Source: Ferrimicrobium acidiphilum DSM 19497
GTDB lineage: Bacteria > Actinomycetota > Acidimicrobiia > Acidimicrobiales > Acidimicrobiaceae
Direction of reading: 5' to 3'
NCBI RefSeq assembly: GCF_000949255.1
Contig: NZ_JXUW01000001.1
Location: 124,001 to 188,000, forward strand
DNA: 64,000 nucleotides
Position numbers and translations under genes: made by a program. Position 1 is the stretch's first letter; each line of letters starts with the position of its first letter. Shown here one piece after another: positions 1 through 64,000 of the stretch. Below the pieces are notes generated by a model that worked only from the letters and a program-made list of their open reading frames with translations, was not told the origin of the DNA and did not search any database.

Positions 1-485
1 GACGAGATAATGGTAGGGAAATCACCGCCAGGAAACTGAGTTGCTCCGGGTCCACCAGGAAACAAGGTGTCTCCCGTAAACAACACCTTGATCCCCTCAG
101 GGGAGATACAGAGTGAGCCTGGGGTATGCCCTGGTGTGGCTACTATGCGCAGAGCAAGAGACCCGAGTCGAATCAACTCATTATCTACCAGGGTTGCATC
201 GTACCCATCAAGTAGTGGGGCATCCGGTTCACTCACCAAAACCTTCACGCCTCGGCTCCGCAGGGCTCCGACACCCCCGATGTGATCGTGATGCCCGTGA
301 GTAATAACTACCCTGGTCACATTGCGTCGAGTAAATTCATCGAGCAAACTCTGTTCATCGCTGGTCGCGTCGATTAGCAATGCCTCATCGGAACTCGGAG
401 TCGTCAGTACGTAGAGATTATTTTCTAACGAACCAACAACGAACTGCTCCACGGAAAGATCCCCGACTGTAAAGCTAGTTTGCAC
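1..485 (-). CDS. MBL-fold metallo-hydrolase (3' end outside window)
   Basis: Partial gene running off the left edge; 161 codons are visible. Translation from a GTG at 485 shows the binuclear metal motif HGHHDH at residues 63-68, a second-shell His in TPGHTPGS (H120), and GDTLFPGG near residue 138. This is the layout of small glyoxalase-II-like MBL hydrolases. The GTG is preceded by a GGAGAC ribosome-binding site. The substrate cannot be told from the sequence; thioester or lactone hydrolysis is typical of the family. It is divergent from the acyl-CoA dehydrogenase at 593, with about 107 bp between the two starts. Confidence 0.85.
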   Translation of the reverse strand, partial: MQTSFTVGDLSVEQFVVGSLENNLYVLTTPSSDEALLIDATSDEQSLLDEFTRRNVTRVVITHGHHDHIGGVGALRSRGVKVLVSEPDAPLLDGYDATLVDNELIRLGSLALRIVATPGHTPGSLCISPEGIKVLFTGDTLFPGGPGATQFPGGDFPTIIS

Positions 486-592
486 CGTCTCCTGCCCCCT
501 CCTACACTCGAACTAACAGTAGGCTAGTCAGTACTAGCAGTGCGAACACTGACTTGGCGCTGAAGCTAGGATCTGAGAAAGTGAGGACGACG

Positions 593-1702
593 TTGAACTT
601 CGCGCTAACCGCAGAGCAAGAGGAGCTAAAGAGCACAACTCGGCGATTTCTTGCCCAACATCTGCCGACAAGTAGTGTGCGAACATCGATGGAGTCCGCC
701 ACCCCTATTCCGGTGGACCTCTGGCGCGAGATGGCAAACGGACTTGGAATCGCCGGCCTATTGATCCCAGAGGTAGCTGGAGGACTCGAGCTTGGGTTCA
801 TTGAAGCTGCGTGTGTTCTTCAAGAGATAGGTCGCTCAGTTGCTCCCCTGCCTTTCCTGGTTACCTCAATCCTCGGCGTAAGCCTGCTCTCTCATGCGGA
901 CGCTAAAGATCCGATCATCGCAGAGATCTTTGCAGGGATTAACACCGGCGATATCATTCTTGGTCTCGTATGCGGATCTATAGACGACCCGTTACGGCCG
1001 TGCGGGACATGGTCAGGCGCAGGAGTAGGAGTCACGGCTGAAAGTCGCTTCGCCCTCGATGGAGCTCAAGCTACTCACCTACTCGTGGCGCTGGATGGCG
1101 ATCGTGGCACTGTCCTCGCTCTAGTTCGAGCCGATGCACCGGGTGTTACCGTCACCGCAGAGGTAACACTTGACCTAACTAGGCCCATGGCTCATGTTCG
1201 ATTCGACTCCTCCCCAGCCACAGTCATTCTTGATCACACCCAGCTCCAACAGTTAACTGAACGGTTTGATGCCATCGCTAGCGCCGGGATTGCACAGGAC
1301 ATGATCGGAGGAGCTGAGCGTGTCCTCGAGATGTCGGTGGAGTATGCAAAGGATCGCCACCAATTTGGCCGCCCAATCGGTAGCTTTCAGGCAATCAAAC
1401 ATCGCCTCGCGGATATGCTCGTCGACGTTGAATCTGCAAAGTCGACAGCTCTCTACGCCGCATTCACCATCGCCGATGCTAGCGATGATCAGTTGATTGC
1501 CGCCGCTACCGCAAAATCAACCTGTGGTGATGCCTACTTTCGCGTGGCAGCAGCCTCCATCCAGGTTCACGGTGGGATCGGTTTCACCTGGGAACATGAT
1601 GCACATCTGTACTTTAAACGTGCAAAAGCTGACCAGATTCTCTTCGGCAATGGTCCGGCTCAGCGGCGAAAACTCGCCCACCTCCTGGGAATCGTAAGTT
1701 AA
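593..1702 (+). CDS. acyl-CoA dehydrogenase (FadE-like, lacks usual base)
   Basis: Acyl-CoA dehydrogenase of 369 aa with the N-terminal helical, middle beta and C-terminal FAD-binding helical domains. The C-terminal block contains DRHQFGRPIGSFQAIKHRLAD and QVHGGIGFTWEHD. I chose TTG 593 because GAGGA lies 5 nt upstream and the protein then begins with the usual family start (NFALTAEQEEL); an in-frame TTG at 554 would add 13 residues. The C-terminal segment where most family members carry the catalytic Glu reads ILFGNGPAQRRK, with no Glu. This is seen in the non-catalytic partner of heterotetrameric actinobacterial FadE enzymes. No partner gene is adjacent. Confidence 0.87.
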   Translation: MNFALTAEQEELKSTTRRFLAQHLPTSSVRTSMESATPIPVDLWREMANGLGIAGLLIPEVAGGLELGFIEAACVLQEIGRSVAPLPFLVTSILGVSLLSHADAKDPIIAEIFAGINTGDIILGLVCGSIDDPLRPCGTWSGAGVGVTAESRFALDGAQATHLLVALDGDRGTVLALVRADAPGVTVTAEVTLDLTRPMAHVRFDSSPATVILDHTQLQQLTERFDAIASAGIAQDMIGGAERVLEMSVEYAKDRHQFGRPIGSFQAIKHRLADMLVDVESAKSTALYAAFTIADASDDQLIAAATAKSTCGDAYFRVAAASIQVHGGIGFTWEHDAHLYFKRAKADQILFGNGPAQRRKLAHLLGIVS

Positions 1703-1784
1703 GCATAGAGCCCCAATGGAGTATCACGTTGTGACCTCCAAACGAGTAGGATGAGAACAGGTAGAAGGTTGCCTGAGTGGTGGA

Positions 1785-2219
1785 ATGAATAATATGGATC
1801 GAGAGAGCGCCGCAGACAAGAACAGTGAGCTTTTGGCTACAGCGGAGGATCGCGAGCGTGCTCGCACATTGTTGCTCCAACGCTTCCGATCTGGTGATCT
1901 GGATTTCGATGAGTATGAGGTTCGCCTCATGCTGCTCACTAAAGCTCGCAAGGTTTCACAGATCTATGAGGCGACGTTCGAACGGACGCGTGCCCCGTTC
2001 GTGGGGCCACGGTGGGACCGTCGCATCCGTCGCATAGACTCCTTCGGGTTGATCCCGGTAGCTGCGCTGGCTGTGTTAAGTTTCTTTATGGGTTGGGTCG
2101 TTCCCCTGCTTATCATCATCGCTGTGGTCTTGGTAGTAATCAACTTGGGATACGGATTGCAATGGTTGCGTTTTCGCCCGATTAAGCGAAGTCTCTCCCG
2201 AAGCAATCACGCCGTGTAA
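1785..2219 (+). CDS. DUF1707/SHOCT-type small membrane protein
   Basis: 144-aa protein. Residues about 20-65 (EDRERARTLLLQRFRSGDLD, then a Glu/Tyr-rich helix) match the DUF1707 type of N-terminal domain, in which a short helical module precedes membrane segments. Two hydrophobic stretches follow, at about 87-105 and 107-125, separated by very few residues, so it is probably a membrane hairpin. The C-terminus is basic. ATG 1785 and ATG 1794 are both possible starts. Function is unknown; family members are found beside transport or regulatory genes in actinobacteria. It is followed after 9 bp by the AhpD-like gene and may be cotranscribed with it. Confidence 0.65.
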   Translation: MNNMDRESAADKNSELLATAEDRERARTLLLQRFRSGDLDFDEYEVRLMLLTKARKVSQIYEATFERTRAPFVGPRWDRRIRRIDSFGLIPVAALAVLSFFMGWVVPLLIIIAVVLVVINLGYGLQWLRFRPIKRSLSRSNHAV

Positions 2220-2228
2220 CCTAGACTC

Positions 2229-2600
2229 ATGCATGATGATCAACACCAACCCTGGCACCAAGTGCAAGAAGATCTCCGCCAGCCGGCGAGGGATCTCAGG
2301 ACAATGATTCCGGAGGTGCTAAAGTCCTACGGGAGTATGCACCATGCTGCCATGGCAGATGGTGAGCTTACCACAAGTACTAAAGAACTCATTGCGCTTG
2401 CAGTCGCTGTCGCTCTAAAATGCGACGGCTGCATCACCTCCCACGCGCGCGGCGCAGCTCGTGCAGGGGTCACTCGGCAAGCAATTGCCGAGGCGCTTGG
2501 GGTAACTATCCTGCTCAGCGGGGGACCCGGTACCGTATACGGTCCCCGCGCTCTTCAAGCCTTCGACGAGTTTCTCGCAGACTACCAAAGTCAGGAATAG
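2229..2600 (+). CDS. AhpD-like / carboxymuconolactone decarboxylase-family protein
   Basis: 123-aa all-helical protein of the AhpD/CMD superfamily. The redox motif C65-D-G-C68 followed by H72 (CDGCITSH) is the AhpD-type CxxC-x3-H signature, and the flanking helices (ELIALAVAVALKCDGC; AIAEALGVTILLSGGPG) are typical. Such proteins reduce peroxides or act as thiol-disulfide partners. The substrate and electron donor are unknown here and no ahpC lies nearby. It sits 9 bp after the DUF1707-type gene and is convergent with the ATP-grasp pair (27 bp between stops). Confidence 0.85.
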   Translation: MHDDQHQPWHQVQEDLRQPARDLRTMIPEVLKSYGSMHHAAMADGELTTSTKELIALAVAVALKCDGCITSHARGAARAGVTRQAIAEALGVTILLSGGPGTVYGPRALQAFDEFLADYQSQE

Positions 2601-2627
2601 CGCACCGTCGTCGGCAAATAATTCTAC

Positions 2628-3410
2628 TCAAGCCACGTAGGATTCACATAACCACTTCATTACACGGCTTGCATGATTGCTGAACCCAAGCTGATATAGA
2701 GATCTTGCCCCCACTAGGTCCTCAATCTCCATCACTATCGGGCCGTGCGGTCCAGACACGGTATCAACACCGTAATAGCCTGCGCCCAATCGTTCGACCA
2801 CCGTTCGAACAAGATCACGTTCCCTTTCGTCTGGTACGACATGATTGACAGTTGCGCCGAGCGAGAGATTCGAACGAAAATCATCTACCGCCTTTCGCTC
2901 TACCGTCGCCACTACCGTAGTGCCCACAACATAGTGACGATGGTCGCAGTTCGCACCCACGACAAACTGCTGGACGACCATCATGGCGCCCCCCTGGTGC
3001 CATCGCCGCCCCTGAATCCTTCGAACTCCCTGACCTCCGTGGCCAAACCTTGGCTTGGCTACCCAGAGAGATGATGGTGTAGTACTCAACGGATACAGCT
3101 CCGGTGTTGCGAATCCATGCTTCTTGCACCAGAGGTACTGAGCGAGTTTGTCATTGCCCAACAGCGCTATTAGTGGGCTATTCACAACATGGGAAATGCG
3201 CCTCGCTAGCCAGATCCGTTGGCGTAGCGAACGCGAACGAACAAGCATCGCGTCAAGATCATCTAATCGAATGCCTCTAAGCTCCTCGGGACCCACCACC
3301 GGAATGACTCGGGCTCCAAACGAACGGCCCGCCGAAACCAGATCATGGAGAAAGAACGAATTTAAACGAAGCTGGTCGCGATCGTAATAGATCGCTACTG
3401 TTGGAGCCAT
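2628..3410 (-). CDS. RimK-like ATP-grasp ligase, second of a tandem pair
   Basis: 260-aa ATP-grasp protein. Its elements are the ATP-binding lysine and glycine-rich loop (K119-P-R-F-G-H-G-G-Q-G), a QQFV stretch near 147-150, DDFRSNLSLGA at 176-186 (the RimK/LysX-type loop) and GVDTVSG near 214. The metal-binding ExN of RimK enzymes is replaced by E228-I-E230, followed by GARSLYQLG. It overlaps the upstream ATP-grasp gene by 16 bp, so the two are translationally coupled. The family joins a carboxylate, activated as acyl phosphate, to an amine, often adding an amino acid. No substrate can be assigned, and no small precursor peptide gene was found beside it. Confidence 0.78.
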   Translation of the reverse strand: MAPTVAIYYDRDQLRLNSFFLHDLVSAGRSFGARVIPVVGPEELRGIRLDDLDAMLVRSRSLRQRIWLARRISHVVNSPLIALLGNDKLAQYLWCKKHGFATPELYPLSTTPSSLWVAKPRFGHGGQGVRRIQGRRWHQGGAMMVVQQFVVGANCDHRHYVVGTTVVATVERKAVDDFRSNLSLGATVNHVVPDERERDLVRTVVERLGAGYYGVDTVSGPHGPIVMEIEDLVGARSLYQLGFSNHASRVMKWLCESYVA

Positions 3411-4267
3411 CTGCCAAGTGCTTGACCGACATATCGAGTAACGTCAATACCAGAGATCGCCGATAGTCTCCAAATATGGGCGTTAGAGTTGACTTCACAC
3501 ACAATCGAACCCTCGTTCCCTTCGTCAAATAGCAGGTCAACCCCCACATTAAAACCTCCAACCGCATTAGCACTTGCCTCAGCGAGTCTGCGTTCGGTCT
3601 CGGACGGTTGATACGGGTACCCTACGCCACCGGCGGACAGGTTGGCGCGAAAATCATCCGGATGTTGGCGGGCTATCGCAGCAATGCAGACTCCATCTAC
3701 CACTTGTAGACGCAGGTCACGTCCTCGCGAACTAGCCACAAACTCTTGCGCAAGTAGATGCCGATCCGCCAAAGCATCTACGAGAGCAAAAACGTCTTCG
3801 GCGGTATTAGCGAGATAGACCTGCGCCCCGAATGATCCCTTCGCCTCCTTGATGACCATAGGTAGCCCAATCTCGTCGATCATCGACATCACCAGCCCGA
3901 ATGCTATCTGCTGTTTTGGATAGACCGGAGGCAGCATCATCGTCTTTGGGATACGCAGTCCGGCAGCAGCGAGGTGGGCATAGGTGCGACGCTTGTCGTC
4001 ACAGATCTCTATCGCCCTAGAGCTGTTGACTACAACTGCTCCCTGGAGTTCTAGTAATTCAGCGAGGGCTACGTCCTTGTCGAGAAACAGGATCAGTTGA
4101 CGGCTACGATCAACCCGATCAACCCTGCTCATAAGTTCCTCAGAGCTCACCAGCGCGACATCAGCAAAAGTCTCACTCAAGCCATGCTGGTACAAGACTC
4201 CGTGGTCGAGAAACTTCTCGCCTAACCCCAGGTTTGCAACCACCAACACATCACGCTTAGCGGCCAT
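3395..4267 (-). CDS. RimK-like ATP-grasp ligase, first of a tandem pair
   Basis: 290-aa ATP-grasp ligase. The start is ATG 4267 (MAAKRDVLVVANL) rather than the upstream ORF limit at 4363, because the longer version adds 32 unrelated residues and runs into the divergent gene. Motifs: K140-E-A-K-G-S-F-G, EFV (175-177), GRDLRLQVV (182-190), DDFRANLSAGG (204-214), GVDLLF (242-247) and the full metal ligand motif E258-V-N-S-N-A, then SGIDV. This matches the RimK/MptN/CofF group of amino-acid ligases, such as glutamyl ligases acting on cofactors or protein termini. The partner downstream overlaps by 16 bp; the product may be a modified peptide or cofactor. Confidence 0.83.
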   Translation of the reverse strand: MAAKRDVLVVANLGLGEKFLDHGVLYQHGLSETFADVALVSSEELMSRVDRVDRSRQLILFLDKDVALAELLELQGAVVVNSSRAIEICDDKRRTYAHLAAAGLRIPKTMMLPPVYPKQQIAFGLVMSMIDEIGLPMVIKEAKGSFGAQVYLANTAEDVFALVDALADRHLLAQEFVASSRGRDLRLQVVDGVCIAAIARQHPDDFRANLSAGGVGYPYQPSETERRLAEASANAVGGFNVGVDLLFDEGNEGSIVCEVNSNAHIWRLSAISGIDVTRYVGQALGRWLQQ

Positions 4268-4361
4268 GGGTGAAGTATTGCTCACCGAGTCTCTTGTCTT
4301 GGGAGGTTCAACAATCCCAATGATAAAGCTTGCACTGCTACAGTCTAGAGAGGGAGGTGCC

Positions 4362-5060
4362 ATGCCAGTAGATCAGTTATGGTGCGAACCAGCAGGCTTA
4401 CAACTTTTTATCGCGACCGTGAAGGAAAGCGCCACCCCTGGAAGACCAACGATCCTGTATTGCCCCGGAATCGCGGATACTGGGCTAGGCGGTAGTGGCA
4501 ACCGAGTGTTGCAGGAGGCCGCCGAACGCCTGAGCTTCTACTGTCATACAGAGGTGGTTGGTGTAAACCCTCATGGAATTGGGGAGTCGGATGGAACGCT
4601 CGGGCCAACAACTTTAATGTCGGACCTTAAGACCGTCATCGCCTTCCTTGCGCCCCGGCCATTGGTTCTGATCGGGTTTGGCCTCGTTGGATACGCTATG
4701 CTCGCCTGTGGGAATGTTGATCCTGTCGTTGGTCTAGTAACAGTCGATCCCTTAGTAGACCAACTCAATGCTGACGAGATCGTCAGTACTGGCGTACGCA
4801 TCGATCCTTCATCCCCCTTCCCCGCACCTGGGTACCCTCTTCCCGCTCCGTCGGAGCTTGCTCGTTGGATGTTGGTCACACCCGGCGACCGTTCGAGAGA
4901 GGACAACTTGGACATTGACGGTCTCATTCAGCGCTATCATCCCGAAGTCCATCGTGTGTATGCTACGTCATCCCGCCTGCAAAACGACCCGCGCCCCTAC
5001 GCGCTCATTCTCGGATGGTTGGAACGAGAGCTCTGGCCCACTCCCACCACGATTTCATGA
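4362..5060 (+). CDS. alpha/beta-hydrolase-fold protein, nucleophile missing
   Basis: 232 aa from ATG 4362, which has a good AGGGAGGTG site; an upstream in-frame ATG at 4266 lies inside the divergent ATP-grasp gene and is rejected. Strand and loop order (TILYCPGIADTG, VVGVNPHGIGESDG, LVLIGFGLVG, WMLVTPGD) follow an alpha/beta hydrolase. At the nucleophile elbow the usual GxSxG reads G-F-G-L-V-G, so the serine is replaced by glycine. It is therefore probably not a serine hydrolase and may be a binding or scaffolding protein. Divergent from the tandem ATP-grasp genes with 94 bp between starts. Confidence 0.6.
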   Translation: MPVDQLWCEPAGLQLFIATVKESATPGRPTILYCPGIADTGLGGSGNRVLQEAAERLSFYCHTEVVGVNPHGIGESDGTLGPTTLMSDLKTVIAFLAPRPLVLIGFGLVGYAMLACGNVDPVVGLVTVDPLVDQLNADEIVSTGVRIDPSSPFPAPGYPLPAPSELARWMLVTPGDRSREDNLDIDGLIQRYHPEVHRVYATSSRLQNDPRPYALILGWLERELWPTPTTIS

Positions 5061-5147
5061 CGAATAGCCTCTCAGCAATTCTTCTGGAATCTCCTAGCTT
5101 GTCCTTTAGATGAACAGTTAGCATGGCTATCGCGAAAGGAGAGTCGC

Positions 5148-5864
5148 ATGCGGATCTTGGTAGTAGATGATGAAGAGACCCTGGTAGACACCCTGAAGCG
5201 TGGTCTAGTCGCAGAAGGCTTCGCCGTGGACACATGTCTCAATGGTTTGGACGGCATCAAGCTGGCCAGAAGTGCACCCTATGACTGCATTGTCCTCGAT
5301 ATAATGCTGCCCGGAATGAACGGTTTCAAATTCACAGCAACCCTACGAAGTGAAGAGATATGGACCCCAATCTTGATGTTGACCGCGAAAGATGGAGAGC
5401 TCGACGAAGCTGAAGCTCTTGATACGGGCGCGGACGACTTCCTCAAAAAGCCGTTCTCATTCACGGTACTCGTCGCCCATATTCGAGCACTACTTCGCCG
5501 CAACGTCGATAGCCGCCCACCCGTCCTAATAGCTGGAGACCTGAAGTTGGATCCATCGAGCCACTCAGTCATGCGCGGTGACACCGCAGTGGATCTAACC
5601 ACCCGAGAGTTCTCCTTCCTCGAGCTGCTCATGCGCTCTAAAGGGAAAGTGCTGAATAAACGAGAGATCATTGAGCACGTTTGGGACTACGATTTTGAGG
5701 GAGACTCAAACATTGTCGAGGTGTACATTGGCTACCTGCGCAAGAAGATCGACGCTCCCTTCGGGACCAAGTCGATACGTACCGTGCGAGGGGTTGGTTA
5801 CCTCCTTGAGGAGGACGGAGGCGCGACAGCCGTTTCCTGCGCCGAGGTTCCAGCGACTGTCTAA
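5148..5864 (+). CDS. OmpR/PhoB-family response regulator
   Basis: 238-aa two-component regulator. Receiver domain 1-120 has the acidic pocket D7-D8, phospho-acceptor D51 (IVLDIMLPG), T79 and K101 (FLKKPF). Winged-helix DNA-binding domain about 130-228 has the typical TREFSFLELLM and VRGVGYLL blocks. A strong AAAGGAGAG site precedes ATG 5148. The histidine kinase gene follows 24 bp later. It presumably controls its own operon and perhaps the cell-envelope-type gene at 7460. Signal unknown. The C-terminal tail after GYLLEEDG is short and unremarkable. Confidence 0.95.
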   Translation: MRILVVDDEETLVDTLKRGLVAEGFAVDTCLNGLDGIKLARSAPYDCIVLDIMLPGMNGFKFTATLRSEEIWTPILMLTAKDGELDEAEALDTGADDFLKKPFSFTVLVAHIRALLRRNVDSRPPVLIAGDLKLDPSSHSVMRGDTAVDLTTREFSFLELLMRSKGKVLNKREIIEHVWDYDFEGDSNIVEVYIGYLRKKIDAPFGTKSIRTVRGVGYLLEEDGGATAVSCAEVPATV

Positions 5865-5888
5865 CCCTTATGCAGGAGCAATACCACA

Positions 5889-7463
5889 GTGAGGCTCTCC
5901 TCCATGGAGAAGTTGGATCATGTCGCCAGGACACGTTTTCCTCCGCTACGGTGGATCGGGCGACAACTCGCATCGGTTCGAAAGCGTACCACGATAGCCG
6001 CCACAGTGGTCGTCGGAATGGTGCTTATGGCTGCCTTTATCGGAGTCGTCATTACGCTCAGAGCTGCCTTGACTCGTAACGTCGTGAACACTGCAAAGAA
6101 CGAAGCCGATGACATCGTGCTATTGGTGCGCGATGGACATCTTCCGAATCCCCTCCCTATACCAAGGGGTGACCTCGCCGCCCAGGTGGTAACGAGCAAC
6201 GGTACCGTTGTCGCATACTCGCCCAACCTTAAGGGAGCCAAGGCTCTGCGCTCACCCAAATACGTTCCATCACAAGGTATTGTTCAAACCGAGGACTCCG
6301 TCCGTGCAAATCGTCTAGCGATCAACGGCAACGTCGATCTTCACACTGTTTTTGTCGCTGACCGGGTCCAAGTCCCCACCTTCCTGGTCGGAGTACTATC
6401 CCGTTCTAAGTCCAGCAATCCAAGTCATTTGATTACTGGTTCCACTGGCAAACCTACAACCTTCGATGTCTATACCATTGCATCGCTCTCCTCTGTGGAT
6501 GCATCGGTGTCAGCTCTAAATCGTGAGTTCCTTATCATCTACCCTATCATCTTGGCGGTAGTGGCTATCTCGACCTGGATTCTCAGCCGCAGAGCTCTGG
6601 CCCCAGTCGACCAAATTCGCCGAGACGTAGAGGAGATCACCGCCCTGAATCTATCAAATCGAGTTTTTCAACCAGATGGCGAAGACGAGATCGCACGCCT
6701 GGCGGTGACGATGAACTCGATGTTAGCGCGGCTCGACGCCTCGGCTGAGCAGCAGAAGCAGTTCATCGCAGACGCTTCACATGAATTAAAAAGTCCGCTG
6801 TCTGCCCTTCGTGCCTCACTTGAGGTAGGACTCCTCCACAGCGAGTCGACCGACTGGCATCAGACGGCCAATATTGCGCTAAGGGAGAGTGAACGGATGC
6901 AGCGCCTAATCGAAGACCTCCTCACGCTCGCCAAGGCCGAGGCTCGCGTACAGGCGGTCCAGGTTACCGTCGATCTTGACGAACTCTGCCGCGAAGAGAT
7001 TCACCGGATTAGACGTACACATCCAGGCATCAACATCGACATGTCCCGAGTGAGCGCAGTACGACTTTTGGGAGATCCAGAGCAGATCAGAAGCATCATC
7101 CGCAACCTCATCGAGAATGCAGTTCGATACGCCAAAACGACAACAGCAGTGTCTGCCTCCACCGATGGACATCTGGCAACCTTCACGGTTGCCGATGACG
7201 GACCAGGGATTCCCGTCGAACGACGCGACGCAGTCTTCGAACGTTTCACCCGGCTAGATCCGGCACGAAGTCGACTACAAGGTGGCTCCGGCCTAGGGCT
7301 TCCCATCGTACGTAGCCTGGTCGAACTCCTTGAAGGGACCGTAACGATTGGGACGTCCGAACTAGGGGGAGCCTGTTTTCGCGTACAGCTGCCGGTCTTG
7401 ACCCGAGACCGTGTACCATCGGATGCGGCAAACGGCCCAATACCAATGAAGGAAAAGGTTTGA
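5889..7463 (+). CDS. membrane sensor histidine kinase
   Basis: 524-aa sensor kinase with transmembrane segments at about 35-58 and 213-233, enclosing an extracytoplasmic domain of about 150 residues. A HAMP linker follows (SRRALAPVDQIRRDVEEI), then the HisKA domain with H298 in ADASHELKSPLSA and the HATPase domain with NLIENAVRY, DDGPGIP and GGSGLGLPIV. The start is GTG 5889 with an AGGAG site. It pairs with the response regulator just upstream. Its stop overlaps the start of the next gene (TTGA), so the glycosidase-like protein at 7460 belongs to the same operon. The sensed signal is probably outside the membrane; its chemistry is not evident. Confidence 0.94.
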   Translation: MRLSSMEKLDHVARTRFPPLRWIGRQLASVRKRTTIAATVVVGMVLMAAFIGVVITLRAALTRNVVNTAKNEADDIVLLVRDGHLPNPLPIPRGDLAAQVVTSNGTVVAYSPNLKGAKALRSPKYVPSQGIVQTEDSVRANRLAINGNVDLHTVFVADRVQVPTFLVGVLSRSKSSNPSHLITGSTGKPTTFDVYTIASLSSVDASVSALNREFLIIYPIILAVVAISTWILSRRALAPVDQIRRDVEEITALNLSNRVFQPDGEDEIARLAVTMNSMLARLDASAEQQKQFIADASHELKSPLSALRASLEVGLLHSESTDWHQTANIALRESERMQRLIEDLLTLAKAEARVQAVQVTVDLDELCREEIHRIRRTHPGINIDMSRVSAVRLLGDPEQIRSIIRNLIENAVRYAKTTTAVSASTDGHLATFTVADDGPGIPVERRDAVFERFTRLDPARSRLQGGSGLGLPIVRSLVELLEGTVTIGTSELGGACFRVQLPVLTRDRVPSDAANGPIPMKEKV

Positions 7464-8650
7464 CAAGACTCACGTTAGATTCATCGCAGAAACCAAAGAA
7501 GCACCGCTCGCTCGCGTATCGTCGTGTTCGAGCTGTCATCGCCGCCGGCGTCCTTGTGGTCGGAGGTTACGGGACTCTCGGAGTGATAGGGGCCCTCAGC
7601 GCATCGGGCTCGGCCAGCCTGCCAATAAAGTTCGTCGAGTGGGTTCGCGGTAACGGTGGAGCGAGTATTGTTCAGACCGCTGAGAACGTTTGGTATAGCG
7701 TCAACCAACCTGCCGTAGGCGGGGCACCCCCCAAAGGTGCACTTAAACCAACCGCCAGTGTACGCCAAAGTCATTCCGCAAACACCTCCAAAATTCTTCC
7801 TGAACCAAAGGCAATCACACCGATTGCAAGTCCACCGCTCCCCCATGAGGGACAGTGGACGCCCGAGGGTCCACTAGTGAACGGATCGCCCGCCCTCTAC
7901 GTGACCTTGATGCGTCCTGACAAGATTCACACCTCGCTGGTTGCCGGCATCGCCTGGCTCGACCCCCATCTCGTGAGTTTCCTTCAGTACGCTGGCGCCC
8001 AAGAGCCGCCGGGCGGTGGAACTTGGCCCTACGTGGCCCCGATTCAGGGGAGCCAAGCCAACAATCTCGTCGCAGCATTCAACTCCGGCTTTCGCATGAG
8101 TGATGCCAAGGGAGGCTACTACGCCTATGGAAAGATGGCCGTACCACTCAAGAACGGGGCTGCCTCATTCGTCGTCAACTCACAAGGCGTGGCGACGGTG
8201 GAGCGGTGGACCCAAGGTCAACACGTCCCTCCATCGATCAAGGTCGTCAGGCAAAATCTGATTCCGATAGTGCAGTCAGGTCGAATCAACCCCGCCGTCT
8301 ACTCATCGAACTACCAGGTTTGGGGAGCTACCGTCGGAAATCAAGTGCTCGTGTGGCGCTCAGGCGTTGGAGTGACATCTAATGGTGCCATCGTATACGT
8401 GAGCGGACCTGGTCTCTCGGTCGCTTCGCTAGCCCGTCTACTCCAGCGAGCCGGTGCCGTTAACGCCATGGAGCTCGACATCAACTCCGCTTGGACTAAC
8501 TTCTTTTACTTCAACCACACGCTCGGCACTCCTGCTAGCCCCGCCAATGGGTACCGTCTGGTCTACAACATGGCAAGGCCGCCTCAACGCTACTTCGAAG
8601 GAACCGCTAGGGATTTTGTAGTGGCCGTCGCACGTAAGCATCCGCTCTAG
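7460..8650 (+). CDS. phosphodiester glycosidase (NAGPA)-domain protein, membrane-anchored
   Basis: 396-aa protein with an N-terminal basic stretch and one transmembrane or signal-anchor segment at about 26-50, a Pro/Ala-rich linker (about 90-130), then a domain matching NAGPA/DUF2233. Visible family blocks are AAFNSGFRM, GGYYAYG and the late GAVNAMELDINSAW, where family members usually have a DGG-type motif. The NAGPA family cleaves sugar phosphodiester bonds; the role in bacteria is thought to concern the cell envelope. The TTG start overlaps the kinase stop (TTGA), so it is an output or accessory gene of the two-component operon. Convergent with sufU. Confidence 0.75.
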   Translation: MTRLTLDSSQKPKKHRSLAYRRVRAVIAAGVLVVGGYGTLGVIGALSASGSASLPIKFVEWVRGNGGASIVQTAENVWYSVNQPAVGGAPPKGALKPTASVRQSHSANTSKILPEPKAITPIASPPLPHEGQWTPEGPLVNGSPALYVTLMRPDKIHTSLVAGIAWLDPHLVSFLQYAGAQEPPGGGTWPYVAPIQGSQANNLVAAFNSGFRMSDAKGGYYAYGKMAVPLKNGAASFVVNSQGVATVERWTQGQHVPPSIKVVRQNLIPIVQSGRINPAVYSSNYQVWGATVGNQVLVWRSGVGVTSNGAIVYVSGPGLSVASLARLLQRAGAVNAMELDINSAWTNFFYFNHTLGTPASPANGYRLVYNMARPPQRYFEGTARDFVVAVARKHPL

Positions 8651-8740
8651 CGAACGCAGCTTGGCGGCTAATAGAGGAAATTCGAGAAGCCTCAGTTACT
8701 CACATGTTCACGACGACATGCTGCGTCAATGGCGACCAGA

Positions 8741-9202
8741 TCAGTGTGCCTGGGCATCCTCAAGCGCTATCATGAGCGTGTTCCAGGGTAGCGTTGCGCA
8801 CTTGATCCGCACCGGGAACTTCACCACTCCCTGAAGGGCGGCCAGCTCCCCGACCACCCTGAGATCGATCTGCTCCGGCTCACCCTCTGACTCCTCCACC
8901 GCGATCATACGCTTAAAACGGCTCACCGTGGCCTTTACCTCTTCTATCGGCTGCCCCTTGATGGCTTGAGACATCAGAGAGGCTGACGATCTCGATATTG
9001 AACAGCCTTGGCCAGTGATCTTGATATCGACTACAACACCATCTTCAACTTGGGCGTAGATGGTAACCTCATCACCACAAAGTGGATTAAAACCCTCTTG
9101 TGCGTGCACCGTAGGTCCCTCAAGCACTCCCTGGTTTCGAGGATTCTTGTAATGGTCGAGGATAATCTCCCGATACAGATCGTCAAGATCGTTCATAGTC
9201 AC
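8741..9202 (-). CDS. sufU: SufU-type iron-sulfur / sulfur-transfer protein
   Basis: 153-aa NifU-N/SufU-family protein with three conserved cysteines C42 (LCGDE, with D44), C67 (GQGCSIS) and C135 (KCATLPW). The 18-20 residue insertion between the second and third Cys that separates SufU from IscU is present (SRFKRMIAVEESEGEPEQ). In SufU systems it is a zinc-dependent acceptor that takes sulfane sulfur from SufS and passes it to SufBCD. It lies 2 bp after sufS, the last gene of the sufC-sufS-sufU unit. ATG 9202 or 9196 are both possible starts. Confidence 0.95.
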   Translation of the reverse strand: MTMNDLDDLYREIILDHYKNPRNQGVLEGPTVHAQEGFNPLCGDEVTIYAQVEDGVVVDIKITGQGCSISRSSASLMSQAIKGQPIEEVKATVSRFKRMIAVEESEGEPEQIDLRVVGELAALQGVVKFPVRIKCATLPWNTLMIALEDAQAH

Positions 9203-9204
9203 TC

Positions 9205-10428
9205 CTAATCGTGAAACAATCGATAGGCGTCGAGCAGGGCATCAACCAATGCGTCAACATCTTGCTCGTCGTTATAGAGATAGAAGGAGGCCCGCGCAGT
9301 CGCACCCACACCCAATTGACGCATAAGTGGTTTAGCGCAATGATGCCCAGCCCGGACACACACTCCATGTTGATCTAGGACTTGCGCGACATCATGGGGG
9401 TGTACATCGGCAAGTTCAAAGGATATAACCCCTCCTCGCTTCGTTACATCACGTGGACCGAAAATAGTGATACGATCGTCGAGTCTCTGCTGCAACTGGT
9501 TCATCGCATAACTGGTGAGACTCCGGTCGTGAGCACAGATCGCACCCATGCCTACCTCCTCTAGATAACCGAGAGCGGCATCCCATCCGGCGGCCTCAGC
9601 GATCGGTGGAGTACCTGCCTCAAACTTATGCGGGATCTCATTCGCCGTAAAGCCATCCAGTCGCACATCGCTAATCATCTCACCACCACCCAGGAAGGGC
9701 TGCATCCGATCGAGGATCTCCGCCCTCGCCCAGAGCGCACCGATACCGGTCGGGGCCAACATCTTATGCCCTGTAATGGCTAGACAATCCACGCCTAATT
9801 CGCTGACGTCGGTGACGAAATGAGGAACAAACTGAGCTCCATCAGCTACAACCAAGACGTCATGTTGATGAGCCTTCTCGCTCAGCATCGCTACCGGATT
9901 CAAGGTTCCGAGCACATTGGACATAAGGGTAACGCCGAGAATACTTGCCCTCTCTAGCATGGCATCCAATCCATCGAGCACCAACAGACCCTCGGCATCA
10001 AATGGGAGATATTCAATCGTGAAGCCGATTTGTTCTTGGAGTATCATCCATGGGACCAGATTGGCATGATGCTCCATCTCCGTAAGCAACACATGACTCC
10101 CGGGAGTCAAAAGCACGCGCCCGAGCCCCTGAGCCACTAAGTTAAGCGCCTCGGTCGCATTCTTGGTGAAGACAATCTCATGGGCGGGGTCACTAGCACC
10201 GATGAACCGACCCAGGTGTCTCCGAGCGGTCTCGTATATGCCAGTCGCCTCTTCCGCTAACCCATAGACGCCCCGATGCACGTTAGCATGCGAATGTCGG
10301 TAGTAACGATCCATAGCGTCAAGCACTACAACAGGGTGCTGCGAAGAGGCTGCTGAGTCGAGATAATAGAACGGTCTCGATGCGCGAATGTCCGCAAAAA
10401 TTGGGAAATCGCTCCGTAGCCTACTCAT
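9205..10428 (-). CDS. sufS: SufS cysteine desulfurase
   Basis: 407-aa PLP-dependent class II (SufS-type) cysteine desulfurase. PLP lysine K222 is in AITGHKMLAPTG, and the catalytic C364 is in VRAGHHCAKP, the SufS signature. NVHRGVYGL and the C-terminal RASFYLYN are also typical. The ORF is open further upstream, to 10557, but that would overlap sufC by 120 bp with non-family sequence, so ATG 10428 is chosen, 8 bp after the sufC stop. It makes persulfide from L-cysteine and hands it to SufU encoded just downstream. Confidence 0.96.
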   Translation of the reverse strand: MSRLRSDFPIFADIRASRPFYYLDSAASSQHPVVVLDAMDRYYRHSHANVHRGVYGLAEEATGIYETARRHLGRFIGASDPAHEIVFTKNATEALNLVAQGLGRVLLTPGSHVLLTEMEHHANLVPWMILQEQIGFTIEYLPFDAEGLLVLDGLDAMLERASILGVTLMSNVLGTLNPVAMLSEKAHQHDVLVVADGAQFVPHFVTDVSELGVDCLAITGHKMLAPTGIGALWARAEILDRMQPFLGGGEMISDVRLDGFTANEIPHKFEAGTPPIAEAAGWDAALGYLEEVGMGAICAHDRSLTSYAMNQLQQRLDDRITIFGPRDVTKRGGVISFELADVHPHDVAQVLDQHGVCVRAGHHCAKPLMRQLGVGATARASFYLYNDEQDVDALVDALLDAYRLFHD

Positions 10429-10436
10429 TGGATCCG

Positions 10437-11192
10437 TTACTTCAACACTCGCCACTTCTGATATCCCTCTCGCTCTAGATCCTCTACCAACTCCATGCCA
10501 CCTGAACCCACGATATGGCCATCGACAGCTACGTGAACAGCTGTTGGTGCAAGCCACGCCAGTATCCGCTGATAGTGCGTGATCAGAACGACTCCCATAT
10601 CTGGGTTTGCCTCTCTTACAGTCTCGATCCCACGAGCCACAGTCCGCAACGCATCGATATCAAGGCCAGAGTCGGTCTCGTCAAGGATGGCGAGCTCTGG
10701 CTGCATCATCGCCATTTGAATGATCTCATTTCGCTTCTTCTCGCCACCTGAGAAACCTTCATTTAGATAACGCGACGCGAAAGACGGATCCAGACCAAGG
10801 CGCTCAAGCCATTCGAGGAGGTCGAAACGAACCTCGATCGCCGAGACATCACTGCCACGCCGCGCCTGAAGCGCCTGTCGAAGGAATTGGATCACCGAGA
10901 CACCAGGAATCTCCTCGGGATATTGGAAGGCAAGGAAAATGCCCTCCTTGGCACGTTCATCGACAGGAAGTGCGCTTATATCTATCCCTTTAAAAATAAC
11001 CTGTCCTTTGTCAATCTGATAGTCTGAACTTCCCATGATCGCATTGGCAAAACTCGACTTGCCAGATCCGTTGGGACCCATAATCACATGCAGCTCTCCA
11101 GGGGCGACCGTGAGCGAGAACCCCTTCAGGATGGTAGTGCCAGCGGCCGAAACCCATAGGTCACGCGCTTCAAACAAAGATTGGACAGTCAC
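10437..11192 (-). CDS. sufC: SufC iron-sulfur assembly ATPase (first copy)
   Basis: 251-aa ABC-type ATPase of the SufBCD scaffold. Walker A is GPNGSGKSS (K45), the signature is FSGGEKKRNE, and Walker B with the SufC-specific extension is LAILDETDSGLDIDALR. The H-loop THYQRIL follows. GTG 11192 is the start. A TAGACT -10 element lies 6 nt upstream, so the transcript may be leaderless. First gene of the sufC-sufS-sufU unit. A second SufC is encoded at 12724 in the sufD unit; this copy keeps the more typical KKRNE signature and is likely the main SufBCD ATPase. Confidence 0.96.
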   Translation of the reverse strand: MTVQSLFEARDLWVSAAGTTILKGFSLTVAPGELHVIMGPNGSGKSSFANAIMGSSDYQIDKGQVIFKGIDISALPVDERAKEGIFLAFQYPEEIPGVSVIQFLRQALQARRGSDVSAIEVRFDLLEWLERLGLDPSFASRYLNEGFSGGEKKRNEIIQMAMMQPELAILDETDSGLDIDALRTVARGIETVREANPDMGVVLITHYQRILAWLAPTAVHVAVDGHIVGSGGMELVEDLEREGYQKWRVLK

Positions 11193-11198
11193 GCTCCC

Positions 11199-11240
11199 AG
11201 TCTAGTGGCAATTAACCCTATCGCGATAGTGCAATTGCAC
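11199..11240 (-). promoter_or_regulatory. sufC promoter with palindromic operator
   Basis: On the minus strand a TAGACT -10 (11204-11199) ends 6 nt before GTG 11192. Two adjoining perfect palindromes follow upstream: CTATCGCGATAG at 11218-11229 and GTGCAATTGCAC at 11229-11240. The first covers about -26 to -37 relative to the predicted start, so a bound protein would block the -35 region. Related CTAT-N5-TAG sites occur at the sufD (15083) and sufB (22476) promoters. The divergent ferredoxin gene at 11315 shares this region. Confidence 0.6.
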
Positions 11241-11314
11241 GGCACTTGACGACATCTCCGGTTTTCCTCTGGTAGGCTTTACGTCAACTATCAGCCAGAG
11301 AGGTAGGTGGAAGA

Positions 11315-11506
11315 ATGCGCATTGAAGTCGACTACGACAAGTGCCAATCCAACGCAGTGTGCGAAGGTCTCGCGCCGTCGGTCTTCGAGGTCAGAGACGA
11401 TGGTTTTCTCTACGTCATCAATGAAAATCCACCAGAGGACCTTCATGCGGCGGTACACGCAGCAAAAGAACAGTGTCCAACACAGGCAATAAGCGTGAGC
11501 GACTAA
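11315..11506 (+). CDS. [3Fe-4S] ferredoxin, P450-associated type
   Basis: 63-aa ferredoxin with cysteines C10 (DKCQSNAVC), C16 and C54 (QCPTQAI). Having three cysteines, with the position between C10 and C16 lacking the fourth, fits a single [3Fe-4S] cluster, as in the small actinobacterial ferredoxins that feed cytochromes P450. AGGTGG lies ahead of ATG 11315. A ferredoxin reductase follows 4 bp later, so the two form an electron-transfer pair. No P450 lies in this window; given the setting between suf genes, a role in cluster assembly or repair is also possible. Confidence 0.9.
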   Translation: MRIEVDYDKCQSNAVCEGLAPSVFEVRDDGFLYVINENPPEDLHAAVHAAKEQCPTQAISVSD

Positions 11507-11510
11507 CAGC

Positions 11511-12653
11511 GTGCGTCGCCTGGTCGTGGTGGGAGGGGCACTCGCTGGACACCGGTCAGCGGTCCATGCTCGGCGCCTTGACCCAGATCTCGACATCACA
11601 GTGCTCGCCGCCGAGGACGAGCTCCCATATCAACGTCCACCCCTATCTAAGGGTTACCTGCTTGGCACCGTATCATCCCAACGAGTTCGGCTTCGCGGTG
11701 CTGGGGAAGGCTATCGTCTCCTCGCTGCGAATCCAGCCATCGGCCTTGACCTCGCTCAATCCAGTGTTCTCACTAGCGACGGCATCCAATCATTTGATCT
11801 GCTCATCATAGCAACTGGAGCTCAACCCCATCGACTCGAAGGGTTCCCCCCTGATCAGGACGTGGTCTACCTGAGGACGGTCGGAGATGCCAATCTGCTG
11901 AAGGAGGCACTAGCCCGGATTCACCATCTCACGATCGTTGGTGGTGGCTTCATCGGAGCGGAGGTCGCTGTGAGTGCTCGACGGCTGGGGGTGGAGGTAA
12001 CCATCGTCGAACAGAGCGCTCACCTACTATCGCGAGCCGTCGGACCGGGTGTCAGCAGGCTCATTGAAGAGAATCTCCAACGACTTGGGGTCGAGTTGGC
12101 GCTGGAGTCGACCACGAAACTTGAAGCCGTCAATAACCGACGGCTTGTCCGTGATGGAAGTCGTGAATGGCTCACCGATCTGGTCGTCGTTGGCGTTGGC
12201 GTTCATCCCTCTACCGAGTGGCTTGGCGGCGCCCTTCCTCTGCGAGAGGATGGAGGCGTAGCAGTGAACGAATTTGGGTTCGTCGATGGCTTTTCGCAAA
12301 TCGCAGCTGCCGGGGACGTAGCGAGTTGGCATCACCCCCTATACGGGCGTCCATTGCGCTTTGAGCACTTCGAGGTAGCCGCCAACCAAGCTCTTCACGC
12401 AGCCGAAGCTCTCGTTAGCGACAAGCACATTGCATATACGGATATCCCTTTCGGATGGAGCGATCAAGGTGAGCTCCTGGTTCAGATACTTGGCGTACCA
12501 AGCCCCGGCCTCGCCGAAGAGGAGGAGTCGGTAGACGGCGGAAATATGTTCCTGTATCGACGCGATGATCGCATCGAAGGTGCGATACTCGTCAATGCAC
12601 CCGAAGAACTCACCGCCCTGCGAGACCGTATTCTCTCCTCATTGAGCAGCTAA
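11511..12653 (+). CDS. FAD-dependent NAD(P)H-ferredoxin reductase
   Basis: 380-aa putidaredoxin-reductase-type flavoprotein. The N-terminal FAD-binding segment (VVVGGALAGHRSA), PYQRPPLSKGYL, the ATG motif IIATGAQPHRL, the NAD-binding IVGGGFIGAEVA and the second FAD site AAAGDVASW occur in the expected order, followed by the reductase C-terminal domain. GTG 11511 start, 4 bp after the ferredoxin stop, so they are an operon. It transfers electrons from NAD(P)H to the ferredoxin. Convergent with the second sufC. Confidence 0.92.
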   Translation: MRRLVVVGGALAGHRSAVHARRLDPDLDITVLAAEDELPYQRPPLSKGYLLGTVSSQRVRLRGAGEGYRLLAANPAIGLDLAQSSVLTSDGIQSFDLLIIATGAQPHRLEGFPPDQDVVYLRTVGDANLLKEALARIHHLTIVGGGFIGAEVAVSARRLGVEVTIVEQSAHLLSRAVGPGVSRLIEENLQRLGVELALESTTKLEAVNNRRLVRDGSREWLTDLVVVGVGVHPSTEWLGGALPLREDGGVAVNEFGFVDGFSQIAAAGDVASWHHPLYGRPLRFEHFEVAANQALHAAEALVSDKHIAYTDIPFGWSDQGELLVQILGVPSPGLAEEEESVDGGNMFLYRRDDRIEGAILVNAPEELTALRDRILSSLSS

Positions 12654-12723
12654 TGACCTGACGGAGTCACCACATCAAACCCTCATCGCGGGAGGCTCTG
12701 TCACCTCCTAGTGCCGACAGGGC

Positions 12724-13479
12724 TCAATCTACAACGTTGTGTTCGGCAGTCTCGACGCCAAACTGTTGATAGCCCGAGCCTTCGAGTTCGATCGCTAGAT
12801 CCATCCCGCCCTCGGCGACAATCTTACCTCGGACCAGAACAACCACACGATCTGCTCGAATCTCTCTCAGCAACCGGGGATAGTGCGTGATAAGCAGCAG
12901 AGCAGTACCCTGCTCCTCGTTCAATCGCTGCAATCGACGAGCAACGTCACGTAAGGCATCAATGTCGAGACCAGAATCGATCTCATCGCCAATGACGAGT
13001 GACTGCGGAACCGCGCTCACCAACAAAGTCTCAAGCTTCTTCTTCTCTCCTCCCGAAAGGTCGACATTTACCCATCTGTTGAGAAGAGTCTGGTCTAAGG
13101 ATAGGTCCACGGCCTCGGACACGATTCTCTCGGTGACACCTTGTGCATCTAGACCCCGGAACCGATACATCGAAGAGACAAGCTCATCAACACGTACGCC
13201 CGGTATCTCCGGCTGACTCTGTGCTATCAACGCAACACCGAGGCGCGCGCGCTCATCGGTCGACCAGCCTTCGATCGCCTTTCCATCTATTACGATAGAG
13301 CCACTCTCGACTTGGTAATTGGGGCGACCCATGATCGTAGACACCAACGTGCTTTTCCCGGATCCATTCGGCCCCATTACCGCGATAACCTCACCGTCGT
13401 CGATCGCCAGGTTGATGCCGTGAAGCACTTGTTTGGTACCGATGGAAACGTGAAGGTCGTCTATTGCTAGGAACGCCAT
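12724..13479 (-). CDS. SufC-like ATPase (second copy)
   Basis: 251-aa ABC ATPase of the SufC family: Walker A GPNGSGKST (K42), signature LSGGEKKKLE, and Walker B LVIGDEIDSGLDIDALR, then LLLITHYPRLL. The DSGLDIDALR extension places it firmly with SufC rather than other ABC ATPases. Both SufC proteins in this window are complete, so this is a paralogue, not a remnant. It overlaps the Rieske gene by 13 bp and is the last gene of the sufD-Rieske-sufC2 unit. It may be the SufC that pairs with SufD, or a form used under other conditions. Confidence 0.92.
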   Translation of the reverse strand: MAFLAIDDLHVSIGTKQVLHGINLAIDDGEVIAVMGPNGSGKSTLVSTIMGRPNYQVESGSIVIDGKAIEGWSTDERARLGVALIAQSQPEIPGVRVDELVSSMYRFRGLDAQGVTERIVSEAVDLSLDQTLLNRWVNVDLSGGEKKKLETLLVSAVPQSLVIGDEIDSGLDIDALRDVARRLQRLNEEQGTALLLITHYPRLLREIRADRVVVLVRGKIVAEGGMDLAIELEGSGYQQFGVETAEHNVVD

Positions 13480-13826
13480 GATTCTCCTCGACCTCTAGTA
13501 TCTTCGGTTGACTTGCCGGGCTGCGCCTCCAGGAACACCTCACCATCCCGCTCTGTCACCACAAAAACTGGGACCGCCTTAGTAGCCGGGAAGCAGGTAG
13601 GATGCCCATCGCGGAGTGAGAAGGTACTTCCATGCTTCCAACACTCGATCTCCAATGTCTCCGGGTAAACCTCGCCTTCCGCCAAACTATATTTGGCGTG
13701 TGAACAGGTGTCACCGATGGCGAACAAATCTCCATCGATACGAACAACGACTACCGGGAAGCCAGCAAGGTCTACCTTTACAGCTTTGCTCTCCTCGAAA
13801 TCCTGAGTCACTCCGATACGTTCCAT
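13467..13826 (-). CDS. Rieske [2Fe-2S] protein of the suf cluster
   Basis: 119-aa Rieske-type ferredoxin with ligand motifs C41-S-H43 and C62-W-K-H65. It resembles the NirD/BphF-like small Rieske proteins found between sufD and sufC in actinobacterial suf operons. Start is ATG 13826 with a CAGGAGAG site; the sufD stop overlaps it (TAATG), so translation is coupled. It probably supplies electrons during Fe-S assembly, but its partner is not shown by the sequence. The C-terminus overlaps the sufC2 start by 13 bp. Confidence 0.92.
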   Translation of the reverse strand: MERIGVTQDFEESKAVKVDLAGFPVVVVRIDGDLFAIGDTCSHAKYSLAEGEVYPETLEIECWKHGSTFSLRDGHPTCFPATKAVPVFVVTERDGEVFLEAQPGKSTEDTRGRGESWRS

Positions 13827-15025
13827 TACTCTCCTGACTCCCACTTCTCGTCAATCGCAGCTCTCAGCCGCAGCTGTTCTACGCTAAAATCCTCGCCCAT
13901 ATCCGCGAAAAAAGCCCTCGCCAAGGTTCGACGCGCCTCCTCCGCCGGAAATCCCTTTGACGCGAGATAGAACAACTGCTCCTCATCCACCGGACCAACC
14001 GTTGAGGCATGCGAGCACTTGACATCGCTAATCTGGATGTCTAAATTGGGCACCGACCAGGCAAGCGCCTCCTCGGAGAGCAAAACGTTCCGGTTTGTTT
14101 GGAACGCCTCAGAACCACGCCCCAGCGGCGTAATCGTAATCATCCCGGTATAGATCGAAGCACCGTCCCCGTTCACTACCCCTTTGTACAGAAGGTTGCT
14201 GGTAGTCGTCGGCGCATCATGGGTAATAAATGTGCGATAATCAACACGCTCATCAGCTCCTACCACATAACCAACCCGGATGGCGACCTCCGCCTTGGTT
14301 CCATGGAGAACCCCGTCTGTGCGAACGCGGGTATAACCCTGATGGGCACTAGCTGCATCGATCTCAAGGCGCGCCTCGGATGCCAATCTAAATCGAACAT
14401 ACCCAAGGCTTAACGCCGTCTTATCGTGCTCTAGCTGATGACGATAGACGATCGAGGACCGCTCTTCTCCAACAATCTCAATCACCGGGAGATGAAGGAC
14501 CGATCCGGTCAAGAGATCCACGTGCACGATCTCCAACTCGGCATCAGGGTCCGCTGAGACACGGAGCCAACTCCATAGCGCTGCATCATCGCCGTTCCCA
14601 GCTGTGATGATGCCTAGTCGACGCACCGAAGAATCAGCGTGAATTTCAATGCGACAAGGTGCTAATAGTGTTCCTAGCGTGAGCAGGCTCTCATCTTCTT
14701 CACGCAGGAATTCACCTGCCGCCTCGACCTCTACGGCCGACAATCCCTGCGACTCTTGGCCACCGCCAATAAGACGACCGCCATCGATGCGCACAACAGC
14801 TTCGACATCACCGAAGGTCTTGAGGATCTCCATCCCCTGCTCCCAGATATCATCCGCACAGCTCGATGGAGTCCCCTGATAGCGCTCCCAATCGATCTCA
14901 TCAACCGGAGAATATCTCCAACACTCCAAAGCCTCATTCGGCTGCTCAAGTCGCTCCACATCGGCTACCCTTGTGGCACTGCGAACCGGCAACTCCCAGG
15001 ACAAATCCTTCCCTAGGGACTTCAC
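13826..15025 (-). CDS. sufD: SufD scaffold subunit
   Basis: 399-aa member of the SufB/SufD family. The C-terminal block SDVKCSHASTVGPVDEEQLFYL, a SufBD core with a conserved Cys and His, and the predicted parallel beta-helix (EIDAASAHQGYTRVRTDG, EVAIRVGYVVGADERVDYR) identify it. It is shorter than SufB and lacks SufB's N-terminal segment, so SufD. GTG 15025 is preceded by GAAGGAGA. First gene of its unit, followed by the overlapping Rieske gene and second sufC. It forms the SufBCD scaffold with SufB (21011-22411) and SufC. Confidence 0.93.
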   Translation of the reverse strand: MKSLGKDLSWELPVRSATRVADVERLEQPNEALECWRYSPVDEIDWERYQGTPSSCADDIWEQGMEILKTFGDVEAVVRIDGGRLIGGGQESQGLSAVEVEAAGEFLREEDESLLTLGTLLAPCRIEIHADSSVRRLGIITAGNGDDAALWSWLRVSADPDAELEIVHVDLLTGSVLHLPVIEIVGEERSSIVYRHQLEHDKTALSLGYVRFRLASEARLEIDAASAHQGYTRVRTDGVLHGTKAEVAIRVGYVVGADERVDYRTFITHDAPTTTSNLLYKGVVNGDGASIYTGMITITPLGRGSEAFQTNRNVLLSEEALAWSVPNLDIQISDVKCSHASTVGPVDEEQLFYLASKGFPAEEARRTLARAFFADMGEDFSVEQLRLRAAIDEKWESGE

Positions 15026-15082
15026 GCGATCTCCTTCGATACCTTCTACGCCACCTTCGTATCGAGAAGGTGATGGTTTACC

Positions 15083-15094
15083 CTACCATCATAG
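15083..15094 (-). promoter_or_regulatory. sufD promoter operator-like site
   Basis: CTATGATGGTAG on the minus strand, a near-palindrome with one mismatch. It overlaps a TATGAT -10 element (15093-15088) about 60 nt before GTG 15025. On the plus strand its flanks share ACCCTA and ATAGTG with the sufC site at 11218. This is one of three related sites seen at the suf promoters. Confidence 0.5.
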
Positions 15095-15146
15095 TGATAA
15101 TCTGGTGACTATCCACGGCGAGAGCATCGACCAACAGAGGAGAGTA

Positions 15147-15926
15147 ATGGAGACGCTACAACTGGAGATCCATGATGGCATCGGTGAGTTGATTTTGAAT
15201 CGTCCTGCCAAACTCAACGCCATGAATGCGAAGTTCTTTGAGGAGCTACCGATTGCGATCGAGATCCTTGAGGCTGAATCGGTGGTACAGGTCATTGTGA
15301 TCCGTGCCAACGGGCCCCACTTCAGCGCAGGGCTAGACCTCTACGACATGGCACCAGGATCTCAAAAGATACAGGCAGCCAAGGATATAGAACCCCTTCA
15401 ACGCGGATTCTTGGCGCTTGCCACCACCAGCAAACCTACGTTGGCCGCCATCAACGGCTACTGTATAGGAGGCGGGCTCGATCTCGTCGCTGCATGCGAC
15501 ATACGCATGGCGTCACAATCAGCGATCTTCTCGCTTCGCGAAGTCCGCATCGGCATTGTTGCCGACCTTGGATCTCTCGCCCTGCTCGCGGACGTTATGT
15601 CTCTCCCTACTCTGACAGAGATTGCGCTTACAGGTCGCGATCTTGATGCCAACGAGGCACAGAGAATTGGGCTGGTACAGACACTCTGCGCAACACCAGA
15701 GGAGCTCACACAAGCCGTTACGACGCTAGCCAGACAGATACAGGCGAATCCACCTCTTGCCGTCCAGGCAACTAAGAGCCTGTTGGTCCAACAACGAACT
15801 CAGCACCTACTACAACACCTTCAACTCGCAGCAAGCAACAACGTTGCTCTGATGCAATCGCAGGATATGAGAGAAGCAATCAATGCACTGATCGAAAAAC
15901 GGCAACCTCACTACCATGGCAACTGA
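15147..15926 (+). CDS. enoyl-CoA hydratase/isomerase, dienoyl-CoA isomerase-like
   Basis: 259-aa crotonase-fold protein starting at ATG 15147 with a GAGGAGAG site; longer readings back to 14973 run into the sufD promoter. Oxyanion-hole segment HFSAGLDLYDM, then GGGLDLVAACDIRMAS and the acidic block LREVRIGIVADLGSL. The E and D positions match delta(3,5)-delta(2,4)-dienoyl-CoA isomerase (ECH1 type) rather than a simple hydratase. It would act in beta-oxidation of unsaturated fatty acids. It is divergent from sufD; no direct partner genes flank it. Confidence 0.83.
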   Translation: METLQLEIHDGIGELILNRPAKLNAMNAKFFEELPIAIEILEAESVVQVIVIRANGPHFSAGLDLYDMAPGSQKIQAAKDIEPLQRGFLALATTSKPTLAAINGYCIGGGLDLVAACDIRMASQSAIFSLREVRIGIVADLGSLALLADVMSLPTLTEIALTGRDLDANEAQRIGLVQTLCATPEELTQAVTTLARQIQANPPLAVQATKSLLVQQRTQHLLQHLQLAASNNVALMQSQDMREAINALIEKRQPHYHGN

Positions 15927-16154
15927 TCACAAATCGATCAACACCAATCCTTCCAGCCTTGAGGCGTTCCCGGGCGAGATCTAACCTAATTCCACTACCA
16001 TGGAGACTTCAATGTCGCTCACCTTTAGCCATGCTCCTACCTGTTCCTAAGCTTCCTCAAAGCATGAATCATAAGACTGGGCATTGAAAGGTTCCTTAAA
16101 CCGAATGCTCCGAAGCCTCAGAGCGCAAACGAAGAATGGTAGAGAAAGGCACGC

Positions 16155-17750
16155 ATGATGAGTGACAATGAGTTTTCCGAGGACGTGAACGGTTCGAATC
16201 CTTCCAATGGAGAGGATCCTACGGAAGAGATCCATACCACTCCTCAAGGTAACGAGGGCTCATCATCAGATCCCGAGCAGGGATCTGAGCCAACGTTGAT
16301 AGGGGATGGTTGGTCATCAGGAGATGGTTGGTCATCAGGAGATGCGCTCGCATCCGGCGAGACCTGGTCAGGTGGAGCGGCCGCCGATCAATCTGATGGC
16401 GATCCCTCGTTAACTGACAACGCTGGGCAGGCCGGTGCAGCGAGCGATAGCACCGGGTACCATGGGTACGACTACTCATCGACCTGGACCTCTCCCCCAA
16501 CCTCACCTTCGACAGAGAGCAACTCAGCTAAGGGATCTCGCAAACGAAGGGGTGCCTTGGCCCAACGTAGATTCTCGGGCTTGACCGTGTTGACCGCAGC
16601 GGTGGTGGCAGCGGTTGTGGCTGTTGGCACCAGTATTACCGTCGTCCATTTAAGTAATTCCTCTAATTCAAAGCCTGTAGTCATCACTCAATCCTCTGCA
16701 TCTCCCACGTCGATACAGGGGTCTGGGCTCAACGGCAACGGTAGTCTCAATGTGCCACAGATTTTGGCAAAGGTCGAACCGGCTGTGGTCGACATCACTG
16801 CCCAAGGTTCTACTAGCAATGGTTTTCTAGGCACGAGCCAATTTCAAGACGCCGGCACAGGAATGATTATCGGATCAAGTGGCCTCGTTCTTACCAACAA
16901 CCATGTTGTTGCGGGAGCAACCTCGATACAGGCCACGCTCTACAACCAATCGAAGTCATATCCAGTGAAGGTTGTAGGAACCGATCCCAACCACGATATA
17001 GCAGTGCTTCAGATCCAGGGGCTCTCCAATCTCCCGACGGTGAAGTTCGGTTCATCTAAGCAACTTCAGGTGGGTGATCCAGTTGTAGCTATTGGGAATG
17101 CACTCGCCCTGCAAGGTGATCCAACTGTAACTCAAGGGATCGTGTCGGCACTGAATCGCTCCATCACCGCCCAAGATCAAAATCTGACCGAGCACCTTAC
17201 CCAGATGATTCAGACAGACGCGCCTATCAACCCTGGCAACTCGGGGGGGCCACTCGTAGACGCTGCTGGCCAGGTAGTGGGAATGGACACCGCGATAATC
17301 TCGTCGACCTCACAAACTCCCGCCCAAAATCTCGGATTTGCTGAATCTATCGACTCCGTACTCCCAGTAGTGAAGAACATCCTGAAGGATCCCTCCTACT
17401 ACACGAAGTCTTCCTCCCAATCCTCCTCCACTGCGACTACCACTGCCAAGGCGTTCCTGGGTGTCGGCATTCAGACTTTGAGTCCACAGTATGCTAGCCA
17501 GCTTGGGTATCCCACTGGCCAAACAGGAGCATTGATCGACTACATCTATCCAGGCTCACCAGCCTCAAACGCTGGTTTGACATCTGGTGACGTCATCGTT
17601 GGCTTTGACGGCAAGACAGTAGCCGATGCATCTCAACTCGTAACTGATGTCAGGTCCAAATCGCCAGGGACATCGATAACCCTGAAGGTACTTTCACAGT
17701 CAGGAACCTCCACTATGAGGATTACTCTTGGCAACGCACCAGCAGCATAA
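16155..17750 (+). CDS. HtrA/DegP-like serine protease with PDZ domain
   Basis: 531-aa membrane-anchored protease. Residues 1-130 are a disordered, acidic, Gly/Ser/Trp-rich cytoplasmic tail containing a two-copy repeat; a transmembrane segment spans about 143-166. The trypsin-like domain follows, with the catalytic triad H250 (LTNNHVVAG), D281 (DPNHDIAVL) and S363 (NPGNSGGPL), then a PDZ domain at about 432-528 (GFDGKTVADASQLV). It is likely a quality-control protease on the outer face of the membrane. A two-component system starts 153 bp downstream, after a hairpin. Starts at 16155 and 16158 are adjacent ATGs. Confidence 0.94.
   Translation: MMSDNEFSEDVNGSNPSNGEDPTEEIHTTPQGNEGSSSDPEQGSEPTLIGDGWSSGDGWSSGDALASGETWSGGAAADQSDGDPSLTDNAGQAGAASDSTGYHGYDYSSTWTSPPTSPSTESNSAKGSRKRRGALAQRRFSGLTVLTAAVVAAVVAVGTSITVVHLSNSSNSKPVVITQSSASPTSIQGSGLNGNGSLNVPQILAKVEPAVVDITAQGSTSNGFLGTSQFQDAGTGMIIGSSGLVLTNNHVVAGATSIQATLYNQSKSYPVKVVGTDPNHDIAVLQIQGLSNLPTVKFGSSKQLQVGDPVVAIGNALALQGDPTVTQGIVSALNRSITAQDQNLTEHLTQMIQTDAPINPGNSGGPLVDAAGQVVGMDTAIISSTSQTPAQNLGFAESIDSVLPVVKNILKDPSYYTKSSSQSSSTATTTAKAFLGVGIQTLSPQYASQLGYPTGQTGALIDYIYPGSPASNAGLTSGDVIVGFDGKTVADASQLVTDVRSKSPGTSITLKVLSQSGTSTMRITLGNAPAA
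16305..16340 (+). repeat. two exact 18-nt tandem repeats in the htrA-like 5' end
   Basis: Two identical 18-nt copies encode DGWSSG twice in the disordered N-terminal tail of the protease; a weaker third copy (DALASG) follows. The repeat is in frame, so copy-number change would only lengthen the tail. Confidence 0.8.
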
Positions 17751-17783
17751 ATGAATGACTGGCATCAGAGTCAGTCGAGAACA

Positions 17784-17816
17784 GAAACCGCTAGCGTTAT
17801 CGACGCTGGCGGTTTC
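17784..17816 (+). terminator. hairpin after the htrA-like gene
   Basis: GAAACCGCTAGCG, a 7-nt loop, then CGCTGGCGGTTTC: a 13-bp stem with a single G-U pair, 34 bp after the protease stop and 87 bp before the next gene. It ends in GTTTC rather than a long T run, so it is a probable but weak intrinsic terminator or a processing hairpin. Confidence 0.6.
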
Positions 17817-17902
17817 GTCGCGCCTGCGCCTATCATCGGATGGGCGGACCGAGTTAGATCCCTTTCGCACAACCGGACTAGCTGCCAACAAAAGGAGAAG
17901 CT

Positions 17903-18625
17903 ATGACATCCACCCAAGGACGACCCTCCAAGGATAAACGAATACTTGTGGTCGATGACGAACTCCCGATCACCGAGTTGCTCCAGATGGCACTCAACTT
18001 TGAGGGCTACGACGTAGGGGTCGCGGCATCAGGTCGCGAAGCACTAGAACTCACTAAGACTTTTCGCCCCGACGCCATCGTTCTTGACGTGATGATGCCG
18101 GGCCTTGACGGCTTCCAAGTAGTCAAACGACTGCGCGAAGAACGTGACGGGACGCCAATACTCTTTCTGACCGCTCGTGACTCGGTAGAGGATCGTGTAG
18201 AGGGACTCAGGCTCGGTTCAGATGACTACCTCACCAAACCTTTCTCTCTCGCAGAGCTCACGGCTCGCATCGAAGCCGTGCTACGGCGCAGCGGTGGAGG
18301 CACAACGGAGTCGTCTCGCCAAACCTTTCACGACCTCACACTCGACGACGAGACTCACGAAGTGCTCCGAGCAGGCAAGCTCGTCGAACTTACCGCCACG
18401 GAGTTCAAGCTCTTGCGTTTTCTCATGCTGAACGCAAACAAAGTTGTCTCCAAAACACAGATCCTAGATCACGTCTGGGAGTATGATTTTGGAGGTGATG
18501 CCAACATCGTTGAGACTTATATCAGCTACTTAAGAAAGAAGCTTGACCAGTTTGGACCTCCGATGATCAAAACAATTCGTGGCGTTGGCTACAGTCTGCG
18601 AGCACCAGAAATCAGAGAGCCCTGA
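17903..18625 (+). CDS. OmpR-family response regulator
   Basis: 240-aa regulator. Receiver domain with D18/D19 acidic residues (ILVVDDE), phospho-acceptor D62 (IVLDVMMPG) and the KPFSL lysine block; winged-helix domain from about 135 (TATEFKLLRFLM; IRGVGYSLR). AAAGGAG precedes ATG 17903. The kinase gene begins 17 bp later. Layout and sequence style resemble the TrcR/MprA group of actinobacterial regulators. Being directly downstream of an HtrA-type protease suggests an envelope-stress regulon, as for MprAB and pepD; that link is inferred from position only. Confidence 0.94.
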   Translation: MTSTQGRPSKDKRILVVDDELPITELLQMALNFEGYDVGVAASGREALELTKTFRPDAIVLDVMMPGLDGFQVVKRLREERDGTPILFLTARDSVEDRVEGLRLGSDDYLTKPFSLAELTARIEAVLRRSGGGTTESSRQTFHDLTLDDETHEVLRAGKLVELTATEFKLLRFLMLNANKVVSKTQILDHVWEYDFGGDANIVETYISYLRKKLDQFGPPMIKTIRGVGYSLRAPEIREP

Positions 18626-18642
18626 AGCGTAAGACAGGAGCC

Positions 18643-20280
18643 GTGTCGAAAACTGGATCTCGCCTTTCCCTCCGAGCTCGACTACTTATCATCGCGCTCG
18701 CCACGTTGATTGTAGGTACGCTGGCAATTGACTTTACAACCGTGACTGCGCTGCGGTCGTTCCTAGTGGCTCGAGTAGATTCCCAGCTGACTACCGATAT
18801 TCCGCTCGCAGCCCGCGAACTCCTACACTCCAGCGTCTACGGTAACTCCAGCTTCTCAGGACTGGTCTCCCTGCCACAGGGTAGCTATGGAGAGCTGATC
18901 TTCTCTAACGGAACATCCATCGTCGGCCAATTTTCGAATTCCGTTTCAGAACCTCCTCCAAACGTCGCCACAGGCAAAGCGGGTGACCAGCGGGTCGACA
19001 TACCAGTCGGACATCCTATCACCATCGAGCTGCCGAAAACAAGCTATGCCTATCGTGTCCTAGCCGCGCGGGATCCATCACTTGGTGCGACGATGATCCT
19101 GTCCATACCCCTAACCTCCGTCGAGAGCACGCTGCAACGCTTGGAGTTAGCCGAGTTCTTCGTCTCACTTGGCGTGGTCCTGGCTCTTGGGCTCGCCGGA
19201 GCGTTCTCGATTCGCATCGGCCTTAAACCACTAGAGCGCATGCGAGCACAGGCTCGAGATATCACCGCAGGTGACTCCATGGCGCGTGTGGACGATGAAG
19301 GGCCCCAGGAGATTGCAAGCCTCGCTGGAACCCTCAATACCATGCTCGAACGCCTCCAAGAGGCCTACAACAACTCCCAAAGCTCACAGACTCGACTCCG
19401 TCAGTTCATAGCAGACGTAAGCCATGAGCTGCGCACGCCACTTACTAGTATCAAAGGCTACGCCGAGCTCTATCTCGATGGTGCTCTCGACCCGACAACC
19501 GACACTCCTTTGGCAATGGAACGGATCCAATCAGAGGCTAGCCGCATGGCAGCACTCATTGAAGACCTGCTATTGCTGGCACGCATGGATGAGAATCGGC
19601 CACTATCACTGGCACCGATCGATCTTTCAGCGCTTGCACGCGCAGCTGTCATGGACGCGACCGCAGTTGAGCCTGAACGCAAGATCGATCTGATTACGCC
19701 CGCCGAAGCTTTAGTCCTCGGCGATCAACACCGGCTGACTCAAGTCATCACCAATCTTCTCTCCAACGTGCGCACCCATACCCCAGCGACAGCAACAGTG
19801 ACGGTCCGTATCGAGATTCTTCCGAAGGACGCGAAACCACCAACCGGGGCACATACCGCGCGAGGAATCTCCGATCTCTTCGGGAGCACTGATGAGACAA
19901 TAGCACTCTTGGAGTGGGACGCGATAGTACGCCTTACCGTGTGTGACTCTGGACCAGGGCTCGACAGCCAGCAACTGGAGCGAGTCTTTGAGCGCTTTTA
20001 TCGATCAGATGAATCCCGCTCTCGCGCTCGTGGTGGAGCAGGGCTCGGGCTCTCACTTGTAGCCGCCATTACCCATGCACACGGAGGCAATGCGTGGGTC
20101 ACGAGCGCTGGTCTTGGCAGAGGAAGTTGCTTCGGTATTGACCTGCCCATGCTAGAGATGGACACCGGTGACGTCAACCCTGCGCCTTCCGTTCCCGCAC
20201 TCGTAACCGAATCCACCGGGCGATTCGCCGTCCCTTGGAGAATGCCATCACGCAGAGAACGACACGCGAAGCCGGAATAA
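18643..20280 (+). CDS. membrane sensor histidine kinase (partner of 17903 regulator)
   Basis: 545-aa kinase with transmembrane segments at about 12-35 and 170-192 around an extracytoplasmic domain of about 130 residues. HAMP segment (GLKPLERMRAQARDITAG), HisKA with H261 (ADVSHELRTPLTS), HATPase with NLLSNVRTH, DSGPGL and GGAGLGLSLV. GTG 18643 has a CAGGAG site. The ATP-binding domain carries an insertion of about 30 residues after the N-box (PPTGAHTARGISDLFGS), unusual in length. A Pro-rich tail of about 35 residues ends the protein. It forms a two-component pair with the upstream regulator. Confidence 0.93.
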   Translation: MSKTGSRLSLRARLLIIALATLIVGTLAIDFTTVTALRSFLVARVDSQLTTDIPLAARELLHSSVYGNSSFSGLVSLPQGSYGELIFSNGTSIVGQFSNSVSEPPPNVATGKAGDQRVDIPVGHPITIELPKTSYAYRVLAARDPSLGATMILSIPLTSVESTLQRLELAEFFVSLGVVLALGLAGAFSIRIGLKPLERMRAQARDITAGDSMARVDDEGPQEIASLAGTLNTMLERLQEAYNNSQSSQTRLRQFIADVSHELRTPLTSIKGYAELYLDGALDPTTDTPLAMERIQSEASRMAALIEDLLLLARMDENRPLSLAPIDLSALARAAVMDATAVEPERKIDLITPAEALVLGDQHRLTQVITNLLSNVRTHTPATATVTVRIEILPKDAKPPTGAHTARGISDLFGSTDETIALLEWDAIVRLTVCDSGPGLDSQQLERVFERFYRSDESRSRARGGAGLGLSLVAAITHAHGGNAWVTSAGLGRGSCFGIDLPMLEMDTGDVNPAPSVPALVTESTGRFAVPWRMPSRRERHAKPE

Positions 20281-20466
20281 CTCACCGATTGCTTCACACC
20301 GTCAACAGCTACCGGCAAACGCCAGTAACTGCACCGAAGCAGATTGGGCAGGAACACTTGCCGCTAGCCAACACGTCCAGACACCCAAGCTGAACCTGCG
20401 TTGTCCACGCCTAGCCAACACACGAGTAGCATAGCAGTTATATCGAAGTTGAAAGAGGTAGCCACT

Positions 20467-20637
20467 GTGAGCAGCTATTCAAAGCGTGGGACAGTCATGG
20501 TAGGTAAGACAGTGGGAGCTGGAGCGGTGGTGGCCGTTCTCGGGTCTCTCGTAGCGGGACCAGTTGGCCTCGTCGTTGGCGCTGCTGCTGGAGGTTGGGT
20601 TGGTTACAAATACGCCATGAGGGACCGCACTCACTAG
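20467..20637 (+). CDS. small glycine-zipper membrane protein
   Basis: Small ORF of 56 aa from GTG 20467, preceded by AAAGAGGTAG; a longer TTG reading from 20401 is less convincing. The centre is a continuous Gly/Ala/Val segment (VGAGAVVAVLGSLVAGP and VVGAAAGGWVGYKY) typical of glycine-zipper membrane hairpins. It ends in a charged RDRTH. No known family is recognised and the function is unknown. It is isolated, 186 bp after the kinase gene. Confidence 0.55.
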   Translation: MSSYSKRGTVMVGKTVGAGAVVAVLGSLVAGPVGLVVGAAAGGWVGYKYAMRDRTH

Positions 20638-21010
20638 TTCCTCCGCAGCTTGTAAGCCAGCAGGCTCGTTCAAAGACCAGTAGTCCACCACGCAAATCCT
20701 CTGTGTCTACACAGAAAATACACGAGGATTCTGAACTCAGGTGCCAGCACTCAGCTCGTGCGATCTTGCAGCGCCCTAGTTCACATCCGGACACAGCTGC
20801 TCACACCAAGGTTTGACCGGCTGTGCAGTCGGAAGCCGACAGTGCATAGCTGGCCGATCCCTATTTCAGCTTATTCTGTGCCACGCGACGGTGACCAAAA
20901 CGACACCGGACTAACCAGTAAAGACATCCTACACACAGAACCCCGGGCCGACACTGCAACCTGAGTGCAGGAACGTGCGCCCAATCCATACCATCTGGCG
21001 CGCGTCATCG
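20638..21010. other. non-coding interval before sufB
   Basis: No convincing gene. It contains an inverted repeat AATCCTC ... GAGGATT (20695-20730) that surrounds a smaller CTGTGT-CT-ACACAG hairpin (20701-20714). It lies between the small membrane protein gene and the end of sufB (convergent), so it could serve as a terminator region. No tRNA-like fold is seen. Confidence 0.5.
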
Positions 21011-22411
21011 TTATCCGATGGAACCATCCATTTGAAGTTCAATTAATCGAGACCACTCGACCGCGTACTCCATAGGCAACGTGCGAGTGACTGGCTCAAT
21101 GAATCCATTGACGATAAGGCTCATCGCCTGCGCCTCCGACAGACCGCGACTCATCAAATAAAAGAGCTGATCCTCGCCGACCTTAGACACCGTTGCCTCG
21201 TGTCCAACCCAAGCATTACGCTCGCCGATCTCCATGTATGGCTTCGTCTCTGAAATCGAATTATCATCGAGAAGCAACGCGTCGCAACGCACGAATGAAC
21301 GAGAGTTCTTCGCCCCCTCCTCCATATGCACAAGTCCACGATAGGTCGTGATGCCACCATCTTTGGATATGGACTTGGATACGATTGTCGACGTCGTCTC
21401 CGGTGCGGCGTGGATCATCTTTGCACCAGCATCTTGGTGTTGTCCAGCACCCGCATAGGCGACCGAAAGCACCTCGCCGGATGCCTTCGGTCCCATCAGA
21501 TAGACCGATGGATACTTCATGGTCAACCGTGAGCCGATGTTGCCATCGATCCACTCGACTCGTGCCTCAGCTTCCGCTCGAGCTCGCTTGGTGACAAGAT
21601 TGTAGACATTCGATGACCAGTTCTGGATGGTGGTATAAGTTATACGCGCACCAGGTTTGGCTATGAGTTCGACGACAGCGGAGTGCAATGAATCGGTAGA
21701 GTAGACCGGTGCAGAACATCCTTCGATATAGTGAACCTGGGAACCCTCATCAGCGATAATCAATGTGCGTTCGAACTGCCCCATGTTCTCAGAGTTGATC
21801 CGAAAGTACGCCTGCAGTGGCATCTCGAGTTTGACACCCTTGGGTACGTAGATGAATGATCCCCCGGACCAAACAGCCGAATTAAGGGCAGCGAACTTGT
21901 TATCATTCGGAGGGATGACAGTACCAAAGTACTGCTTCACAAGCTCTGGGTAGTCACGTAATGCAGTGTCCATGTCGGTAAAGAGGACACCCAGCTTTGC
22001 CAAGTCGTCGCGATTGCGGTGATAGACGACCTCAGACTCATATTGTGCAGTCACGCCACCTAGATACTTGCGTTCAGCCTCAGGGATCCCGAGCTTATCC
22101 CAGGTGTTCTTCATGTTTTCAGGAAGTGCGTCCCAATTATCAACCTGGTGATCGGTTGGCTTTACGTAGTAGTAGATGTCGTCAAAATCCAGATCAGGCA
22201 TATTGACGGCAAACCACGGAGCCATAGGCCTTCGCATGAAGTGATCAAGCGCCTTCAGCCGGAATGCACGCATCCAATCTGGTTCAGCCTTGATCCTCGA
22301 CATCTCCTCGACGATCTCTCTAGAGAGTCCCTTTTTAGGCTTAAACACATAGTCTTCGACGTCAGACCAGCCGAGCTTGTAGCGTCCTAGATCAAGTTCC
22401 ACAGAGGCCAT
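21011..22411 (-). CDS. sufB: SufB scaffold subunit
   Basis: 466-aa SufB starting at ATG 22411 (AAGGAGTAG site). Typical segments are [79 protein letters not shown] and the C-terminal [20 protein letters not shown]. The Cys in IEGCSAP and conserved acidic residues of the beta-helix are kept, as expected for the subunit where clusters are built. It is transcribed alone, about 6 kb from sufD and 10 kb from sufC, instead of in one sufBCD operon. A palindromic site lies at its promoter. Confidence 0.96.
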
Positions 22412-22475
22412 TGCTACTCCTTCATTCTTTTGCATCCCACCGAAACTCTGGAATGGTGGGCATCGGTGATTTGCA

Positions 22476-22487
22476 CTATCTCCATAG
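22476..22487 (-). promoter_or_regulatory. sufB promoter operator-like site
   Basis: CTATGGAGATAG on the minus strand, followed by TGCAA and preceded by TTA. It overlaps a TACTAT -10 element (22489-22484) upstream of ATG 22411. The core and the TAGTGCAA flank repeat what is seen at the sufC site. An overlapping CATAGT-AACA-ACTATG inverted repeat (22483-22498) is also present. Confidence 0.5.
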
Positions 22488-22516
22488 TAACAACTATGAA
22501 GATCGTATCGACCGGT

Positions 22517-22522
22517 CTACAC
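22517..22522 (+). promoter_or_regulatory. -10 element of oligopeptidase gene, leaderless type
   Basis: TACACT lies 7 nt before ATG 22531, so the transcript could start at the ATG itself. There is no ribosome-binding site ahead of that ATG, and this supports the chosen start. Confidence 0.45.
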
Positions 22523-22530
22523 TGGCCAGC

Positions 22531-24609
22531 ATGCCATATCTTTCACAGCTGCTCTTTGCGCGCTCCACGCCCCTCCCTAGTCTTCCCTCACAACTCGGGC
22601 ATACGCTCACGGGAAGATCCATCACCCGAGAGGATCCGTTCTACTATCTTCGAGACCTTACAAATCCTGCCACAAGCGAGTATCTCCAGCAAGAACGAAA
22701 TTTCATGAGTCGGTTGGAAGGCACATTAGAAGAGATGCGTGATGAACTCGTAGCCGAGTTTCGAGCTCGTATCCCAGAACCGGACGAGAGCTACCCCACT
22801 CGCCGTGGCTCCTACGAGTACTTCAGCAGGATTGAACCAGACCTCGACTATCCGATTCACCTCCGCCGGAAAATCGGTGGTACCGAAGTGGAGACAGTAC
22901 TAGATGAAAATGCGGTAGCCCAGAATCATGACTTCCTGGGTATAAGCGGGATTGCTATCGCCGACGATGAACATACGATCGCCTATGGAGTCGACTTCAG
23001 TGGAGATGAGCGTTATCTGCTTCGAATCGGCCATCTCGTCGACGGCGTAGTTACTATCGACGAAGAGATCCCTTCCACCTCATACGGCTTCGTCTTTTCA
23101 AACGACGCTAGACAACTCCTCTACACTCGCCCGGACGATACTTTGCGACCAGCCGTGGTCCTAGCCCACTCCCTTGGTTCCGATCACAGCAGTGACGTCG
23201 TGTTAATGGATGAAAAGGACCAACGATTCTATCTCGACGTCGGTCGCACCAAAGATCGAAACTTACTAGTCATCTCAGCTTCCAGTGCCATCACGAGCGA
23301 ATATTGGCTCCTCCCCTCAAGTGGTGAGCTCGGCGCCCCCATCTGCTTTCGCCCACGTGAGCAGGGGCTCGAATATCATCTCGACCATATAAACGGGTCG
23401 TTCTACCTGATGGCAGCCCATGACGGCGAAGAGTATCGCCTGTTTACTGTGCAAGATCGACTCGCGCCTTGGGAGCCCTTCTTCGAACTACCAAACGATG
23501 ATCGCCTCGAAGGATTTGAGGTCACCCCTCTAGGCATCGTCCTACAACTGCGCTCTGTCGATCGAACCAAACTGACCTATGTCGCCTTTGAGCAAGTCGG
23601 TGAACCCGCAGGCGTTGAAATCTCAGGCGACGATGCCGCCGTTACCTCAGTCTTGCTGGGGAATGCAGAGCCGACGGCGACGACAATCCGCATAGAAGAG
23701 ACCTCGCTTGCGATGCCGGCGACGCTGATAGAGATCGACCTAACGACTCTCGAACGCACTATCCTCTGGCAACAGCGAGTACTTGGGGGCGTTGATACCA
23801 CCAACTATCTCACCATGCGCGGCTACGCACCAAGCGACGATGGCACCCTCATCCCAGTAACACTCGTCCATCGACGAGACCTAACCCTTCCTGCACCCAC
23901 GCTCCTCTACAGCTACGGTGCCTACGGCGAACCCATCGACCCAGGCTTTTCGACCATGAGACTTTCGCTCCTGGATCGTGGGTTTGTCTATGCAATTGCA
24001 CACGTACGCGGTGGAGGTGAACTCGGTCGTCAATGGCATGACTTGGGCAGACTGGAGCACAAGCCCCAAGGCTTTCAAGACCTGCGCTCCGCAGCTGATT
24101 GGCTCGTCGACAACAACATCTCCAATCCAAGCCTCATCTGTCTTCGAGGAGCTAGTGCGGGTGGTCTGATGGTAGCCGCTACGCTCAACCTCGACCCCAG
24201 TCGCTTCCGAGCTGCCGTTCTAGAGGTTCCCTTTGTTGACTGTCTAACCACTATCTCTGACCCTGATCTTCCCTTGACAATCACTGAATGGGAGGAGTGG
24301 GGAAACCCGATCGAATCAGACATAATCGAGTCTTTGATGGCTTCGTATAGCCCATACGACAACCTAAAGGCGGAACGCTACCCTGATCTCTTGGTGACTA
24401 CTGGCCTAAATGACTCGCGAGTATCCTACTGGGAACCCGCGAAATACGTAGCCAAACTCCGCCTACTCTCCCCTCTCACCAATGTCGCCCTCAAGATTGA
24501 GAACGAGGCTGGCCACATGGGGGCTTCAAAACGCACCGAAGTGTACCAAAATGAGGCTCTTGTCGAAGCCTTTCTACTTGCTGCATGTACTCCGTCAGAA
24601 CCTGGTTAA
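22531..24609 (+). CDS. oligopeptidase B (S9A prolyl oligopeptidase family)
   Basis: 692-aa protease with an N-terminal seven-bladed propeller part and a C-terminal alpha/beta-hydrolase domain. Catalytic triad: S542 (LRGASAGGLM), D628 (TGLNDSRV) and H662 (EAGHMG). The segments RGGGELGRQWHDLG and EVPFVDCLTTI are characteristic of oligopeptidase B, which cuts short peptides after basic residues. ATG 22531 gives the usual family length, and a TACACT -10 sits 7 nt ahead; readings starting at 22411 or 22453 add sequence unlike the family. Probably cytoplasmic, as no signal peptide is seen. Confidence 0.92.
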   Translation: MPYLSQLLFARSTPLPSLPSQLGHTLTGRSITREDPFYYLRDLTNPATSEYLQQERNFMSRLEGTLEEMRDELVAEFRARIPEPDESYPTRRGSYEYFSRIEPDLDYPIHLRRKIGGTEVETVLDENAVAQNHDFLGISGIAIADDEHTIAYGVDFSGDERYLLRIGHLVDGVVTIDEEIPSTSYGFVFSNDARQLLYTRPDDTLRPAVVLAHSLGSDHSSDVVLMDEKDQRFYLDVGRTKDRNLLVISASSAITSEYWLLPSSGELGAPICFRPREQGLEYHLDHINGSFYLMAAHDGEEYRLFTVQDRLAPWEPFFELPNDDRLEGFEVTPLGIVLQLRSVDRTKLTYVAFEQVGEPAGVEISGDDAAVTSVLLGNAEPTATTIRIEETSLAMPATLIEIDLTTLERTILWQQRVLGGVDTTNYLTMRGYAPSDDGTLIPVTLVHRRDLTLPAPTLLYSYGAYGEPIDPGFSTMRLSLLDRGFVYAIAHVRGGGELGRQWHDLGRLEHKPQGFQDLRSAADWLVDNNISNPSLICLRGASAGGLMVAATLNLDPSRFRAAVLEVPFVDCLTTISDPDLPLTITEWEEWGNPIESDIIESLMASYSPYDNLKAERYPDLLVTTGLNDSRVSYWEPAKYVAKLRLLSPLTNVALKIENEAGHMGASKRTEVYQNEALVEAFLLAACTPSEPG

Positions 24610-24739
24610 AGGCTCTCATGGGACTACCATCGGGCAGAGCCATCCCTGTCTAACTTCATGTCCTACTCCTGCTGAGAGCCTGACCCCTTCTCCTGAGTGA
24701 GGCAAGCAAGTCCTCTGTGGGTTGCTCTATTAGTTCTTA

Positions 24740-25996
24740 TTATGCGGGCGACTGGCCGGAGGAGGCAACAAGGTTGAAGGAGAAGACTCCCGGCGGCGAT
24801 GAAAACGAAACCGGCACCCCGTTTACCTGCATCTGGAAGTCATGTGCGTTGCCAACTTTAATCCACAACGAAGATGCAGTTGAAGAGATCGTATATGACC
24901 CACCGGCCGGAAGGGTCTGGTCCCATAACAGCGGACCATTAGCTGAATCAGAATCAGCTACCCAACATGGCTGACTAGCGCTCACTACGATCGTTCTAGC
25001 TCCGCCAGGAATATCGTAGGTTGCATAACTCGAGTTCGCGCTAACCGGGGTGTACTTAGACGGTGTCGACGACGATGAACTTGTCGACTGGTTGCCACTG
25101 CTAGGGGTGGAGGAATTCGACGGAGTCGACGAGGAGCCACCAGCCGCAGTAGAGGTCTTTTTCTTGGTGGTCGAAGTAGATTTAGATCCTTTTGAGGCTG
25201 TGGATGAGCGCGAGTTCGAAGGGGTGGTCGTGCGTGTAGCCGACGAAGGTGGAATAACCGTCGATGAAGTGTTGCGTCCGAGCAGAAAGAAACCGACGCC
25301 GAGGACCACTGCGATAGCGCCCGCGCCGACAGCCATAGCTGACAACGGCAGACTCCTGCCGGTCGAATAGACACGATGCTCACGCGATCCACGGCCGTCT
25401 GATTCAGCACTGGACTCCTTCTCGCTCAAAGAGGCGTCGATCACTGGCATAGCCTCGGTCATCGACGATGCGAGCACACCACCAATAGGAGTGAGCTGTA
25501 CAGTGGAGTCCGCATCGGCATCAGCCTTCTTCTCTAACACACCCTCTTCTCCAAACACCAGTCCAGAGTCGACTGTTGAAGCATGTTCAGGCACAGACAA
25601 CGGATCTTCAACGAGCTCGGAGGTGTCGTGCGCTGGTACTGGTGGCTCGGAATCCAGGCTCAGGTCGCCATTCTCCCGGTCTTCTATACCTCTAGGCTCA
25701 GGTGTGGTCTGGAGGTGGTCATCGTCATTTCCTAGCGGTGCAGTAATACGAATGAGATCTGGATCTGTGAGATGATCGAGTTTCGAGAGATCGAGTCTAA
25801 CCGGACGTAAAGGCTCCACTTTGAATGTACGAGCATCACGATCGGCAGTCGGGGCATCAGCCACCTTAGAGATCATGTCGAGAGTCTGGCGATGGCCAGA
25901 CATGGAACGGCGTTCGCGTGTCGCATTCGACAACCCGATCCGCGCTACGATCGCCAACCCGATGAATGCGACGACAAAGATGATGATTACTGTCAT
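24740..25996 (-). CDS. membrane protein with RodZ-C-terminal-like (DUF4115) domain
   Basis: 418 aa from ATG 25996 (GAGGTG site). One transmembrane segment is near the N-terminus (2-20), a second at about 217-240. Between them is an acidic disordered region, after the second a Ser/Thr-rich linker of about 90 residues. The C-terminal 90 residues (SQPCWVADSDS, LPAGGSYTI, WIKVGNAHDFQMQVNGVPV) match the DUF4115 domain at the C-terminus of RodZ. The HTH domain that starts RodZ is absent, so this is not RodZ itself. The domain probably faces outward. Divergent from pilT (124 bp). Confidence 0.65.
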   Translation of the reverse strand: MTVIIIFVVAFIGLAIVARIGLSNATRERRSMSGHRQTLDMISKVADAPTADRDARTFKVEPLRPVRLDLSKLDHLTDPDLIRITAPLGNDDDHLQTTPEPRGIEDRENGDLSLDSEPPVPAHDTSELVEDPLSVPEHASTVDSGLVFGEEGVLEKKADADADSTVQLTPIGGVLASSMTEAMPVIDASLSEKESSAESDGRGSREHRVYSTGRSLPLSAMAVGAGAIAVVLGVGFFLLGRNTSSTVIPPSSATRTTTPSNSRSSTASKGSKSTSTTKKKTSTAAGGSSSTPSNSSTPSSGNQSTSSSSSTPSKYTPVSANSSYATYDIPGGARTIVVSASQPCWVADSDSANGPLLWDQTLPAGGSYTISSTASSLWIKVGNAHDFQMQVNGVPVSFSSPPGVFSFNLVASSGQSPA

Positions 25997-26120
25997 GGGA
26001 CACCTCGAAGGCGAGAGACGATTCTTCAAACAACAGTATAGGCGTAGCTACACGACTGGAAGATAGCTCCTCTTTGGCTCGACTTCAGCTATCTGCAAAG
26101 CTGGTCGAAGAATACCAGGT

Positions 26121-27218
26121 ATGGCCACTAGTCACCATGTCCTTCTTGAGAGCTACCTCGACACCTTGCGAACTCTAGGTGGTTCCGACCTTCACCTTAA
26201 GGCTAATGCCCCAGCGTGCGTGAGGGTAAGCGGACGCCTCAGCACCATCGAAACACTCCCCTCTCCTAGCGGGGAAGACCTTGCGGCAATGATGGAGGCG
26301 ATCATGCCAGAATCGGCCACGGCCATATTCAAGAAGACAGGGGAGACAGACTTTGCCTACGTCGATACCCGTGGTAGACGCTATCGGGTGAACTGCTTTC
26401 TCTTTGGGCGAGCTATAGGATTCGCGTTTCGCTCGGTCAAACCACAGGCGCCTTCCTACGAGGATCTCGGATTACCCTCTTCGATCGCCGACTTGGCAAA
26501 TATCGAGCGCGGACTTATCCTGGTCACCGGACCCACCGGCTCCGGGAAGTCTTCGACCTTGGCTGCCATGGTAAATGCAATCAACACAAACAAGGCCAAA
26601 CACATCATTACTCTCGAAGATCCAATCGAATACATACATCAAGATCAGCGTTCCTTTGTAAACCAACGAGAGATCGGCTTCGATACGAGGACGTTCGCAT
26701 CGGCATTACGTGCATCACTTCGTCAAGACCCAGACGTGATCCTCGTCGGAGAGATGCGAGATCTTGAAACGGTAGAGGCTGCCATGCAAGCCGCTGAGAC
26801 TGGCCATCTCGTACTCTCCACACTCCACACTCTCGGGGTTGCAGAGACGATCTCGCGCATCATAGATTTCTTCCCTCCATACCAACAGAAACAGGCGAGA
26901 GTATCAATCGCCGACATCCTGGCTGGCGTCATCTCGCAGCGCCTCGTAGAAGCCAGTACAGGGGGAACGTTGGTGGCGGCCTGCGAAGTTCTGGTCACCA
27001 ATGGGAGAGTTAAGCAAGCGATCCTCGAACCAGAACGAGCCACCGATATCAGAACAATCGTCACTGAGGGTGCCTTCTACGGTATGATGACATTCGATCA
27101 GGCGCTCGCCAAGTTAGTAACCGACGAGAAAATAACAACAGAGACCGCACTTGCCAACGCCTCGAACAGTCACGACCTTGGTCTGATGTTGAAGGATCTC
27201 GGTCACGCCGTCGCCTAA
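26121..27218 (+). CDS. PilT-like type IV pilus retraction ATPase
   Basis: 365-aa secretion-type ATPase. Walker A GPTGSGKSST, Asp box ITLEDPIEYIH, Walker B ILVGEMRD, His box STLHTLG, and the C-terminal GVISQRLV with family spacing; the N-terminal block SDLHLKANAPACVRVSG is the PilT type. It powers depolymerisation of type IV pili. No pilin, PilB, PilC or PilQ genes are in the window, so it is an orphan pilT here; the rest of the machinery must be elsewhere, or the ATPase serves another function. Confidence 0.92.
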   Translation: MATSHHVLLESYLDTLRTLGGSDLHLKANAPACVRVSGRLSTIETLPSPSGEDLAAMMEAIMPESATAIFKKTGETDFAYVDTRGRRYRVNCFLFGRAIGFAFRSVKPQAPSYEDLGLPSSIADLANIERGLILVTGPTGSGKSSTLAAMVNAINTNKAKHIITLEDPIEYIHQDQRSFVNQREIGFDTRTFASALRASLRQDPDVILVGEMRDLETVEAAMQAAETGHLVLSTLHTLGVAETISRIIDFFPPYQQKQARVSIADILAGVISQRLVEASTGGTLVAACEVLVTNGRVKQAILEPERATDIRTIVTEGAFYGMMTFDQALAKLVTDEKITTETALANASNSHDLGLMLKDLGHAVA

Positions 27219-27316
27219 GCCGCCGCTGTCCGCGATGGCGAGATGAAGATGCGCGGTGTGAACCGGTCAACTGTTAGCCTAGGTGTCGCACTCCTTCGAT
27301 GAAACGGCGGTACCAC

Positions 27317-27868
27317 ATGGCTAATCACGAGCTCAACGACCTCATTGATGATGTCGTTATCATTCAACCTGAAGTCCACGCCGACGCCCGTGGTAAGTTT
27401 CAAGAGACTTACCGACGTTCATGGTTCCCACTCGGTCGTGAGATGGTGCAGGGATCTCGTTCCGACAAAATCGCCGGATCCCTGGTAGGGTTACACTACC
27501 ACCTGCACCAGGCTGACTATTGGTACATCGTCGACGGCACTGCGCAGGTCGTCCTCTATGACCTAAGACCGGATTCCCCTACCCATGACACCGTGATGGA
27601 TCTTGAGATGGGTGAGACAAACCCAATCGGTGTCTTCATTCCACCAGGTGTTGCTCATGGTTTCGCGACACTCACTGACATCACCTTGACATACCTCGTC
27701 GATGGGTACTATAACCCCTCCGATGAGCTCGGCATCCGCTGGGATGATCCACGTTTTCGCAACGTCTGGCGACTCGTCGATCCCGTCGTCTCCCAGCGCG
27801 ACCAGACCAACCCGAACCTATCGGACATCGATCCAGGTCTGCTACCCCACGGGAGACCGAGAACCTAA
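27317..27868 (+). CDS. RmlC-like dTDP-4-dehydrorhamnose 3,5-epimerase family protein
   Basis: 183-aa cupin of the RmlC family. It has the His base (GLHYHLH, H60), IPPGVAHGF and YYNPSDELGIRWDDP. At the place of the catalytic lysine that follows the histidine block in RmlC the sequence reads HQADYWYI, with no lysine, so it may belong to the related sugar-epimerase branch found in actinobacteria. ATG 27317 and ATG 27299 are both possible starts. It stands alone; no other rml genes are close, so rhamnose synthesis cannot be inferred. Confidence 0.78.
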   Translation: MANHELNDLIDDVVIIQPEVHADARGKFQETYRRSWFPLGREMVQGSRSDKIAGSLVGLHYHLHQADYWYIVDGTAQVVLYDLRPDSPTHDTVMDLEMGETNPIGVFIPPGVAHGFATLTDITLTYLVDGYYNPSDELGIRWDDPRFRNVWRLVDPVVSQRDQTNPNLSDIDPGLLPHGRPRT

Positions 27869-28180
27869 ACCACTCCTTCTGCCCCGCCTTCGACAGGCGG
27901 TCAGACACCAATAGAGGTACTGATCAAGTCCCGCCTAAGCGACTAGTCGCCGGGACTCGATCTAAGTCGAGATCGGCAATCGTCTGGCCCAAAGTCCGGG
28001 CGAGCCACCCAACTCGAACTTCAATGCATAGCTATGCATGCATCCGCAAGGTACATATAATCATCAACCCCCGTACACAAAGATGAGGAGAGGCCGCTCG
28101 ACAAAGAGGGGGAGGTCAGTGTCAACGGCTCATCTCCTCAAAGAGGACATCGACCTACCGGAGCGAATCTTGAGTGACTT
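27869..28180. other. non-coding interval rich in hairpins
   Basis: No gene is supported. Contains AGTCCCG ... CGGGACT enclosing the palindrome GCGACTAGTCGC (27927-27957), then CGATCT-AAGTCG-AGATCG (27958-27975). A perfect 16-bp palindrome follows at 28024-28039, then TGAGGAGA (from 28084) with TCTCCTCA further downstream. The first may end the RmlC-like gene's transcript. The rest adjoins the decayed insertion element at 28181. Confidence 0.5.
28024..28039. repeat. perfect 16-bp palindrome
   Basis: ATGCATAGCTATGCAT has no spacer and no mismatch. It lies about 140 bp from the end of a tnpB remnant. It may be an operator, an element end or a chance site. Confidence 0.7.
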
Positions 28181-28222
28181 GTGTGACATCCGCCCCACCC
28201 TTACGGACGGGGCTTCCTGGGC
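28181..28222 (-). mobile_element. right-end hairpin of an IS200/IS605-type element
   Basis: On the minus strand, after the tnpB remnant, CCCCGTCC-GTAA-GGGTGGGG (8 paired positions, some G-U) is followed by CGGATGTCACAC. This form is usual for the right end of IS605-group elements and in active elements is the 3' part of the TnpB guide RNA scaffold. It sits directly after the tnpB remnant in the right orientation. The sequence beyond, starting AAGTCACTCAAGATTC, would be host DNA and would have been the guide. Confidence 0.55.
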
Positions 28223-28225
28223 TGC

Positions 28226-28720
28226 TCACGCAGCTTCGGCTGGTTGACGCTTCACTGGGTCTGGGTGCTTGTTAGCGTGCGATGTCCCTCCACGTCCTTA
28301 GATCACACTTAGAACAACGTAGGCTCGTGTATGCGGGGTTGATGGCGATGATTTCTACTGGTATTATGGCATTGATAGCTTTGTCAGTGAGCCGTCTGTG
28401 GAACATACCCCAGCCCTGTTCGAGGATAGACCTGTTGAGTCTGGACTTCTGAGCAACGTTCTTGCCTGGGTTCTCAACTGTGCCCGTGGTCGAACGGGTC
28501 ATGTTCTTGACCCCCAAATCCTCTAGGGCAATCAGGTTGTGGTCCACCCGATCCAGTCTTTGCGTCGATCGGTCTCCTTTGCTGATAACTTGGCTATAGC
28601 TAGCTTTATAGCATTACGACGTTTGGAGCCTTTGGTCTGTCTAGCTAGTTTGCGTTGTAGTCGCCTCTTAGGTTGGCGCTCTCGGTTGGTGAGTAGTTTC
28701 ACCCGTTTGGTCAGCCAAGC
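28226..28720 (-). pseudogene. tnpB (IS605 OrfB) remnant, multiply disrupted
   Basis: Three out-of-frame pieces of one TnpB. Piece A (28720-28553) has RLQRKLARQTKGSKRR and DRRKDW. Piece B (about 28550-28272) has NLIALEDLGVKNMTR, TVENPGKNVAQKS, LNRSILEQGWG and the zinc-finger start TSLRCSKC. A third, in another frame, ends in DPVKRQPAEAA with a stop at 28226. The N-terminal half with the first RuvC aspartate, the segment between A and B, and the second CxxC with the last aspartate are gone, so it cannot be active. No tnpA is seen. Confidence 0.8.
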
Positions 28721-28832
28721 TCCGTCAAGAGTCGCTAGCGAACTCTAGCTACAATGAGCCCGGAAGAGCGTCGCGCGAGAACGCCCGAGGGTGTAATCAG
28801 CTGCGGCGAGTTGATGCTAGCTAAAATACGAG

Positions 28833-29333
28833 CTAGACAGAATACGGAAACTCTCTCTGTGGCAACGCGTCCTTGCGCCAGACCATTACCTTGCGACGAA
28901 AGTAAACGACTTCATCACCATGCTGGTTGTACCCAAAGGTCTCAACCGTCACGATACCTCGATCGGGCTTTGACTTCGACGGCTCTGCTGCAAGCACACG
29001 TGAGACCGCATAGATGGTGTCGCCATGAAACGTAGGTCTCTTGTGGATTAACGACTCAACCTCAAGGTTGGCGATCGCCGAGCCAGATACGTCGGCAACA
29101 CTCATGCCCAACACGAGAGAGTAGACAAGGTTGCCTACCACCACGTTCTTCCCATGCACCGTAGAATGCTCGGCAAAATAGGCATCCGTGTGCAGAGGGT
29201 GATGATTCATGGTGATCATGCAAAACAGATGATCATCGGCCTCGGTGATCGTCTTCCCAGGCCAATGGCGATAGACATCACCAACGACGAAATCTTCAAA
29301 CGCTCGGCCAAACGGTCGATCACTTGCAGTCAC
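28833..29333 (-). CDS. MaoC-like hydratase
   Basis: 166-aa single hot-dog-fold protein of the MaoC family (TITEADDHLFCMITMNHHPLH, with the hydratase D and H; GNLVYSLVLGMS). The NHHPLHTD segment is typical of the beta-methylmalyl-CoA or mesaconyl-CoA hydratase-like branch. GTG 29333 start; it follows the DUF6941-like gene by 6 bp and so is cotranscribed with it. It would add or remove water from an enoyl-CoA thioester; the substrate is unknown. Confidence 0.87.
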   Translation of the reverse strand: MTASDRPFGRAFEDFVVGDVYRHWPGKTITEADDHLFCMITMNHHPLHTDAYFAEHSTVHGKNVVVGNLVYSLVLGMSVADVSGSAIANLEVESLIHKRPTFHGDTIYAVSRVLAAEPSKSKPDRGIVTVETFGYNQHGDEVVYFRRKVMVWRKDALPQREFPYSV

Positions 29334-29339
29334 CGCGAA

Positions 29340-29822
29340 TTAGTCCTCTGTCACTGGACGTGGAGCCTCACTTGGCTCTCCACCTTCTACCACCTCACCC
29401 TGAGGAAACGCCATCGTCGAAAACGCGGCGTTCCAGTCGGGCTGAGACTCTCCATCGATGGTTAAGACCCACCGGTACCTACCACCTGGAGGAAGCGGTA
29501 GCGGACCAAGGTTGATCGCCAGGTTGACAGGGATGTCACTCCCCAGTGGAACCCCTTCGGGAGTGCCGATTTGGAAATCACCTCGTACCTCGACGGGCTG
29601 GGGACCCTCTGGAGTCTCCACCATGACGGCGCCACCATCGTTGTCCTGAAGGAAGAGCTCCCAATGGTGGGCTTCAGGTGCCTCAGACCAGCCGACATCT
29701 ACTTTCATAGCTATCGCCATTGGCGACATACCAGGGCCAGTCACTGACCATCCTCCACCGAGGAGAAAAAGTTTACCTTCGCTGACCTGCGCAGAATCGC
29801 AGAGAATTAATGTTGCATTCAC
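29340..29822 (-). CDS. DUF6941-like protein of unknown function
   Basis: 160-aa protein; GTG 29822 is used as start (NATLILCDSAQVSEGK). The open reading frame reaches 29942 but that overlaps the divergent methyltransferase. The sequence is a beta-rich chain with LLGGGWSVTGPG, HHWELFLQDNDGG and RYRWVLTIDG, resembling the actinobacterial DUF6941 family (family name from memory). No catalytic motif is visible. First gene of a unit with maoC. Its promoter overlaps that of the methyltransferase. Confidence 0.65.
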   Translation of the reverse strand: MNATLILCDSAQVSEGKLFLLGGGWSVTGPGMSPMAIAMKVDVGWSEAPEAHHWELFLQDNDGGAVMVETPEGPQPVEVRGDFQIGTPEGVPLGSDIPVNLAINLGPLPLPPGGRYRWVLTIDGESQPDWNAAFSTMAFPQGEVVEGGEPSEAPRPVTED

Positions 29823-29830
29823 GACCCATA

Positions 29831-29840
29831 ACGCTAGCGT
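29831..29840. promoter_or_regulatory. shared palindromic -10 for two divergent genes
   Basis: ACGCTAGCGT is a perfect 10-bp palindrome and reads TAGCGT on both strands. On plus it lies 6 nt before GTG 29847; on minus 8 nt before GTG 29822. Both transcripts would be leaderless or nearly so. A single site could thus open both promoters. Confidence 0.5.
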
Positions 29841-29846
29841 AGAAAT

Positions 29847-30536
29847 GTGGAAGATCGCCACCTTATTCCGACGAAATCTACCCGTGTAGGCCCAAATCTG
29901 CACACAGAAGTGGTCGACCCCTATTATCGGGCAACGGCTCAACTAACGTCAATGCTTGCAGGATTCGAGCTAAGCGCCGCAGCCGATATTGGTTGCGGCT
30001 ACGCCGGCATCACCGAGGACATCGCAAGTGCGCTCCCCTCACAGGCGACTCTCTACGCCGTAGATGCGGACCCGGAGGTCTTTCCGACGTCGCACGGAGC
30101 GGCATCATGTCAGGTGATCGAACTCGTCCAGGACGTATACCAACTTGAGCTGCCAAAACAAGTTGACGTCATCGTTTGCCGCTTCCTTCTGCTTGACCTT
30201 ACCAATCCGCTAGCTGCTATGAGAGCGATGCGGCGCTGGATACGACCGGGTGGGCACCTGGCTCTACTCGAACCGATCACATCGACGGGCAGAATAGGCA
30301 CTAGCGCCATCGCGAGTGCGAGCGACGAAATCGTCGACCAGGACATCGGTCTCCGACTATATGATCTTCTGACTGCGATAGACGCGGACGAGATTACGAT
30401 CGACGCCTTTACGCCGGTAGGGCTTGGAGCATCGCTCGCCGGGCGCTACCTTGCGGCCATGACCGGCGTTGATCCTGGGTCCAACACCTTTATCGCACTC
30501 CCCACGCTCGTACTCGCGTGTGGCCACATCCAGTAG
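29847..30536 (+). CDS. class I SAM-dependent methyltransferase
   Basis: 229 aa with the SAM-binding motif I AADIGCGYAG (about 45-54), motif II acidic AVDADPEV and motif III RWIRPGGHLALLEP. GTG 29847 start fits a TAGCGT -10 placed 6 nt upstream. The substrate cannot be inferred. It is divergent from the DUF6941-like gene and convergent with the CPBP protease gene. Confidence 0.83.
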   Translation: MEDRHLIPTKSTRVGPNLHTEVVDPYYRATAQLTSMLAGFELSAAADIGCGYAGITEDIASALPSQATLYAVDADPEVFPTSHGAASCQVIELVQDVYQLELPKQVDVIVCRFLLLDLTNPLAAMRAMRRWIRPGGHLALLEPITSTGRIGTSAIASASDEIVDQDIGLRLYDLLTAIDADEITIDAFTPVGLGASLAGRYLAAMTGVDPGSNTFIALPTLVLACGHIQ

Positions 30537-30601
30537 TGAGCGATAACCTTCTACGGCAATCCATCGAGGTCTCATAGTGGCAGTACCCAACTAATCCAAC
30601 C

Positions 30602-31357
30602 TCAGTGAATGCGCACCAAGGCGACAAGCGCGACCAGGTTGAAGGTAGCGTGAGCAACGATGGTGGTGCCTAATCGTCTTGTCCACCACATCAAACCCGC
30701 CAGCACACAGCCAACCGCCAGCAGGCCGAGGAACTGAAGCGGCTCAAAGTGAGCGAGCGCGAAAAGCAACGCACTTCCCAAAATCGACAACGCCACTCGA
30801 ACTACTGGCGTGACGTTCCCCAGACGATCACGCAATACCGAGAGCGTGAGACCGCGAAAGAAGATCTCCTCACAAACTGGTGCCCCTATCACCAGCACAA
30901 AGGCGACGACCGCGAGTCCTCCACCATGGCCAATGCCAACGAACGATTGAGCCGGTTTCGAAAGCGACTTCGACAGTGAGGGATTGATAGCCTCAAAGGG
31001 AAGATAAAGCACTGGCACGATCACAAGTTGACTGACCACGCCCGCAACTATTCCAACCGGTACGTCGATGAGCGGACGAAAATGCCACCCAATCAATTCG
31101 AAGAAGGATCGATGCCAATAGCTACGCGCAGCAAAAAAGGCGCCACCGACAAAAAAGATCCATAACCCTATCTCGTCCATCACAAGCAGGAATGGAGTCA
31201 GACGGGACAGCGTGGTGGGTCCGGAGAAGTGCGAAACAGAGATCCCGATCGAGAGAAAGATGGTGCTCGACACCAGCGCGACACCAAGCACCACCGGAGG
31301 AAACCAAAGTGGCGCAGGTCGACCATCAGCCGGTTTCAAGCGACGTTCCATCCACAC
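30602..31357 (-). CDS. CPBP-family intramembrane metalloprotease
   Basis: 251-aa polytopic membrane protein with about eight hydrophobic segments. The protease motifs of the CPBP (CAAX-type) family are present: EE-x3-R in VCEEIFFRGL, FALAHF, and a final His in VAHATFNLVAL. GTG 31357 is preceded by AAGGAG. Family members process prenylated proteins or give bacteriocin self-immunity; nothing nearby indicates which. The gene is divergent from ftsH, 129 bp between starts. Confidence 0.87.
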   Translation of the reverse strand: MWMERRLKPADGRPAPLWFPPVVLGVALVSSTIFLSIGISVSHFSGPTTLSRLTPFLLVMDEIGLWIFFVGGAFFAARSYWHRSFFELIGWHFRPLIDVPVGIVAGVVSQLVIVPVLYLPFEAINPSLSKSLSKPAQSFVGIGHGGGLAVVAFVLVIGAPVCEEIFFRGLTLSVLRDRLGNVTPVVRVALSILGSALLFALAHFEPLQFLGLLAVGCVLAGLMWWTRRLGTTIVAHATFNLVALVALVRIH

Positions 31358-31473
31358 GTACTCCTTCGGGGCCTCGGGCCAATCAGGCTAACGGATCCAA
31401 AACCTAAGGAACTCCAATTGAATCGAAGTAGGGTAGTTGCCCGCCTAGGTTTCTCAATCGGCACCAAACCGCC

Positions 31474-31479
31474 TAGCAT
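31474..31479 (+). promoter_or_regulatory. -10 element of ftsH, leaderless type
   Basis: TAGCAT ends 7 nt before ATG 31487. There is no ribosome-binding site, and the pattern fits a leaderless transcript. Confidence 0.45.
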
Positions 31480-31486
31480 AGTAGCA

Positions 31487-33457
31487 ATGAGCCGCACTCC
31501 TCAAAATATGCGACCCGGTAACAACGGTCAATCCCAAGGCAAAGATAGTCGTGGACGGATTACCTTCGGTCTACTACTAGGTCTAGTCGTCGTCGTTCTT
31601 CTTGTCTCATTCTTAAACCATGGTCCAACCGCAAGGACGCTGACCTACAGCCAGTTTCTCTCAGACGTGAGCGCCCATAATATCAAGACGGCGGTAATTG
31701 ATAACTCCTCCGGGCAGATCACCGGCGTGTTCAGCAACGGTAAGAGCTACAGCCTCTACGGGCCAGATCCCGCCTTTCAAAGTGAGATCACCGCCCTCAA
31801 AAAGGCCGGTGTCAGCTATAACTTCCAGACCTCGAGCCCTAGTATTATTGGCACGATCATCGAGTATGCCATCCTCATTGGTGGCTTCGCTCTCGTCTGG
31901 ATCTTTATCAGCCGTCGAACACAGGGTTCGATGTCGGGGATCATGTCGATAGGGCGATCGAAAGCGCGCGTCTACTCGCCGGAGCGTCCGCGCACCACCT
32001 TTGACGACATCGCCGGCTATCAAGGGGTCAAGAGCGAGGTAAAAGAGATCGTGGAGTTCCTCAGTGACCCGACTCGTTTCACAGACCTTGGCGCTCGGAT
32101 TCCAAAGGGAATCCTACTGGTTGGCCCCCCTGGGACCGGTAAAACGCTACTCGCCAGAGCAGTAGCTGGAGAGGCAGGAGTCCCATTCATGTCCGTGAGT
32201 GGTTCAGATTTTATGGAGATGTTCGTAGGTGTTGGTGCAAGTCGTGTGCGAGATCTGTTCCAAACCGCTCGCAAACAGGCACCCTCGATCATCTTCATCG
32301 ATGAGATCGACTCCATTGGCCGCAAGCGTGGCACGGGGTTGGGCGGGGGCCACGACGAGCGTGAGCAGACGCTGAACCAGATGCTCTCGGAGATGGATGG
32401 TTTCGATCCAGCCGAAGGCATAGTCGTAATGGCTGCTACCAACCGTCCCGACATTCTGGATCCCGCACTGCTCCGACCTGGTCGTTTCGACCGCCAGGTC
32501 GTCGTTCCGCTCCCGGACCTCGACGAGCGAACTGCTATTCTTGAGGTGCACACACGATCGAAAAAGCTCGCCTCTGACGTTGATCTCACCGTTGTAGCTC
32601 GAGGAACACCTGGAATGAGCGGCGCCGATCTTGCAAATCTAGTCAACGAAGCCGCGCTAAGCGCAGTGCGCCGCAGCTCATCCGAGATCGACATGGAGGA
32701 CTTTGAGTACTCGCGTGATCGCGTACTCATGGGGCAACGCAGAGAGTCAACAATTCTCTCTGACGAGGAGAAGGAGCGTGTCGCCTTCCACGAGGGCGGC
32801 CATGCCGTGCTTGCCTATGTACTGCAGTACTCAGATCCTGTCCACAAAGTCACAATACTCCCCACAGGAATGGCCCTAGGAGTCACCCAGCAACTCCCGC
32901 TTGAGGAGCGCCATCTCTATCCGAAGGAGTACATTGAAGATTCTTTGGTAGTCCGAATGGGTGGACGAGTGGCCGAACTCCTCGTCTACGGCGATCTCTC
33001 CACCGGTGCGAGCAATGACCTCCAGGGAAATACCGAACTCGCACGACGGATGGTGCGCGAGTGGGGCATGAGTGAACGTATCGGACCGATGGCATGGGGC
33101 TCTCAAAATGTGGTATTCCTCGGTGAAGATCTCCTCCACTCATCCGACTACTCCGATCGAACTGCACGCCTTGTAGATGAAGAGGTTGAGAGAATCCTCC
33201 GCGAACAGGAAGAGCGAGCCTCCAAAATTCTGAAGACGCACCTACCAGGTCTCGTGAATGTCGCCAACGCCCTGCTTGAACGTGAGACGATATCGGGAGC
33301 GGACGTTGCCGAACTCGTCGACAAGGCCTTTGGGAAGGCAGTCCACCCAGAGGGCAAGAAGAACGCGTCGATCGCGAAACTTGAAGACTTCCGTCCGACG
33401 GCGGGGCTCCCAGTTGCCGGCAACGCTAACCACTCTACGGCGACCCCGATAGATTAG
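31487..33457 (+). CDS. ftsH: FtsH ATP-dependent membrane zinc protease
   Basis: 656 aa from ATG 31487; the open frame reaches 31229 but that is non-family sequence overlapping the divergent gene. Transmembrane segments at about 25-42 and 120-142 enclose a small extracytoplasmic domain. The AAA module has Walker A GPPGTGKT (213-220), Walker B IIFIDEID and the second region of homology [20 protein letters not shown]. The zinc protease motif HEGGH is at 435-439. It degrades damaged or unassembled membrane proteins and regulators. A ChbG-like gene follows after 14 bp. Confidence 0.97.
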
Positions 33458-33471
33458 GTGAATACGAATAG

Positions 33472-34296
33472 GTGACCAAACAGCTCATCCTTGTTGCGGA
33501 GGGTCTCGGCACTACTGAGGCGACAACGGCTGGGGGGTTCTTGGCCCTGCGAAGTGGCTTCGCAACCGGCGGCAGGCTCGTAGTTGTTGGCGCATGGGCT
33601 CGTGAAGTAGTGCGCCGCTACCGCGGCGAAGACTTGGGCGTTGAACTTGTTCTGACATCGCCGCATCCAATCCTTGGCTATCGGCCACTCACTCATGCAC
33701 CAACGCTCATGGGCGGCGAAGGAACCTTTCCCACCACTACTGACGATCTGCTCGAACACGCCGATGCCGGCGAGGTGTATCGCGAGCTGCGCGCCCAACT
33801 TGAGCGCGCTATCCTCTGGGGTATCAGCGTCTCACATTTAGCCATACTCCATGATGCAGTATGGCCTAGGGCAGATCTAGCCGATGCAGTATTCGACCTC
33901 GCCGATGAGTTCCGAGTTGCGCTTCGGCTGACGCCTAGCTACAGTGAGGCAAATCTCGGCTACGACGCATATATCTTGGCTTGCAACCGCGGAATTGCAA
34001 CGATCGATCACACCCTCAAGGCGACGCCAGCTGAGCTCTCCACCACAGATGCACTTCTGCATTGCATATCGAAAGAGATGGCCACCGAACTCGATGGCAT
34101 TATCGAGTTAGCACTCAGCTTTGCCGCCAACACGCCAGAAATTCGCTCATTTGGTTCCCGGGAGATCCACATCATCGATCCACACAGTTTTACTCAACAA
34201 GCGGCAATTCTAAAGGAACTCCTGCAGCAGCGACATGTCGAGTCTGAGACCTATCGACGTATCACGCACGCCCGCCAGCAACAACGCAAAGCATAA
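33472..34296 (+). CDS. ChbG/YdjC-like deacetylase fold, active site degenerate
   Basis: 274-aa protein aligning along its length with actinobacterial ChbG/YdjC carbohydrate deacetylases (LGVELVLTSPHPI, THAPTLMGGEGTFP, ELRAQLERAILWG). The catalytic and metal-binding residues are lost: the DDFG of the first strand reads E-G-L-G, and the HLDSH block reads HLAILH. It is therefore probably not an active deacetylase. GTG 33472, 14 bp after ftsH. Function unknown; a sugar-binding or regulatory role is possible. Confidence 0.6.
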   Translation: MTKQLILVAEGLGTTEATTAGGFLALRSGFATGGRLVVVGAWAREVVRRYRGEDLGVELVLTSPHPILGYRPLTHAPTLMGGEGTFPTTTDDLLEHADAGEVYRELRAQLERAILWGISVSHLAILHDAVWPRADLADAVFDLADEFRVALRLTPSYSEANLGYDAYILACNRGIATIDHTLKATPAELSTTDALLHCISKEMATELDGIIELALSFAANTPEIRSFGSREIHIIDPHSFTQQAAILKELLQQRHVESETYRRITHARQQQRKA

Positions 34297-34657
34297 GTAC
34301 TCCACTCACGCGCCCAACCTAATCAAACCAAACACAAGTACTTGCCCTCGATAGCCTGGCCCGTGAAACATTCATCGCGTCCACCACAGAAGCACAGCAC
34401 CGAGCCACACGGAAACCACACCAGCTACATGCCTATTTTCCTATACATTTCCATTATTCGACGGTCTTGGTGCGACATACCACATGCCCTGGATGACCAT
34501 GTGATCGCCCCCAACCAATGATGATCTACTGCCTATACCATGTTGTTGCCATACATAGCTGACGCCAACGCTGGGTGACAGGTTCTGCTTGGCTTATTTT
34601 TGGAAACCTATACCCGAGACCGTCGGGAGTCCTCGCCCTTCAGCCGTAGAGAGGACT
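34297..34657. other. non-coding interval with one hairpin
   Basis: No gene is supported. At its right end AGTCCTC (34628-34634) and GAGGACT (34651-34657) form a 7-bp stem with a 16-nt loop immediately after the phosphatase stop. It could act as a weak terminator for the minus-strand unit. A short AAGTACT repeat occurs near 34300 and 34340. No RNA gene is recognised. Confidence 0.5.
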
Positions 34658-35440
34658 TCACGAACCCGTGTTAATAGCCGCCCTACGCAGTTCCAAGAGG
34701 CGTGATGTGCGCTGCCTAGAACTACTGGCCACCAATCCTGCTCCTTCGGGTTGAGCTCTATAGCTTGACCCGTCGCCCATTTGCACCGAGCCACCCATTT
34801 TGGTCACAGCGTAGGCTCCGGGTACATGATCCCAGGGCAGCACACGCTCGTAGATCAGAAAGTCGAGCCTCCCACACACTAGATCGACGTAATCGCTCCC
34901 TGCACAGCCTGATCCATCGACGATATCGAACTCATTCACGAGTGCAGTACTCATCTGATCGACTATGCGGCGAGGTAGGAAGCGGGCAGATATGACTCCA
35001 CGCCCACGCTCTCTATGATGCTCAACTGAGGCCTTCCCACCGATGACCCTAACCCCGGTTGCATCCGCTAAAAGAGCTGGACCGCCATGGAGACGGATAC
35101 AACTCAACTGCGGCGAACCATCAACCACCAGCGCAGCCATAGTCGCTACCGGTCCGCTTCCGGTTACATAGTTGGCGGTTCCATCCAGCGGATCCACAAT
35201 CCACACCTGGCCTTGAGCGATCCAATTGAGCCAAGACGAGTCTTGGCTCGCAGCCTCCTCTGCAAGCACTCGACTTCCCGAGAGCAACGAAGAAAGGCTC
35301 TCCGTAAGCGCCGCTTCGATCACCAGATCGAGTTCGGTGACCCACTCGCCTGTCGACTTCTCCCACGCCCTGTGCTCAACGTTACCCGCCTGCTCTATAG
35401 ACGCGTCGATGAGTGCAAGGACCGCCTGGGTATCCGGCAA
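34658..35440 (-). CDS. inositol monophosphatase-family phosphatase
   Basis: 260-aa member of the IMPase family: LAEEAAS, the metal site WIVDPLDGTANYVTG and LPWDHVPGAYAV (the C-terminal W-D motif). Actinobacterial homologues act on inositol phosphate, histidinol phosphate or fructose-1,6-bisphosphate; the sequence does not decide among these. TTG 35440 start with a GGGGAG site, directly after the SCP2 gene stop. It forms an operon with the SCP2-like and Mca genes; inositol phosphatase would fit mycothiol supply, but that is inferred only from position. Confidence 0.88.
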   Translation of the reverse strand: MPDTQAVLALIDASIEQAGNVEHRAWEKSTGEWVTELDLVIEAALTESLSSLLSGSRVLAEEAASQDSSWLNWIAQGQVWIVDPLDGTANYVTGSGPVATMAALVVDGSPQLSCIRLHGGPALLADATGVRVIGGKASVEHHRERGRGVISARFLPRRIVDQMSTALVNEFDIVDGSGCAGSDYVDLVCGRLDFLIYERVLPWDHVPGAYAVTKMGGSVQMGDGSSYRAQPEGAGLVASSSRQRTSRLLELRRAAINTGS

Positions 35441-35842
35441 CTACTCCCCTATATGGTCGAAATCAGTCCGCCGGGCGAGCTCGCGCTCTAACTCCTGATA
35501 CTCGCTCGATCCAGTGATCGGAAGGAGTTGCATAAGGAGATCGAGATTACCATCAACGCGAAGCCTGCCCTCCATGAAGGCACTCGTCGCATCGGTCGCA
35601 CCAGTCTGCATGCTACGAGCATCATCGAGCGAGACGGAGAGCTCGACATCTGGACTCGTGTGTTCGCCAAGTCCGGCGCCGCCAAGCTGCCCATCCTGAA
35701 TAGTCCAGTAGTAGCTGTACTCCGTGCCGTCAGCATCGGTAAGAAAGTACTGCAGCGTCGCCGAGACCCCAGCCTGGTAGGGCATCGCAGCTCCGAGCTC
35801 CAGGGTATCTGCAATCCATCCTTCTGAGAGCCAGGACGCCAC
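35441..35842 (-). CDS. SCP2-like sterol/lipid-binding domain protein
   Basis: 133 aa from GTG 35842 (GGAGAG site), the first start that does not overlap the mca stop. A longer frame to 36025 reads through mca. Features of the SCP2 fold are visible: EYSYYWTIQDGQLG, a repeated acidic SPDVELSVSLDDARSM helix and AFMEGRLRVDGNLDLLMQL. A single SCP2 domain binds a hydrophobic ligand; it has no catalytic residues. It lies between mca (1 nt away) and the inositol phosphatase (adjacent). Confidence 0.8.
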   Translation of the reverse strand: MASWLSEGWIADTLELGAAMPYQAGVSATLQYFLTDADGTEYSYYWTIQDGQLGGAGLGEHTSPDVELSVSLDDARSMQTGATDATSAFMEGRLRVDGNLDLLMQLLPITGSSEYQELERELARRTDFDHIGE

Positions 35843-35843
35843 G

Positions 35844-36692
35844 TCAGCGCTCTCCGAATCCGGCAAACAGGTCTGTCTCCTGGTATCCATCAGGAGAGCC
35901 GACAAGGTGATACTCCTCATATGGATAGACCTGCGCGAGCTCCTCTGGCGAGAGTGCGAACCAAAACGGTGAATTCGGATCCACCTGGGTCTCGTGCGCC
36001 AGTAAAGCAGCACGTCCCACACCAATAAACTCGCTCACATCGATATGAGTGGTGACAAGATCATCATCACCCTCCCGCTCTGCCATCCTGAAGGGAAGTT
36101 CGATACCTTTCGCGGCGATAGCATTGCTCAACGCCTCGAAACGAGCACGAACCCATAGCGACCAGTACCATTTCTCCACCCAATGAGGAGCTCCAAGCTC
36201 GGGAGCGAACGTGGGGTCATTTGCCCACTCACGGGCCACCTTCGCCACCTCATAGACTCGAAGATGATCCGGATGAGGATAACTGACTTGGCGTTCACCG
36301 TAGCTGATCATCACCTGAGGGCGCTCTCGCCGAAGAATAGCAACAAGTGGACGTACTGCAACCTCAAGGGGCACAGCGGCGAAACAATTTTCATGACTAT
36401 TTGCCTCGCTACCGGGCATTCCTGAGTCCCGAAATCCAAGCAGCTCCACATCTTGATACCCAATGATCTCGGCTGAGCGGGCGAGCTCCTTCATCCTCAA
36501 CTCTGGCAACTCTTCAGGATCACGTCCTTTGAACGCAGGATTGAGAAACTCACCCTCTTCACCGCCTGTAGCAGTGACTAGCACCGAACGCACACCCTCC
36601 TCGGCGTACTTGGCGATAGTGGCAGCGCCCTTAGATGCCTCATCATCGGGATGAGCATGAATGCTCACAATAGTTCGCTGATCCTTCGACAC
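35844..36692 (-). CDS. mca: mycothiol S-conjugate amidase
   Basis: 282-aa LmbE/PIG-L-fold zinc amidase. H12-A-H14-P-D16-D17-E18 and PHPDH form the metal site; SKGAAT, GGEEGEFLNPAF and LGFRDSG are typical of Mca rather than MshB. Mca hydrolyses mycothiol S-conjugates to a mercapturic acid and GlcN-inositol for detoxification. GTG 36692 with GGAGGAG. First gene of a unit with the SCP2-like and IMPase genes. Its presence supports a mycothiol-using actinobacterium. Confidence 0.9.
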   Translation of the reverse strand: MSKDQRTIVSIHAHPDDEASKGAATIAKYAEEGVRSVLVTATGGEEGEFLNPAFKGRDPEELPELRMKELARSAEIIGYQDVELLGFRDSGMPGSEANSHENCFAAVPLEVAVRPLVAILRRERPQVMISYGERQVSYPHPDHLRVYEVAKVAREWANDPTFAPELGAPHWVEKWYWSLWVRARFEALSNAIAAKGIELPFRMAEREGDDDLVTTHIDVSEFIGVGRAALLAHETQVDPNSPFWFALSPEELAQVYPYEEYHLVGSPDGYQETDLFAGFGER

Positions 36693-36789
36693 GTCTCCTC
36701 CATCAACCTCGCATCTTGTTAGCTTCCAGGCTAACTGCCAAACAGCTGTGGCAAGACCGATGAAGAGGTTCGGGTATCGGCGAGCTATC

Positions 36790-38088
36790 TTAACGGTCTA
36801 TCGACAGCAACTCCAATTGAGCCGCAAAGTGCTCCCTGGCCGCCGCACGTCTGGTTGCAATCAACTCGGTTGGCTCTGTTGCTGGGTCGTAGTCTCGCAG
36901 TATCTGCCGAGCAACCGTCATGCGATGCACCTCATCCGGTCCATCATAAATTCGGGCTGCTCTCGCGGCACGATACATCTTCTCCAACGGGAGATCCGAC
37001 GAGAAGCCCAATCCTCCATGCACCTGTATAGCTCGATCGATCACGTTATAGAGGACCTGAGCCCCAAAGTACTTTATCATCGAGATCTCGGTACGTGCCG
37101 CCTTCTGTCCCTTCTGGTCAATCATCCAAGCAGCATGTAGAGTCATTAGTCGTGCCGCGGACATCTCAGCAGCGGAATCAGCAATCCAGTTCTGGACCGT
37201 CTGCTTGGCGGCGAGTGGCTCCCCAAACACCTCTCTTGAGACGGCCCGCTCGCACATCATCGCAAACGCACGCTGTGATTGCCCAAGCCATCGCATGCAG
37301 TGATGGATCCTCCCTGGCCCAAGTCGGCTCTGTGCAAGAGCAAAACCCATACCCTCGTGCCCAATCAAGTGATCGAGTGGAACTCGAACGCTCTCGTAGA
37401 TGATCTCGGCGTGATTACCATAGGACCCTGCATGGACCACAGGATCCTCCATCGTCGGTATATCGCGCACCACCCTAACCCCCGGCGTCTCCTTCGGAAC
37501 CAGCAGCATGGACATCGCTTGACGGACTGGGGCGTCGGGCACGGTGCGTACCATAACGATTAGGAAGTCAGCGACCGATCCATTCGTCGTGTACCACTTG
37601 TGACCGTTGATCACCCACTCATCACCATCACGGACGGCCGTGGCGCTGATACGAGTTGGATCGGCCCCAGCATCCGGTTCAGTCATCGAAAATCCACTCG
37701 AAAGCTCTCCTCGGAGTAGAGGTTCGAGATACATGTCACGTTGGAATTCAGCTCCATTTGCCTCGATGCCAAGCGCGAGTAGCTCCGCATTTCCAGAATC
37801 GGGTGCGTTGTTGCCAAATACGATCGGGGCAATTGGCGACATACCTAAAATCTCACTGATAAGACCTAGCTTGACCTGACCAAATCCTTGTCCACCGAGT
37901 TCGGGAGGCAGATGGGCGGCGAAGAGTCCACGTTCTTTAACCTGCTCCTGCAGAGGCTTGATCATCACCTTGAGCGCTGGGGTATCAAGGTCAAGCGCCT
38001 CAAGAGGGAGGATCTCGTTCTCAACCAATGACCTCACCCAGACTAGCTGCGCCTCAAAGTCAGGTTCCGTTGCAAAATCCCAAGCCAT
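36790..38088 (-). CDS. acyl-CoA dehydrogenase (ACAD10/11-like)
   Basis: 432-aa flavoprotein. The N-terminal helical domain, FSMTEPDAGADPTRI, HKWYTTNGSVADF, the FAD segment VHGGLGFSSDLPL and the end RIYDGPDEVHRMTVARQILR, which carries the glutamate at the normal position for the catalytic base. The whole pattern resembles ACAD10/11-type dehydrogenases. Unlike the first dehydrogenase in this window it keeps the catalytic Glu. Isolated between the mca unit and a substrate-binding lipoprotein. Confidence 0.92.
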   Translation of the reverse strand: MAWDFATEPDFEAQLVWVRSLVENEILPLEALDLDTPALKVMIKPLQEQVKERGLFAAHLPPELGGQGFGQVKLGLISEILGMSPIAPIVFGNNAPDSGNAELLALGIEANGAEFQRDMYLEPLLRGELSSGFSMTEPDAGADPTRISATAVRDGDEWVINGHKWYTTNGSVADFLIVMVRTVPDAPVRQAMSMLLVPKETPGVRVVRDIPTMEDPVVHAGSYGNHAEIIYESVRVPLDHLIGHEGMGFALAQSRLGPGRIHHCMRWLGQSQRAFAMMCERAVSREVFGEPLAAKQTVQNWIADSAAEMSAARLMTLHAAWMIDQKGQKAARTEISMIKYFGAQVLYNVIDRAIQVHGGLGFSSDLPLEKMYRAARAARIYDGPDEVHRMTVARQILRDYDPATEPTELIATRRAAAREHFAAQLELLSIDR

Positions 38089-38170
38089 CTCCGCATCCCT
38101 TCTCGTCCCTACCTCGACTCTATCACCAACGACGCCTCGAGCCAGAGCAGGCGATGTCGCTTGAGTCGAG

Positions 38171-39349
38171 TTACAGGTTTGGAGGGGCGGCGAGTCTAGG
38201 TGGAGTGGTCGTTACTCGTGTTCCGTCAACGTATACGGGACGAGTCGTACCTGTCAAGACGGCACCTTGAAATCCCGTAGCCGCACTCCATGAGCCGAAG
38301 GCCGGTATAGTCGGGTCGAACCGATGCCGTGCGAGGCTCGTCAGAATCGCCCTACGACTGGGATTGATCCCCGCAGAGCGAAGCAACTCGATCGACATCG
38401 TGGCGGCATAGATGCCATCAAGAGTTGCCGGGTCAAGCGCCACCTTTGGCGCTAGCAAGCGATCGACAGCCTCTAGGTATCCGTTCCAGGCGGCGCTGAG
38501 TGCGCTCCGCGGAACCCATGGTCCAAGACGCATCACCGTACCATGAAACGTCGGCACCGCTGCTCGTAGTTGCGCACGCGAAGTGGAGCTCTCGGCAGCG
38601 ATCACTGTCGGTGCCTCATTCAAAGCTGCGAGGGTAGCAAGAAGCCTGGTGGTCACCGATGCTGGTGCAAAGCTGATCACCAAGTCTGGCACTCTCTTTG
38701 CCAACTGGGCGGTGCCTTGCAGTTTTCCAGTCGTGCCGTAGCTGAGTTGTTCGGGCGACGTCTTGAAACCAAGATCAGTGGCGATGCCTGGCACCGTAGT
38801 CGACGACACCACTGCAATCGTTCCGTTAGCAAGATCAAGACTTGCTAGCAGAGGTCCAAGCTCAGTCGCTGTGGCGGTGAGTGGAGAGACCGTGTTGGCA
38901 GTATTAGGTCCTGTCGCTTGCCCCGTCGGGAACAACTGCAAGATGCCGGAACTGCTCGCCTCCGTTGACACGGAGTTAGCAATCGAGGACGGAGCGTCAC
39001 CGATCAGAGCGAAGGCACCGACGGTAGCGCTCAGGTAGTTCGTCTCGTCTGCTGCAATTGAGGGTTGCCCTGCATCATCCTTTACCACCAGGCCGAGTTG
39101 CCTTCCGTAGACGCCATGGTGCTGGTTGAAGAGACGTAGTACCGCCCGTATGCCAGCCACCTCGTCAACTGCGTTTTGATGCGAGACCCCCTCGGCATTG
39201 ACCTCTGTTGCAAAGAGGACGCTAGATGCGGTCACCCCAGGAGCGGACGCAAGAGGTGTGGCCAAGCTTGTCGCTTGACTTCCGCAGCTGGCGAGTACTA
39301 GAGCAGCCAAAGTAACCACTAACGCTGTGCTGATCACCCGGTGCTGCAT
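38171..39349 (-). CDS. substrate-binding lipoprotein (branched-chain amino acid type)
   Basis: 392 aa with a signal peptide and lipobox LASCGS near residue 18-23. The mature part follows a Peripla_BP_6 pattern (LFATEVNAEG, AVLRLFNQHHGVYGRQL, VVKDDAGQPS, AFALIGDAPS). These are the binding subunits of ABC importers of the LivJ group or receptors linked to sensors. No permease or ATPase genes are near, so it is orphan here. Ligand unknown. Confidence 0.8.
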   Translation of the reverse strand: MQHRVISTALVVTLAALVLASCGSQATSLATPLASAPGVTASSVLFATEVNAEGVSHQNAVDEVAGIRAVLRLFNQHHGVYGRQLGLVVKDDAGQPSIAADETNYLSATVGAFALIGDAPSSIANSVSTEASSSGILQLFPTGQATGPNTANTVSPLTATATELGPLLASLDLANGTIAVVSSTTVPGIATDLGFKTSPEQLSYGTTGKLQGTAQLAKRVPDLVISFAPASVTTRLLATLAALNEAPTVIAAESSTSRAQLRAAVPTFHGTVMRLGPWVPRSALSAAWNGYLEAVDRLLAPKVALDPATLDGIYAATMSIELLRSAGINPSRRAILTSLARHRFDPTIPAFGSWSAATGFQGAVLTGTTRPVYVDGTRVTTTPPRLAAPPNL

Positions 39350-39428
39350 CGGGCATCACTCTAGCACGTCATCGACTGGACCTAGTTACACTAGGCTTAA
39401 GGATATAACCACGGCTCACCGCTACGGC

Positions 39429-42400
39429 TTATTGAAAGTCACGCGAACGAAGTACGGGCGCACCCTCAAGAGCCATCACCTTTGAGGCGATCACTGACTT
39501 CACCTCTCCGCTTCGCTGCAATCTCCCAGTTACCAGCACGGCAGAGGAGAGGGCCGCCTCGCGGAAGCGAACCCAGACTCCAGGGCGAATAAGAACGTTA
39601 ATCAACCCAGTCTCATCCTCCAGGTTTAGAAAGACCACACCCTTGGCCGTACCTGGGCGCTGCCGGTGTGTGACGATGCCAGCCACGGTCACCTTGGCTC
39701 CATCATCCAACGCCCCCAAGCCGTCAGAGCGTACGATATCCGATCGACTCAAGGATGAACGCAGAAGCTCCATCGGATGACCCTTGGTCACAAAGCCCAG
39801 CGCGTGTGACTCCATAAGCTGTCGTTCGGCCTCGGTGAGAACTTCAAAAGTGGGTTGACTTCCATTAGCGACGATATCAGAGAGCCCTCTACGGTCTCGC
39901 ACCACCTCTCCGCTCTGCCAAATCACCGACCGTCGGTGTTGGCCGAAACAGTCAAACGCCCCTGCCTTTGCAAGGTTGATTACTTGGAGCTCGCTGAGTG
40001 GAACACGGTCGAGTACCCCCCTCCAAGAGGTATAGGGACCGCCTTCGATGATCGCCTGGGCCTTCTTATCTCCGACACCGCGTATGGTGTCAAGTCCGAC
40101 TCGGAGAAAGACCTCGCCATCGTAAACCTGTAGGTCAGTCGATGCAGATCCTCGATTTACATCCGGGGGCAATGCAGCAACTCCATGTCGCGCAGCATCT
40201 CGCAGTAACGTCTGAGGTGACCAAAATCCCATTGGCTGCGAACGCAAGATCCCAGCATAAAACGCCGCTGGGTAGTGAAGCTTGAACCATGCGCTGATAT
40301 AGACGAGATAGGCAAAGGAGGCGGCATGACTCTCAGGAAAGCCGAAATTCGCAAAGGCAGCGAGCTTTTGGTAAATCTCCTCCTTCGCTAGATCATCGAC
40401 CCCGTTCGCCTCCATGCCAGCGAAAAGACGCCGTTTGAGTCGCTCCATGCGCTCAGTCGACCTCCGAGAACTCATCGCCTGTCGAAGCTCGTCCGCCTGC
40501 GACGGGGAGAATCCAGCCACATCCATCGCCATCTGCATGAGTTGCTCCTGGAAAAGGGGCACCCCCAAAGTCTTGGAGAGCGAACGTTCGAGCAGTGGAT
40601 GAGGATAGGTAACCGCCTCCTCTCCGCTCCGACGGCGGAGATAGGGATGAACCGACCCGCCTTGGATTGGCCCTGGTCTGATAAGCGCTACTTCGACCAC
40701 AAGATCATAAAAACATGTCGGCTTGAGTCGTGGCAACGTCGCCATCTGTGCACGCGACTCGACCTGAAAAAGACCGATGGAATCAGCATGTTGCAACATC
40801 ACATACACCTGTTCCTCCTGGGGTAACAGGGCGATGTCGACCGTCACTCCATAGGCGTCCTTCACAAGATCGACCATCTCGTGGATCGCGCCTAGCATAC
40901 CCAGACCAAGGAGGTCGAACTTCACTAGCCCCATCTGAGCACAGTCGTCCTTGTCCCACTGCAAGACGCTGCGGTCCAGCTTGCGTGCCCATTCGACTGG
41001 GCATACCTCGATGATAGGACGATCGCAGATCACCATTCCCCCTACATGCAGACCTAGGTGTCGAGGTGTGTATTCGAGGTCGAGCGCGACCTCGGCGATG
41101 TCCGCCGGGACCTCGAGTAGCGGGTGTCCACGATGATCACGCGCCTCAAATGAGGCACGTAACGAACCACGTCGTTCAACCTGGCGTGACCACCGATCGA
41201 TCTCTATCAACGGAACGCCATACACACGCGCCGTATCTCGAAGAACCGAGCGTGCTCGGTAGGTGATCAGGCTAGCTACCTGGGCGGCGTACTCTCTACC
41301 ATAACGCCGATAGACATACTGCAGCACCTCTTCACGTCGGCCACTCTCAATATCGACATCGATGTCAGGCGGACCATCACGCTCTGGAGAGAGAAAGCGT
41401 TCGAATAGAAGCCCAAGAGCCACAGGGTCGGCATTGGTGATACCAAGTGCATAGCAGACGGCAGAATTGGCCGCTGAACCCCGACCTTGGCAGTAGATCC
41501 CTTCCCTTCGACAAAAATCGACCAGATCGGCTACCACCAAGAAGTAGCCGGCAAAACCCAATGTATCGATAATCTCGAGCTCGTAAGCGAGTTGGCCATA
41601 GGCTCCTGGGATGCGCTCAGCATCCACGGAACCATAGCGCTTCGGTGCGCGTTCAAAGGTAAGGTGGCGGAGCCATGAGATATCTGTCTCGCCTGCTGGA
41701 GCAAGCGAACGTGGTAGGCCCGGGGCAATGAGGTGCAACGGGAAACGACAACGCTCCATCACCTCAACGGTCTGTGCCACGACGCCAGGATAACGCACAA
41801 AATGCAACCGCTGCTCCCTTGGCGTTCGTAATCGGGGTACCCCAGCACTCGGAAGATATCCATCGAGCTCGGCAAGTTTGGAGTTTGATCGAATAGCTGC
41901 CGCTACTGTAGCTCGTAGCTGACCGCGACTATTTAGGGCATGCACATTCTGTGTTGCAACAAGTGGAAATCCACGCTGAACGGCGAGTTCAGCCAAGAAA
42001 TCTGCTCGAATCGTATCCAATGGATCGCCATGATCGTTGATCTCAATGACTAATGCATCATGACCGAAACGTTCCTCCAACTCGTTCAATCGATGTCGAG
42101 CTGCCTTGGGTCCCTGTTCGATGAGGGCACGCGAGAGTGGACCCTTACGGCATCCAGTCAACACAACCCAACCGTCATGTGGTTGATTTGTGGCCAGCTG
42201 ATCGAGCGACAACGAGAAGACTCCTTTAGATCCCCCACGAAGGTGTGCCTCGGCAATCGTACGCGAAAGCGCCTGATAACCCTCGATCGAGGCTGCGAGA
42301 ACGAGCAGGTGCTCTCCTTTCGGATCAGGTGTCGCGGTGCGGACCTCGGCATCACCAAGCGTCAACTCAGCTCCGATAATCGGCTGGATCCCCAGCGATC

Positions 42401-42650
42401 GCGCAGCTGTCAAAAATCGAGGCACACCGTAGAGACCATTATGGTCGGTGAGCGCGATCCCAGCGAGGCCGGCTTGGCTCGCAGCAACAACGAGATCCTC
42501 TGGCGAAACGACACCGTCGAGAAAGCTGAAATAGCTGTGCGCATGCAGCTCTGCATAGGCGGGTTCTCGATCGTCGCTGAGATTAGATTGCGTTGAATCT
42601 AAGTCGCGAACTCGCTGGATCGGTTGTTCTAGCTCTCGGTAGGATGGCAT
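39429..42650 (-). CDS. dnaE2: error-prone DNA polymerase DnaE2 (ImuC)
   Basis: 1073-aa C-family polymerase. N-terminal PHP domain (AYAELHAHSYFSFLDG, ALTDHNGLYG), palm with the acidic triad PDIDVDIESG around residue 428, beta-binding and helix-hairpin regions, and a C-terminal OB domain (VTVAGIVTHRQRPGTAKG). Shorter than replicative DnaE1, and directly downstream of imuA' and imuB. It is the translesion polymerase of the actinobacterial mutasome; ImuB brings it to the clamp. The three genes are spaced 0-3 bp, one operon. ATG 42650. Confidence 0.96.
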   Translation of the reverse strand: MPSYRELEQPIQRVRDLDSTQSNLSDDREPAYAELHAHSYFSFLDGVVSPEDLVVAASQAGLAGIALTDHNGLYGVPRFLTAARSLGIQPIIGAELTLGDAEVRTATPDPKGEHLLVLAASIEGYQALSRTIAEAHLRGGSKGVFSLSLDQLATNQPHDGWVVLTGCRKGPLSRALIEQGPKAARHRLNELEERFGHDALVIEINDHGDPLDTIRADFLAELAVQRGFPLVATQNVHALNSRGQLRATVAAAIRSNSKLAELDGYLPSAGVPRLRTPREQRLHFVRYPGVVAQTVEVMERCRFPLHLIAPGLPRSLAPAGETDISWLRHLTFERAPKRYGSVDAERIPGAYGQLAYELEIIDTLGFAGYFLVVADLVDFCRREGIYCQGRGSAANSAVCYALGITNADPVALGLLFERFLSPERDGPPDIDVDIESGRREEVLQYVYRRYGREYAAQVASLITYRARSVLRDTARVYGVPLIEIDRWSRQVERRGSLRASFEARDHRGHPLLEVPADIAEVALDLEYTPRHLGLHVGGMVICDRPIIEVCPVEWARKLDRSVLQWDKDDCAQMGLVKFDLLGLGMLGAIHEMVDLVKDAYGVTVDIALLPQEEQVYVMLQHADSIGLFQVESRAQMATLPRLKPTCFYDLVVEVALIRPGPIQGGSVHPYLRRRSGEEAVTYPHPLLERSLSKTLGVPLFQEQLMQMAMDVAGFSPSQADELRQAMSSRRSTERMERLKRRLFAGMEANGVDDLAKEEIYQKLAAFANFGFPESHAASFAYLVYISAWFKLHYPAAFYAGILRSQPMGFWSPQTLLRDAARHGVAALPPDVNRGSASTDLQVYDGEVFLRVGLDTIRGVGDKKAQAIIEGGPYTSWRGVLDRVPLSELQVINLAKAGAFDCFGQHRRSVIWQSGEVVRDRRGLSDIVANGSQPTFEVLTEAERQLMESHALGFVTKGHPMELLRSSLSRSDIVRSDGLGALDDGAKVTVAGIVTHRQRPGTAKGVVFLNLEDETGLINVLIRPGVWVRFREAALSSAVLVTGRLQRSGEVKSVIASKVMALEGAPVLRSRDFQ

Positions 42651-42653
42651 TGT

Positions 42654-44171
42654 CTACCCAAAATCCCCTTCAAGCCACCAACGCTGCGCCTCCCTCATCA
42701 CGAGCACTACCCTCTGCGGAGTCATCAGCATAAGTCGTACATAGCGTCGCCGGCGACGTTCCCACCAGCGTTCAACGACAACCCAGGGACCAAAACACGC
42801 TGATATCCTAAGCTCCTCACGACCAAGGACTAGTATCGCGGGCTCAACCATCATGATGCCATCTCCACATACCTCAACTGGAGTACCAAGAGCATCGAGG
42901 AGCCGGACCTCACGAGGGTGTTGATACACCAAACTTGGAGCAGCGCCCGGTAGATGGCCAGGCCAAGGAGCCTGATGATCCTCCGAAAGCTGTGGAGACG
43001 GCCATCGGCCGCTCCAGGGGATCCAGGCACCCTGCTCTCGCAGGGAACGACCTCCTTGCATAGCAGGCACCAACACACGATCATCGCCATACAGCATCGC
43101 CACACGAGTCAAGGTTGCAAGAATCGCCGACTCCTTCAGCTCCTGGCGATCAAATGTCAACTGACGGCGACGCACCGATGACCATTGCAACGGTTCTATA
43201 CGTGCCTCGATCAACGTATCGCGGTGTGGCCGAGACGCCTGCTCGAACCATCGGAGTCGAGCTATCAACTCAGTCGCACTCGCCCCATCAAGGACCTCCA
43301 CCATCTTGGTCAACTCTCCCGTCGTCGTGACGAGCGTGATACACGCCTTCACCAACACGAGACCACGCTGTTCGGCGGCGCGCAAGAGAAGATCTAGGGG
43401 CTGCATTAAGCGGAAAGAGATTCGCTCTGGGGTATCATCGTCGAAAACCTCAGTCGTGCACATGATGATCTCCGTCGGATCATCACCAACAACCGCAAGA
43501 TCGATATCGAGACGGCAGAGACGATACCAGAACAGCCCTCGGCCACCAAACCGTGCAGCTACCACACTCTCATCGAGGTATTGAAAATCACCGACGTACT
43601 CCATGCCAACCTCGCGCAACAACCCCGACATCGACGCCGGGAGCAGCTCATCGACCCTACGCTCGCCCACGAAGGCCATGGACTCCCCTGGAGGCACTCG
43701 ACACCCGAGACCCACCGCTACCGATGCGGCAAAAAGAGAGTCAGCAATCCCAAGTGCGATACTCAGTTGTGGGTAAGACTGGGTCAGTGATCTGCCCACC
43801 TCCTCGATGGCGTTCACAACCCGTGCCTCGGTTCCAAAGTATCGAGTCATCGCCAGTAACGGAGCTACCAACGCACGGTTGTTCTGACGGAAATAGGGGG
43901 AGACGGAATCAAACATCTGCTGAAGTCGCGCAAGCCATTGCTCCTCTCGGTGGTCATCACGTTCTCGCAACTCCAAGGTGGGGCATCGCGCTATCGCCTC
44001 AGACGAACGCATGCCAACTACCACACCACGCCGAAGCGCTGCTTGGGCAACCTCGATGATTTGGCCACGACCCACGATGGCGACGCAATCCTCCTGTGTT
44101 GCATCTACCGCAAGCAGCGAAAGACCGTTGACATGAAGGACGACCATGCGCCTAGGAGCTGTCAGAATCAA
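42654..44171 (-). CDS. imuB: ImuB, non-catalytic Y-family-like mutasome protein
   Basis: 505 aa with a DinB/UmuC-like fold (GVVVGMRSSEAIARCP, ALGIADSLFAASVA, DELLPASMSGLLREVGM). The acidic residues of an active Y-family polymerase are not kept at the N-terminus, as in other ImuB proteins. It is an adaptor that binds the clamp, ImuA' and DnaE2. The TTG at 44171 overlaps the ImuA' stop (TTGA), so translation is coupled; an in-frame ATG at 44147 is another possible start. Confidence 0.92.
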   Translation of the reverse strand: MILTAPRRMVVLHVNGLSLLAVDATQEDCVAIVGRGQIIEVAQAALRRGVVVGMRSSEAIARCPTLELRERDDHREEQWLARLQQMFDSVSPYFRQNNRALVAPLLAMTRYFGTEARVVNAIEEVGRSLTQSYPQLSIALGIADSLFAASVAVGLGCRVPPGESMAFVGERRVDELLPASMSGLLREVGMEYVGDFQYLDESVVAARFGGRGLFWYRLCRLDIDLAVVGDDPTEIIMCTTEVFDDDTPERISFRLMQPLDLLLRAAEQRGLVLVKACITLVTTTGELTKMVEVLDGASATELIARLRWFEQASRPHRDTLIEARIEPLQWSSVRRRQLTFDRQELKESAILATLTRVAMLYGDDRVLVPAMQGGRSLREQGAWIPWSGRWPSPQLSEDHQAPWPGHLPGAAPSLVYQHPREVRLLDALGTPVEVCGDGIMMVEPAILVLGREELRISACFGPWVVVERWWERRRRRYVRLMLMTPQRVVLVMREAQRWWLEGDFG

Positions 44172-44776
44172 CGAGCCACCGATGTTGACGTGCTCGTCCT
44201 TAGCCCATGCTCCTCTACCACAAGATGCAAGGTCGGGGATCCAAACGGGAACTCCATCGTCGGCACACTCCAGCCAAGTTCCTCAACGATTAGCGTCACA
44301 TCAGGTGGAGACCTGCGAAGATGCGAGGAGCGATCGATGGCACGATCGCGATCGATCACCACCAGCGCGCTCTTACGCTCTCTGGCTCGCGCTACCAAAC
44401 GGTGCCAGTGACGATCGATGATAGCTGCATCGAACACAACAACGTCGAAGGCGGATACAAGCAGAGCGATCACCTGTGCCGTCTCTACTCCATCATCAAC
44501 CAACACAACACGCGAAAGGTCCCAACCAGCCTGTGCCAAAGCCACGACACCCAGGTCACGAAGGCCCACGAGGGCGATAGCAAAACCTGTTTGTGACGTC
44601 AAGCTGAGCATCTCGATTACCGCCGTATGGGATCCGACACCACTCACCATGGTGACCGCACCCGTCACCAAGCCCCCTTTCGACACAAGTGATGCATACT
44701 CAGCCTTAAGTGGCAATTGTGTCGACGGCTGGTAAGCGGTCGCTTGGAGAAGCGAGGAGATGGGCGGTAGCGTCAT
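44168..44776 (-). CDS. imuA: ImuA'-like RecA-fold mutasome protein
   Basis: 202 aa from ATG 44776 (GGAGAG immediately ahead). RecA/SulA-like core with the Walker A region degenerate (SGVGSHTAV, lysine replaced by His). The ATG at 44776 is chosen because the LexA-like box and -10 lie directly upstream; longer frames to 44875 would translate through them. First gene of imuA'-imuB-dnaE2. Divergent from the circularly permuted ATP-grasp gene. Confidence 0.85.
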   Translation of the reverse strand: MTLPPISSLLQATAYQPSTQLPLKAEYASLVSKGGLVTGAVTMVSGVGSHTAVIEMLSLTSQTGFAIALVGLRDLGVVALAQAGWDLSRVVLVDDGVETAQVIALLVSAFDVVVFDAAIIDRHWHRLVARARERKSALVVIDRDRAIDRSSHLRRSPPDVTLIVEELGWSVPTMEFPFGSPTLHLVVEEHGLRTSTSTSVAR

Positions 44777-44782
44777 CTCTCC

Positions 44783-44800
44783 ATAGTAGTACATTTGTTC
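44783..44800 (-). promoter_or_regulatory. SOS (LexA-like) box and -10 of the imuA' operon
   Basis: On the minus strand GAAC-AAAT-GTAC (44800-44789), a near-match to the actinobacterial LexA core GAAC-N4-GTTC, runs straight into a TACTAT -10 (44788-44783), which ends 6 nt before ATG 44776. The layout allows LexA to block the promoter; the transcript would be leaderless. The last base pair of the core differs from consensus (GTAC for GTTC). Confidence 0.6.
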
Positions 44801-44886
44801 GTTTTTCTGACGCATGCCGTGGTGCTCATACCGCGACCTCATGATGAATGGAGTGTTGCTAGCGAAGATCATCAAGAAAGATCTGC

Positions 44887-44892
44887 TAAGGT
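44887..44892 (+). promoter_or_regulatory. -10 of the CP-ATP-grasp operon, leaderless type
   Basis: TAAGGT ends 6 nt before ATG 44899, with no ribosome-binding site, as for other leaderless genes in this window. Only about 120 bp separate it from the divergent imuA' start. Confidence 0.4.
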
Positions 44893-44898
44893 TGCGCT

Positions 44899-46446
44899 AT
44901 GGAGAACACCCTCCTCGACTCTTACGCAATCTCGAGCAGCTTCGATGAGATACTTGCAGGACCAGGGCTACCACGTCCAGGATGTGCCGAACTCTACAGC
45001 GCTCTGCAAGAGCTAAGTGAGGTTGAGTTCGAGCAACGCTGTCAGGAACGAGATCTCTCCTTCCGGGATCGCGGAGTTACTTACTCATTCGCAGGGATGG
45101 AGGCGCCCTTTCCGCTTGACCCGATCCCAAGGATCATCTCGTCCGAGGAGTGGGCACACCTCGAGGTCGGCATCGTCCAGAGAGTGCGTGCGCTCGAGGC
45201 CTTCCTCGACGACATCTTCACCCAGCAGCGAATCTTCGAAGACCGTATCATCCCTCGCCGTCTTGTCCTCTCATCCCCACTTTTTATTCGCCATGCCTAT
45301 GGGCTCACACCCGCAAATGGTGTCCGGATCCATATCTCGGGCATGGATGTCGTCAGGGGTCGCGATGGCACGCTCATGGTGCTCGAGGACAACCTAAGAA
45401 CCCCCTCCGGGGTGTCCTATGTTCTCGAGAATCGACGAAGCATGACCCGCATCTTCCCCGAGTTCTTTCGTGGCCACCGAGTACGACCTGTAGCGAACTA
45501 TCCGACTGAACTCTTGCGCGCCCTTGTCATGGCTGCACCTCACACTGCAACCTCGGATCCAAAGGTCGTACTTCTCACGCCTGGCATTCACAATGCCGCC
45601 TACTTTGAGCACACTTTCCTCGCCCGACAGATGGGGGTTGACCTCGTCGAGGGTAATGATCTGACCTGTCGAGATGGGGTCTGCTACTTGCATACCACCG
45701 CAGGAGATCAAAGGGTCGACGTCATCTATCGAAGAATCAGCGATGACTACCTCGACCCGCTCTACTTTGAACCCTCCTCTCTCCTCGGCGTCCCGGGCCT
45801 GCTTACCTGCGTGCGCGCAGGTAACCTAACTATCGCAAACGCAATCGGCAACGGCGTCGCAGACGACAAGCTCACCTACACCTACGTTCCGGACATGATT
45901 CGCTACTACCTAGGAGAGGAGCCGATACTAGCAAACGTCCCTACCTATCGGCTTGAGGATCCTGAAGTGCGTGCATGGGTGCTAGAACGACTCGACCAGC
46001 TTGTGCTCAAGCCAGTCGACGCTTCAGGTGGCACTGGTATCGTCATCGGACCCGATGCCGACGAAGCTACCCTCACGGCTGTGGGTGATGCCATACTCGC
46101 GCACCCACGCGGATGGATAGCCCAGGAGGTCGTCCGACTCTCAACCTGCCCGACCAAGGTTAATGAAGGGATCGAACCACGACATATTGACCTGCGTCCG
46201 TTCGCCATCAACCAGGGTGATCGCATCTGGGTGCTACCTGGCGGACTCACTCGAGTTGCCCTCCCTAAAGGGTCGCTCATCGTGAACTCATCACAGGGCG
46301 GAGGATCCAAAGACACCTGGGTACTTGACGCCTCCGCCAATAGCGTTGATCTTCATGCACCCATGAATAACAGCTCTGCAACCCCAGCGAGGCAGCCCAC
46401 CACGGGAGATCACCCGTTACAAGTCGCCAAACAGCAGGAGCAATGA
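44899..46446 (+). CDS. circularly permuted type 2 ATP-grasp protein
   Basis: 515-aa member of the CP_ATPgrasp_2 family (DUF404/DUF407). Marked by FRDRGVTYSFAGMEAPFPLD, RIHISGMDVVRGRDG, MVLEDNLRTPSGVSYVLENR, LTPGIHNAAYFEH and KPVDASGGTGIVIGPD, with a Lys and Gly-rich loop for ATP. These enzymes are predicted to make amide bonds; none has a well-known substrate. It starts an operon with an alpha-E domain gene (1 bp gap) and a transglutaminase-like gene, a linked set found in many bacteria. Confidence 0.92.
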   Translation: MENTLLDSYAISSSFDEILAGPGLPRPGCAELYSALQELSEVEFEQRCQERDLSFRDRGVTYSFAGMEAPFPLDPIPRIISSEEWAHLEVGIVQRVRALEAFLDDIFTQQRIFEDRIIPRRLVLSSPLFIRHAYGLTPANGVRIHISGMDVVRGRDGTLMVLEDNLRTPSGVSYVLENRRSMTRIFPEFFRGHRVRPVANYPTELLRALVMAAPHTATSDPKVVLLTPGIHNAAYFEHTFLARQMGVDLVEGNDLTCRDGVCYLHTTAGDQRVDVIYRRISDDYLDPLYFEPSSLLGVPGLLTCVRAGNLTIANAIGNGVADDKLTYTYVPDMIRYYLGEEPILANVPTYRLEDPEVRAWVLERLDQLVLKPVDASGGTGIVIGPDADEATLTAVGDAILAHPRGWIAQEVVRLSTCPTKVNEGIEPRHIDLRPFAINQGDRIWVLPGGLTRVALPKGSLIVNSSQGGGSKDTWVLDASANSVDLHAPMNNSSATPARQPTTGDHPLQVAKQQEQ

Positions 46447-46447
46447 C

Positions 46448-47401
46448 ATGTTAGTTCGCATAGCGGAATCTCTCTTCTGGTTGGGTCGCTACCTAGAGCG
46501 TGCAGACGATACTGCGCGTATCCTAGAGGTGCATCTCAACCATGAACTTGAATCTGGCTCGGCTAGCCCACAAACTTCCTTCCTCTCAACCCTCGGTTTC
46601 GACGAGTTTGAAGCTGGTGAGGCCGACTCCGCAACTCTCTTTGCAACTCTAGGTTTCTCCACCGAACACCCAAATTCAATCGCATCCTCAATCGTAGCCG
46701 CAAGAAGAAACGCCGGTGGGCTCCGAGAGCTTCTCCCCAGCGAAGTCTACGAGGCGATCAACATCGCTGATCGACTCCTGGTTAAGATGCCTCGCCGTAG
46801 TACCTCGCTTTCGGAGTTCTTTCGCTACGTACGTCTCGCCCACGAACGAGTTGCTATCACGATAGGTCTCCTCGACGAGAGCTTTCCTCGAGATGAGGGT
46901 TGGCAGTTTCTCCAGCTTGGAACGTTCATCGAACGTGTCGATATGACGCTTCGCCTTCTGAAGTTCCGACTGGTCTTCGCACCAGAGAGTCGAGATTGGG
47001 TCACCACGTTGAAGTACTGTTCTGCCTATGAGTTCTATATACGCACCTACCATGGACAGGTTGAACCGGAGTACGTACTAGAGTTTCTACTCGTCGACCG
47101 TCTCTTCCCTCGCAGCGTCCAGTTCGGCCTCATGACCGCCGAACGTTGCCTCGATCGCATCGCCCCAGATACTCATCGAAGTGCCCCACCTGCTCCAGCG
47201 CAACGAATTCTGGGCCAGGCCCGTGCCACTATATCATTCCTCACTCGTGAGGATCTGACAACACGGATTGAGACCCTGCTCGAGGACCTCAGTCTCTCAT
47301 GTTCACTCGCCTCGGATGCAATAACCCAGCAGTACTTCGGACAGACTCGGGGCCAGTCATGGCAGCGTGAAGTTGCTCACATCATCCCACGGAGCCTGTG
47401 A
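46448..47401 (+). CDS. alpha-E domain protein (DUF403)
   Basis: 317-aa all-helical protein of the alpha-E (DUF403) family: it begins MLVRIAESLFWLGRYLERADD, with LRELLPSEVYEAINIAD, TFIERVDMTLRLL and SFLTREDLTTRIETLLEDL. Nearly always encoded beside CP-ATP-grasp genes and predicted to act with them in peptide-type ligation. Starts 1 bp after the ATP-grasp stop; its stop overlaps the next gene (TGATG). Confidence 0.92.
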   Translation: MLVRIAESLFWLGRYLERADDTARILEVHLNHELESGSASPQTSFLSTLGFDEFEAGEADSATLFATLGFSTEHPNSIASSIVAARRNAGGLRELLPSEVYEAINIADRLLVKMPRRSTSLSEFFRYVRLAHERVAITIGLLDESFPRDEGWQFLQLGTFIERVDMTLRLLKFRLVFAPESRDWVTTLKYCSAYEFYIRTYHGQVEPEYVLEFLLVDRLFPRSVQFGLMTAERCLDRIAPDTHRSAPPAPAQRILGQARATISFLTREDLTTRIETLLEDLSLSCSLASDAITQQYFGQTRGQSWQREVAHIIPRSL

Positions 47402-48252
47402 TGACTTGGATCCTCTCAATCGAACACACATCACGCTATCGCTACTCGGAGCCCTCCGGAGGATCGTTCAACGAGGCGAGAATGCTCCCTCAGTCTGACC
47501 GCTCCCAGTTCGTCCTCCAAAGACACCTAATAGTTACACCGTCCGCCCATGTTCTTGAGTACCAAGACTACTGGGGCACTCTCACACACGTCTTTGAGGT
47601 ACATCAGCCTCACCACGAACTCTCGATCATTGCACGTTCTCAGGTTCAAACTGGCACCGGACCGTTAACCGAACCAGAATCGCCCTCTTGGCTGCACTAC
47701 CGCGATCCCGTCTTCGACGATGCCTTCGCCGAGTATCTAGATCCCACCGACAAGACGCTTATCGGGAATACTGACGAGGTGCTTAGTGCGCTAGACCTTC
47801 TCCGATGCAGTGCGACGCCGCGCGATGCGGCACAGGGGGCCTCGGATCTGGTCCATGAGCGACTCACCTACGAGGTTGGTTCAACAGCCGTCTCTACTTC
47901 TGCGACCGAAGCTTGGTCGATCCGCAAAGGGGTCTGTCAAGATTTCGCGCATCTATGCATAGGTTTTCTTCGTCGGCTTGGCATCCCAGCCCGTTATGTC
48001 TCGGGCTATTACTATCCAGATCAAGAAGCCTCGATTGGCGAGCTGATCGACGCAGAGAGTCATGCCTGGGTCGAGGCATGGGTAGGTTCCTGGCTACCAC
48101 TAGACCCAACTAATCGTGAGGTCGAACCCGAACGCTACGTCGTCGTCGGCCGGGGGCGCGACTACAGCGATGTCCCTCCACTGGTCGGTATTTACAGTGG
48201 TATCGGTAGCTCAACGATGGAGGTACACGTCGGAGTGGTCAGACAATCATAA
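47401..48252 (+). CDS. transglutaminase-like protein
   Basis: 283 aa from ATG 47401. An N-terminal beta domain (MTWILSIEHTSRYRYSEPSG, the usual bacterial transglutaminase N-terminus) and a papain-like core with catalytic triad C179 (KGVCQDFAH), H221 (ESHAWVEAW) and D235 (LPLDPTN). It is the last gene of the CP-ATP-grasp/alpha-E/transglutaminase operon, probably a peptidase working against or along with the ligase. No signal peptide is visible. Convergent with the ABC exporter gene, 36 bp between stops. Confidence 0.93.
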   Translation: MTWILSIEHTSRYRYSEPSGGSFNEARMLPQSDRSQFVLQRHLIVTPSAHVLEYQDYWGTLTHVFEVHQPHHELSIIARSQVQTGTGPLTEPESPSWLHYRDPVFDDAFAEYLDPTDKTLIGNTDEVLSALDLLRCSATPRDAAQGASDLVHERLTYEVGSTAVSTSATEAWSIRKGVCQDFAHLCIGFLRRLGIPARYVSGYYYPDQEASIGELIDAESHAWVEAWVGSWLPLDPTNREVEPERYVVVGRGRDYSDVPPLVGIYSGIGSSTMEVHVGVVRQS

Positions 48253-48288
48253 CCGCCACAATAGAGGGCAGCACGATCACCAGAAAGC

Positions 48289-51200
48289 TCAGGCGGAGAG
48301 TTCCCAGAGCGAGGCGTACTCACCACCCTGCCCAATCAAATCAGCGTGAGTCCCTTGTTCGACGATTGCACCATGGGACAGGACATAGATCTGGTCCGCC
48401 TTTAGCAACGTTGAGAGGCGATGCGCTATGACAAACGTCGTCCGGCCAGCAAGAACCTGGTCGAGCGCAGTCTGCATCTGTGCCTCTGCGACAAGATCAA
48501 GCGACGATGAGACCTCATCTAGAATCACTATCGTGGGATCTTGTATGATCAGCCGAGCTAACACCACCGACTGCTTTTGACCCGCCGAGAGCCGCACCCC
48601 ACGATCGCCTATCTCATAATCTACCCCTTCGTCATGGTGATTCAGAAAACCGTCCAATCCAACCATGCGGCAGGCTCGCTCGATCTCTGCAGTTGATACC
48701 TTGGGGCGAACAAAGGAGATGTTCTCAGCGATGGTACCGGTGAAGAGGAAAGGCTCCTGGGGTAGATAGGCGACTTGACGGCGATAGCTGATGAGATCTA
48801 GATCGGTCAGAGAGACTCCGTCGATGTGGATAGAACCCGCCGTCGGATCGTAAAACCTTACCAAGAGCTTTGCGATAGTCGACTTTCCCGCCCCTGTCTC
48901 ACCCACAAAGGCGACACGATTGCCGGCGGCGACATCGAACGAGACCGCATCCAACGAAGGAAACTCCGCCTGAGGATACTGGAAGGTGACGTTGCGAAAG
49001 GAGACGACACCGTGGATGTTCTTGAGCTCAACCGGCTGCTCGGCCGGATGGATAGATATATCTCGGGCCATCAATCTCCGGATCTGGCGTGCAGCCACTC
49101 TCGCCTGCTGGAACTGATCAAAGGTCTGCGACAACTGTTGGATCGGGGAGAAGAATTGGTTAACATACAGTGTTGCGGCAAGCAGGGTACCTACCGCAAG
49201 CGTATGGTGCAGGACTTGGCTCCCCCCAAACAACAGTGTCAGTGCTGTGGTGACATCGGCGAGCATGAGCAGGAACGGAAAGTAGATCGAGATCGCCTTT
49301 TGTGCATTCATGCGTGCATCGCGATAGCCGCTGCTTAGAGAGTCGAACTGATTGATTGCCTCACGCCCACGATTCTTGGCCCGCGATGCCCGTACGCCGG
49401 AGACCTGTTCTTGGAAGTTGGCGTTGACGGCGGCTATGCGCTCACGAGCCAAGGTGTACGCACGATTCGAGTACCGCTGAAAGATAACGCTGGCGATGAT
49501 GGTGAGCGGGAGGCTAGCGACCAGAACAAGAGCGATACTCGGTGCAATGATAAGCACCGTAACCAATACGAGACCAAATGAGACGACGGAGACCAGCGCA
49601 GTGATCAAGCCATTCTGCACCAAGTTGGAGAAGGCGTCTACATCGCTAATCATTCGAGTCATAATTCGACCCGACATCTCCGACTCGTAGTAGTCCATAT
49701 CGAGGCGGAGAATCTTTTGGAAGATTCTCGAACGCAGCAAAAGCAAGAACTTCTCGGCGGCAAGCCCGGCGATGACCTGCTCTAAGATCACGACAAATAG
49801 ATCCAGTAACGACACAGCCCCTAGTGCGAGGGCGGCTTCGAGCACCAGTGAGCGTGTGTGATGCAGGACACCGGCATCGATGCCCGACCTGAGTACAAGC
49901 GGGGAGGCCAAGCTCAAGAGAGCATCGAGAGCCACCAGCACAGCACCTACGATCACCCCAATGCGGATGAGCTTGAACAGACTCCCGAAGCGAAATCGCT
50001 CGTCAACCCAACCAAGCTCGACCGGGCGATCGATCAGGCGTGGGATGGTCAACGACGCCTCCTGGTGGGTCTCGGTAAGAGAGCCCTCCTCTACCAGGCT
50101 GATCTTTGGAGCCTCTGCGATGCTTTCTGTCTCGCCGCTCATGAGTTCGGCATAGAGGGGTTCTGCGGCCAACAGCTCTTTATGTGTGCCTGTCGCAATA
50201 ATCCTACCCTGGTCCATTAGAACGATGCGGTCGGCGAGGTGAAGGGTCGAGCGACGATGAGCGATGAGAATCATGGTTCTACCACCGCCGATTGCGCCAA
50301 TTGCATCCAAGATCTCAGCCTCGGTGGAAGGGTCAACAGAGGAGGTAGCATCGTCGAGAATCAGGATCGGCGGTGACCCAACCAGAGCACGGGCCAAGGC
50401 AATTCGCTGTCGCTGTCCGCCAGAGAGACGGACTCCTCGTTCACCTACGACCGTGTCATAGCCTTGAGGGAGAGCTTCGATAAACTCGTGGGCGCGAGCG
50501 GAGCGAGCAGCAGACATTATCTCGTCGTCAGAGACATCGGAACGACCCAGTGCAATATTGGCTCGGACGCTGTCAGAGAACAGGAAGCTCTCTTCGAACA
50601 CGATGCCAACTGACTGCCTGAGTGTCCCAAGATCCCACTGGTTCACCGGAACATCATCTATAGCTATCGTCCCGGTCTGTGGTTCATAAAAACGCGGTAT
50701 TAGGAGAGCAAGCGACGACTTACCTGAGCCTGATGAACCAACGACCGCAATCGTCTCACCCGGCTCAACCTTGAGGCTGAGTCCATCGAGAACAGCAACA
50801 CCTGGTTTATAGGCAAAGTGCACGTCACTGAATTCGATAGCTCCCCGCACCTGAATAGGAAGGTAAGGATTCTCCGGTTGAATGATCGCAGGGTTGATGT
50901 CTAAGAGCCCAAAAATACGTTCTACTCCCGCCCTAGCCTGTTCAGACAGTGCAACCAACACTGAGAGCTGGCGTACCGGCAAAATCAGCTCGACAATATA
51001 GGTAGTGAAGAGGAGGAAGGCGCCAATGGAGAGGTGTCCGTTGATCGCTGCATATCCACCAATTCCTATCACCAGCGCCTCAGTTAGAAGCGGCACCAAC
51101 TGCAGAAATGCCTGCAGCTTTGCCTGTCTCCAGATGGTAGCCACCCTTGCACGGTAGAGCCGGGTGGCCCTCTGGTGCAAGCGATCTAGCTGTACGTCCT

Positions 51201-51819
51201 CGAGTGCAGACCCCTTTACAACGGCGATTCCACGAACCGTCTCCTCGACGACCTCGTTGACGGCTCCCTTCTCCTGTTGAGCGATAAGGCTTACCGGGAA
51301 GATCTGCTTACGCAAACGAATAGAGGCTGCCCCAATAAGCACCAGCGATAGTGCAACAAGCAGAGCAAGGGGCCAGTAGACAACAGCCATCACGACGAGA
51401 GACAAAAGCGCGAGGAGTGCATTTCCAAAGAGGCGAGGCAAGAAGGCGAGGAGGCCCTGTATCAACGACACATCAGCGTTCGCCTCAGAGACGAGTTGCC
51501 CTGTTTGCAGCGTATCGTGAGCGGCAAAGTCAATCCTCTGAAGATGGTTGAAGATACGCGTCCTCAGGTAGTGCTGTACGCCAAGTGCCAAGCGCCCACC
51601 GAAGAATCGGCGAAGAAAGGCCAACCCAAAGGCGGCGATCGCCAAGCCAATAAGGGCGATCAACCATCCAACCTGTTCGTGATGGCTACCCAATGAGTCG
51701 ACGAACGCTGCCTCAAAGATCGGCACAAGTAGAGTAGCGACCGTCCCGAGGATCGCAGTGACCAACGCGATGAGCAACTCTTTTCGTTGAGTCAACACAA
51801 CTCCAACGAGTTGAGACAT
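48289..51819 (-). CDS. single-chain ABC exporter (TMD-NBD-TMD-NBD)
   Basis: 1176 aa from ATG 51819 (AAGGGTGG site). It is a fusion of two half-transporters, resembling Rv0194. NBD1 has Walker A GSSGSGKSSL, signature LSGGQRQRI and Walker B ILILDDATSSVD, with Asp in place of the catalytic Glu. NBD2 has GETGAGKSTI, LSAGQKQ and VILDEVSSSLD, with Glu kept. The same asymmetry (one degenerate, one working ATP site) is seen in heterodimeric exporters such as TM287/288. Substrate unknown; drugs, lipids or peptides are usual. Confidence 0.94.
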   Translation of the reverse strand: MSQLVGVVLTQRKELLIALVTAILGTVATLLVPIFEAAFVDSLGSHHEQVGWLIALIGLAIAAFGLAFLRRFFGGRLALGVQHYLRTRIFNHLQRIDFAAHDTLQTGQLVSEANADVSLIQGLLAFLPRLFGNALLALLSLVVMAVVYWPLALLVALSLVLIGAASIRLRKQIFPVSLIAQQEKGAVNEVVEETVRGIAVVKGSALEDVQLDRLHQRATRLYRARVATIWRQAKLQAFLQLVPLLTEALVIGIGGYAAINGHLSIGAFLLFTTYIVELILPVRQLSVLVALSEQARAGVERIFGLLDINPAIIQPENPYLPIQVRGAIEFSDVHFAYKPGVAVLDGLSLKVEPGETIAVVGSSGSGKSSLALLIPRFYEPQTGTIAIDDVPVNQWDLGTLRQSVGIVFEESFLFSDSVRANIALGRSDVSDDEIMSAARSARAHEFIEALPQGYDTVVGERGVRLSGGQRQRIALARALVGSPPILILDDATSSVDPSTEAEILDAIGAIGGGRTMILIAHRRSTLHLADRIVLMDQGRIIATGTHKELLAAEPLYAELMSGETESIAEAPKISLVEEGSLTETHQEASLTIPRLIDRPVELGWVDERFRFGSLFKLIRIGVIVGAVLVALDALLSLASPLVLRSGIDAGVLHHTRSLVLEAALALGAVSLLDLFVVILEQVIAGLAAEKFLLLLRSRIFQKILRLDMDYYESEMSGRIMTRMISDVDAFSNLVQNGLITALVSVVSFGLVLVTVLIIAPSIALVLVASLPLTIIASVIFQRYSNRAYTLARERIAAVNANFQEQVSGVRASRAKNRGREAINQFDSLSSGYRDARMNAQKAISIYFPFLLMLADVTTALTLLFGGSQVLHHTLAVGTLLAATLYVNQFFSPIQQLSQTFDQFQQARVAARQIRRLMARDISIHPAEQPVELKNIHGVVSFRNVTFQYPQAEFPSLDAVSFDVAAGNRVAFVGETGAGKSTIAKLLVRFYDPTAGSIHIDGVSLTDLDLISYRRQVAYLPQEPFLFTGTIAENISFVRPKVSTAEIERACRMVGLDGFLNHHDEGVDYEIGDRGVRLSAGQKQSVVLARLIIQDPTIVILDEVSSSLDLVAEAQMQTALDQVLAGRTTFVIAHRLSTLLKADQIYVLSHGAIVEQGTHADLIGQGGEYASLWELSA

Positions 51820-51899
51820 CCACCCTTTGGTCAACCTGACATCACCTCTACCTGTCGCTCTCTCTAGCTAGCCTAGCTTCCACCACATTCAAGCGATGG

Positions 51900-52835
51900 C
51901 TAGATGTGAGCGACGGGGATCTGACCCATCCTTCCAGCCTGGAAGTCCGCAATCGCCTGTTCAAGTTCGGCTCGAGTATTCATCACGAACGGTCCGTAGT
52001 GGGCAACTGGCTCACCGATAGGACGTCCTCCGAGTAACACTACTTCGGCATCGGTCGTACCCGGATTCATGAGCTCAAAATAGTCACCCGCCCCAAAGAC
52101 CGCCAACTGTGAGGCTTGGCCATCTATACGAGTTGATCCAAACTGGAGTCGACCCTCCATTATGTAGACCAATAGATTAAACTCTCGCGGCCAATCCAAC
52201 GACAACCTCGCACCCGGGTGAAGGGTGGCGTGCACCATGTTGATCGGCGTATAGGTGATGCCTGGACCTCGCAGAGTACCTAGATCGCCGGCGATCACAC
52301 GCAACGCAACATCACGATGAGGACTGGTCCCAAGGCCAACCTGCGTATGACCGATATCCTGATACCGAGGGTCGACCCACTTCTGTTGCGAAGGCAGGTT
52401 CACCCAGAGCTGAAGACCATGAAAAAGACCACCTTGGACAACCAAAGCCTCGGGTGGCCGCTCGATGTGAAGAATTCCCGCACCCGCCGTCATCCACTGG
52501 GTATCACCTCGTCCCAGGCTTCCACCTCCACCGATAGAATCCTGGTGGATGAACTGCCCCTCCATCATGTAGGTGACCGTCTCAAAGCCACGGTGTGGAT
52601 GCCATGGAGTACCCTTTGGTTCGCCCGGACCATAGTCGACCTCTCCCATCTCATCCATATGGACGAATGGGTCAAGCTCCGACATAGGCACGCCAGCAAA
52701 GGCCCGCTTGACAGGGAAACCTTCGCCCTCCAAACCGCTTGGAGCATGCGTAAGCCGCACGGGGAGTCGTTCGCTACGACCCTCTCCTTGGGTTGCCGTC
52801 ACCACAGTTGAGTGCTCAAGCTCTATTGATCCCAT
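51900..52835 (-). CDS. pirin-family protein
   Basis: 311-aa bicupin of the pirin family. Metal site HPHRGFETVTYM (His residues), QWMTAGAGILHIE and the second cupin HPGARLSLDWP. Bacterial pirins act as quercetin-2,3-dioxygenase-like enzymes or as redox regulators; neither is proved here. ATG 52835 with an AGGTGAG site. It follows a GntR-type gene by 85 bp and carries an inverted-repeat site before it, so probably is controlled by that regulator. Confidence 0.9.
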   Translation of the reverse strand: MGSIELEHSTVVTATQGEGRSERLPVRLTHAPSGLEGEGFPVKRAFAGVPMSELDPFVHMDEMGEVDYGPGEPKGTPWHPHRGFETVTYMMEGQFIHQDSIGGGGSLGRGDTQWMTAGAGILHIERPPEALVVQGGLFHGLQLWVNLPSQQKWVDPRYQDIGHTQVGLGTSPHRDVALRVIAGDLGTLRGPGITYTPINMVHATLHPGARLSLDWPREFNLLVYIMEGRLQFGSTRIDGQASQLAVFGAGDYFELMNPGTTDAEVVLLGGRPIGEPVAHYGPFVMNTRAELEQAIADFQAGRMGQIPVAHI

Positions 52836-52850
52836 TACTCACCTCGATAT

Positions 52851-52882
52851 TCATTGCAACTAGATAGTCATTGCATTTGCAA
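52851..52882 (-). promoter_or_regulatory. putative operator between GntR and pirin genes
   Basis: On the plus strand TTGCA-TT-TGCAA (52871-52882) is an inverted repeat, and TCATTGCA occurs twice with 17-bp spacing (52851 and 52868). It lies 16-47 bp upstream of the pirin start and after the GntR gene. A possible target of that regulator or of another dimeric repressor. Confidence 0.45.
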
Positions 52883-52920
52883 CTATTATCCTAGTCGCTC
52901 AACCTACTAGGGTTGGCTAC

Positions 52921-53649
52921 CTAGCGACCCCACTCGGCACGAAAGCGAACTCGCGCCGGAACAAGTATCGTCCGTCGGAACTCAACGATCTCCTGATGAG
53001 AGTAGGTGATGCGCTCTACCACCAACACAGGCTCATCCACGGAGACACCCAAAAGGTTGGCCTCAGTAGACGAAGGCATCGCAGCCGATACCTCATCGGT
53101 TCCCGCTGTAACAGTGATGCCAGTCCCTGATTGCAGCACTGCATAGAGTGAGCCCGCTTGGGTTAAGTCAACTCCCTCGAAGCTATCAGCGTTTACTCGA
53201 GGGAGATAGGCCCTTTCGAGTGCCAAGCGCTCATGTTGAGAGCCGCGTAACCTCTCGATGAGATAGAAATGGTGGGAGTTCAATCCAAGTCGATCTGCAA
53301 GCATTGGCTCATCTACCGAGCCTTTCCAGAGAAGCTCGGCGACCTCGGCAAGTCCAGACTCAGCTATCCTTCCAGCCAGCGAGAATCGGTGGTTATGCAG
53401 AGACTCAAAACTCTCACTCGCAACCACAAAGGTTCCTTTACCTTGTCGCGACTCTAGATAGCCCTCTGAACGCAGATAGCGAATAGCCTCACGCACTGTC
53501 GATCGCGACACTTTGAACTCCTCGACAAGTTCAGGCTCTGAAGGAAAGTGATCGACAAATCTACCAGCCTCTATGCCATCGCGTAGGGTTTCGGCCAACT
53601 GAGCCCACAACGGGATTCCGGATCTAGCATCCAACTGTGGATCTAACAC
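52921..53649 (-). CDS. GntR-family (HutC type) transcription regulator
   Basis: 242 aa. N-terminal winged helix (PSEPELVEEFKVSRSTVREAIR, about 36-57; GYLESRQGKGTFV), then a UTRA-type ligand domain typical of HutC regulators (FYLIERLRGSQHERLALERA, EPVLVVERITYS). GTG 53649 start. Upstream of the pirin gene in the same direction, with an 85-bp spacer carrying an inverted repeat. The ligand is unknown; it probably controls itself or the pirin gene. Confidence 0.88.
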   Translation of the reverse strand: MLDPQLDARSGIPLWAQLAETLRDGIEAGRFVDHFPSEPELVEEFKVSRSTVREAIRYLRSEGYLESRQGKGTFVVASESFESLHNHRFSLAGRIAESGLAEVAELLWKGSVDEPMLADRLGLNSHHFYLIERLRGSQHERLALERAYLPRVNADSFEGVDLTQAGSLYAVLQSGTGITVTAGTDEVSAAMPSSTEANLLGVSVDEPVLVVERITYSHQEIVEFRRTILVPARVRFRAEWGR

Positions 53650-53695
53650 CTACAGCTGAGCCATTCGCATCCACAGATCCCCATCTCGTCTGTCT

Positions 53696-54373
53696 TCACT
53701 TGAGTAAGTCTAGCTTCGCCGACCTAGGAGAGAAAAACCGACCAGAGGCTGGCGCTGTAAGTTCTTGCACAGGTCGAAACGAACGCCGGTGCTCAACCGA
53801 AGGCCCGAGCCATACAAGCCCACAACGATGGCGTCGCGACCCATAACCCTTAGAGGAGCTGAGGTCCCAGTACGGCAACTCAAAATCAAGGTCCACCATC
53901 AAGCCATCGCGAGCAACCTTGGCTGCAATCGAGGCAGCAGCAATCAATGGGTGTACCCGATCACCTCCTACAATCGTCTCCACTCGTGCTCCTTCAAGAT
54001 AGTTAGTTTTGCCATCAAGAAGCAGTAGTTGTTCATCTCGCGGCTCGGCAAGCCTCGAGGCCAGCTCCTGTAAGCCACGTCGAGCAGCCATCGCAAGAGC
54101 CTGAGTCAATCCTACGGTATCTATCTCACTAGCAGACGCAAAACCAACCGCGAAGGATATGCCTACCTCGCGAAGTTGAGAAAGTGCGACCTCGCGTCGT
54201 TGAGCTGAGAGAGCCTTTGAGTCATAGAACCCTTCACCTCGTCGTCGTCTAAGCACTTGCGCTGCAGCTTCCGGGTCACCACTTGCGGCTCCGACAGCCA
54301 ACGGGCCTGCCCAAGCGCCTCGTCCAACCTCGTCAATACCGATGTACACCGGACTAAGGCTAGTTACACCCAT
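53696..54373 (-). CDS. rnhB: ribonuclease HII
   Basis: 225 aa from ATG 54373 (MGVTSLSPVYIGIDEVGRG). Active-site acids D14, E15 (IDEVGRGAWAGPL), D120 (LLLLDGKTNY) and D156 (SIAAKVARD) match RNase HII; YDSKALS is also present. It cuts RNA in RNA-DNA hybrids and removes single ribonucleotides. A longer reading to 54436 exists but has no ribosome-binding site and an unlike sequence. Divergent from cofC. Confidence 0.93.
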   Translation of the reverse strand: MGVTSLSPVYIGIDEVGRGAWAGPLAVGAASGDPEAAAQVLRRRRGEGFYDSKALSAQRREVALSQLREVGISFAVGFASASEIDTVGLTQALAMAARRGLQELASRLAEPRDEQLLLLDGKTNYLEGARVETIVGGDRVHPLIAAASIAAKVARDGLMVDLDFELPYWDLSSSKGYGSRRHRCGLVWLGPSVEHRRSFRPVQELTAPASGRFFSPRSAKLDLLK

Positions 54374-54467
54374 CAGCGCCACTAACCCAATAGTGCAGAT
54401 ACGAGTGCAGGCAACGACACGATCATAGATCCACAAGTACAGTCACCGTAGTCCCCGAGAGCACGCG

Positions 54468-55097
54468 ATGGCTAGGATAATGGCCGTGTCCGCATCCAAC
54501 GACGTCGCCTTCCTCGTCCTTCAGGGGGATCCCGCAACATCGAAATCCCGCCTCAACACCGTCCTGTCGCCTCAACAGAGAACACGACTCACACGGTATT
54601 GCATCAGTCGTATCACCTCACTGGTAGACCGCAACCTCATATACCTGCTAGCAGAGAACTCAATGGCCGCTAGCGAAGCACATAGGCTCGAGATTAGATC
54701 GATCTCCCAACGAGGGGGCGACCTCAATACCGCCATCGCTGCCTCCCTCGCTACCCCCGAGCTCAGCCGCTACCACTCTGTAACCATCATCCCTAACGAT
54801 CTGCCATTTCTCAACAGCCTTGAGGCATATTTACAAAGTCCAACGGACGACGTCTGCCTTATCACTCCAGATTCCCATCTGACAGGGACCAACCTCCTTC
54901 GAGTTCCAAGGTCCATGGCTAACCCTACATTCTCCTATGGCCCGAACTCATTCTTCCAACATGTTCGAATAGCCAAAGCAAAACAACTTGAGATCGTAGC
55001 GACTCCCTGCTCTCACGCTTTTGACATCGATACCCCCGAAGATCTGACCCTTGCCCAGGAGGCCTTTCCTGATGCAGAACTATGGAGCATATTATGA
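54468..55097 (+). CDS. cofC: phospho(enol)pyruvate/2-phospholactate guanylyltransferase (F420 synthesis)
   Basis: 209-aa nucleotidyltransferase of the CofC/FbiD family: SKSRLNTVLSP, the metal and substrate block IPNDLPFLN, GTNLLRVP, FSYGPNSFFQH and FDIDTPEDL. It joins GTP to 2-phospholactate or phosphoenolpyruvate, an early step toward coenzyme F420. The stop overlaps the next start (ATGA), so it is coupled to the PIG-L deacetylase. No cofD/fbiA or fbiB gene is in the window. Confidence 0.9.
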   Translation: MARIMAVSASNDVAFLVLQGDPATSKSRLNTVLSPQQRTRLTRYCISRITSLVDRNLIYLLAENSMAASEAHRLEIRSISQRGGDLNTAIAASLATPELSRYHSVTIIPNDLPFLNSLEAYLQSPTDDVCLITPDSHLTGTNLLRVPRSMANPTFSYGPNSFFQHVRIAKAKQLEIVATPCSHAFDIDTPEDLTLAQEAFPDAELWSIL

Positions 55098-55861
55098 GTG
55101 GGCAACGCGATGGGTTGGCGACCTATCTATCCACCTCCACTACCAGCCAGTCAATAGATCTAGAGACTCCAGCTGTAGCACTCGCCATTGGGGCCCACCC
55201 CGATGACATCGAGTTCGGCTGCGGTGCAACGTTGGCAAAATGGGCCCAACAGGGAGCCGAAATTCACATCGCTATTTTGACCGATGGGAGGCGTGGTACC
55301 TGGAATCGAGAACAGGATCAAGTAGCATTAGCTCTCTCTCGCCAAGACGAGGCCCGGGCCGCGGCCACAGTACTAGGTGCCTCGCCTCCCACCTTCTTGC
55401 AGCAGATCGACGGGGAACTAAGGGCGACCCCCAGCCTGATCGTTCGCCTGGTCGCACTCCTCCGATCAGTTCGCCCCACCGTCTTGTTAACCCACGACCC
55501 ATGGAAACGCTACCGTTTACATCCAGATCACCGAATCGCTGGCGAAGTCGTTATCGACGCTCTCGTTCAGGCACGCGACGAGAGCTTTTGGCCTGAGCTC
55601 TCACTCCCGGCCACTAGACCGACATCGCTCCTACTCTTCGAGGCAGACGTCGAGGACCACAGCGAAATTATCGAGGAACCTCACATGTATACCAAAGCCA
55701 AAGCGCTCGCCTGTCACCGCAGTCAGTACCCATCGAGCTACGGCCTCGCCATCGACTCCCCGAACCCAGAGCAAGAGATCCTGACTCGTCTATTGGCGGT
55801 AGCCAGCGAACCCGGCAGTGACCTGTTGGTAGAGCACTTCAAGCTGATCACTGACCTCTAG
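55094..55861 (+). CDS. PIG-L/LmbE-family deacetylase
   Basis: 255 aa from ATG 55094 (overlapping the cofC stop as ATGA). Metal site H35-P-D37-D38 (GAHPDDIEFGCG) and LHPDHRIAG; GRRGTW and the RQDEARAAATVLG helix are typical. Such enzymes remove acetyl groups from GlcNAc conjugates, as MshB in mycothiol or BshB in bacillithiol synthesis. Shares the fold of Mca at 35844 but not its family details. The substrate is unknown; the coupling to cofC is the only context. Confidence 0.87.
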   Translation: MSGQRDGLATYLSTSTTSQSIDLETPAVALAIGAHPDDIEFGCGATLAKWAQQGAEIHIAILTDGRRGTWNREQDQVALALSRQDEARAAATVLGASPPTFLQQIDGELRATPSLIVRLVALLRSVRPTVLLTHDPWKRYRLHPDHRIAGEVVIDALVQARDESFWPELSLPATRPTSLLLFEADVEDHSEIIEEPHMYTKAKALACHRSQYPSSYGLAIDSPNPEQEILTRLLAVASEPGSDLLVEHFKLITDL

Positions 55862-56016
55862 CCCAGAGTTAGCCTGGATCGCTACACTGAGCCGTTCTAA
55901 CTGGAATCATCCCAAAACCTCTGCCTATAGCAGGCGCGGCGACAAGATGGCCACCTGGAGTAGGAGGCCTTCGAGCCAGCTCCAGCAACTTGGGATCGAC
56001 GCTGCCGCCGAAACAC

Positions 56017-57564
56017 CTAGTTGACCAGGCGCTCCTGCCCCTCCCAGTAGGGCGCCCTCAACTTGAATTTCTGCAGCTTTCCAGTTGCAGTCCGTGCAAG
56101 CTCATCGCGGAACTCGATCGAGGTTGGGCATTTGAAATGAGCAAGATGTTCTCGACAGAAATCCTGAAGTTCCCTCTCGCTCGCCTGCGAACCCGCTTTC
56201 AACACCACCAAGGCCTTGACGGTCTCACCCCACTTCGGATCGGGAACTCCAATCACCGCAACCTCGGAGACGGCAGGGTGTTGGAATAGTGCATCCTCCA
56301 CCTCGATGGATGACACATTTTCACCTCCTGTGATAATGACATCCTTCTTCCTATCGAGAATGCGAAGAAACCCATCGCGATAGACACCGCCATCACCGGT
56401 GTGGAACCATCCGTTAGCAAGCGCCTTTGCCGTCTCTTCAGGTTGTTCCCAATACCCTTTGAACACCTGATTCCCCTGCACTAGAACCTCGCCGTCAACG
56501 TCTTCAGCAACGCGGACACCGATACTCGGCGTTCCCGCCATCGCAAGTCGACGAGCAAGCTCAGCCGAATCTAGGGAATCCCACTCCTTCAGACGCCGAT
56601 TTACGGTCAATAGAGGCGAAGTCTCGGTTAATCCGTATATCTGGATGAACTCCCAGCCGAGCTCCTCCTGTATCCTCTCAATGGTTCGCGACGGCGGCGG
56701 TGCGCCTGCGGTGACGACCCGCACGAGGTCACCACCGGGCACTCGTCGTCCTTCACTCACGCGGCGTTCTGCTCCCTGCAATGTCGCAGCCCAGACAGCT
56801 GGGGCTCCGCAGGCGAGCGTTACCCCCTCGTTCTCGACGTTCGAAAGAATACTCTCTCCATCAATCTTTCGTTGCACAACGTGCTTGCCGCCCATACCAG
56901 TCACTGCATAGGGCATACCCCAACCATTACAGTGAAACATCGGCAGCGTATGCAACAGAACATCTCTGTCTGTCACGGTGGTGTGCCACCCTAGGGTCGA
57001 GGCATTGATCCAGGCGTTCCTGTGGGTCATCTGAACCCCTTTTGGTCGAGAGGTGGTACCCGAGGTGTAGTTGATGGAGCAAGCAAAATCCTCATCTCCC
57101 GCCCACTCTGGTACCGAAGCACCGGGACGCAGCGGCGCGAAGAGTTCAGCATCCTCCACTCCATCGAGTATCATCTTCCGGGGAACCTGGACCTTTCCAA
57201 AAATGTCCGCATACTCAGGGTCGATTAACAACAACTGCGTACCCGAATGCTGGACAATGTACTGCACCTCGTCGGTGTTCAGTCTGTAGTTGATCGGGAC
57301 AAGGATTCGCCCGTACCCCGATACACCAAAGTACGAGATCAAGAACTTCCCAGCGTTGGGTGAGACGATCCCAATACGATCACCAACACGATAACCCATA
57401 GCCTCGAGCGTGGAGGCCATCCCTTTTACCCGCTCCCCTAGCTCGCCGTAGGTGAGGCGACCGAGTGCACCTGGCACATCAGGATCGTCGACAAGCGCGA
57501 GCCTTTCAGGGAAGGCCTCAACCGCTCGATACAAAAAATCCAACACATTAAGTTCTACCTTCAC
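56017..57564 (-). CDS. AMP-dependent acyl-CoA synthetase/ligase
   Basis: 515-aa adenylate-forming enzyme. P-loop YTSGTTSRPKGVQMTHRN, QIYGLTETSPLL, WFHTGDGGV, the hinge DRKKDVIITGGENV, and the catalytic lysine near RTATGKLQKFKL close to the C-terminus. It activates a fatty or aromatic acid to an acyl-CoA. It lies 57 bp after the enoyl-CoA hydratase in the same direction and may be the last gene of the MarR-MMPL-hydratase unit. Confidence 0.92.
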   Translation of the reverse strand: MKVELNVLDFLYRAVEAFPERLALVDDPDVPGALGRLTYGELGERVKGMASTLEAMGYRVGDRIGIVSPNAGKFLISYFGVSGYGRILVPINYRLNTDEVQYIVQHSGTQLLLIDPEYADIFGKVQVPRKMILDGVEDAELFAPLRPGASVPEWAGDEDFACSINYTSGTTSRPKGVQMTHRNAWINASTLGWHTTVTDRDVLLHTLPMFHCNGWGMPYAVTGMGGKHVVQRKIDGESILSNVENEGVTLACGAPAVWAATLQGAERRVSEGRRVPGGDLVRVVTAGAPPPSRTIERIQEELGWEFIQIYGLTETSPLLTVNRRLKEWDSLDSAELARRLAMAGTPSIGVRVAEDVDGEVLVQGNQVFKGYWEQPEETAKALANGWFHTGDGGVYRDGFLRILDRKKDVIITGGENVSSIEVEDALFQHPAVSEVAVIGVPDPKWGETVKALVVLKAGSQASERELQDFCREHLAHFKCPTSIEFRDELARTATGKLQKFKLRAPYWEGQERLVN

Positions 57565-57621
57565 AATTCCCCCCTTCTTAGAACTACGTCTACTGTAGCA
57601 TGGAGGCTAGAGCTAGAGAGT

Positions 57622-58368
57622 TCAAAAACCCGTGAAGCGAGGAGAGCGCCGCTCGGCAAATGCGCTAAGGCCTTCTTGGTAGTCATTGCTCGAAAATATA
57701 GCAAGACGCTCGTCCTCCGTCAGGCGTCCGTGCAAGCTTGCCTTTGCTGCGGCTATAGACCGAGGCGCAAGCGATGCGATACGACTGAGGCGTGCCATGA
57801 GATCCTCGCTAGAGGCGAATGCCTCGGTGACCAGTCCATAACGTGCGGCCTCCGCCACATCGATGCGAGCGCAACTGGCAATCAACTGCAAAGCGTAGGC
57901 ATAACCCACGCGATCGCGCAGCCTAGAGAGAGCCCCCTCCGGGTAGGCGGTTCCCATGTTCGCTGCCGGGATTTGGAAGCTCGCACCCTCAACGGCATAC
58001 ACCAGATCGCACGCCACTGCGATGCTAACGCCGCCACCAAGACAATAACCTTCGACAAATGCAACCACCGGCATTGACATCTCACGAGGTATCGATAGTG
58101 CCGCCTCTGTACGCTGATCATACACGAGCGTGTCGGCTCCTTGGCGATGTTCACCAAACTCACTCAGATCGGCACCGGCGCAAAAATTGCCACTGACGCC
58201 ACGAATCGCCACTACCCAGACAGCTGGGTCAAGAGCAAGCCCCCGCAGCACCTCTGCAAGTCTCTCCCACATCTGAATCGACATAGCATTAAACCGACTT
58301 GGGTTGTCAATCCACACGGTGGCTAGTTGCGCACCAGCATCCACCTCTGCGAAGACGTCGCCTGCCAT
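57622..58368 (-). CDS. enoyl-CoA hydratase/isomerase family protein
   Basis: 248-aa crotonase-fold protein: oxyanion segment GNFCAGADLSEF, GGGVSIAVACDLVYA and the region AANMGTAYPEGALSRL with the likely catalytic Glu. C-terminal LSAFAERRSPRF as in short-chain hydratases. ATG 58368 comes 1 nt after the MMPL stop, so the two are coupled. With the ligase downstream it suggests activation and partial oxidation of an acyl compound in the same unit as the transporter. Confidence 0.9.
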   Translation of the reverse strand: MAGDVFAEVDAGAQLATVWIDNPSRFNAMSIQMWERLAEVLRGLALDPAVWVVAIRGVSGNFCAGADLSEFGEHRQGADTLVYDQRTEAALSIPREMSMPVVAFVEGYCLGGGVSIAVACDLVYAVEGASFQIPAANMGTAYPEGALSRLRDRVGYAYALQLIASCARIDVAEAARYGLVTEAFASSEDLMARLSRIASLAPRSIAAAKASLHGRLTEDERLAIFSSNDYQEGLSAFAERRSPRFTGF

Positions 58369-58369
58369 C

Positions 58370-60718
58370 TTAACTCAACTGTCCTTCTGGCTCCCGATTG
58401 TTAGCTTCAGCCGATTCAGTCCTAGTTGACCCCTCCGCGAGAGAGACCTCTCCCGGCTCCGGCTCTACATCGCTGAGCCGCGAAGGCCACCAGCTCCATC
58501 TCCCAAGCAGTACCACCGCCGAGGGCACCAACAGAGTCCTGACCAAGAAGGTATCCATAAGGACTCCGAGAGCTAAGCCTATACCGATCTCCTCTACCTC
58601 CGCCTGCCCTGCAGAGGCGAGTCCCAGCACGAGGAAGGTGCCTGCTAACACCATGCCGGCTGATGTTACGGCAGGCCCAGTGGCCCCGATAGCGGCTACC
58701 ACCGCCTCTCGAATCGTATGGTGGTGAGACTCCTCTCGAATCCGGGTCATCACCAGTATGTTGTAGTCCTCGCCTAATGCAAGCAAGAAGAGGAAGAGCA
58801 TGAAGGGCAAGATGAAAATCAAACCACTATGGCTACCAATCTTCATAAAGATCAACACGGCTACACCTAGAGCAGCAAAGAAGGAGAGACCAACACTAAT
58901 GACTAGGAACACTGGAGCAACGATCGAACGCAGAACGAGTGCCAGCAGGATGGCAATAATTAAGATCACAAGCGGCACGATGTGGATAAGATCGTGATTA
59001 GATGCGGCCGATACGTCATAGGAAGCAGACGCTTGACCGGCCACACCCGACTTTGTGGCCCCCACCTTGTGCGCAATATTCGTCGTAAATGCCCTGATCG
59101 CCGGCACCGCATTGATGGCAGGATTCTGTCCTGGTGACCCAGCAGCAAGGGTGGTCTCGAACAGGACCTCGTCACCATTAGCACTGACATAGTTGCTGGT
59201 CGCCCGGTAAAGTTGATAGACGCCCGGCGAGACGATGTGTTGCGTACTAACTCCAGGAAGCTTGGAGGCGGGACCAAGCACAGAATGCAACCGTGCGAGC
59301 TGGGCAGCCGGCAAATTCACACCGGCAGGATTCAATGCCCCGTCGACCTGAGTAAACAGCGGAGAGTGCGATATATCTGCCTCCAAGGTCTGCAGGGTGC
59401 CAATATGATCCCAGATCGGAGAAGAGAAACGGAAAATCAACTCAGTCGGATTGAAAGAAGCCTTTGGGAAATATCGAGCAAGGTCTTTGTTTCCGTAATA
59501 GGCGTTAGTTCCCGAGGGAGCAGAGGCGTTGCTAGCAAAACCCGAAGGACGATTCAACGGCGCAAAAAGAGCGAGTATACCGAAAAATGCCACGCCGATC
59601 AGCAGGGTAACCACCGGTCGCATCACAAGCCGACCAGCGATCCTTCCCCAAAGGCCATACTTGACCTTCGCTGGTCCTTCAGACTTTCGTCTGGGCCAGA
59701 AGGCGGCTCGTCCAAAGATAGCCAATAACGCCGGTTGAAGGGTGAGGCCGGCAAGAAGCATGAGGAAGACCGCGATCGCAAGTGGATAGCCGAGTCCACG
59801 ATAGAAACCAAAGGTCGCCGTGATCAGCATAAGGACAGCAGCTATGACCGTCAATGCAGAAAATGTGATCGACTCTCCAACCTTAGAAAGTGCGAACTCT
59901 ACCGCCTCACGAGGGGAACGTCCACGATTTAGCTCCTCTCGTGTCCGAAAAACAAGGAAAAGCCCATAGTCGGTTCCAGCACCCAACACCAACACGATCA
60001 TCAGTAGCTGCGTGACGCTTGAAACCTGATAGTGCAGGACGGAAGTCAAACGCGCAACGACAGGACCAGCCAGCAATGAGACGACGAGCGCCGGCAGAAG
60101 CGTGAGCAAGGGTGCCAACACCGAACGGAACACGATGAACAAAAGGACAAGAATGAAAAGAACCGAGAAGCCCTGTGTCGCACTTGCACTCGAATTATTT
60201 TGGTCTGCTTGAGCTACAGCGGTCGCGACGGTACCGGCAAGGTGAATCTGGAGGCTAGCTGGGGCGGGATCGCTTGCAAGCTTGGCTTGAAGATCATTCA
60301 CCAGGGTTTTTATCCCGATATCGTTGAACTGCGAGGTGGACGAAACCACTTCGATCTGCTCCGCCTTGCCATTAGCCGAGATAGCAACGACGTTAGACTT
60401 CACCACGGTCGGAACTGACTTGAGCGCGCGAGACAGGCCAGTGAGATAGGTGGAGTCGGCATTCGTAAGTGGGACATGAGGGCTATCTGCCAGTACAACC
60501 ACGGTGGAGTCAGTGCTTTTCTGGAACACATTTGCAAGTTGTGCAGCCTTGATCGAGGGCGAGTTGGTCGGCAGAAAGTTCGAAAAATTATTCTGCACTA
60601 CTGACCCAATCGAAGGAAGAAAGGCGAGTGCAGCGATCAGGCCAACTATCCACACCACCACGATTGCGTACTTGAAACGCACCGTAAACAGGCCAAGGCG
60701 CTCGAAAAACCGACTCAA
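58370..60718 (-). CDS. MMPL-family RND transporter
   Basis: 782-aa membrane protein with two repeats of the MMPL/RND layout: one N-terminal transmembrane helix, an extracytoplasmic loop of about 150-200 residues, then a bundle of about five helices in each half (roughly 12 segments in all). GADYG-like motifs GAGTDYGLFLVFRTREE and LGEDYNILVMTRIREE mark the conserved helices that take part in proton coupling. Such proteins export lipids or drugs in actinobacteria. It follows the MarR gene by 93 bp and is coupled to the hydratase gene. Confidence 0.93.
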   Translation of the reverse strand: MSRFFERLGLFTVRFKYAIVVVWIVGLIAALAFLPSIGSVVQNNFSNFLPTNSPSIKAAQLANVFQKSTDSTVVVLADSPHVPLTNADSTYLTGLSRALKSVPTVVKSNVVAISANGKAEQIEVVSSTSQFNDIGIKTLVNDLQAKLASDPAPASLQIHLAGTVATAVAQADQNNSSASATQGFSVLFILVLLFIVFRSVLAPLLTLLPALVVSLLAGPVVARLTSVLHYQVSSVTQLLMIVLVLGAGTDYGLFLVFRTREELNRGRSPREAVEFALSKVGESITFSALTVIAAVLMLITATFGFYRGLGYPLAIAVFLMLLAGLTLQPALLAIFGRAAFWPRRKSEGPAKVKYGLWGRIAGRLVMRPVVTLLIGVAFFGILALFAPLNRPSGFASNASAPSGTNAYYGNKDLARYFPKASFNPTELIFRFSSPIWDHIGTLQTLEADISHSPLFTQVDGALNPAGVNLPAAQLARLHSVLGPASKLPGVSTQHIVSPGVYQLYRATSNYVSANGDEVLFETTLAAGSPGQNPAINAVPAIRAFTTNIAHKVGATKSGVAGQASASYDVSAASNHDLIHIVPLVILIIAILLALVLRSIVAPVFLVISVGLSFFAALGVAVLIFMKIGSHSGLIFILPFMLFLFLLALGEDYNILVMTRIREESHHHTIREAVVAAIGATGPAVTSAGMVLAGTFLVLGLASAGQAEVEEIGIGLALGVLMDTFLVRTLLVPSAVVLLGRWSWWPSRLSDVEPEPGEVSLAEGSTRTESAEANNREPEGQLS

Positions 60719-60811
60719 AACCAGCTCCTGTCAAAATTTTTGCCAATGCCAGAGGAGTCAACCTCCACGAGCAGATCGATATTCCAGAACTTGCGCATCG
60801 AAGGCGTATCT

Positions 60812-61315
60812 TCATCCATCAAGCGTCTCGACCAACTTCGACGATAGCAGATGAGCGAGTCGATCGAGAGTCTCTCTATCTTCAGAGGAAAGAGTTGCGA
60901 GCGCATGGATGAGCGGCTGGAAACGCTCTCCTAACACCTCGACTACGAAGCGGTCATACTCTGGTCCAGGGCCAACCACAGTACGTCGATGATCCAGAGG
61001 GTCCTCATGACGCTCAAGCAGTCCGGCGATCGCCAACTGAGATACGATCAGAGAGATGCTCGCCAGACTCAACCTCAACTGGTCTGCAAGTTCACTCACC
61101 GTCACCCTGCCTACCAGGAGGATCTGCATAAGCGCCTGCATATGTCGAGGAGTAATCGACATGCCATGCATCTGACAACTGCCAGCCCGTGCCTTGATGG
61201 TACGCACTATCGGCATCATCGCAAGAATCAACGACACCGCATCGGTCAGCTGCCCGGTAGATATACACCTGGCAGTCGATACCTCTTGAAGGTTAGCATT
61301 GGTAATCTCGGTCAT
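60812..61315 (-). CDS. MarR-family transcription regulator
   Basis: 167 aa from ATG 61315. The MarR winged-helix core has LLVGRVTVSELADQLRLSLASIS and RHEDPLDHRRTVVGP (the wing with DHRR). The flanking helices would form the dimer. It probably represses the downstream MMPL/hydratase/ligase unit. An inverted repeat 78 bp upstream (61393-61411) is a candidate operator. The effector is unknown, likely a phenolic or fatty acid, given the neighbours. Confidence 0.9.
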   Translation of the reverse strand: MTEITNANLQEVSTARCISTGQLTDAVSLILAMMPIVRTIKARAGSCQMHGMSITPRHMQALMQILLVGRVTVSELADQLRLSLASISLIVSQLAIAGLLERHEDPLDHRRTVVGPGPEYDRFVVEVLGERFQPLIHALATLSSEDRETLDRLAHLLSSKLVETLDG

Positions 61316-61392
61316 CTTCACATCGCTCCCTTAACCGTGGGCGACCGTGCCCATCACGTCAAAATGGAAACATTCATAAACTGTTTACGCCT

Positions 61393-61411
61393 GATAAGCA
61401 TAGGACTTATC
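61393..61411. promoter_or_regulatory. possible MarR operator
   Basis: GATAAG-N7-CTTATC is a perfect inverted repeat upstream of the marR start and beside a plausible promoter. It is 19 bp long, the usual size for MarR dimers. Confidence 0.4.
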
Positions 61412-61508
61412 GATACCAGAAACGACGCCGCGAGGGATCAGGGGCAACGGTCAATTTTCAGTCCTGTTTGCTGGACTCACATGCTCCGACGGTCAGCACT
61501 CACACACC

Positions 61509-61886
61509 TCAAAATGGAACCCCAAGCGTGCGCTCAACGGTGACAAAGATCACCACCCTATCATCGGCTTGAGCTGGGACGCGATTATATTTTCCAGCGA
61601 AGGCAGCAAAGCAGTCGGTGACAACTGCTGGATCGTCGACTACCGTCGCATCTCCTATCATCGCAAAGTACTTCGAACCATCAATGAGCGTTAAAGTGGC
61701 TGCTGTTCGGGCTAGCAGGTTTGTGACCTTTTGACTCTTGCGGCGTGAAAACACCGCAATGGCATTGTGACTGTCCTCCCAGAAGGGATTTACCAATACC
61801 GTATGTACTGCGCCGTTTCTAGTAATGGTAGCGAGGAGTCCGTGTCTACTAGATGACACCGCCTTTATTATCTCCGAATTCTCCAT
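61509..61886 (-). CDS. PPOX-fold (F420- or flavin-dependent) protein
   Basis: 125-aa split-barrel protein of the pyridoxamine 5'-phosphate oxidase superfamily: GLLATITRNGAVHTVLVNPFW, FSRRKSQKVTNLLARTAATLTL and FAMIGDATVVDDP in the common order. Actinobacterial members bind F420, FMN or haem. Presence of cofC in this window makes F420 plausible but no specific binding residues can be confirmed. ATG 61886. Between marR and pafBC, with unknown substrate. Confidence 0.8.
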   Translation of the reverse strand: MENSEIIKAVSSSRHGLLATITRNGAVHTVLVNPFWEDSHNAIAVFSRRKSQKVTNLLARTAATLTLIDGSKYFAMIGDATVVDDPAVVTDCFAAFAGKYNRVPAQADDRVVIFVTVERTLGVPF

Positions 61887-61932
61887 TGCTTCCCACCTCT
61901 CAGGTAATCACCGGCTAGCACAGCTGACGGTC

Positions 61933-63900
61933 TCAGCAACCCGACTCTAGATTCCCTGTCAGCCCTGTTAACAAGGTCAAAAGGGACTCGCCGCGAGCTC
62001 GCACAGCTGCCAACAACCCGGCACCGAACACCCCGCTGGTTCCGGGACCGAGTGCTAGTAGCAGGCGCTCCAACCACTCCTCCCGAAAGCTATAGACGAC
62101 GAATGCATCACCATCATGGTCAAACACGCCCATCGTGAGAGCCTCCAACGTTGCTAGCTGTTCAGCTCTGAGCTGCAATCGAGTAGGAGTCCCGGAGGAG
62201 CGTAGACCCAATGGATCAAGCCGATCTAAAGAACGTCTCGCCTTACGAATCTCGGACTCATCTTGGCATGAATCAAACGCAAGCAGACGAACTTGACGCA
62301 TACGATCGAGCCGGAAATGACGCCCACTACCATCCGAGAGTCCGAAGAGGTACCACCTACCAGCAAGCACAAATAGACTCACCGCGAACACGTGTCGAAC
62401 ACTTACACGACCTTCAGCATCGACATAGTCAAACTCCACGCACTCTGGCTCGGCGATCGCTCGCCGCAGGAGTGCGACTACCTCCGGCGGGTTATCTGAG
62501 TTAATCACCTCACCGGAGCGGAGCAGTTGTTGGCGGATGGCTAAGCGTAGCTTCTCAGATGCGCTCTGGAGCTCTGAGACTTCACCATCCATAATGCTGG
62601 TCACCGCCTCGAGTGTCGCTAGGACCGTCATAGCTTCGACCACGTCAATACGCTGTGTGCGACTAAGTCCTGAGTCAATCGATACTTCAACCAGGTCCAG
62701 CTCCTCGTCGACTATAACGTCGAGCAACACATCTGGGCTATAAGGTGGAAGGCCCGCAAGCGACGCTGACTCCAGCAGCTCGACCACCTCCGTGGGCACC
62801 AACCCGGAGGCTTCTGCTAACGATGCAATCGTCGCAGATCCCCCATTTACTCTGAGATATGAAAGGAGTCCCTGCACCGCTCGAAAACGATCCTCGAGTG
62901 TTCGAGTTTTTCGGCTACGAGCAGGCGAAAGTGGAATTGGGTCAATCACCTCAGGTGCACCTACACGTAGATCGGTTTCAAGTGAATGCAGTACCGCTTC
63001 GACCTGTCGCATGAACCTCTGTCGAACCGCTAGCGGCTCTATGGGTACTACGGGATGAGCCTCCATCAGCAGGTCAGAGATGAGCGCACCGACGTTGGAT
63101 ACCTCGACGGTGCCCGTCGTCAAGCTCCCACCGTCTACAGTCGGGTCGCCGTCCGTCTCAACTGCCACCCGCGCACCAAGCAACTCGAGTTGGGCTCTTG
63201 ACCCCACGAGTGTGACCTCGACTTTTTCATCTACCTCTAGAAGCCAAGGGTGTTCGGGTAGAGCTGACCTCAAATCAGCGGGTCTCGGATATTCGTCAAT
63301 CTGACCCACCATAAAAGGAGGTTCCATTCGATCGGTACGAAAGCTCTTTTGTTGACCTCGCTCGTCGGCTACCAGGTAGGCGTGACCCCAACGCATGAGG
63401 ACTCCAAAAGGAAAGATGTCGCGTTCCAATCCTCGATAGACAAAACGAAGCCGACGTGATTCAGCGATCGCCCTGCCAAGATCAGGGTGCAGATGGACAA
63501 GTTCTCCCATCTCCCAGACAATTGGGGCTGCCTGGCGATACAGGAGACCTAGTCGAGTCTCGAAGTGCCTCCCATACTGCCCAACAAAGACGGCGCATCC
63601 GAGGGCGGCTTCGAGAGCTGCCCACTCAGTGCGGGTAAGATCCAACTCGAATTGGATGTCCTGTACCTCGATACGGTAGCCAACCTGAGAGCGTCCCGGC
63701 AGGCTCACGGTACGTAGAGGGATACCTATCTCTCGCAGGCTCGCCTTCGCCCGCTCAAATGCACGCGCACGAGCTAGGGGCGATTCGGGGAACCCAGGTA
63801 CGAGATCGGTGATCGTCTCCTGAGTCAACGGCTCGACGGTGGTACTCAAGAGTTCAAAGAGGTTTACCAGTCGAATCAGAGGATCAAATGCCAACCTCAA
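61933..63900 (-). CDS. pafBC: PafBC: fused WYL-domain DNA-damage regulator
   Basis: 655 aa from TTG 63900, which has a fine AGGAAGG site and begins MRLAFDPLIRLVNLFELL, as in PafB. A frame further upstream stays open to the window edge. It holds two consecutive copies of the HTH-WYL-WCX layout: residues about 1-310 (PafB part, FERAKASLREIGIPL, RFVYRGLERDIFPFGVL) and 330-655 (PafC part, RFRAVQGLLSYLRVNGG, VEFDYVDAEGRVSVRHVF). In mycobacteria PafB and PafC are separate and together activate the LexA-independent DNA damage response. pafA, usually upstream, would lie outside. Confidence 0.9.
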   Translation of the reverse strand: MRLAFDPLIRLVNLFELLSTTVEPLTQETITDLVPGFPESPLARARAFERAKASLREIGIPLRTVSLPGRSQVGYRIEVQDIQFELDLTRTEWAALEAALGCAVFVGQYGRHFETRLGLLYRQAAPIVWEMGELVHLHPDLGRAIAESRRLRFVYRGLERDIFPFGVLMRWGHAYLVADERGQQKSFRTDRMEPPFMVGQIDEYPRPADLRSALPEHPWLLEVDEKVEVTLVGSRAQLELLGARVAVETDGDPTVDGGSLTTGTVEVSNVGALISDLLMEAHPVVPIEPLAVRQRFMRQVEAVLHSLETDLRVGAPEVIDPIPLSPARSRKTRTLEDRFRAVQGLLSYLRVNGGSATIASLAEASGLVPTEVVELLESASLAGLPPYSPDVLLDVIVDEELDLVEVSIDSGLSRTQRIDVVEAMTVLATLEAVTSIMDGEVSELQSASEKLRLAIRQQLLRSGEVINSDNPPEVVALLRRAIAEPECVEFDYVDAEGRVSVRHVFAVSLFVLAGRWYLFGLSDGSGRHFRLDRMRQVRLLAFDSCQDESEIRKARRSLDRLDPLGLRSSGTPTRLQLRAEQLATLEALTMGVFDHDGDAFVVYSFREEWLERLLLALGPGTSGVFGAGLLAAVRARGESLLTLLTGLTGNLESGC

Positions 63901-64000
63901 CCAACCCTTCCTATTTCGACGCGGCTTCCAGAGCGACGAGATCAACCCTCTGGCGTCCATGCTCTTGCTCAGACGATGAAAACTCTGTCTTTGGATAGCC

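Follow-up and report, generated by a model that had tools for sequence, protein, structure and literature searches.

The window analysed here is a 64,000-nucleotide stretch of the genome of Ferrimicrobium acidiphilum DSM 19497 (contig NZ_JXUW01000001.1, positions 124,001 to 188,000), in which genes for two ATP-grasp proteins, LigA and LigB, lie divergent from a gene for an α/β-hydrolase-fold protein, HYD. The genes and features of the locus, in window coordinates, are as follows.

554–1702, plus strand: acyl-CoA dehydrogenase.
1785–2219, plus strand: small SHOCT-like protein.
2229–2597 without the stop codon (to 2600 with it), plus strand: carboxymuconolactone-decarboxylase-family gene (CMD; Pfam CMD match, E = 1.5e-20), the left border of the ligase insertion site.
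2631–3410 (ORF from 2628), minus strand: LigB, a RimK/ArgX-fold ATP-grasp protein of 260 amino acids without the stop (Pfam RimK match, predicted model, motif).
3398–4267 (ORF from 3395), minus strand: LigA, a RimK-fold ATP-grasp ligase of 290 amino acids without the stop (Pfam RimK and NCBIfam rimK_fam matches, motif).
4268–4361: 94-bp intergenic region between the divergent starts of LigA and HYD.
4362–5057 (to 5060 with the stop), plus strand: HYD, an α/β-hydrolase-fold protein of 232 amino acids without the stop (predicted model, structure matches).
5148–7463, plus strand: response regulator and sensor kinase, the kinase assigned by reading its sequence.
Beyond the sensor kinase: phosphodiester-glycosidase-like protein.

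The LigA and LigB ORFs share 16 nucleotides (3395–3410), and the free DNA around LigB, LigA and HYD amounts to 27, 94 and 87 bp. The likely starts of LigA and HYD are internal to the listed ORFs; that of LigA (4267) was picked by conservation, and that of HYD (4362) lies, by inspection, directly 3′ of a GGAGG. The LigA–HYD intergenic region contained one weak promoter-like match, on the minus strand at 4347–4320, which was the only match between 2200 and 5200; since shuffled sequences gave more (2.0), this search provides no evidence for a promoter. The window genome was placed in the family-level group f1, and its LigA is 92% identical to that of a Ferrimicrobium metagenome-assembled genome, its nearest named relative.

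Both ATP-grasp proteins match the Pfam RimK family (PF08443; cut-off, 21 bits), LigA with 112.4 bits (E = 2.6e-32) and LigB with 54.8 bits (E = 1.2e-14). Together with the 16-nucleotide overlap, these matches bear out an earlier, sequence-only reading of the locus, which had described two overlapping RimK-like ligases of different sequence, the first with an E-x-N metal motif and the second with E-I-E. The motifs themselves read E258-V-N260-S-N-A-H in LigA and E228-I-E230-D231..G234.R236 in LigB, such that a Glu replaces the Asn of the metal motif in the latter. Among the relatives that we aligned, E-x-N was present in 84/84 readable LigA rows (85 rows, one truncated) and E-[IV]-E-D in 50/50 readable LigB rows (51 rows, one truncated), counts that exclude the truncated rows L106 and L027, one per set, and omit L068–L069 (LigA frame broken or doubtful) and L071–L072 (fragment, weak match). 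Conservation of this kind indicates that neither motif is a chance feature of the window. In an alignment of 41 LigB rows (A4), residues K88, K119, R158, N181, D216, E228, E230, D231, G234 and R236 were invariant, and K88, K119, R158, N181, D216 and E228 align with counterparts in RimK and ArgX. A model of LigB computed from 41 sequences (pLDDT 93.8) was closest to ArgX (PDB 3vpb; Foldseek TM 0.81; Z 27.2, rmsd 2.3, 252 residues aligned), with LysX and RimK next, and in the metal-site alignment the second Glu of LigB falls on the Asn of RimK E-V-N and ArgX N-E-L-N-D-V. ATP-grasp enzymes use ATP to form an acyl phosphate, which is then attacked by an amine. Judged by fold and motif, carboxylate-amine ligase activity is very likely for LigA and, with an altered metal site, probable for LigB.

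LigA and LigB are a real cognate pair. Of 36 Acidimicrobiaceae genomes searched, 21 carry a strong LigA, and all 21 carry LigB as well; the two genes are adjacent on one contig in 20 of these and split over two contigs in the remaining one (G027). Searching for LigA outside the family returned 67 further loci, from which L071 and L072 (a fragment and a weak match) were dropped to leave 65 (L006–L070), mostly from Bacillota, with one labelled Mycoplasmatota. LigB lies within approximately 5 kb of LigA in 30 of these 65 loci and is absent from the surrounding sequence in 33, some of which end close by; in the other two, the sequence ends too early for LigB (L008) or the frame is doubtful (L069). 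The spacing and orientation of the pair vary. Approximately 4 kb of spore-germination-type genes separates LigA from LigB in L006, L007 and L009 (in L006, Pfam identifies GerA and GerAC; the other two have the same gene clusters), an unrelated ORF lies between them in L032, and LigB is inverted relative to LigA in L017 and L038. The flanking genes in Bacillota are otherwise ordinary and vary too (FtsK, formate–tetrahydrofolate ligase, PAPS reductase, Mur ligase, DUF5662), and no constant third gene was found across the Bacillota LigA–LigB loci.

Phylogenetic analysis placed all LigA rows in one group (support 99) and all LigB rows in another (76, which is weak), both separate from generic RimK-like rows. 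The Acidimicrobiaceae LigA sequences form a single clade (99), and LigA and LigB sequences each resolve the family into the same three main subclades. Thirty solo clostridial LigA rows, free of LigB in the available sequence, make up a clade of their own (98), and three other solo LigA rows are nested among paired ones. The idea, raised as a check on the sequence-only reading, that the two ligases might occur independently is thus only partly borne out, by the solo LigA rows, and LigB was never seen without LigA in the loci and contigs searched; when we started from LigB and searched viral contigs, the one relative found again had LigA adjoining. The lack of LigB in the sequence around 33 of the Bacillota-type LigA genes indicates that LigA can act alone or with another partner. 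No fixed partner of the solo LigA clade was found. By inspection, several solo LigA genes come after pantothenate kinase-like and homoserine dehydrogenase-like ORFs. Matches of LigB strength were sparse, comprising the genome on which the sample was centred among 299 Bacillota-phylum genomes (15 others matched more weakly, from 4.4e-44 to 7.3e-26), and the window genome and G012 among 296 Actinomycetota genomes (next best, 9.8e-28).

Several other origins or roles for the pair were considered and set aside. Neither LigA, LigB nor HYD gave a PADLOC match that would suggest a role in defence. A plasmid-borne cassette was rejected, LigB being unmatched in 72,556 plasmid records and LigA matching no more than four records, all from Pseudoalteromonas, with 33.9% identity. 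A viral cassette was likewise rejected; in the single viral contig the pair adjoins a formate–tetrahydrofolate-ligase-like ORF, as it does in Lachnospiraceae (ORFs by inspection), and for this reason the viral-contig pair is probably the host flank of a prophage. No paper on the LigA–LigB pair was found in the open-access literature that we searched.

HYD scored 20.3 bits against Pfam Abhydrolase_6, below the 26.3-bit cut-off, and its predicted model (mean pLDDT 82.9) is an α/β hydrolase (best Foldseek E = 3.2e-8; VIA-align Z 18.0, with an rmsd of 3.1–3.3 over 212–216 aligned residues in the top three rows). The sequence-only reading had described a divergent hydrolase-fold protein whose nucleophile elbow reads GFGLVG, and this proved correct in each respect: the gene is on the strand opposite to the ligases, and in the elbow, G-F-G107-L-V-G, Gly stands where the nucleophile would be. 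The structure predictions that it had recommended for the active sites gave an α/β-hydrolase fold without a triad for HYD and an ArgX-like LigB with Glu at the Asn site. HYD thus shares its fold with Abhydrolase_6-type α/β hydrolases but differs from them in that Ser, Asp and His are all replaced, the window protein having G107, R177 and S204 at the three triad columns. In 20 HYD proteins from ligase-bearing genomes, the Ser column holds G (10), E (5), D (4) or T (1), the Asp column R (17), Q (1) or a gap (2), and the His column is without His, so that the expected residue stands at its own column in 0/20 for Ser, Asp and His alike. In 13 ligase-less relatives, the Ser column holds E (7) or D (6), the Asp column D (12) or E (1), and the His column H (6), E (5), D (1) or a gap (1); in HYD of other families (19 loci), the corresponding counts are G (10), N (5), S (3) and A (1), D (19), and H (18) and S (1). 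Because Ser is present in only 3 of these 19, its loss appears to be old in the HYD family of this class and not linked to the ligases. HYD is also more divergent where the ligases are present, with a mean pairwise identity of 0.335 in the ligase-bearing group versus 0.419 and 0.472 in the groups without ligases.

The distribution of HYD indicates that it belongs to a syntenic block and is older than the ligases at this locus. At E values up to 1e-4, a HYD profile matched 144 of the 296 genomes searched in the class (some through short matches only), and HYD was found in 13 of 15 ligase-less Acidimicrobiaceae genomes, including 8/8 of the complete ones. We assembled 29 ligase-less loci, comprising the 20 best-scoring from the class search (among which G009 belongs to the family) and 9 from family members without ligases, and scored gene presence in all frames; HYD was present in 29/29, and LigA or LigB in 0/29. 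In 25 of these loci the acyl-CoA dehydrogenase gene shares the strand of HYD, and in 18 an aconitase gene is on the opposite strand. In the genus g4, CMD directly adjoins HYD in 6/6 loci, whereas LigB and LigA separate the two in the window; the CMD–HYD junction of g4 is an empty site. Every ligase-bearing genome has HYD next to LigA (complete in 20, and in one a fragment at a contig end), and in the window genus this adjacency is kept despite rearrangement of the far side of the block. In a species tree of five genes, a quick FastTree analysis that included HYD and gappy data, the ligase-bearing genera group together as a single clade (1.0), to which g6 is closest (0.879), and g4 branches outside. 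Given this single clade, the presence of HYD in all 29 ligase-less loci examined and the empty site of g4, the data are most simply explained by one arrival of the ligase pair next to a HYD that was already there.

The HYD profile found no match in the Bacillota LigA loci, where in one case (L037) the gene upstream of LigA is weakly α/β-hydrolase-like (20.5 bits, under a 24.3-bit cut-off). The sequence-only reading had treated the three genes as one set, and of that proposal the pairing of the ligases (21/21 and 30/65) stands and the inclusion of HYD is not supported. An obligate three-gene pathway is rejected on two counts, namely HYD without ligases in 29/29 loci and Bacillota pairs without HYD. 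The position of HYD next to the ligases is mainly a matter of history, although an intriguing later change has occurred at its Asp column.

The known ATP-grasp systems to which the pair might belong differ from it in different ways. That LigA and LigB are ordinary RimK, LysX/ArgX, MptN or CofF enzymes under other names would fit the score of LigA against the NCBIfam RimK family alpha-L-glutamate ligase model (TIGR00768; LigA 165.0 bits and LigB 70.7, against a cut-off of 143.4) and the fact that the nearest solved structures are RimK and ArgX/LysX. However, neither protein reached the cut-off of any curated equivalog: RimK (PRK10446; LigA 77.8 and LigB 52.3 of 331 bits), LysX_arch (111.2 and 47.6 of 275.6), MptN (80.9 and 55.3 of 350) or CofF (47.4 and 14 of 300). 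Ribosomal protein S6 glutamate ligase RimK (PDB 5zct, 4iwx, 7qyr) gives the best PDB sequence match and shares its fold and E-x-N with LigA, but it is a single enzyme, the SPG that follows its motif is replaced by N-A-H in LigA, and LigB has E-x-E-D. ArgX/LysX (PDB 3vpb, 5k2m, 3vpd), the best structural match of LigB, reads N-E-L-N-D-V where LigB has N/M-E-I-E-D-V, with Asn in place of the Glu, and uses the LysW carrier. LysW (PF21344) was absent here (0/11 genomes, with a control that was positive in 5/14 known genomes), which rules out a LysX-type carrier route. Taken together with the separation of LigA and LigB from the generic RimK-like rows of the tree, these comparisons make an ordinary enzyme under another name very improbable, and they give no support to the identification of the homologues as known RimK or CofF enzymes that had been named as a way to refute the sequence-only reading. 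The least probable of the alternatives, in our estimation, is a graspetide-like system, in which the ligases would act on a ribosomally made precursor peptide, as MvdC and MvdD do. Those, too, are tandem ATP-grasp ligases, and possible α/β hydrolases near graspetide ligases are noted in PMC8939145, but they act with a conserved precursor peptide, and none recurs near LigA and LigB. The search for conserved small peptides that had been proposed yielded, as its largest cluster, ORFs in 3/38 loci, all close relatives (ORFs lying at least 40% inside larger frames were outside its scope), the window genes leave little free DNA between them, and the graspetide ligase PsnB matches LigA and LigB far more weakly than do RimK and ArgX. 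The product suggested earlier (a modified peptide, an amino-acid-tailed cofactor or a tagged protein terminus) may still apply in general form, though not by LysX-type carrier chemistry, and no adjacent precursor peptide was found. The best functional parallel is MyfA and MyfB, the methylofuran glutamate ligases of Methylorubrum, which PMC8141765 describes as two different ATP-grasp proteins thought to add glutamates in succession to one cofactor; MyfA and MyfB differ in being encoded inside an archaeal-like C1 gene cluster.

We favour, with a confidence only slightly better than even, a reading in which LigA and LigB make up a self-contained module that forms successive amide bonds on a common small acceptor and that was acquired once beside an older HYD it does not require. 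Each ligase would use ATP to convert a carboxylate into an acyl phosphate, to which an amino group would then be joined, and the two would act consecutively on one small acceptor, LigB with a modified metal site. The pair would have been acquired in one Acidimicrobiaceae clade and have landed between the CMD/acyl-CoA dehydrogenase side and HYD, which, older and with its triad lost, would be dispensable for the ligase chemistry. LigA and LigB travel together through varied genomes, and no third gene accompanies them constantly, which suggests either consecutive steps on a universal acceptor or a heteromeric enzyme.

Beside the LigA loci that lack LigB and the weakly hydrolase-like gene of L037, two observations run against this two-ligase module, and each points to an alternative that we regard as unlikely. 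With Glu in place of Asn, LigB could have lost its catalysis or had it altered, and it might instead be a weakened, non-ligase subunit whose role is to hold or regulate LigA or to supply the acceptor site of a LigA–LigB complex. The change is present in every readable LigB row, where RimK has E-V-N and ArgX E-L-N-D, and LigB is the faster-evolving of the two (within the family, its identity to the window protein falls to 25%, versus 35% for LigA). However, the other ATP-grasp residues are invariant in 41/41 A4 rows, although more losses would be expected in a dead subunit, and Glu is in principle able to bind Mg2+. The Asp-to-Arg change in HYD and its constant adjacency to LigA, in turn, hint at a link, and HYD may have been recruited in this lineage into one three-protein pathway, in which, with Arg substituted for the catalytic Asp, it would bind or transfer the ligase product without hydrolysing it. 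The Asp column (R in 17/20 ligase-bearing proteins, versus D or E in 13/13 ligase-less relatives and D in 19/19 from other families) is the sole HYD position that is alike in both ligase-less groups and at which a new residue is nearly fixed in the ligase-bearing group, and the change coincides with the branch of ligase arrival, with some g4 rows gapped at the column. The conserved HYD–LigA adjacency of the window genus points the same way, as does the presence, among the structural matches of HYD, of BotH (6t6h) and GID1 (3ed1), hydrolase-fold proteins that act on peptides or ligands and that we take to be serine-less. Against recruitment, one branch provides one coincidence, so that the Asp-to-Arg change, as a single event, gives only a hint of a link to the ligases. 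Moreover, ligase-less HYD is already without Ser (13/13), with His missing or not shown in 7/13; HYD is older and exists without ligases, as Bacillota pairs exist without HYD; and its faster divergence (0.335 versus 0.419) would also be expected from drift. In a bolder form, which we consider rather doubtful, an immigrant pair with an altered metal site and a resident serine-less HYD, its Asp swapped for Arg and now a dedicated non-hydrolytic partner of the product, would together make up a new pathway to an amide-linked metabolite.

Paired RimK-like ligases are a known kind of system, of which LigA and LigB are an unassigned variant, LigB having a conserved E-x-E-D site. The pair has a searchable signature, E-[IV]-E-D-x-x-G-x-R beside E-x-N-[SA]-N, and recurs in acidophilic actinobacteria and in gut and soil Bacillota alike. 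If LigB is active, the Asn of the ATP-grasp metal site would be replaceable by Glu. At the locus itself, the analysis tells a functional unit, the ligase pair, apart from a historical neighbour, HYD, in which the exchange of Asp for Arg may be one dated clue to later recruitment.

HYD, the alpha/beta-hydrolase-fold protein encoded divergently from the RimK-like ATP-grasp ligase LigA, is of a type that is common in the Acidimicrobiia. Of the 20 best-scoring loci of a class-wide search (L156-L175), 19 come from other families; in these, the Asp of the triad is present in every protein and the His in 18 of 19, but just 3 of the 19 have the nucleophilic Ser, its place being taken by Gly, Asn or Ala in the others. 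In the window, a two-component system adjoins HYD, and the gene that follows this system is kept across the genus:

Window 7460-8650, phosphodiester-glycosidase-like protein (Pfam NAGPA, E 1.1e-8)

Among the annotated Bacillota loci, the sole hint of a hydrolase-like neighbour is a sub-threshold match in one gene:

L037, 1671-3074, lipoprotein-like gene upstream of LigA, with a weak PGAP1-like alpha/beta domain match (20.5 bits; cut-off 24.3)

At three Gracilibacillus loci (L006, L007 and L009), both ligase genes are retained despite an insertion of approximately 4 kb of spore-germination-type genes between that of LigA and that of its partner, LigB. In the separate clade of clostridial LigA relatives that have no LigB nearby (L049, L063, L048 and others), our reading of the ORFs often placed LigA downstream of type III pantothenate kinase-like and homoserine dehydrogenase-like ORFs.

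Genome G020 carries near-identical ligase pairs on two contigs (L101 and L105), one of them truncated by the contig end, and the second pair may be an assembly duplicate. Finally, one end of a viral contig (L208) bears LigA, LigB and a formate-tetrahydrofolate-ligase-like ORF; this end probably represents Lachnospiraceae host DNA flanking a prophage.
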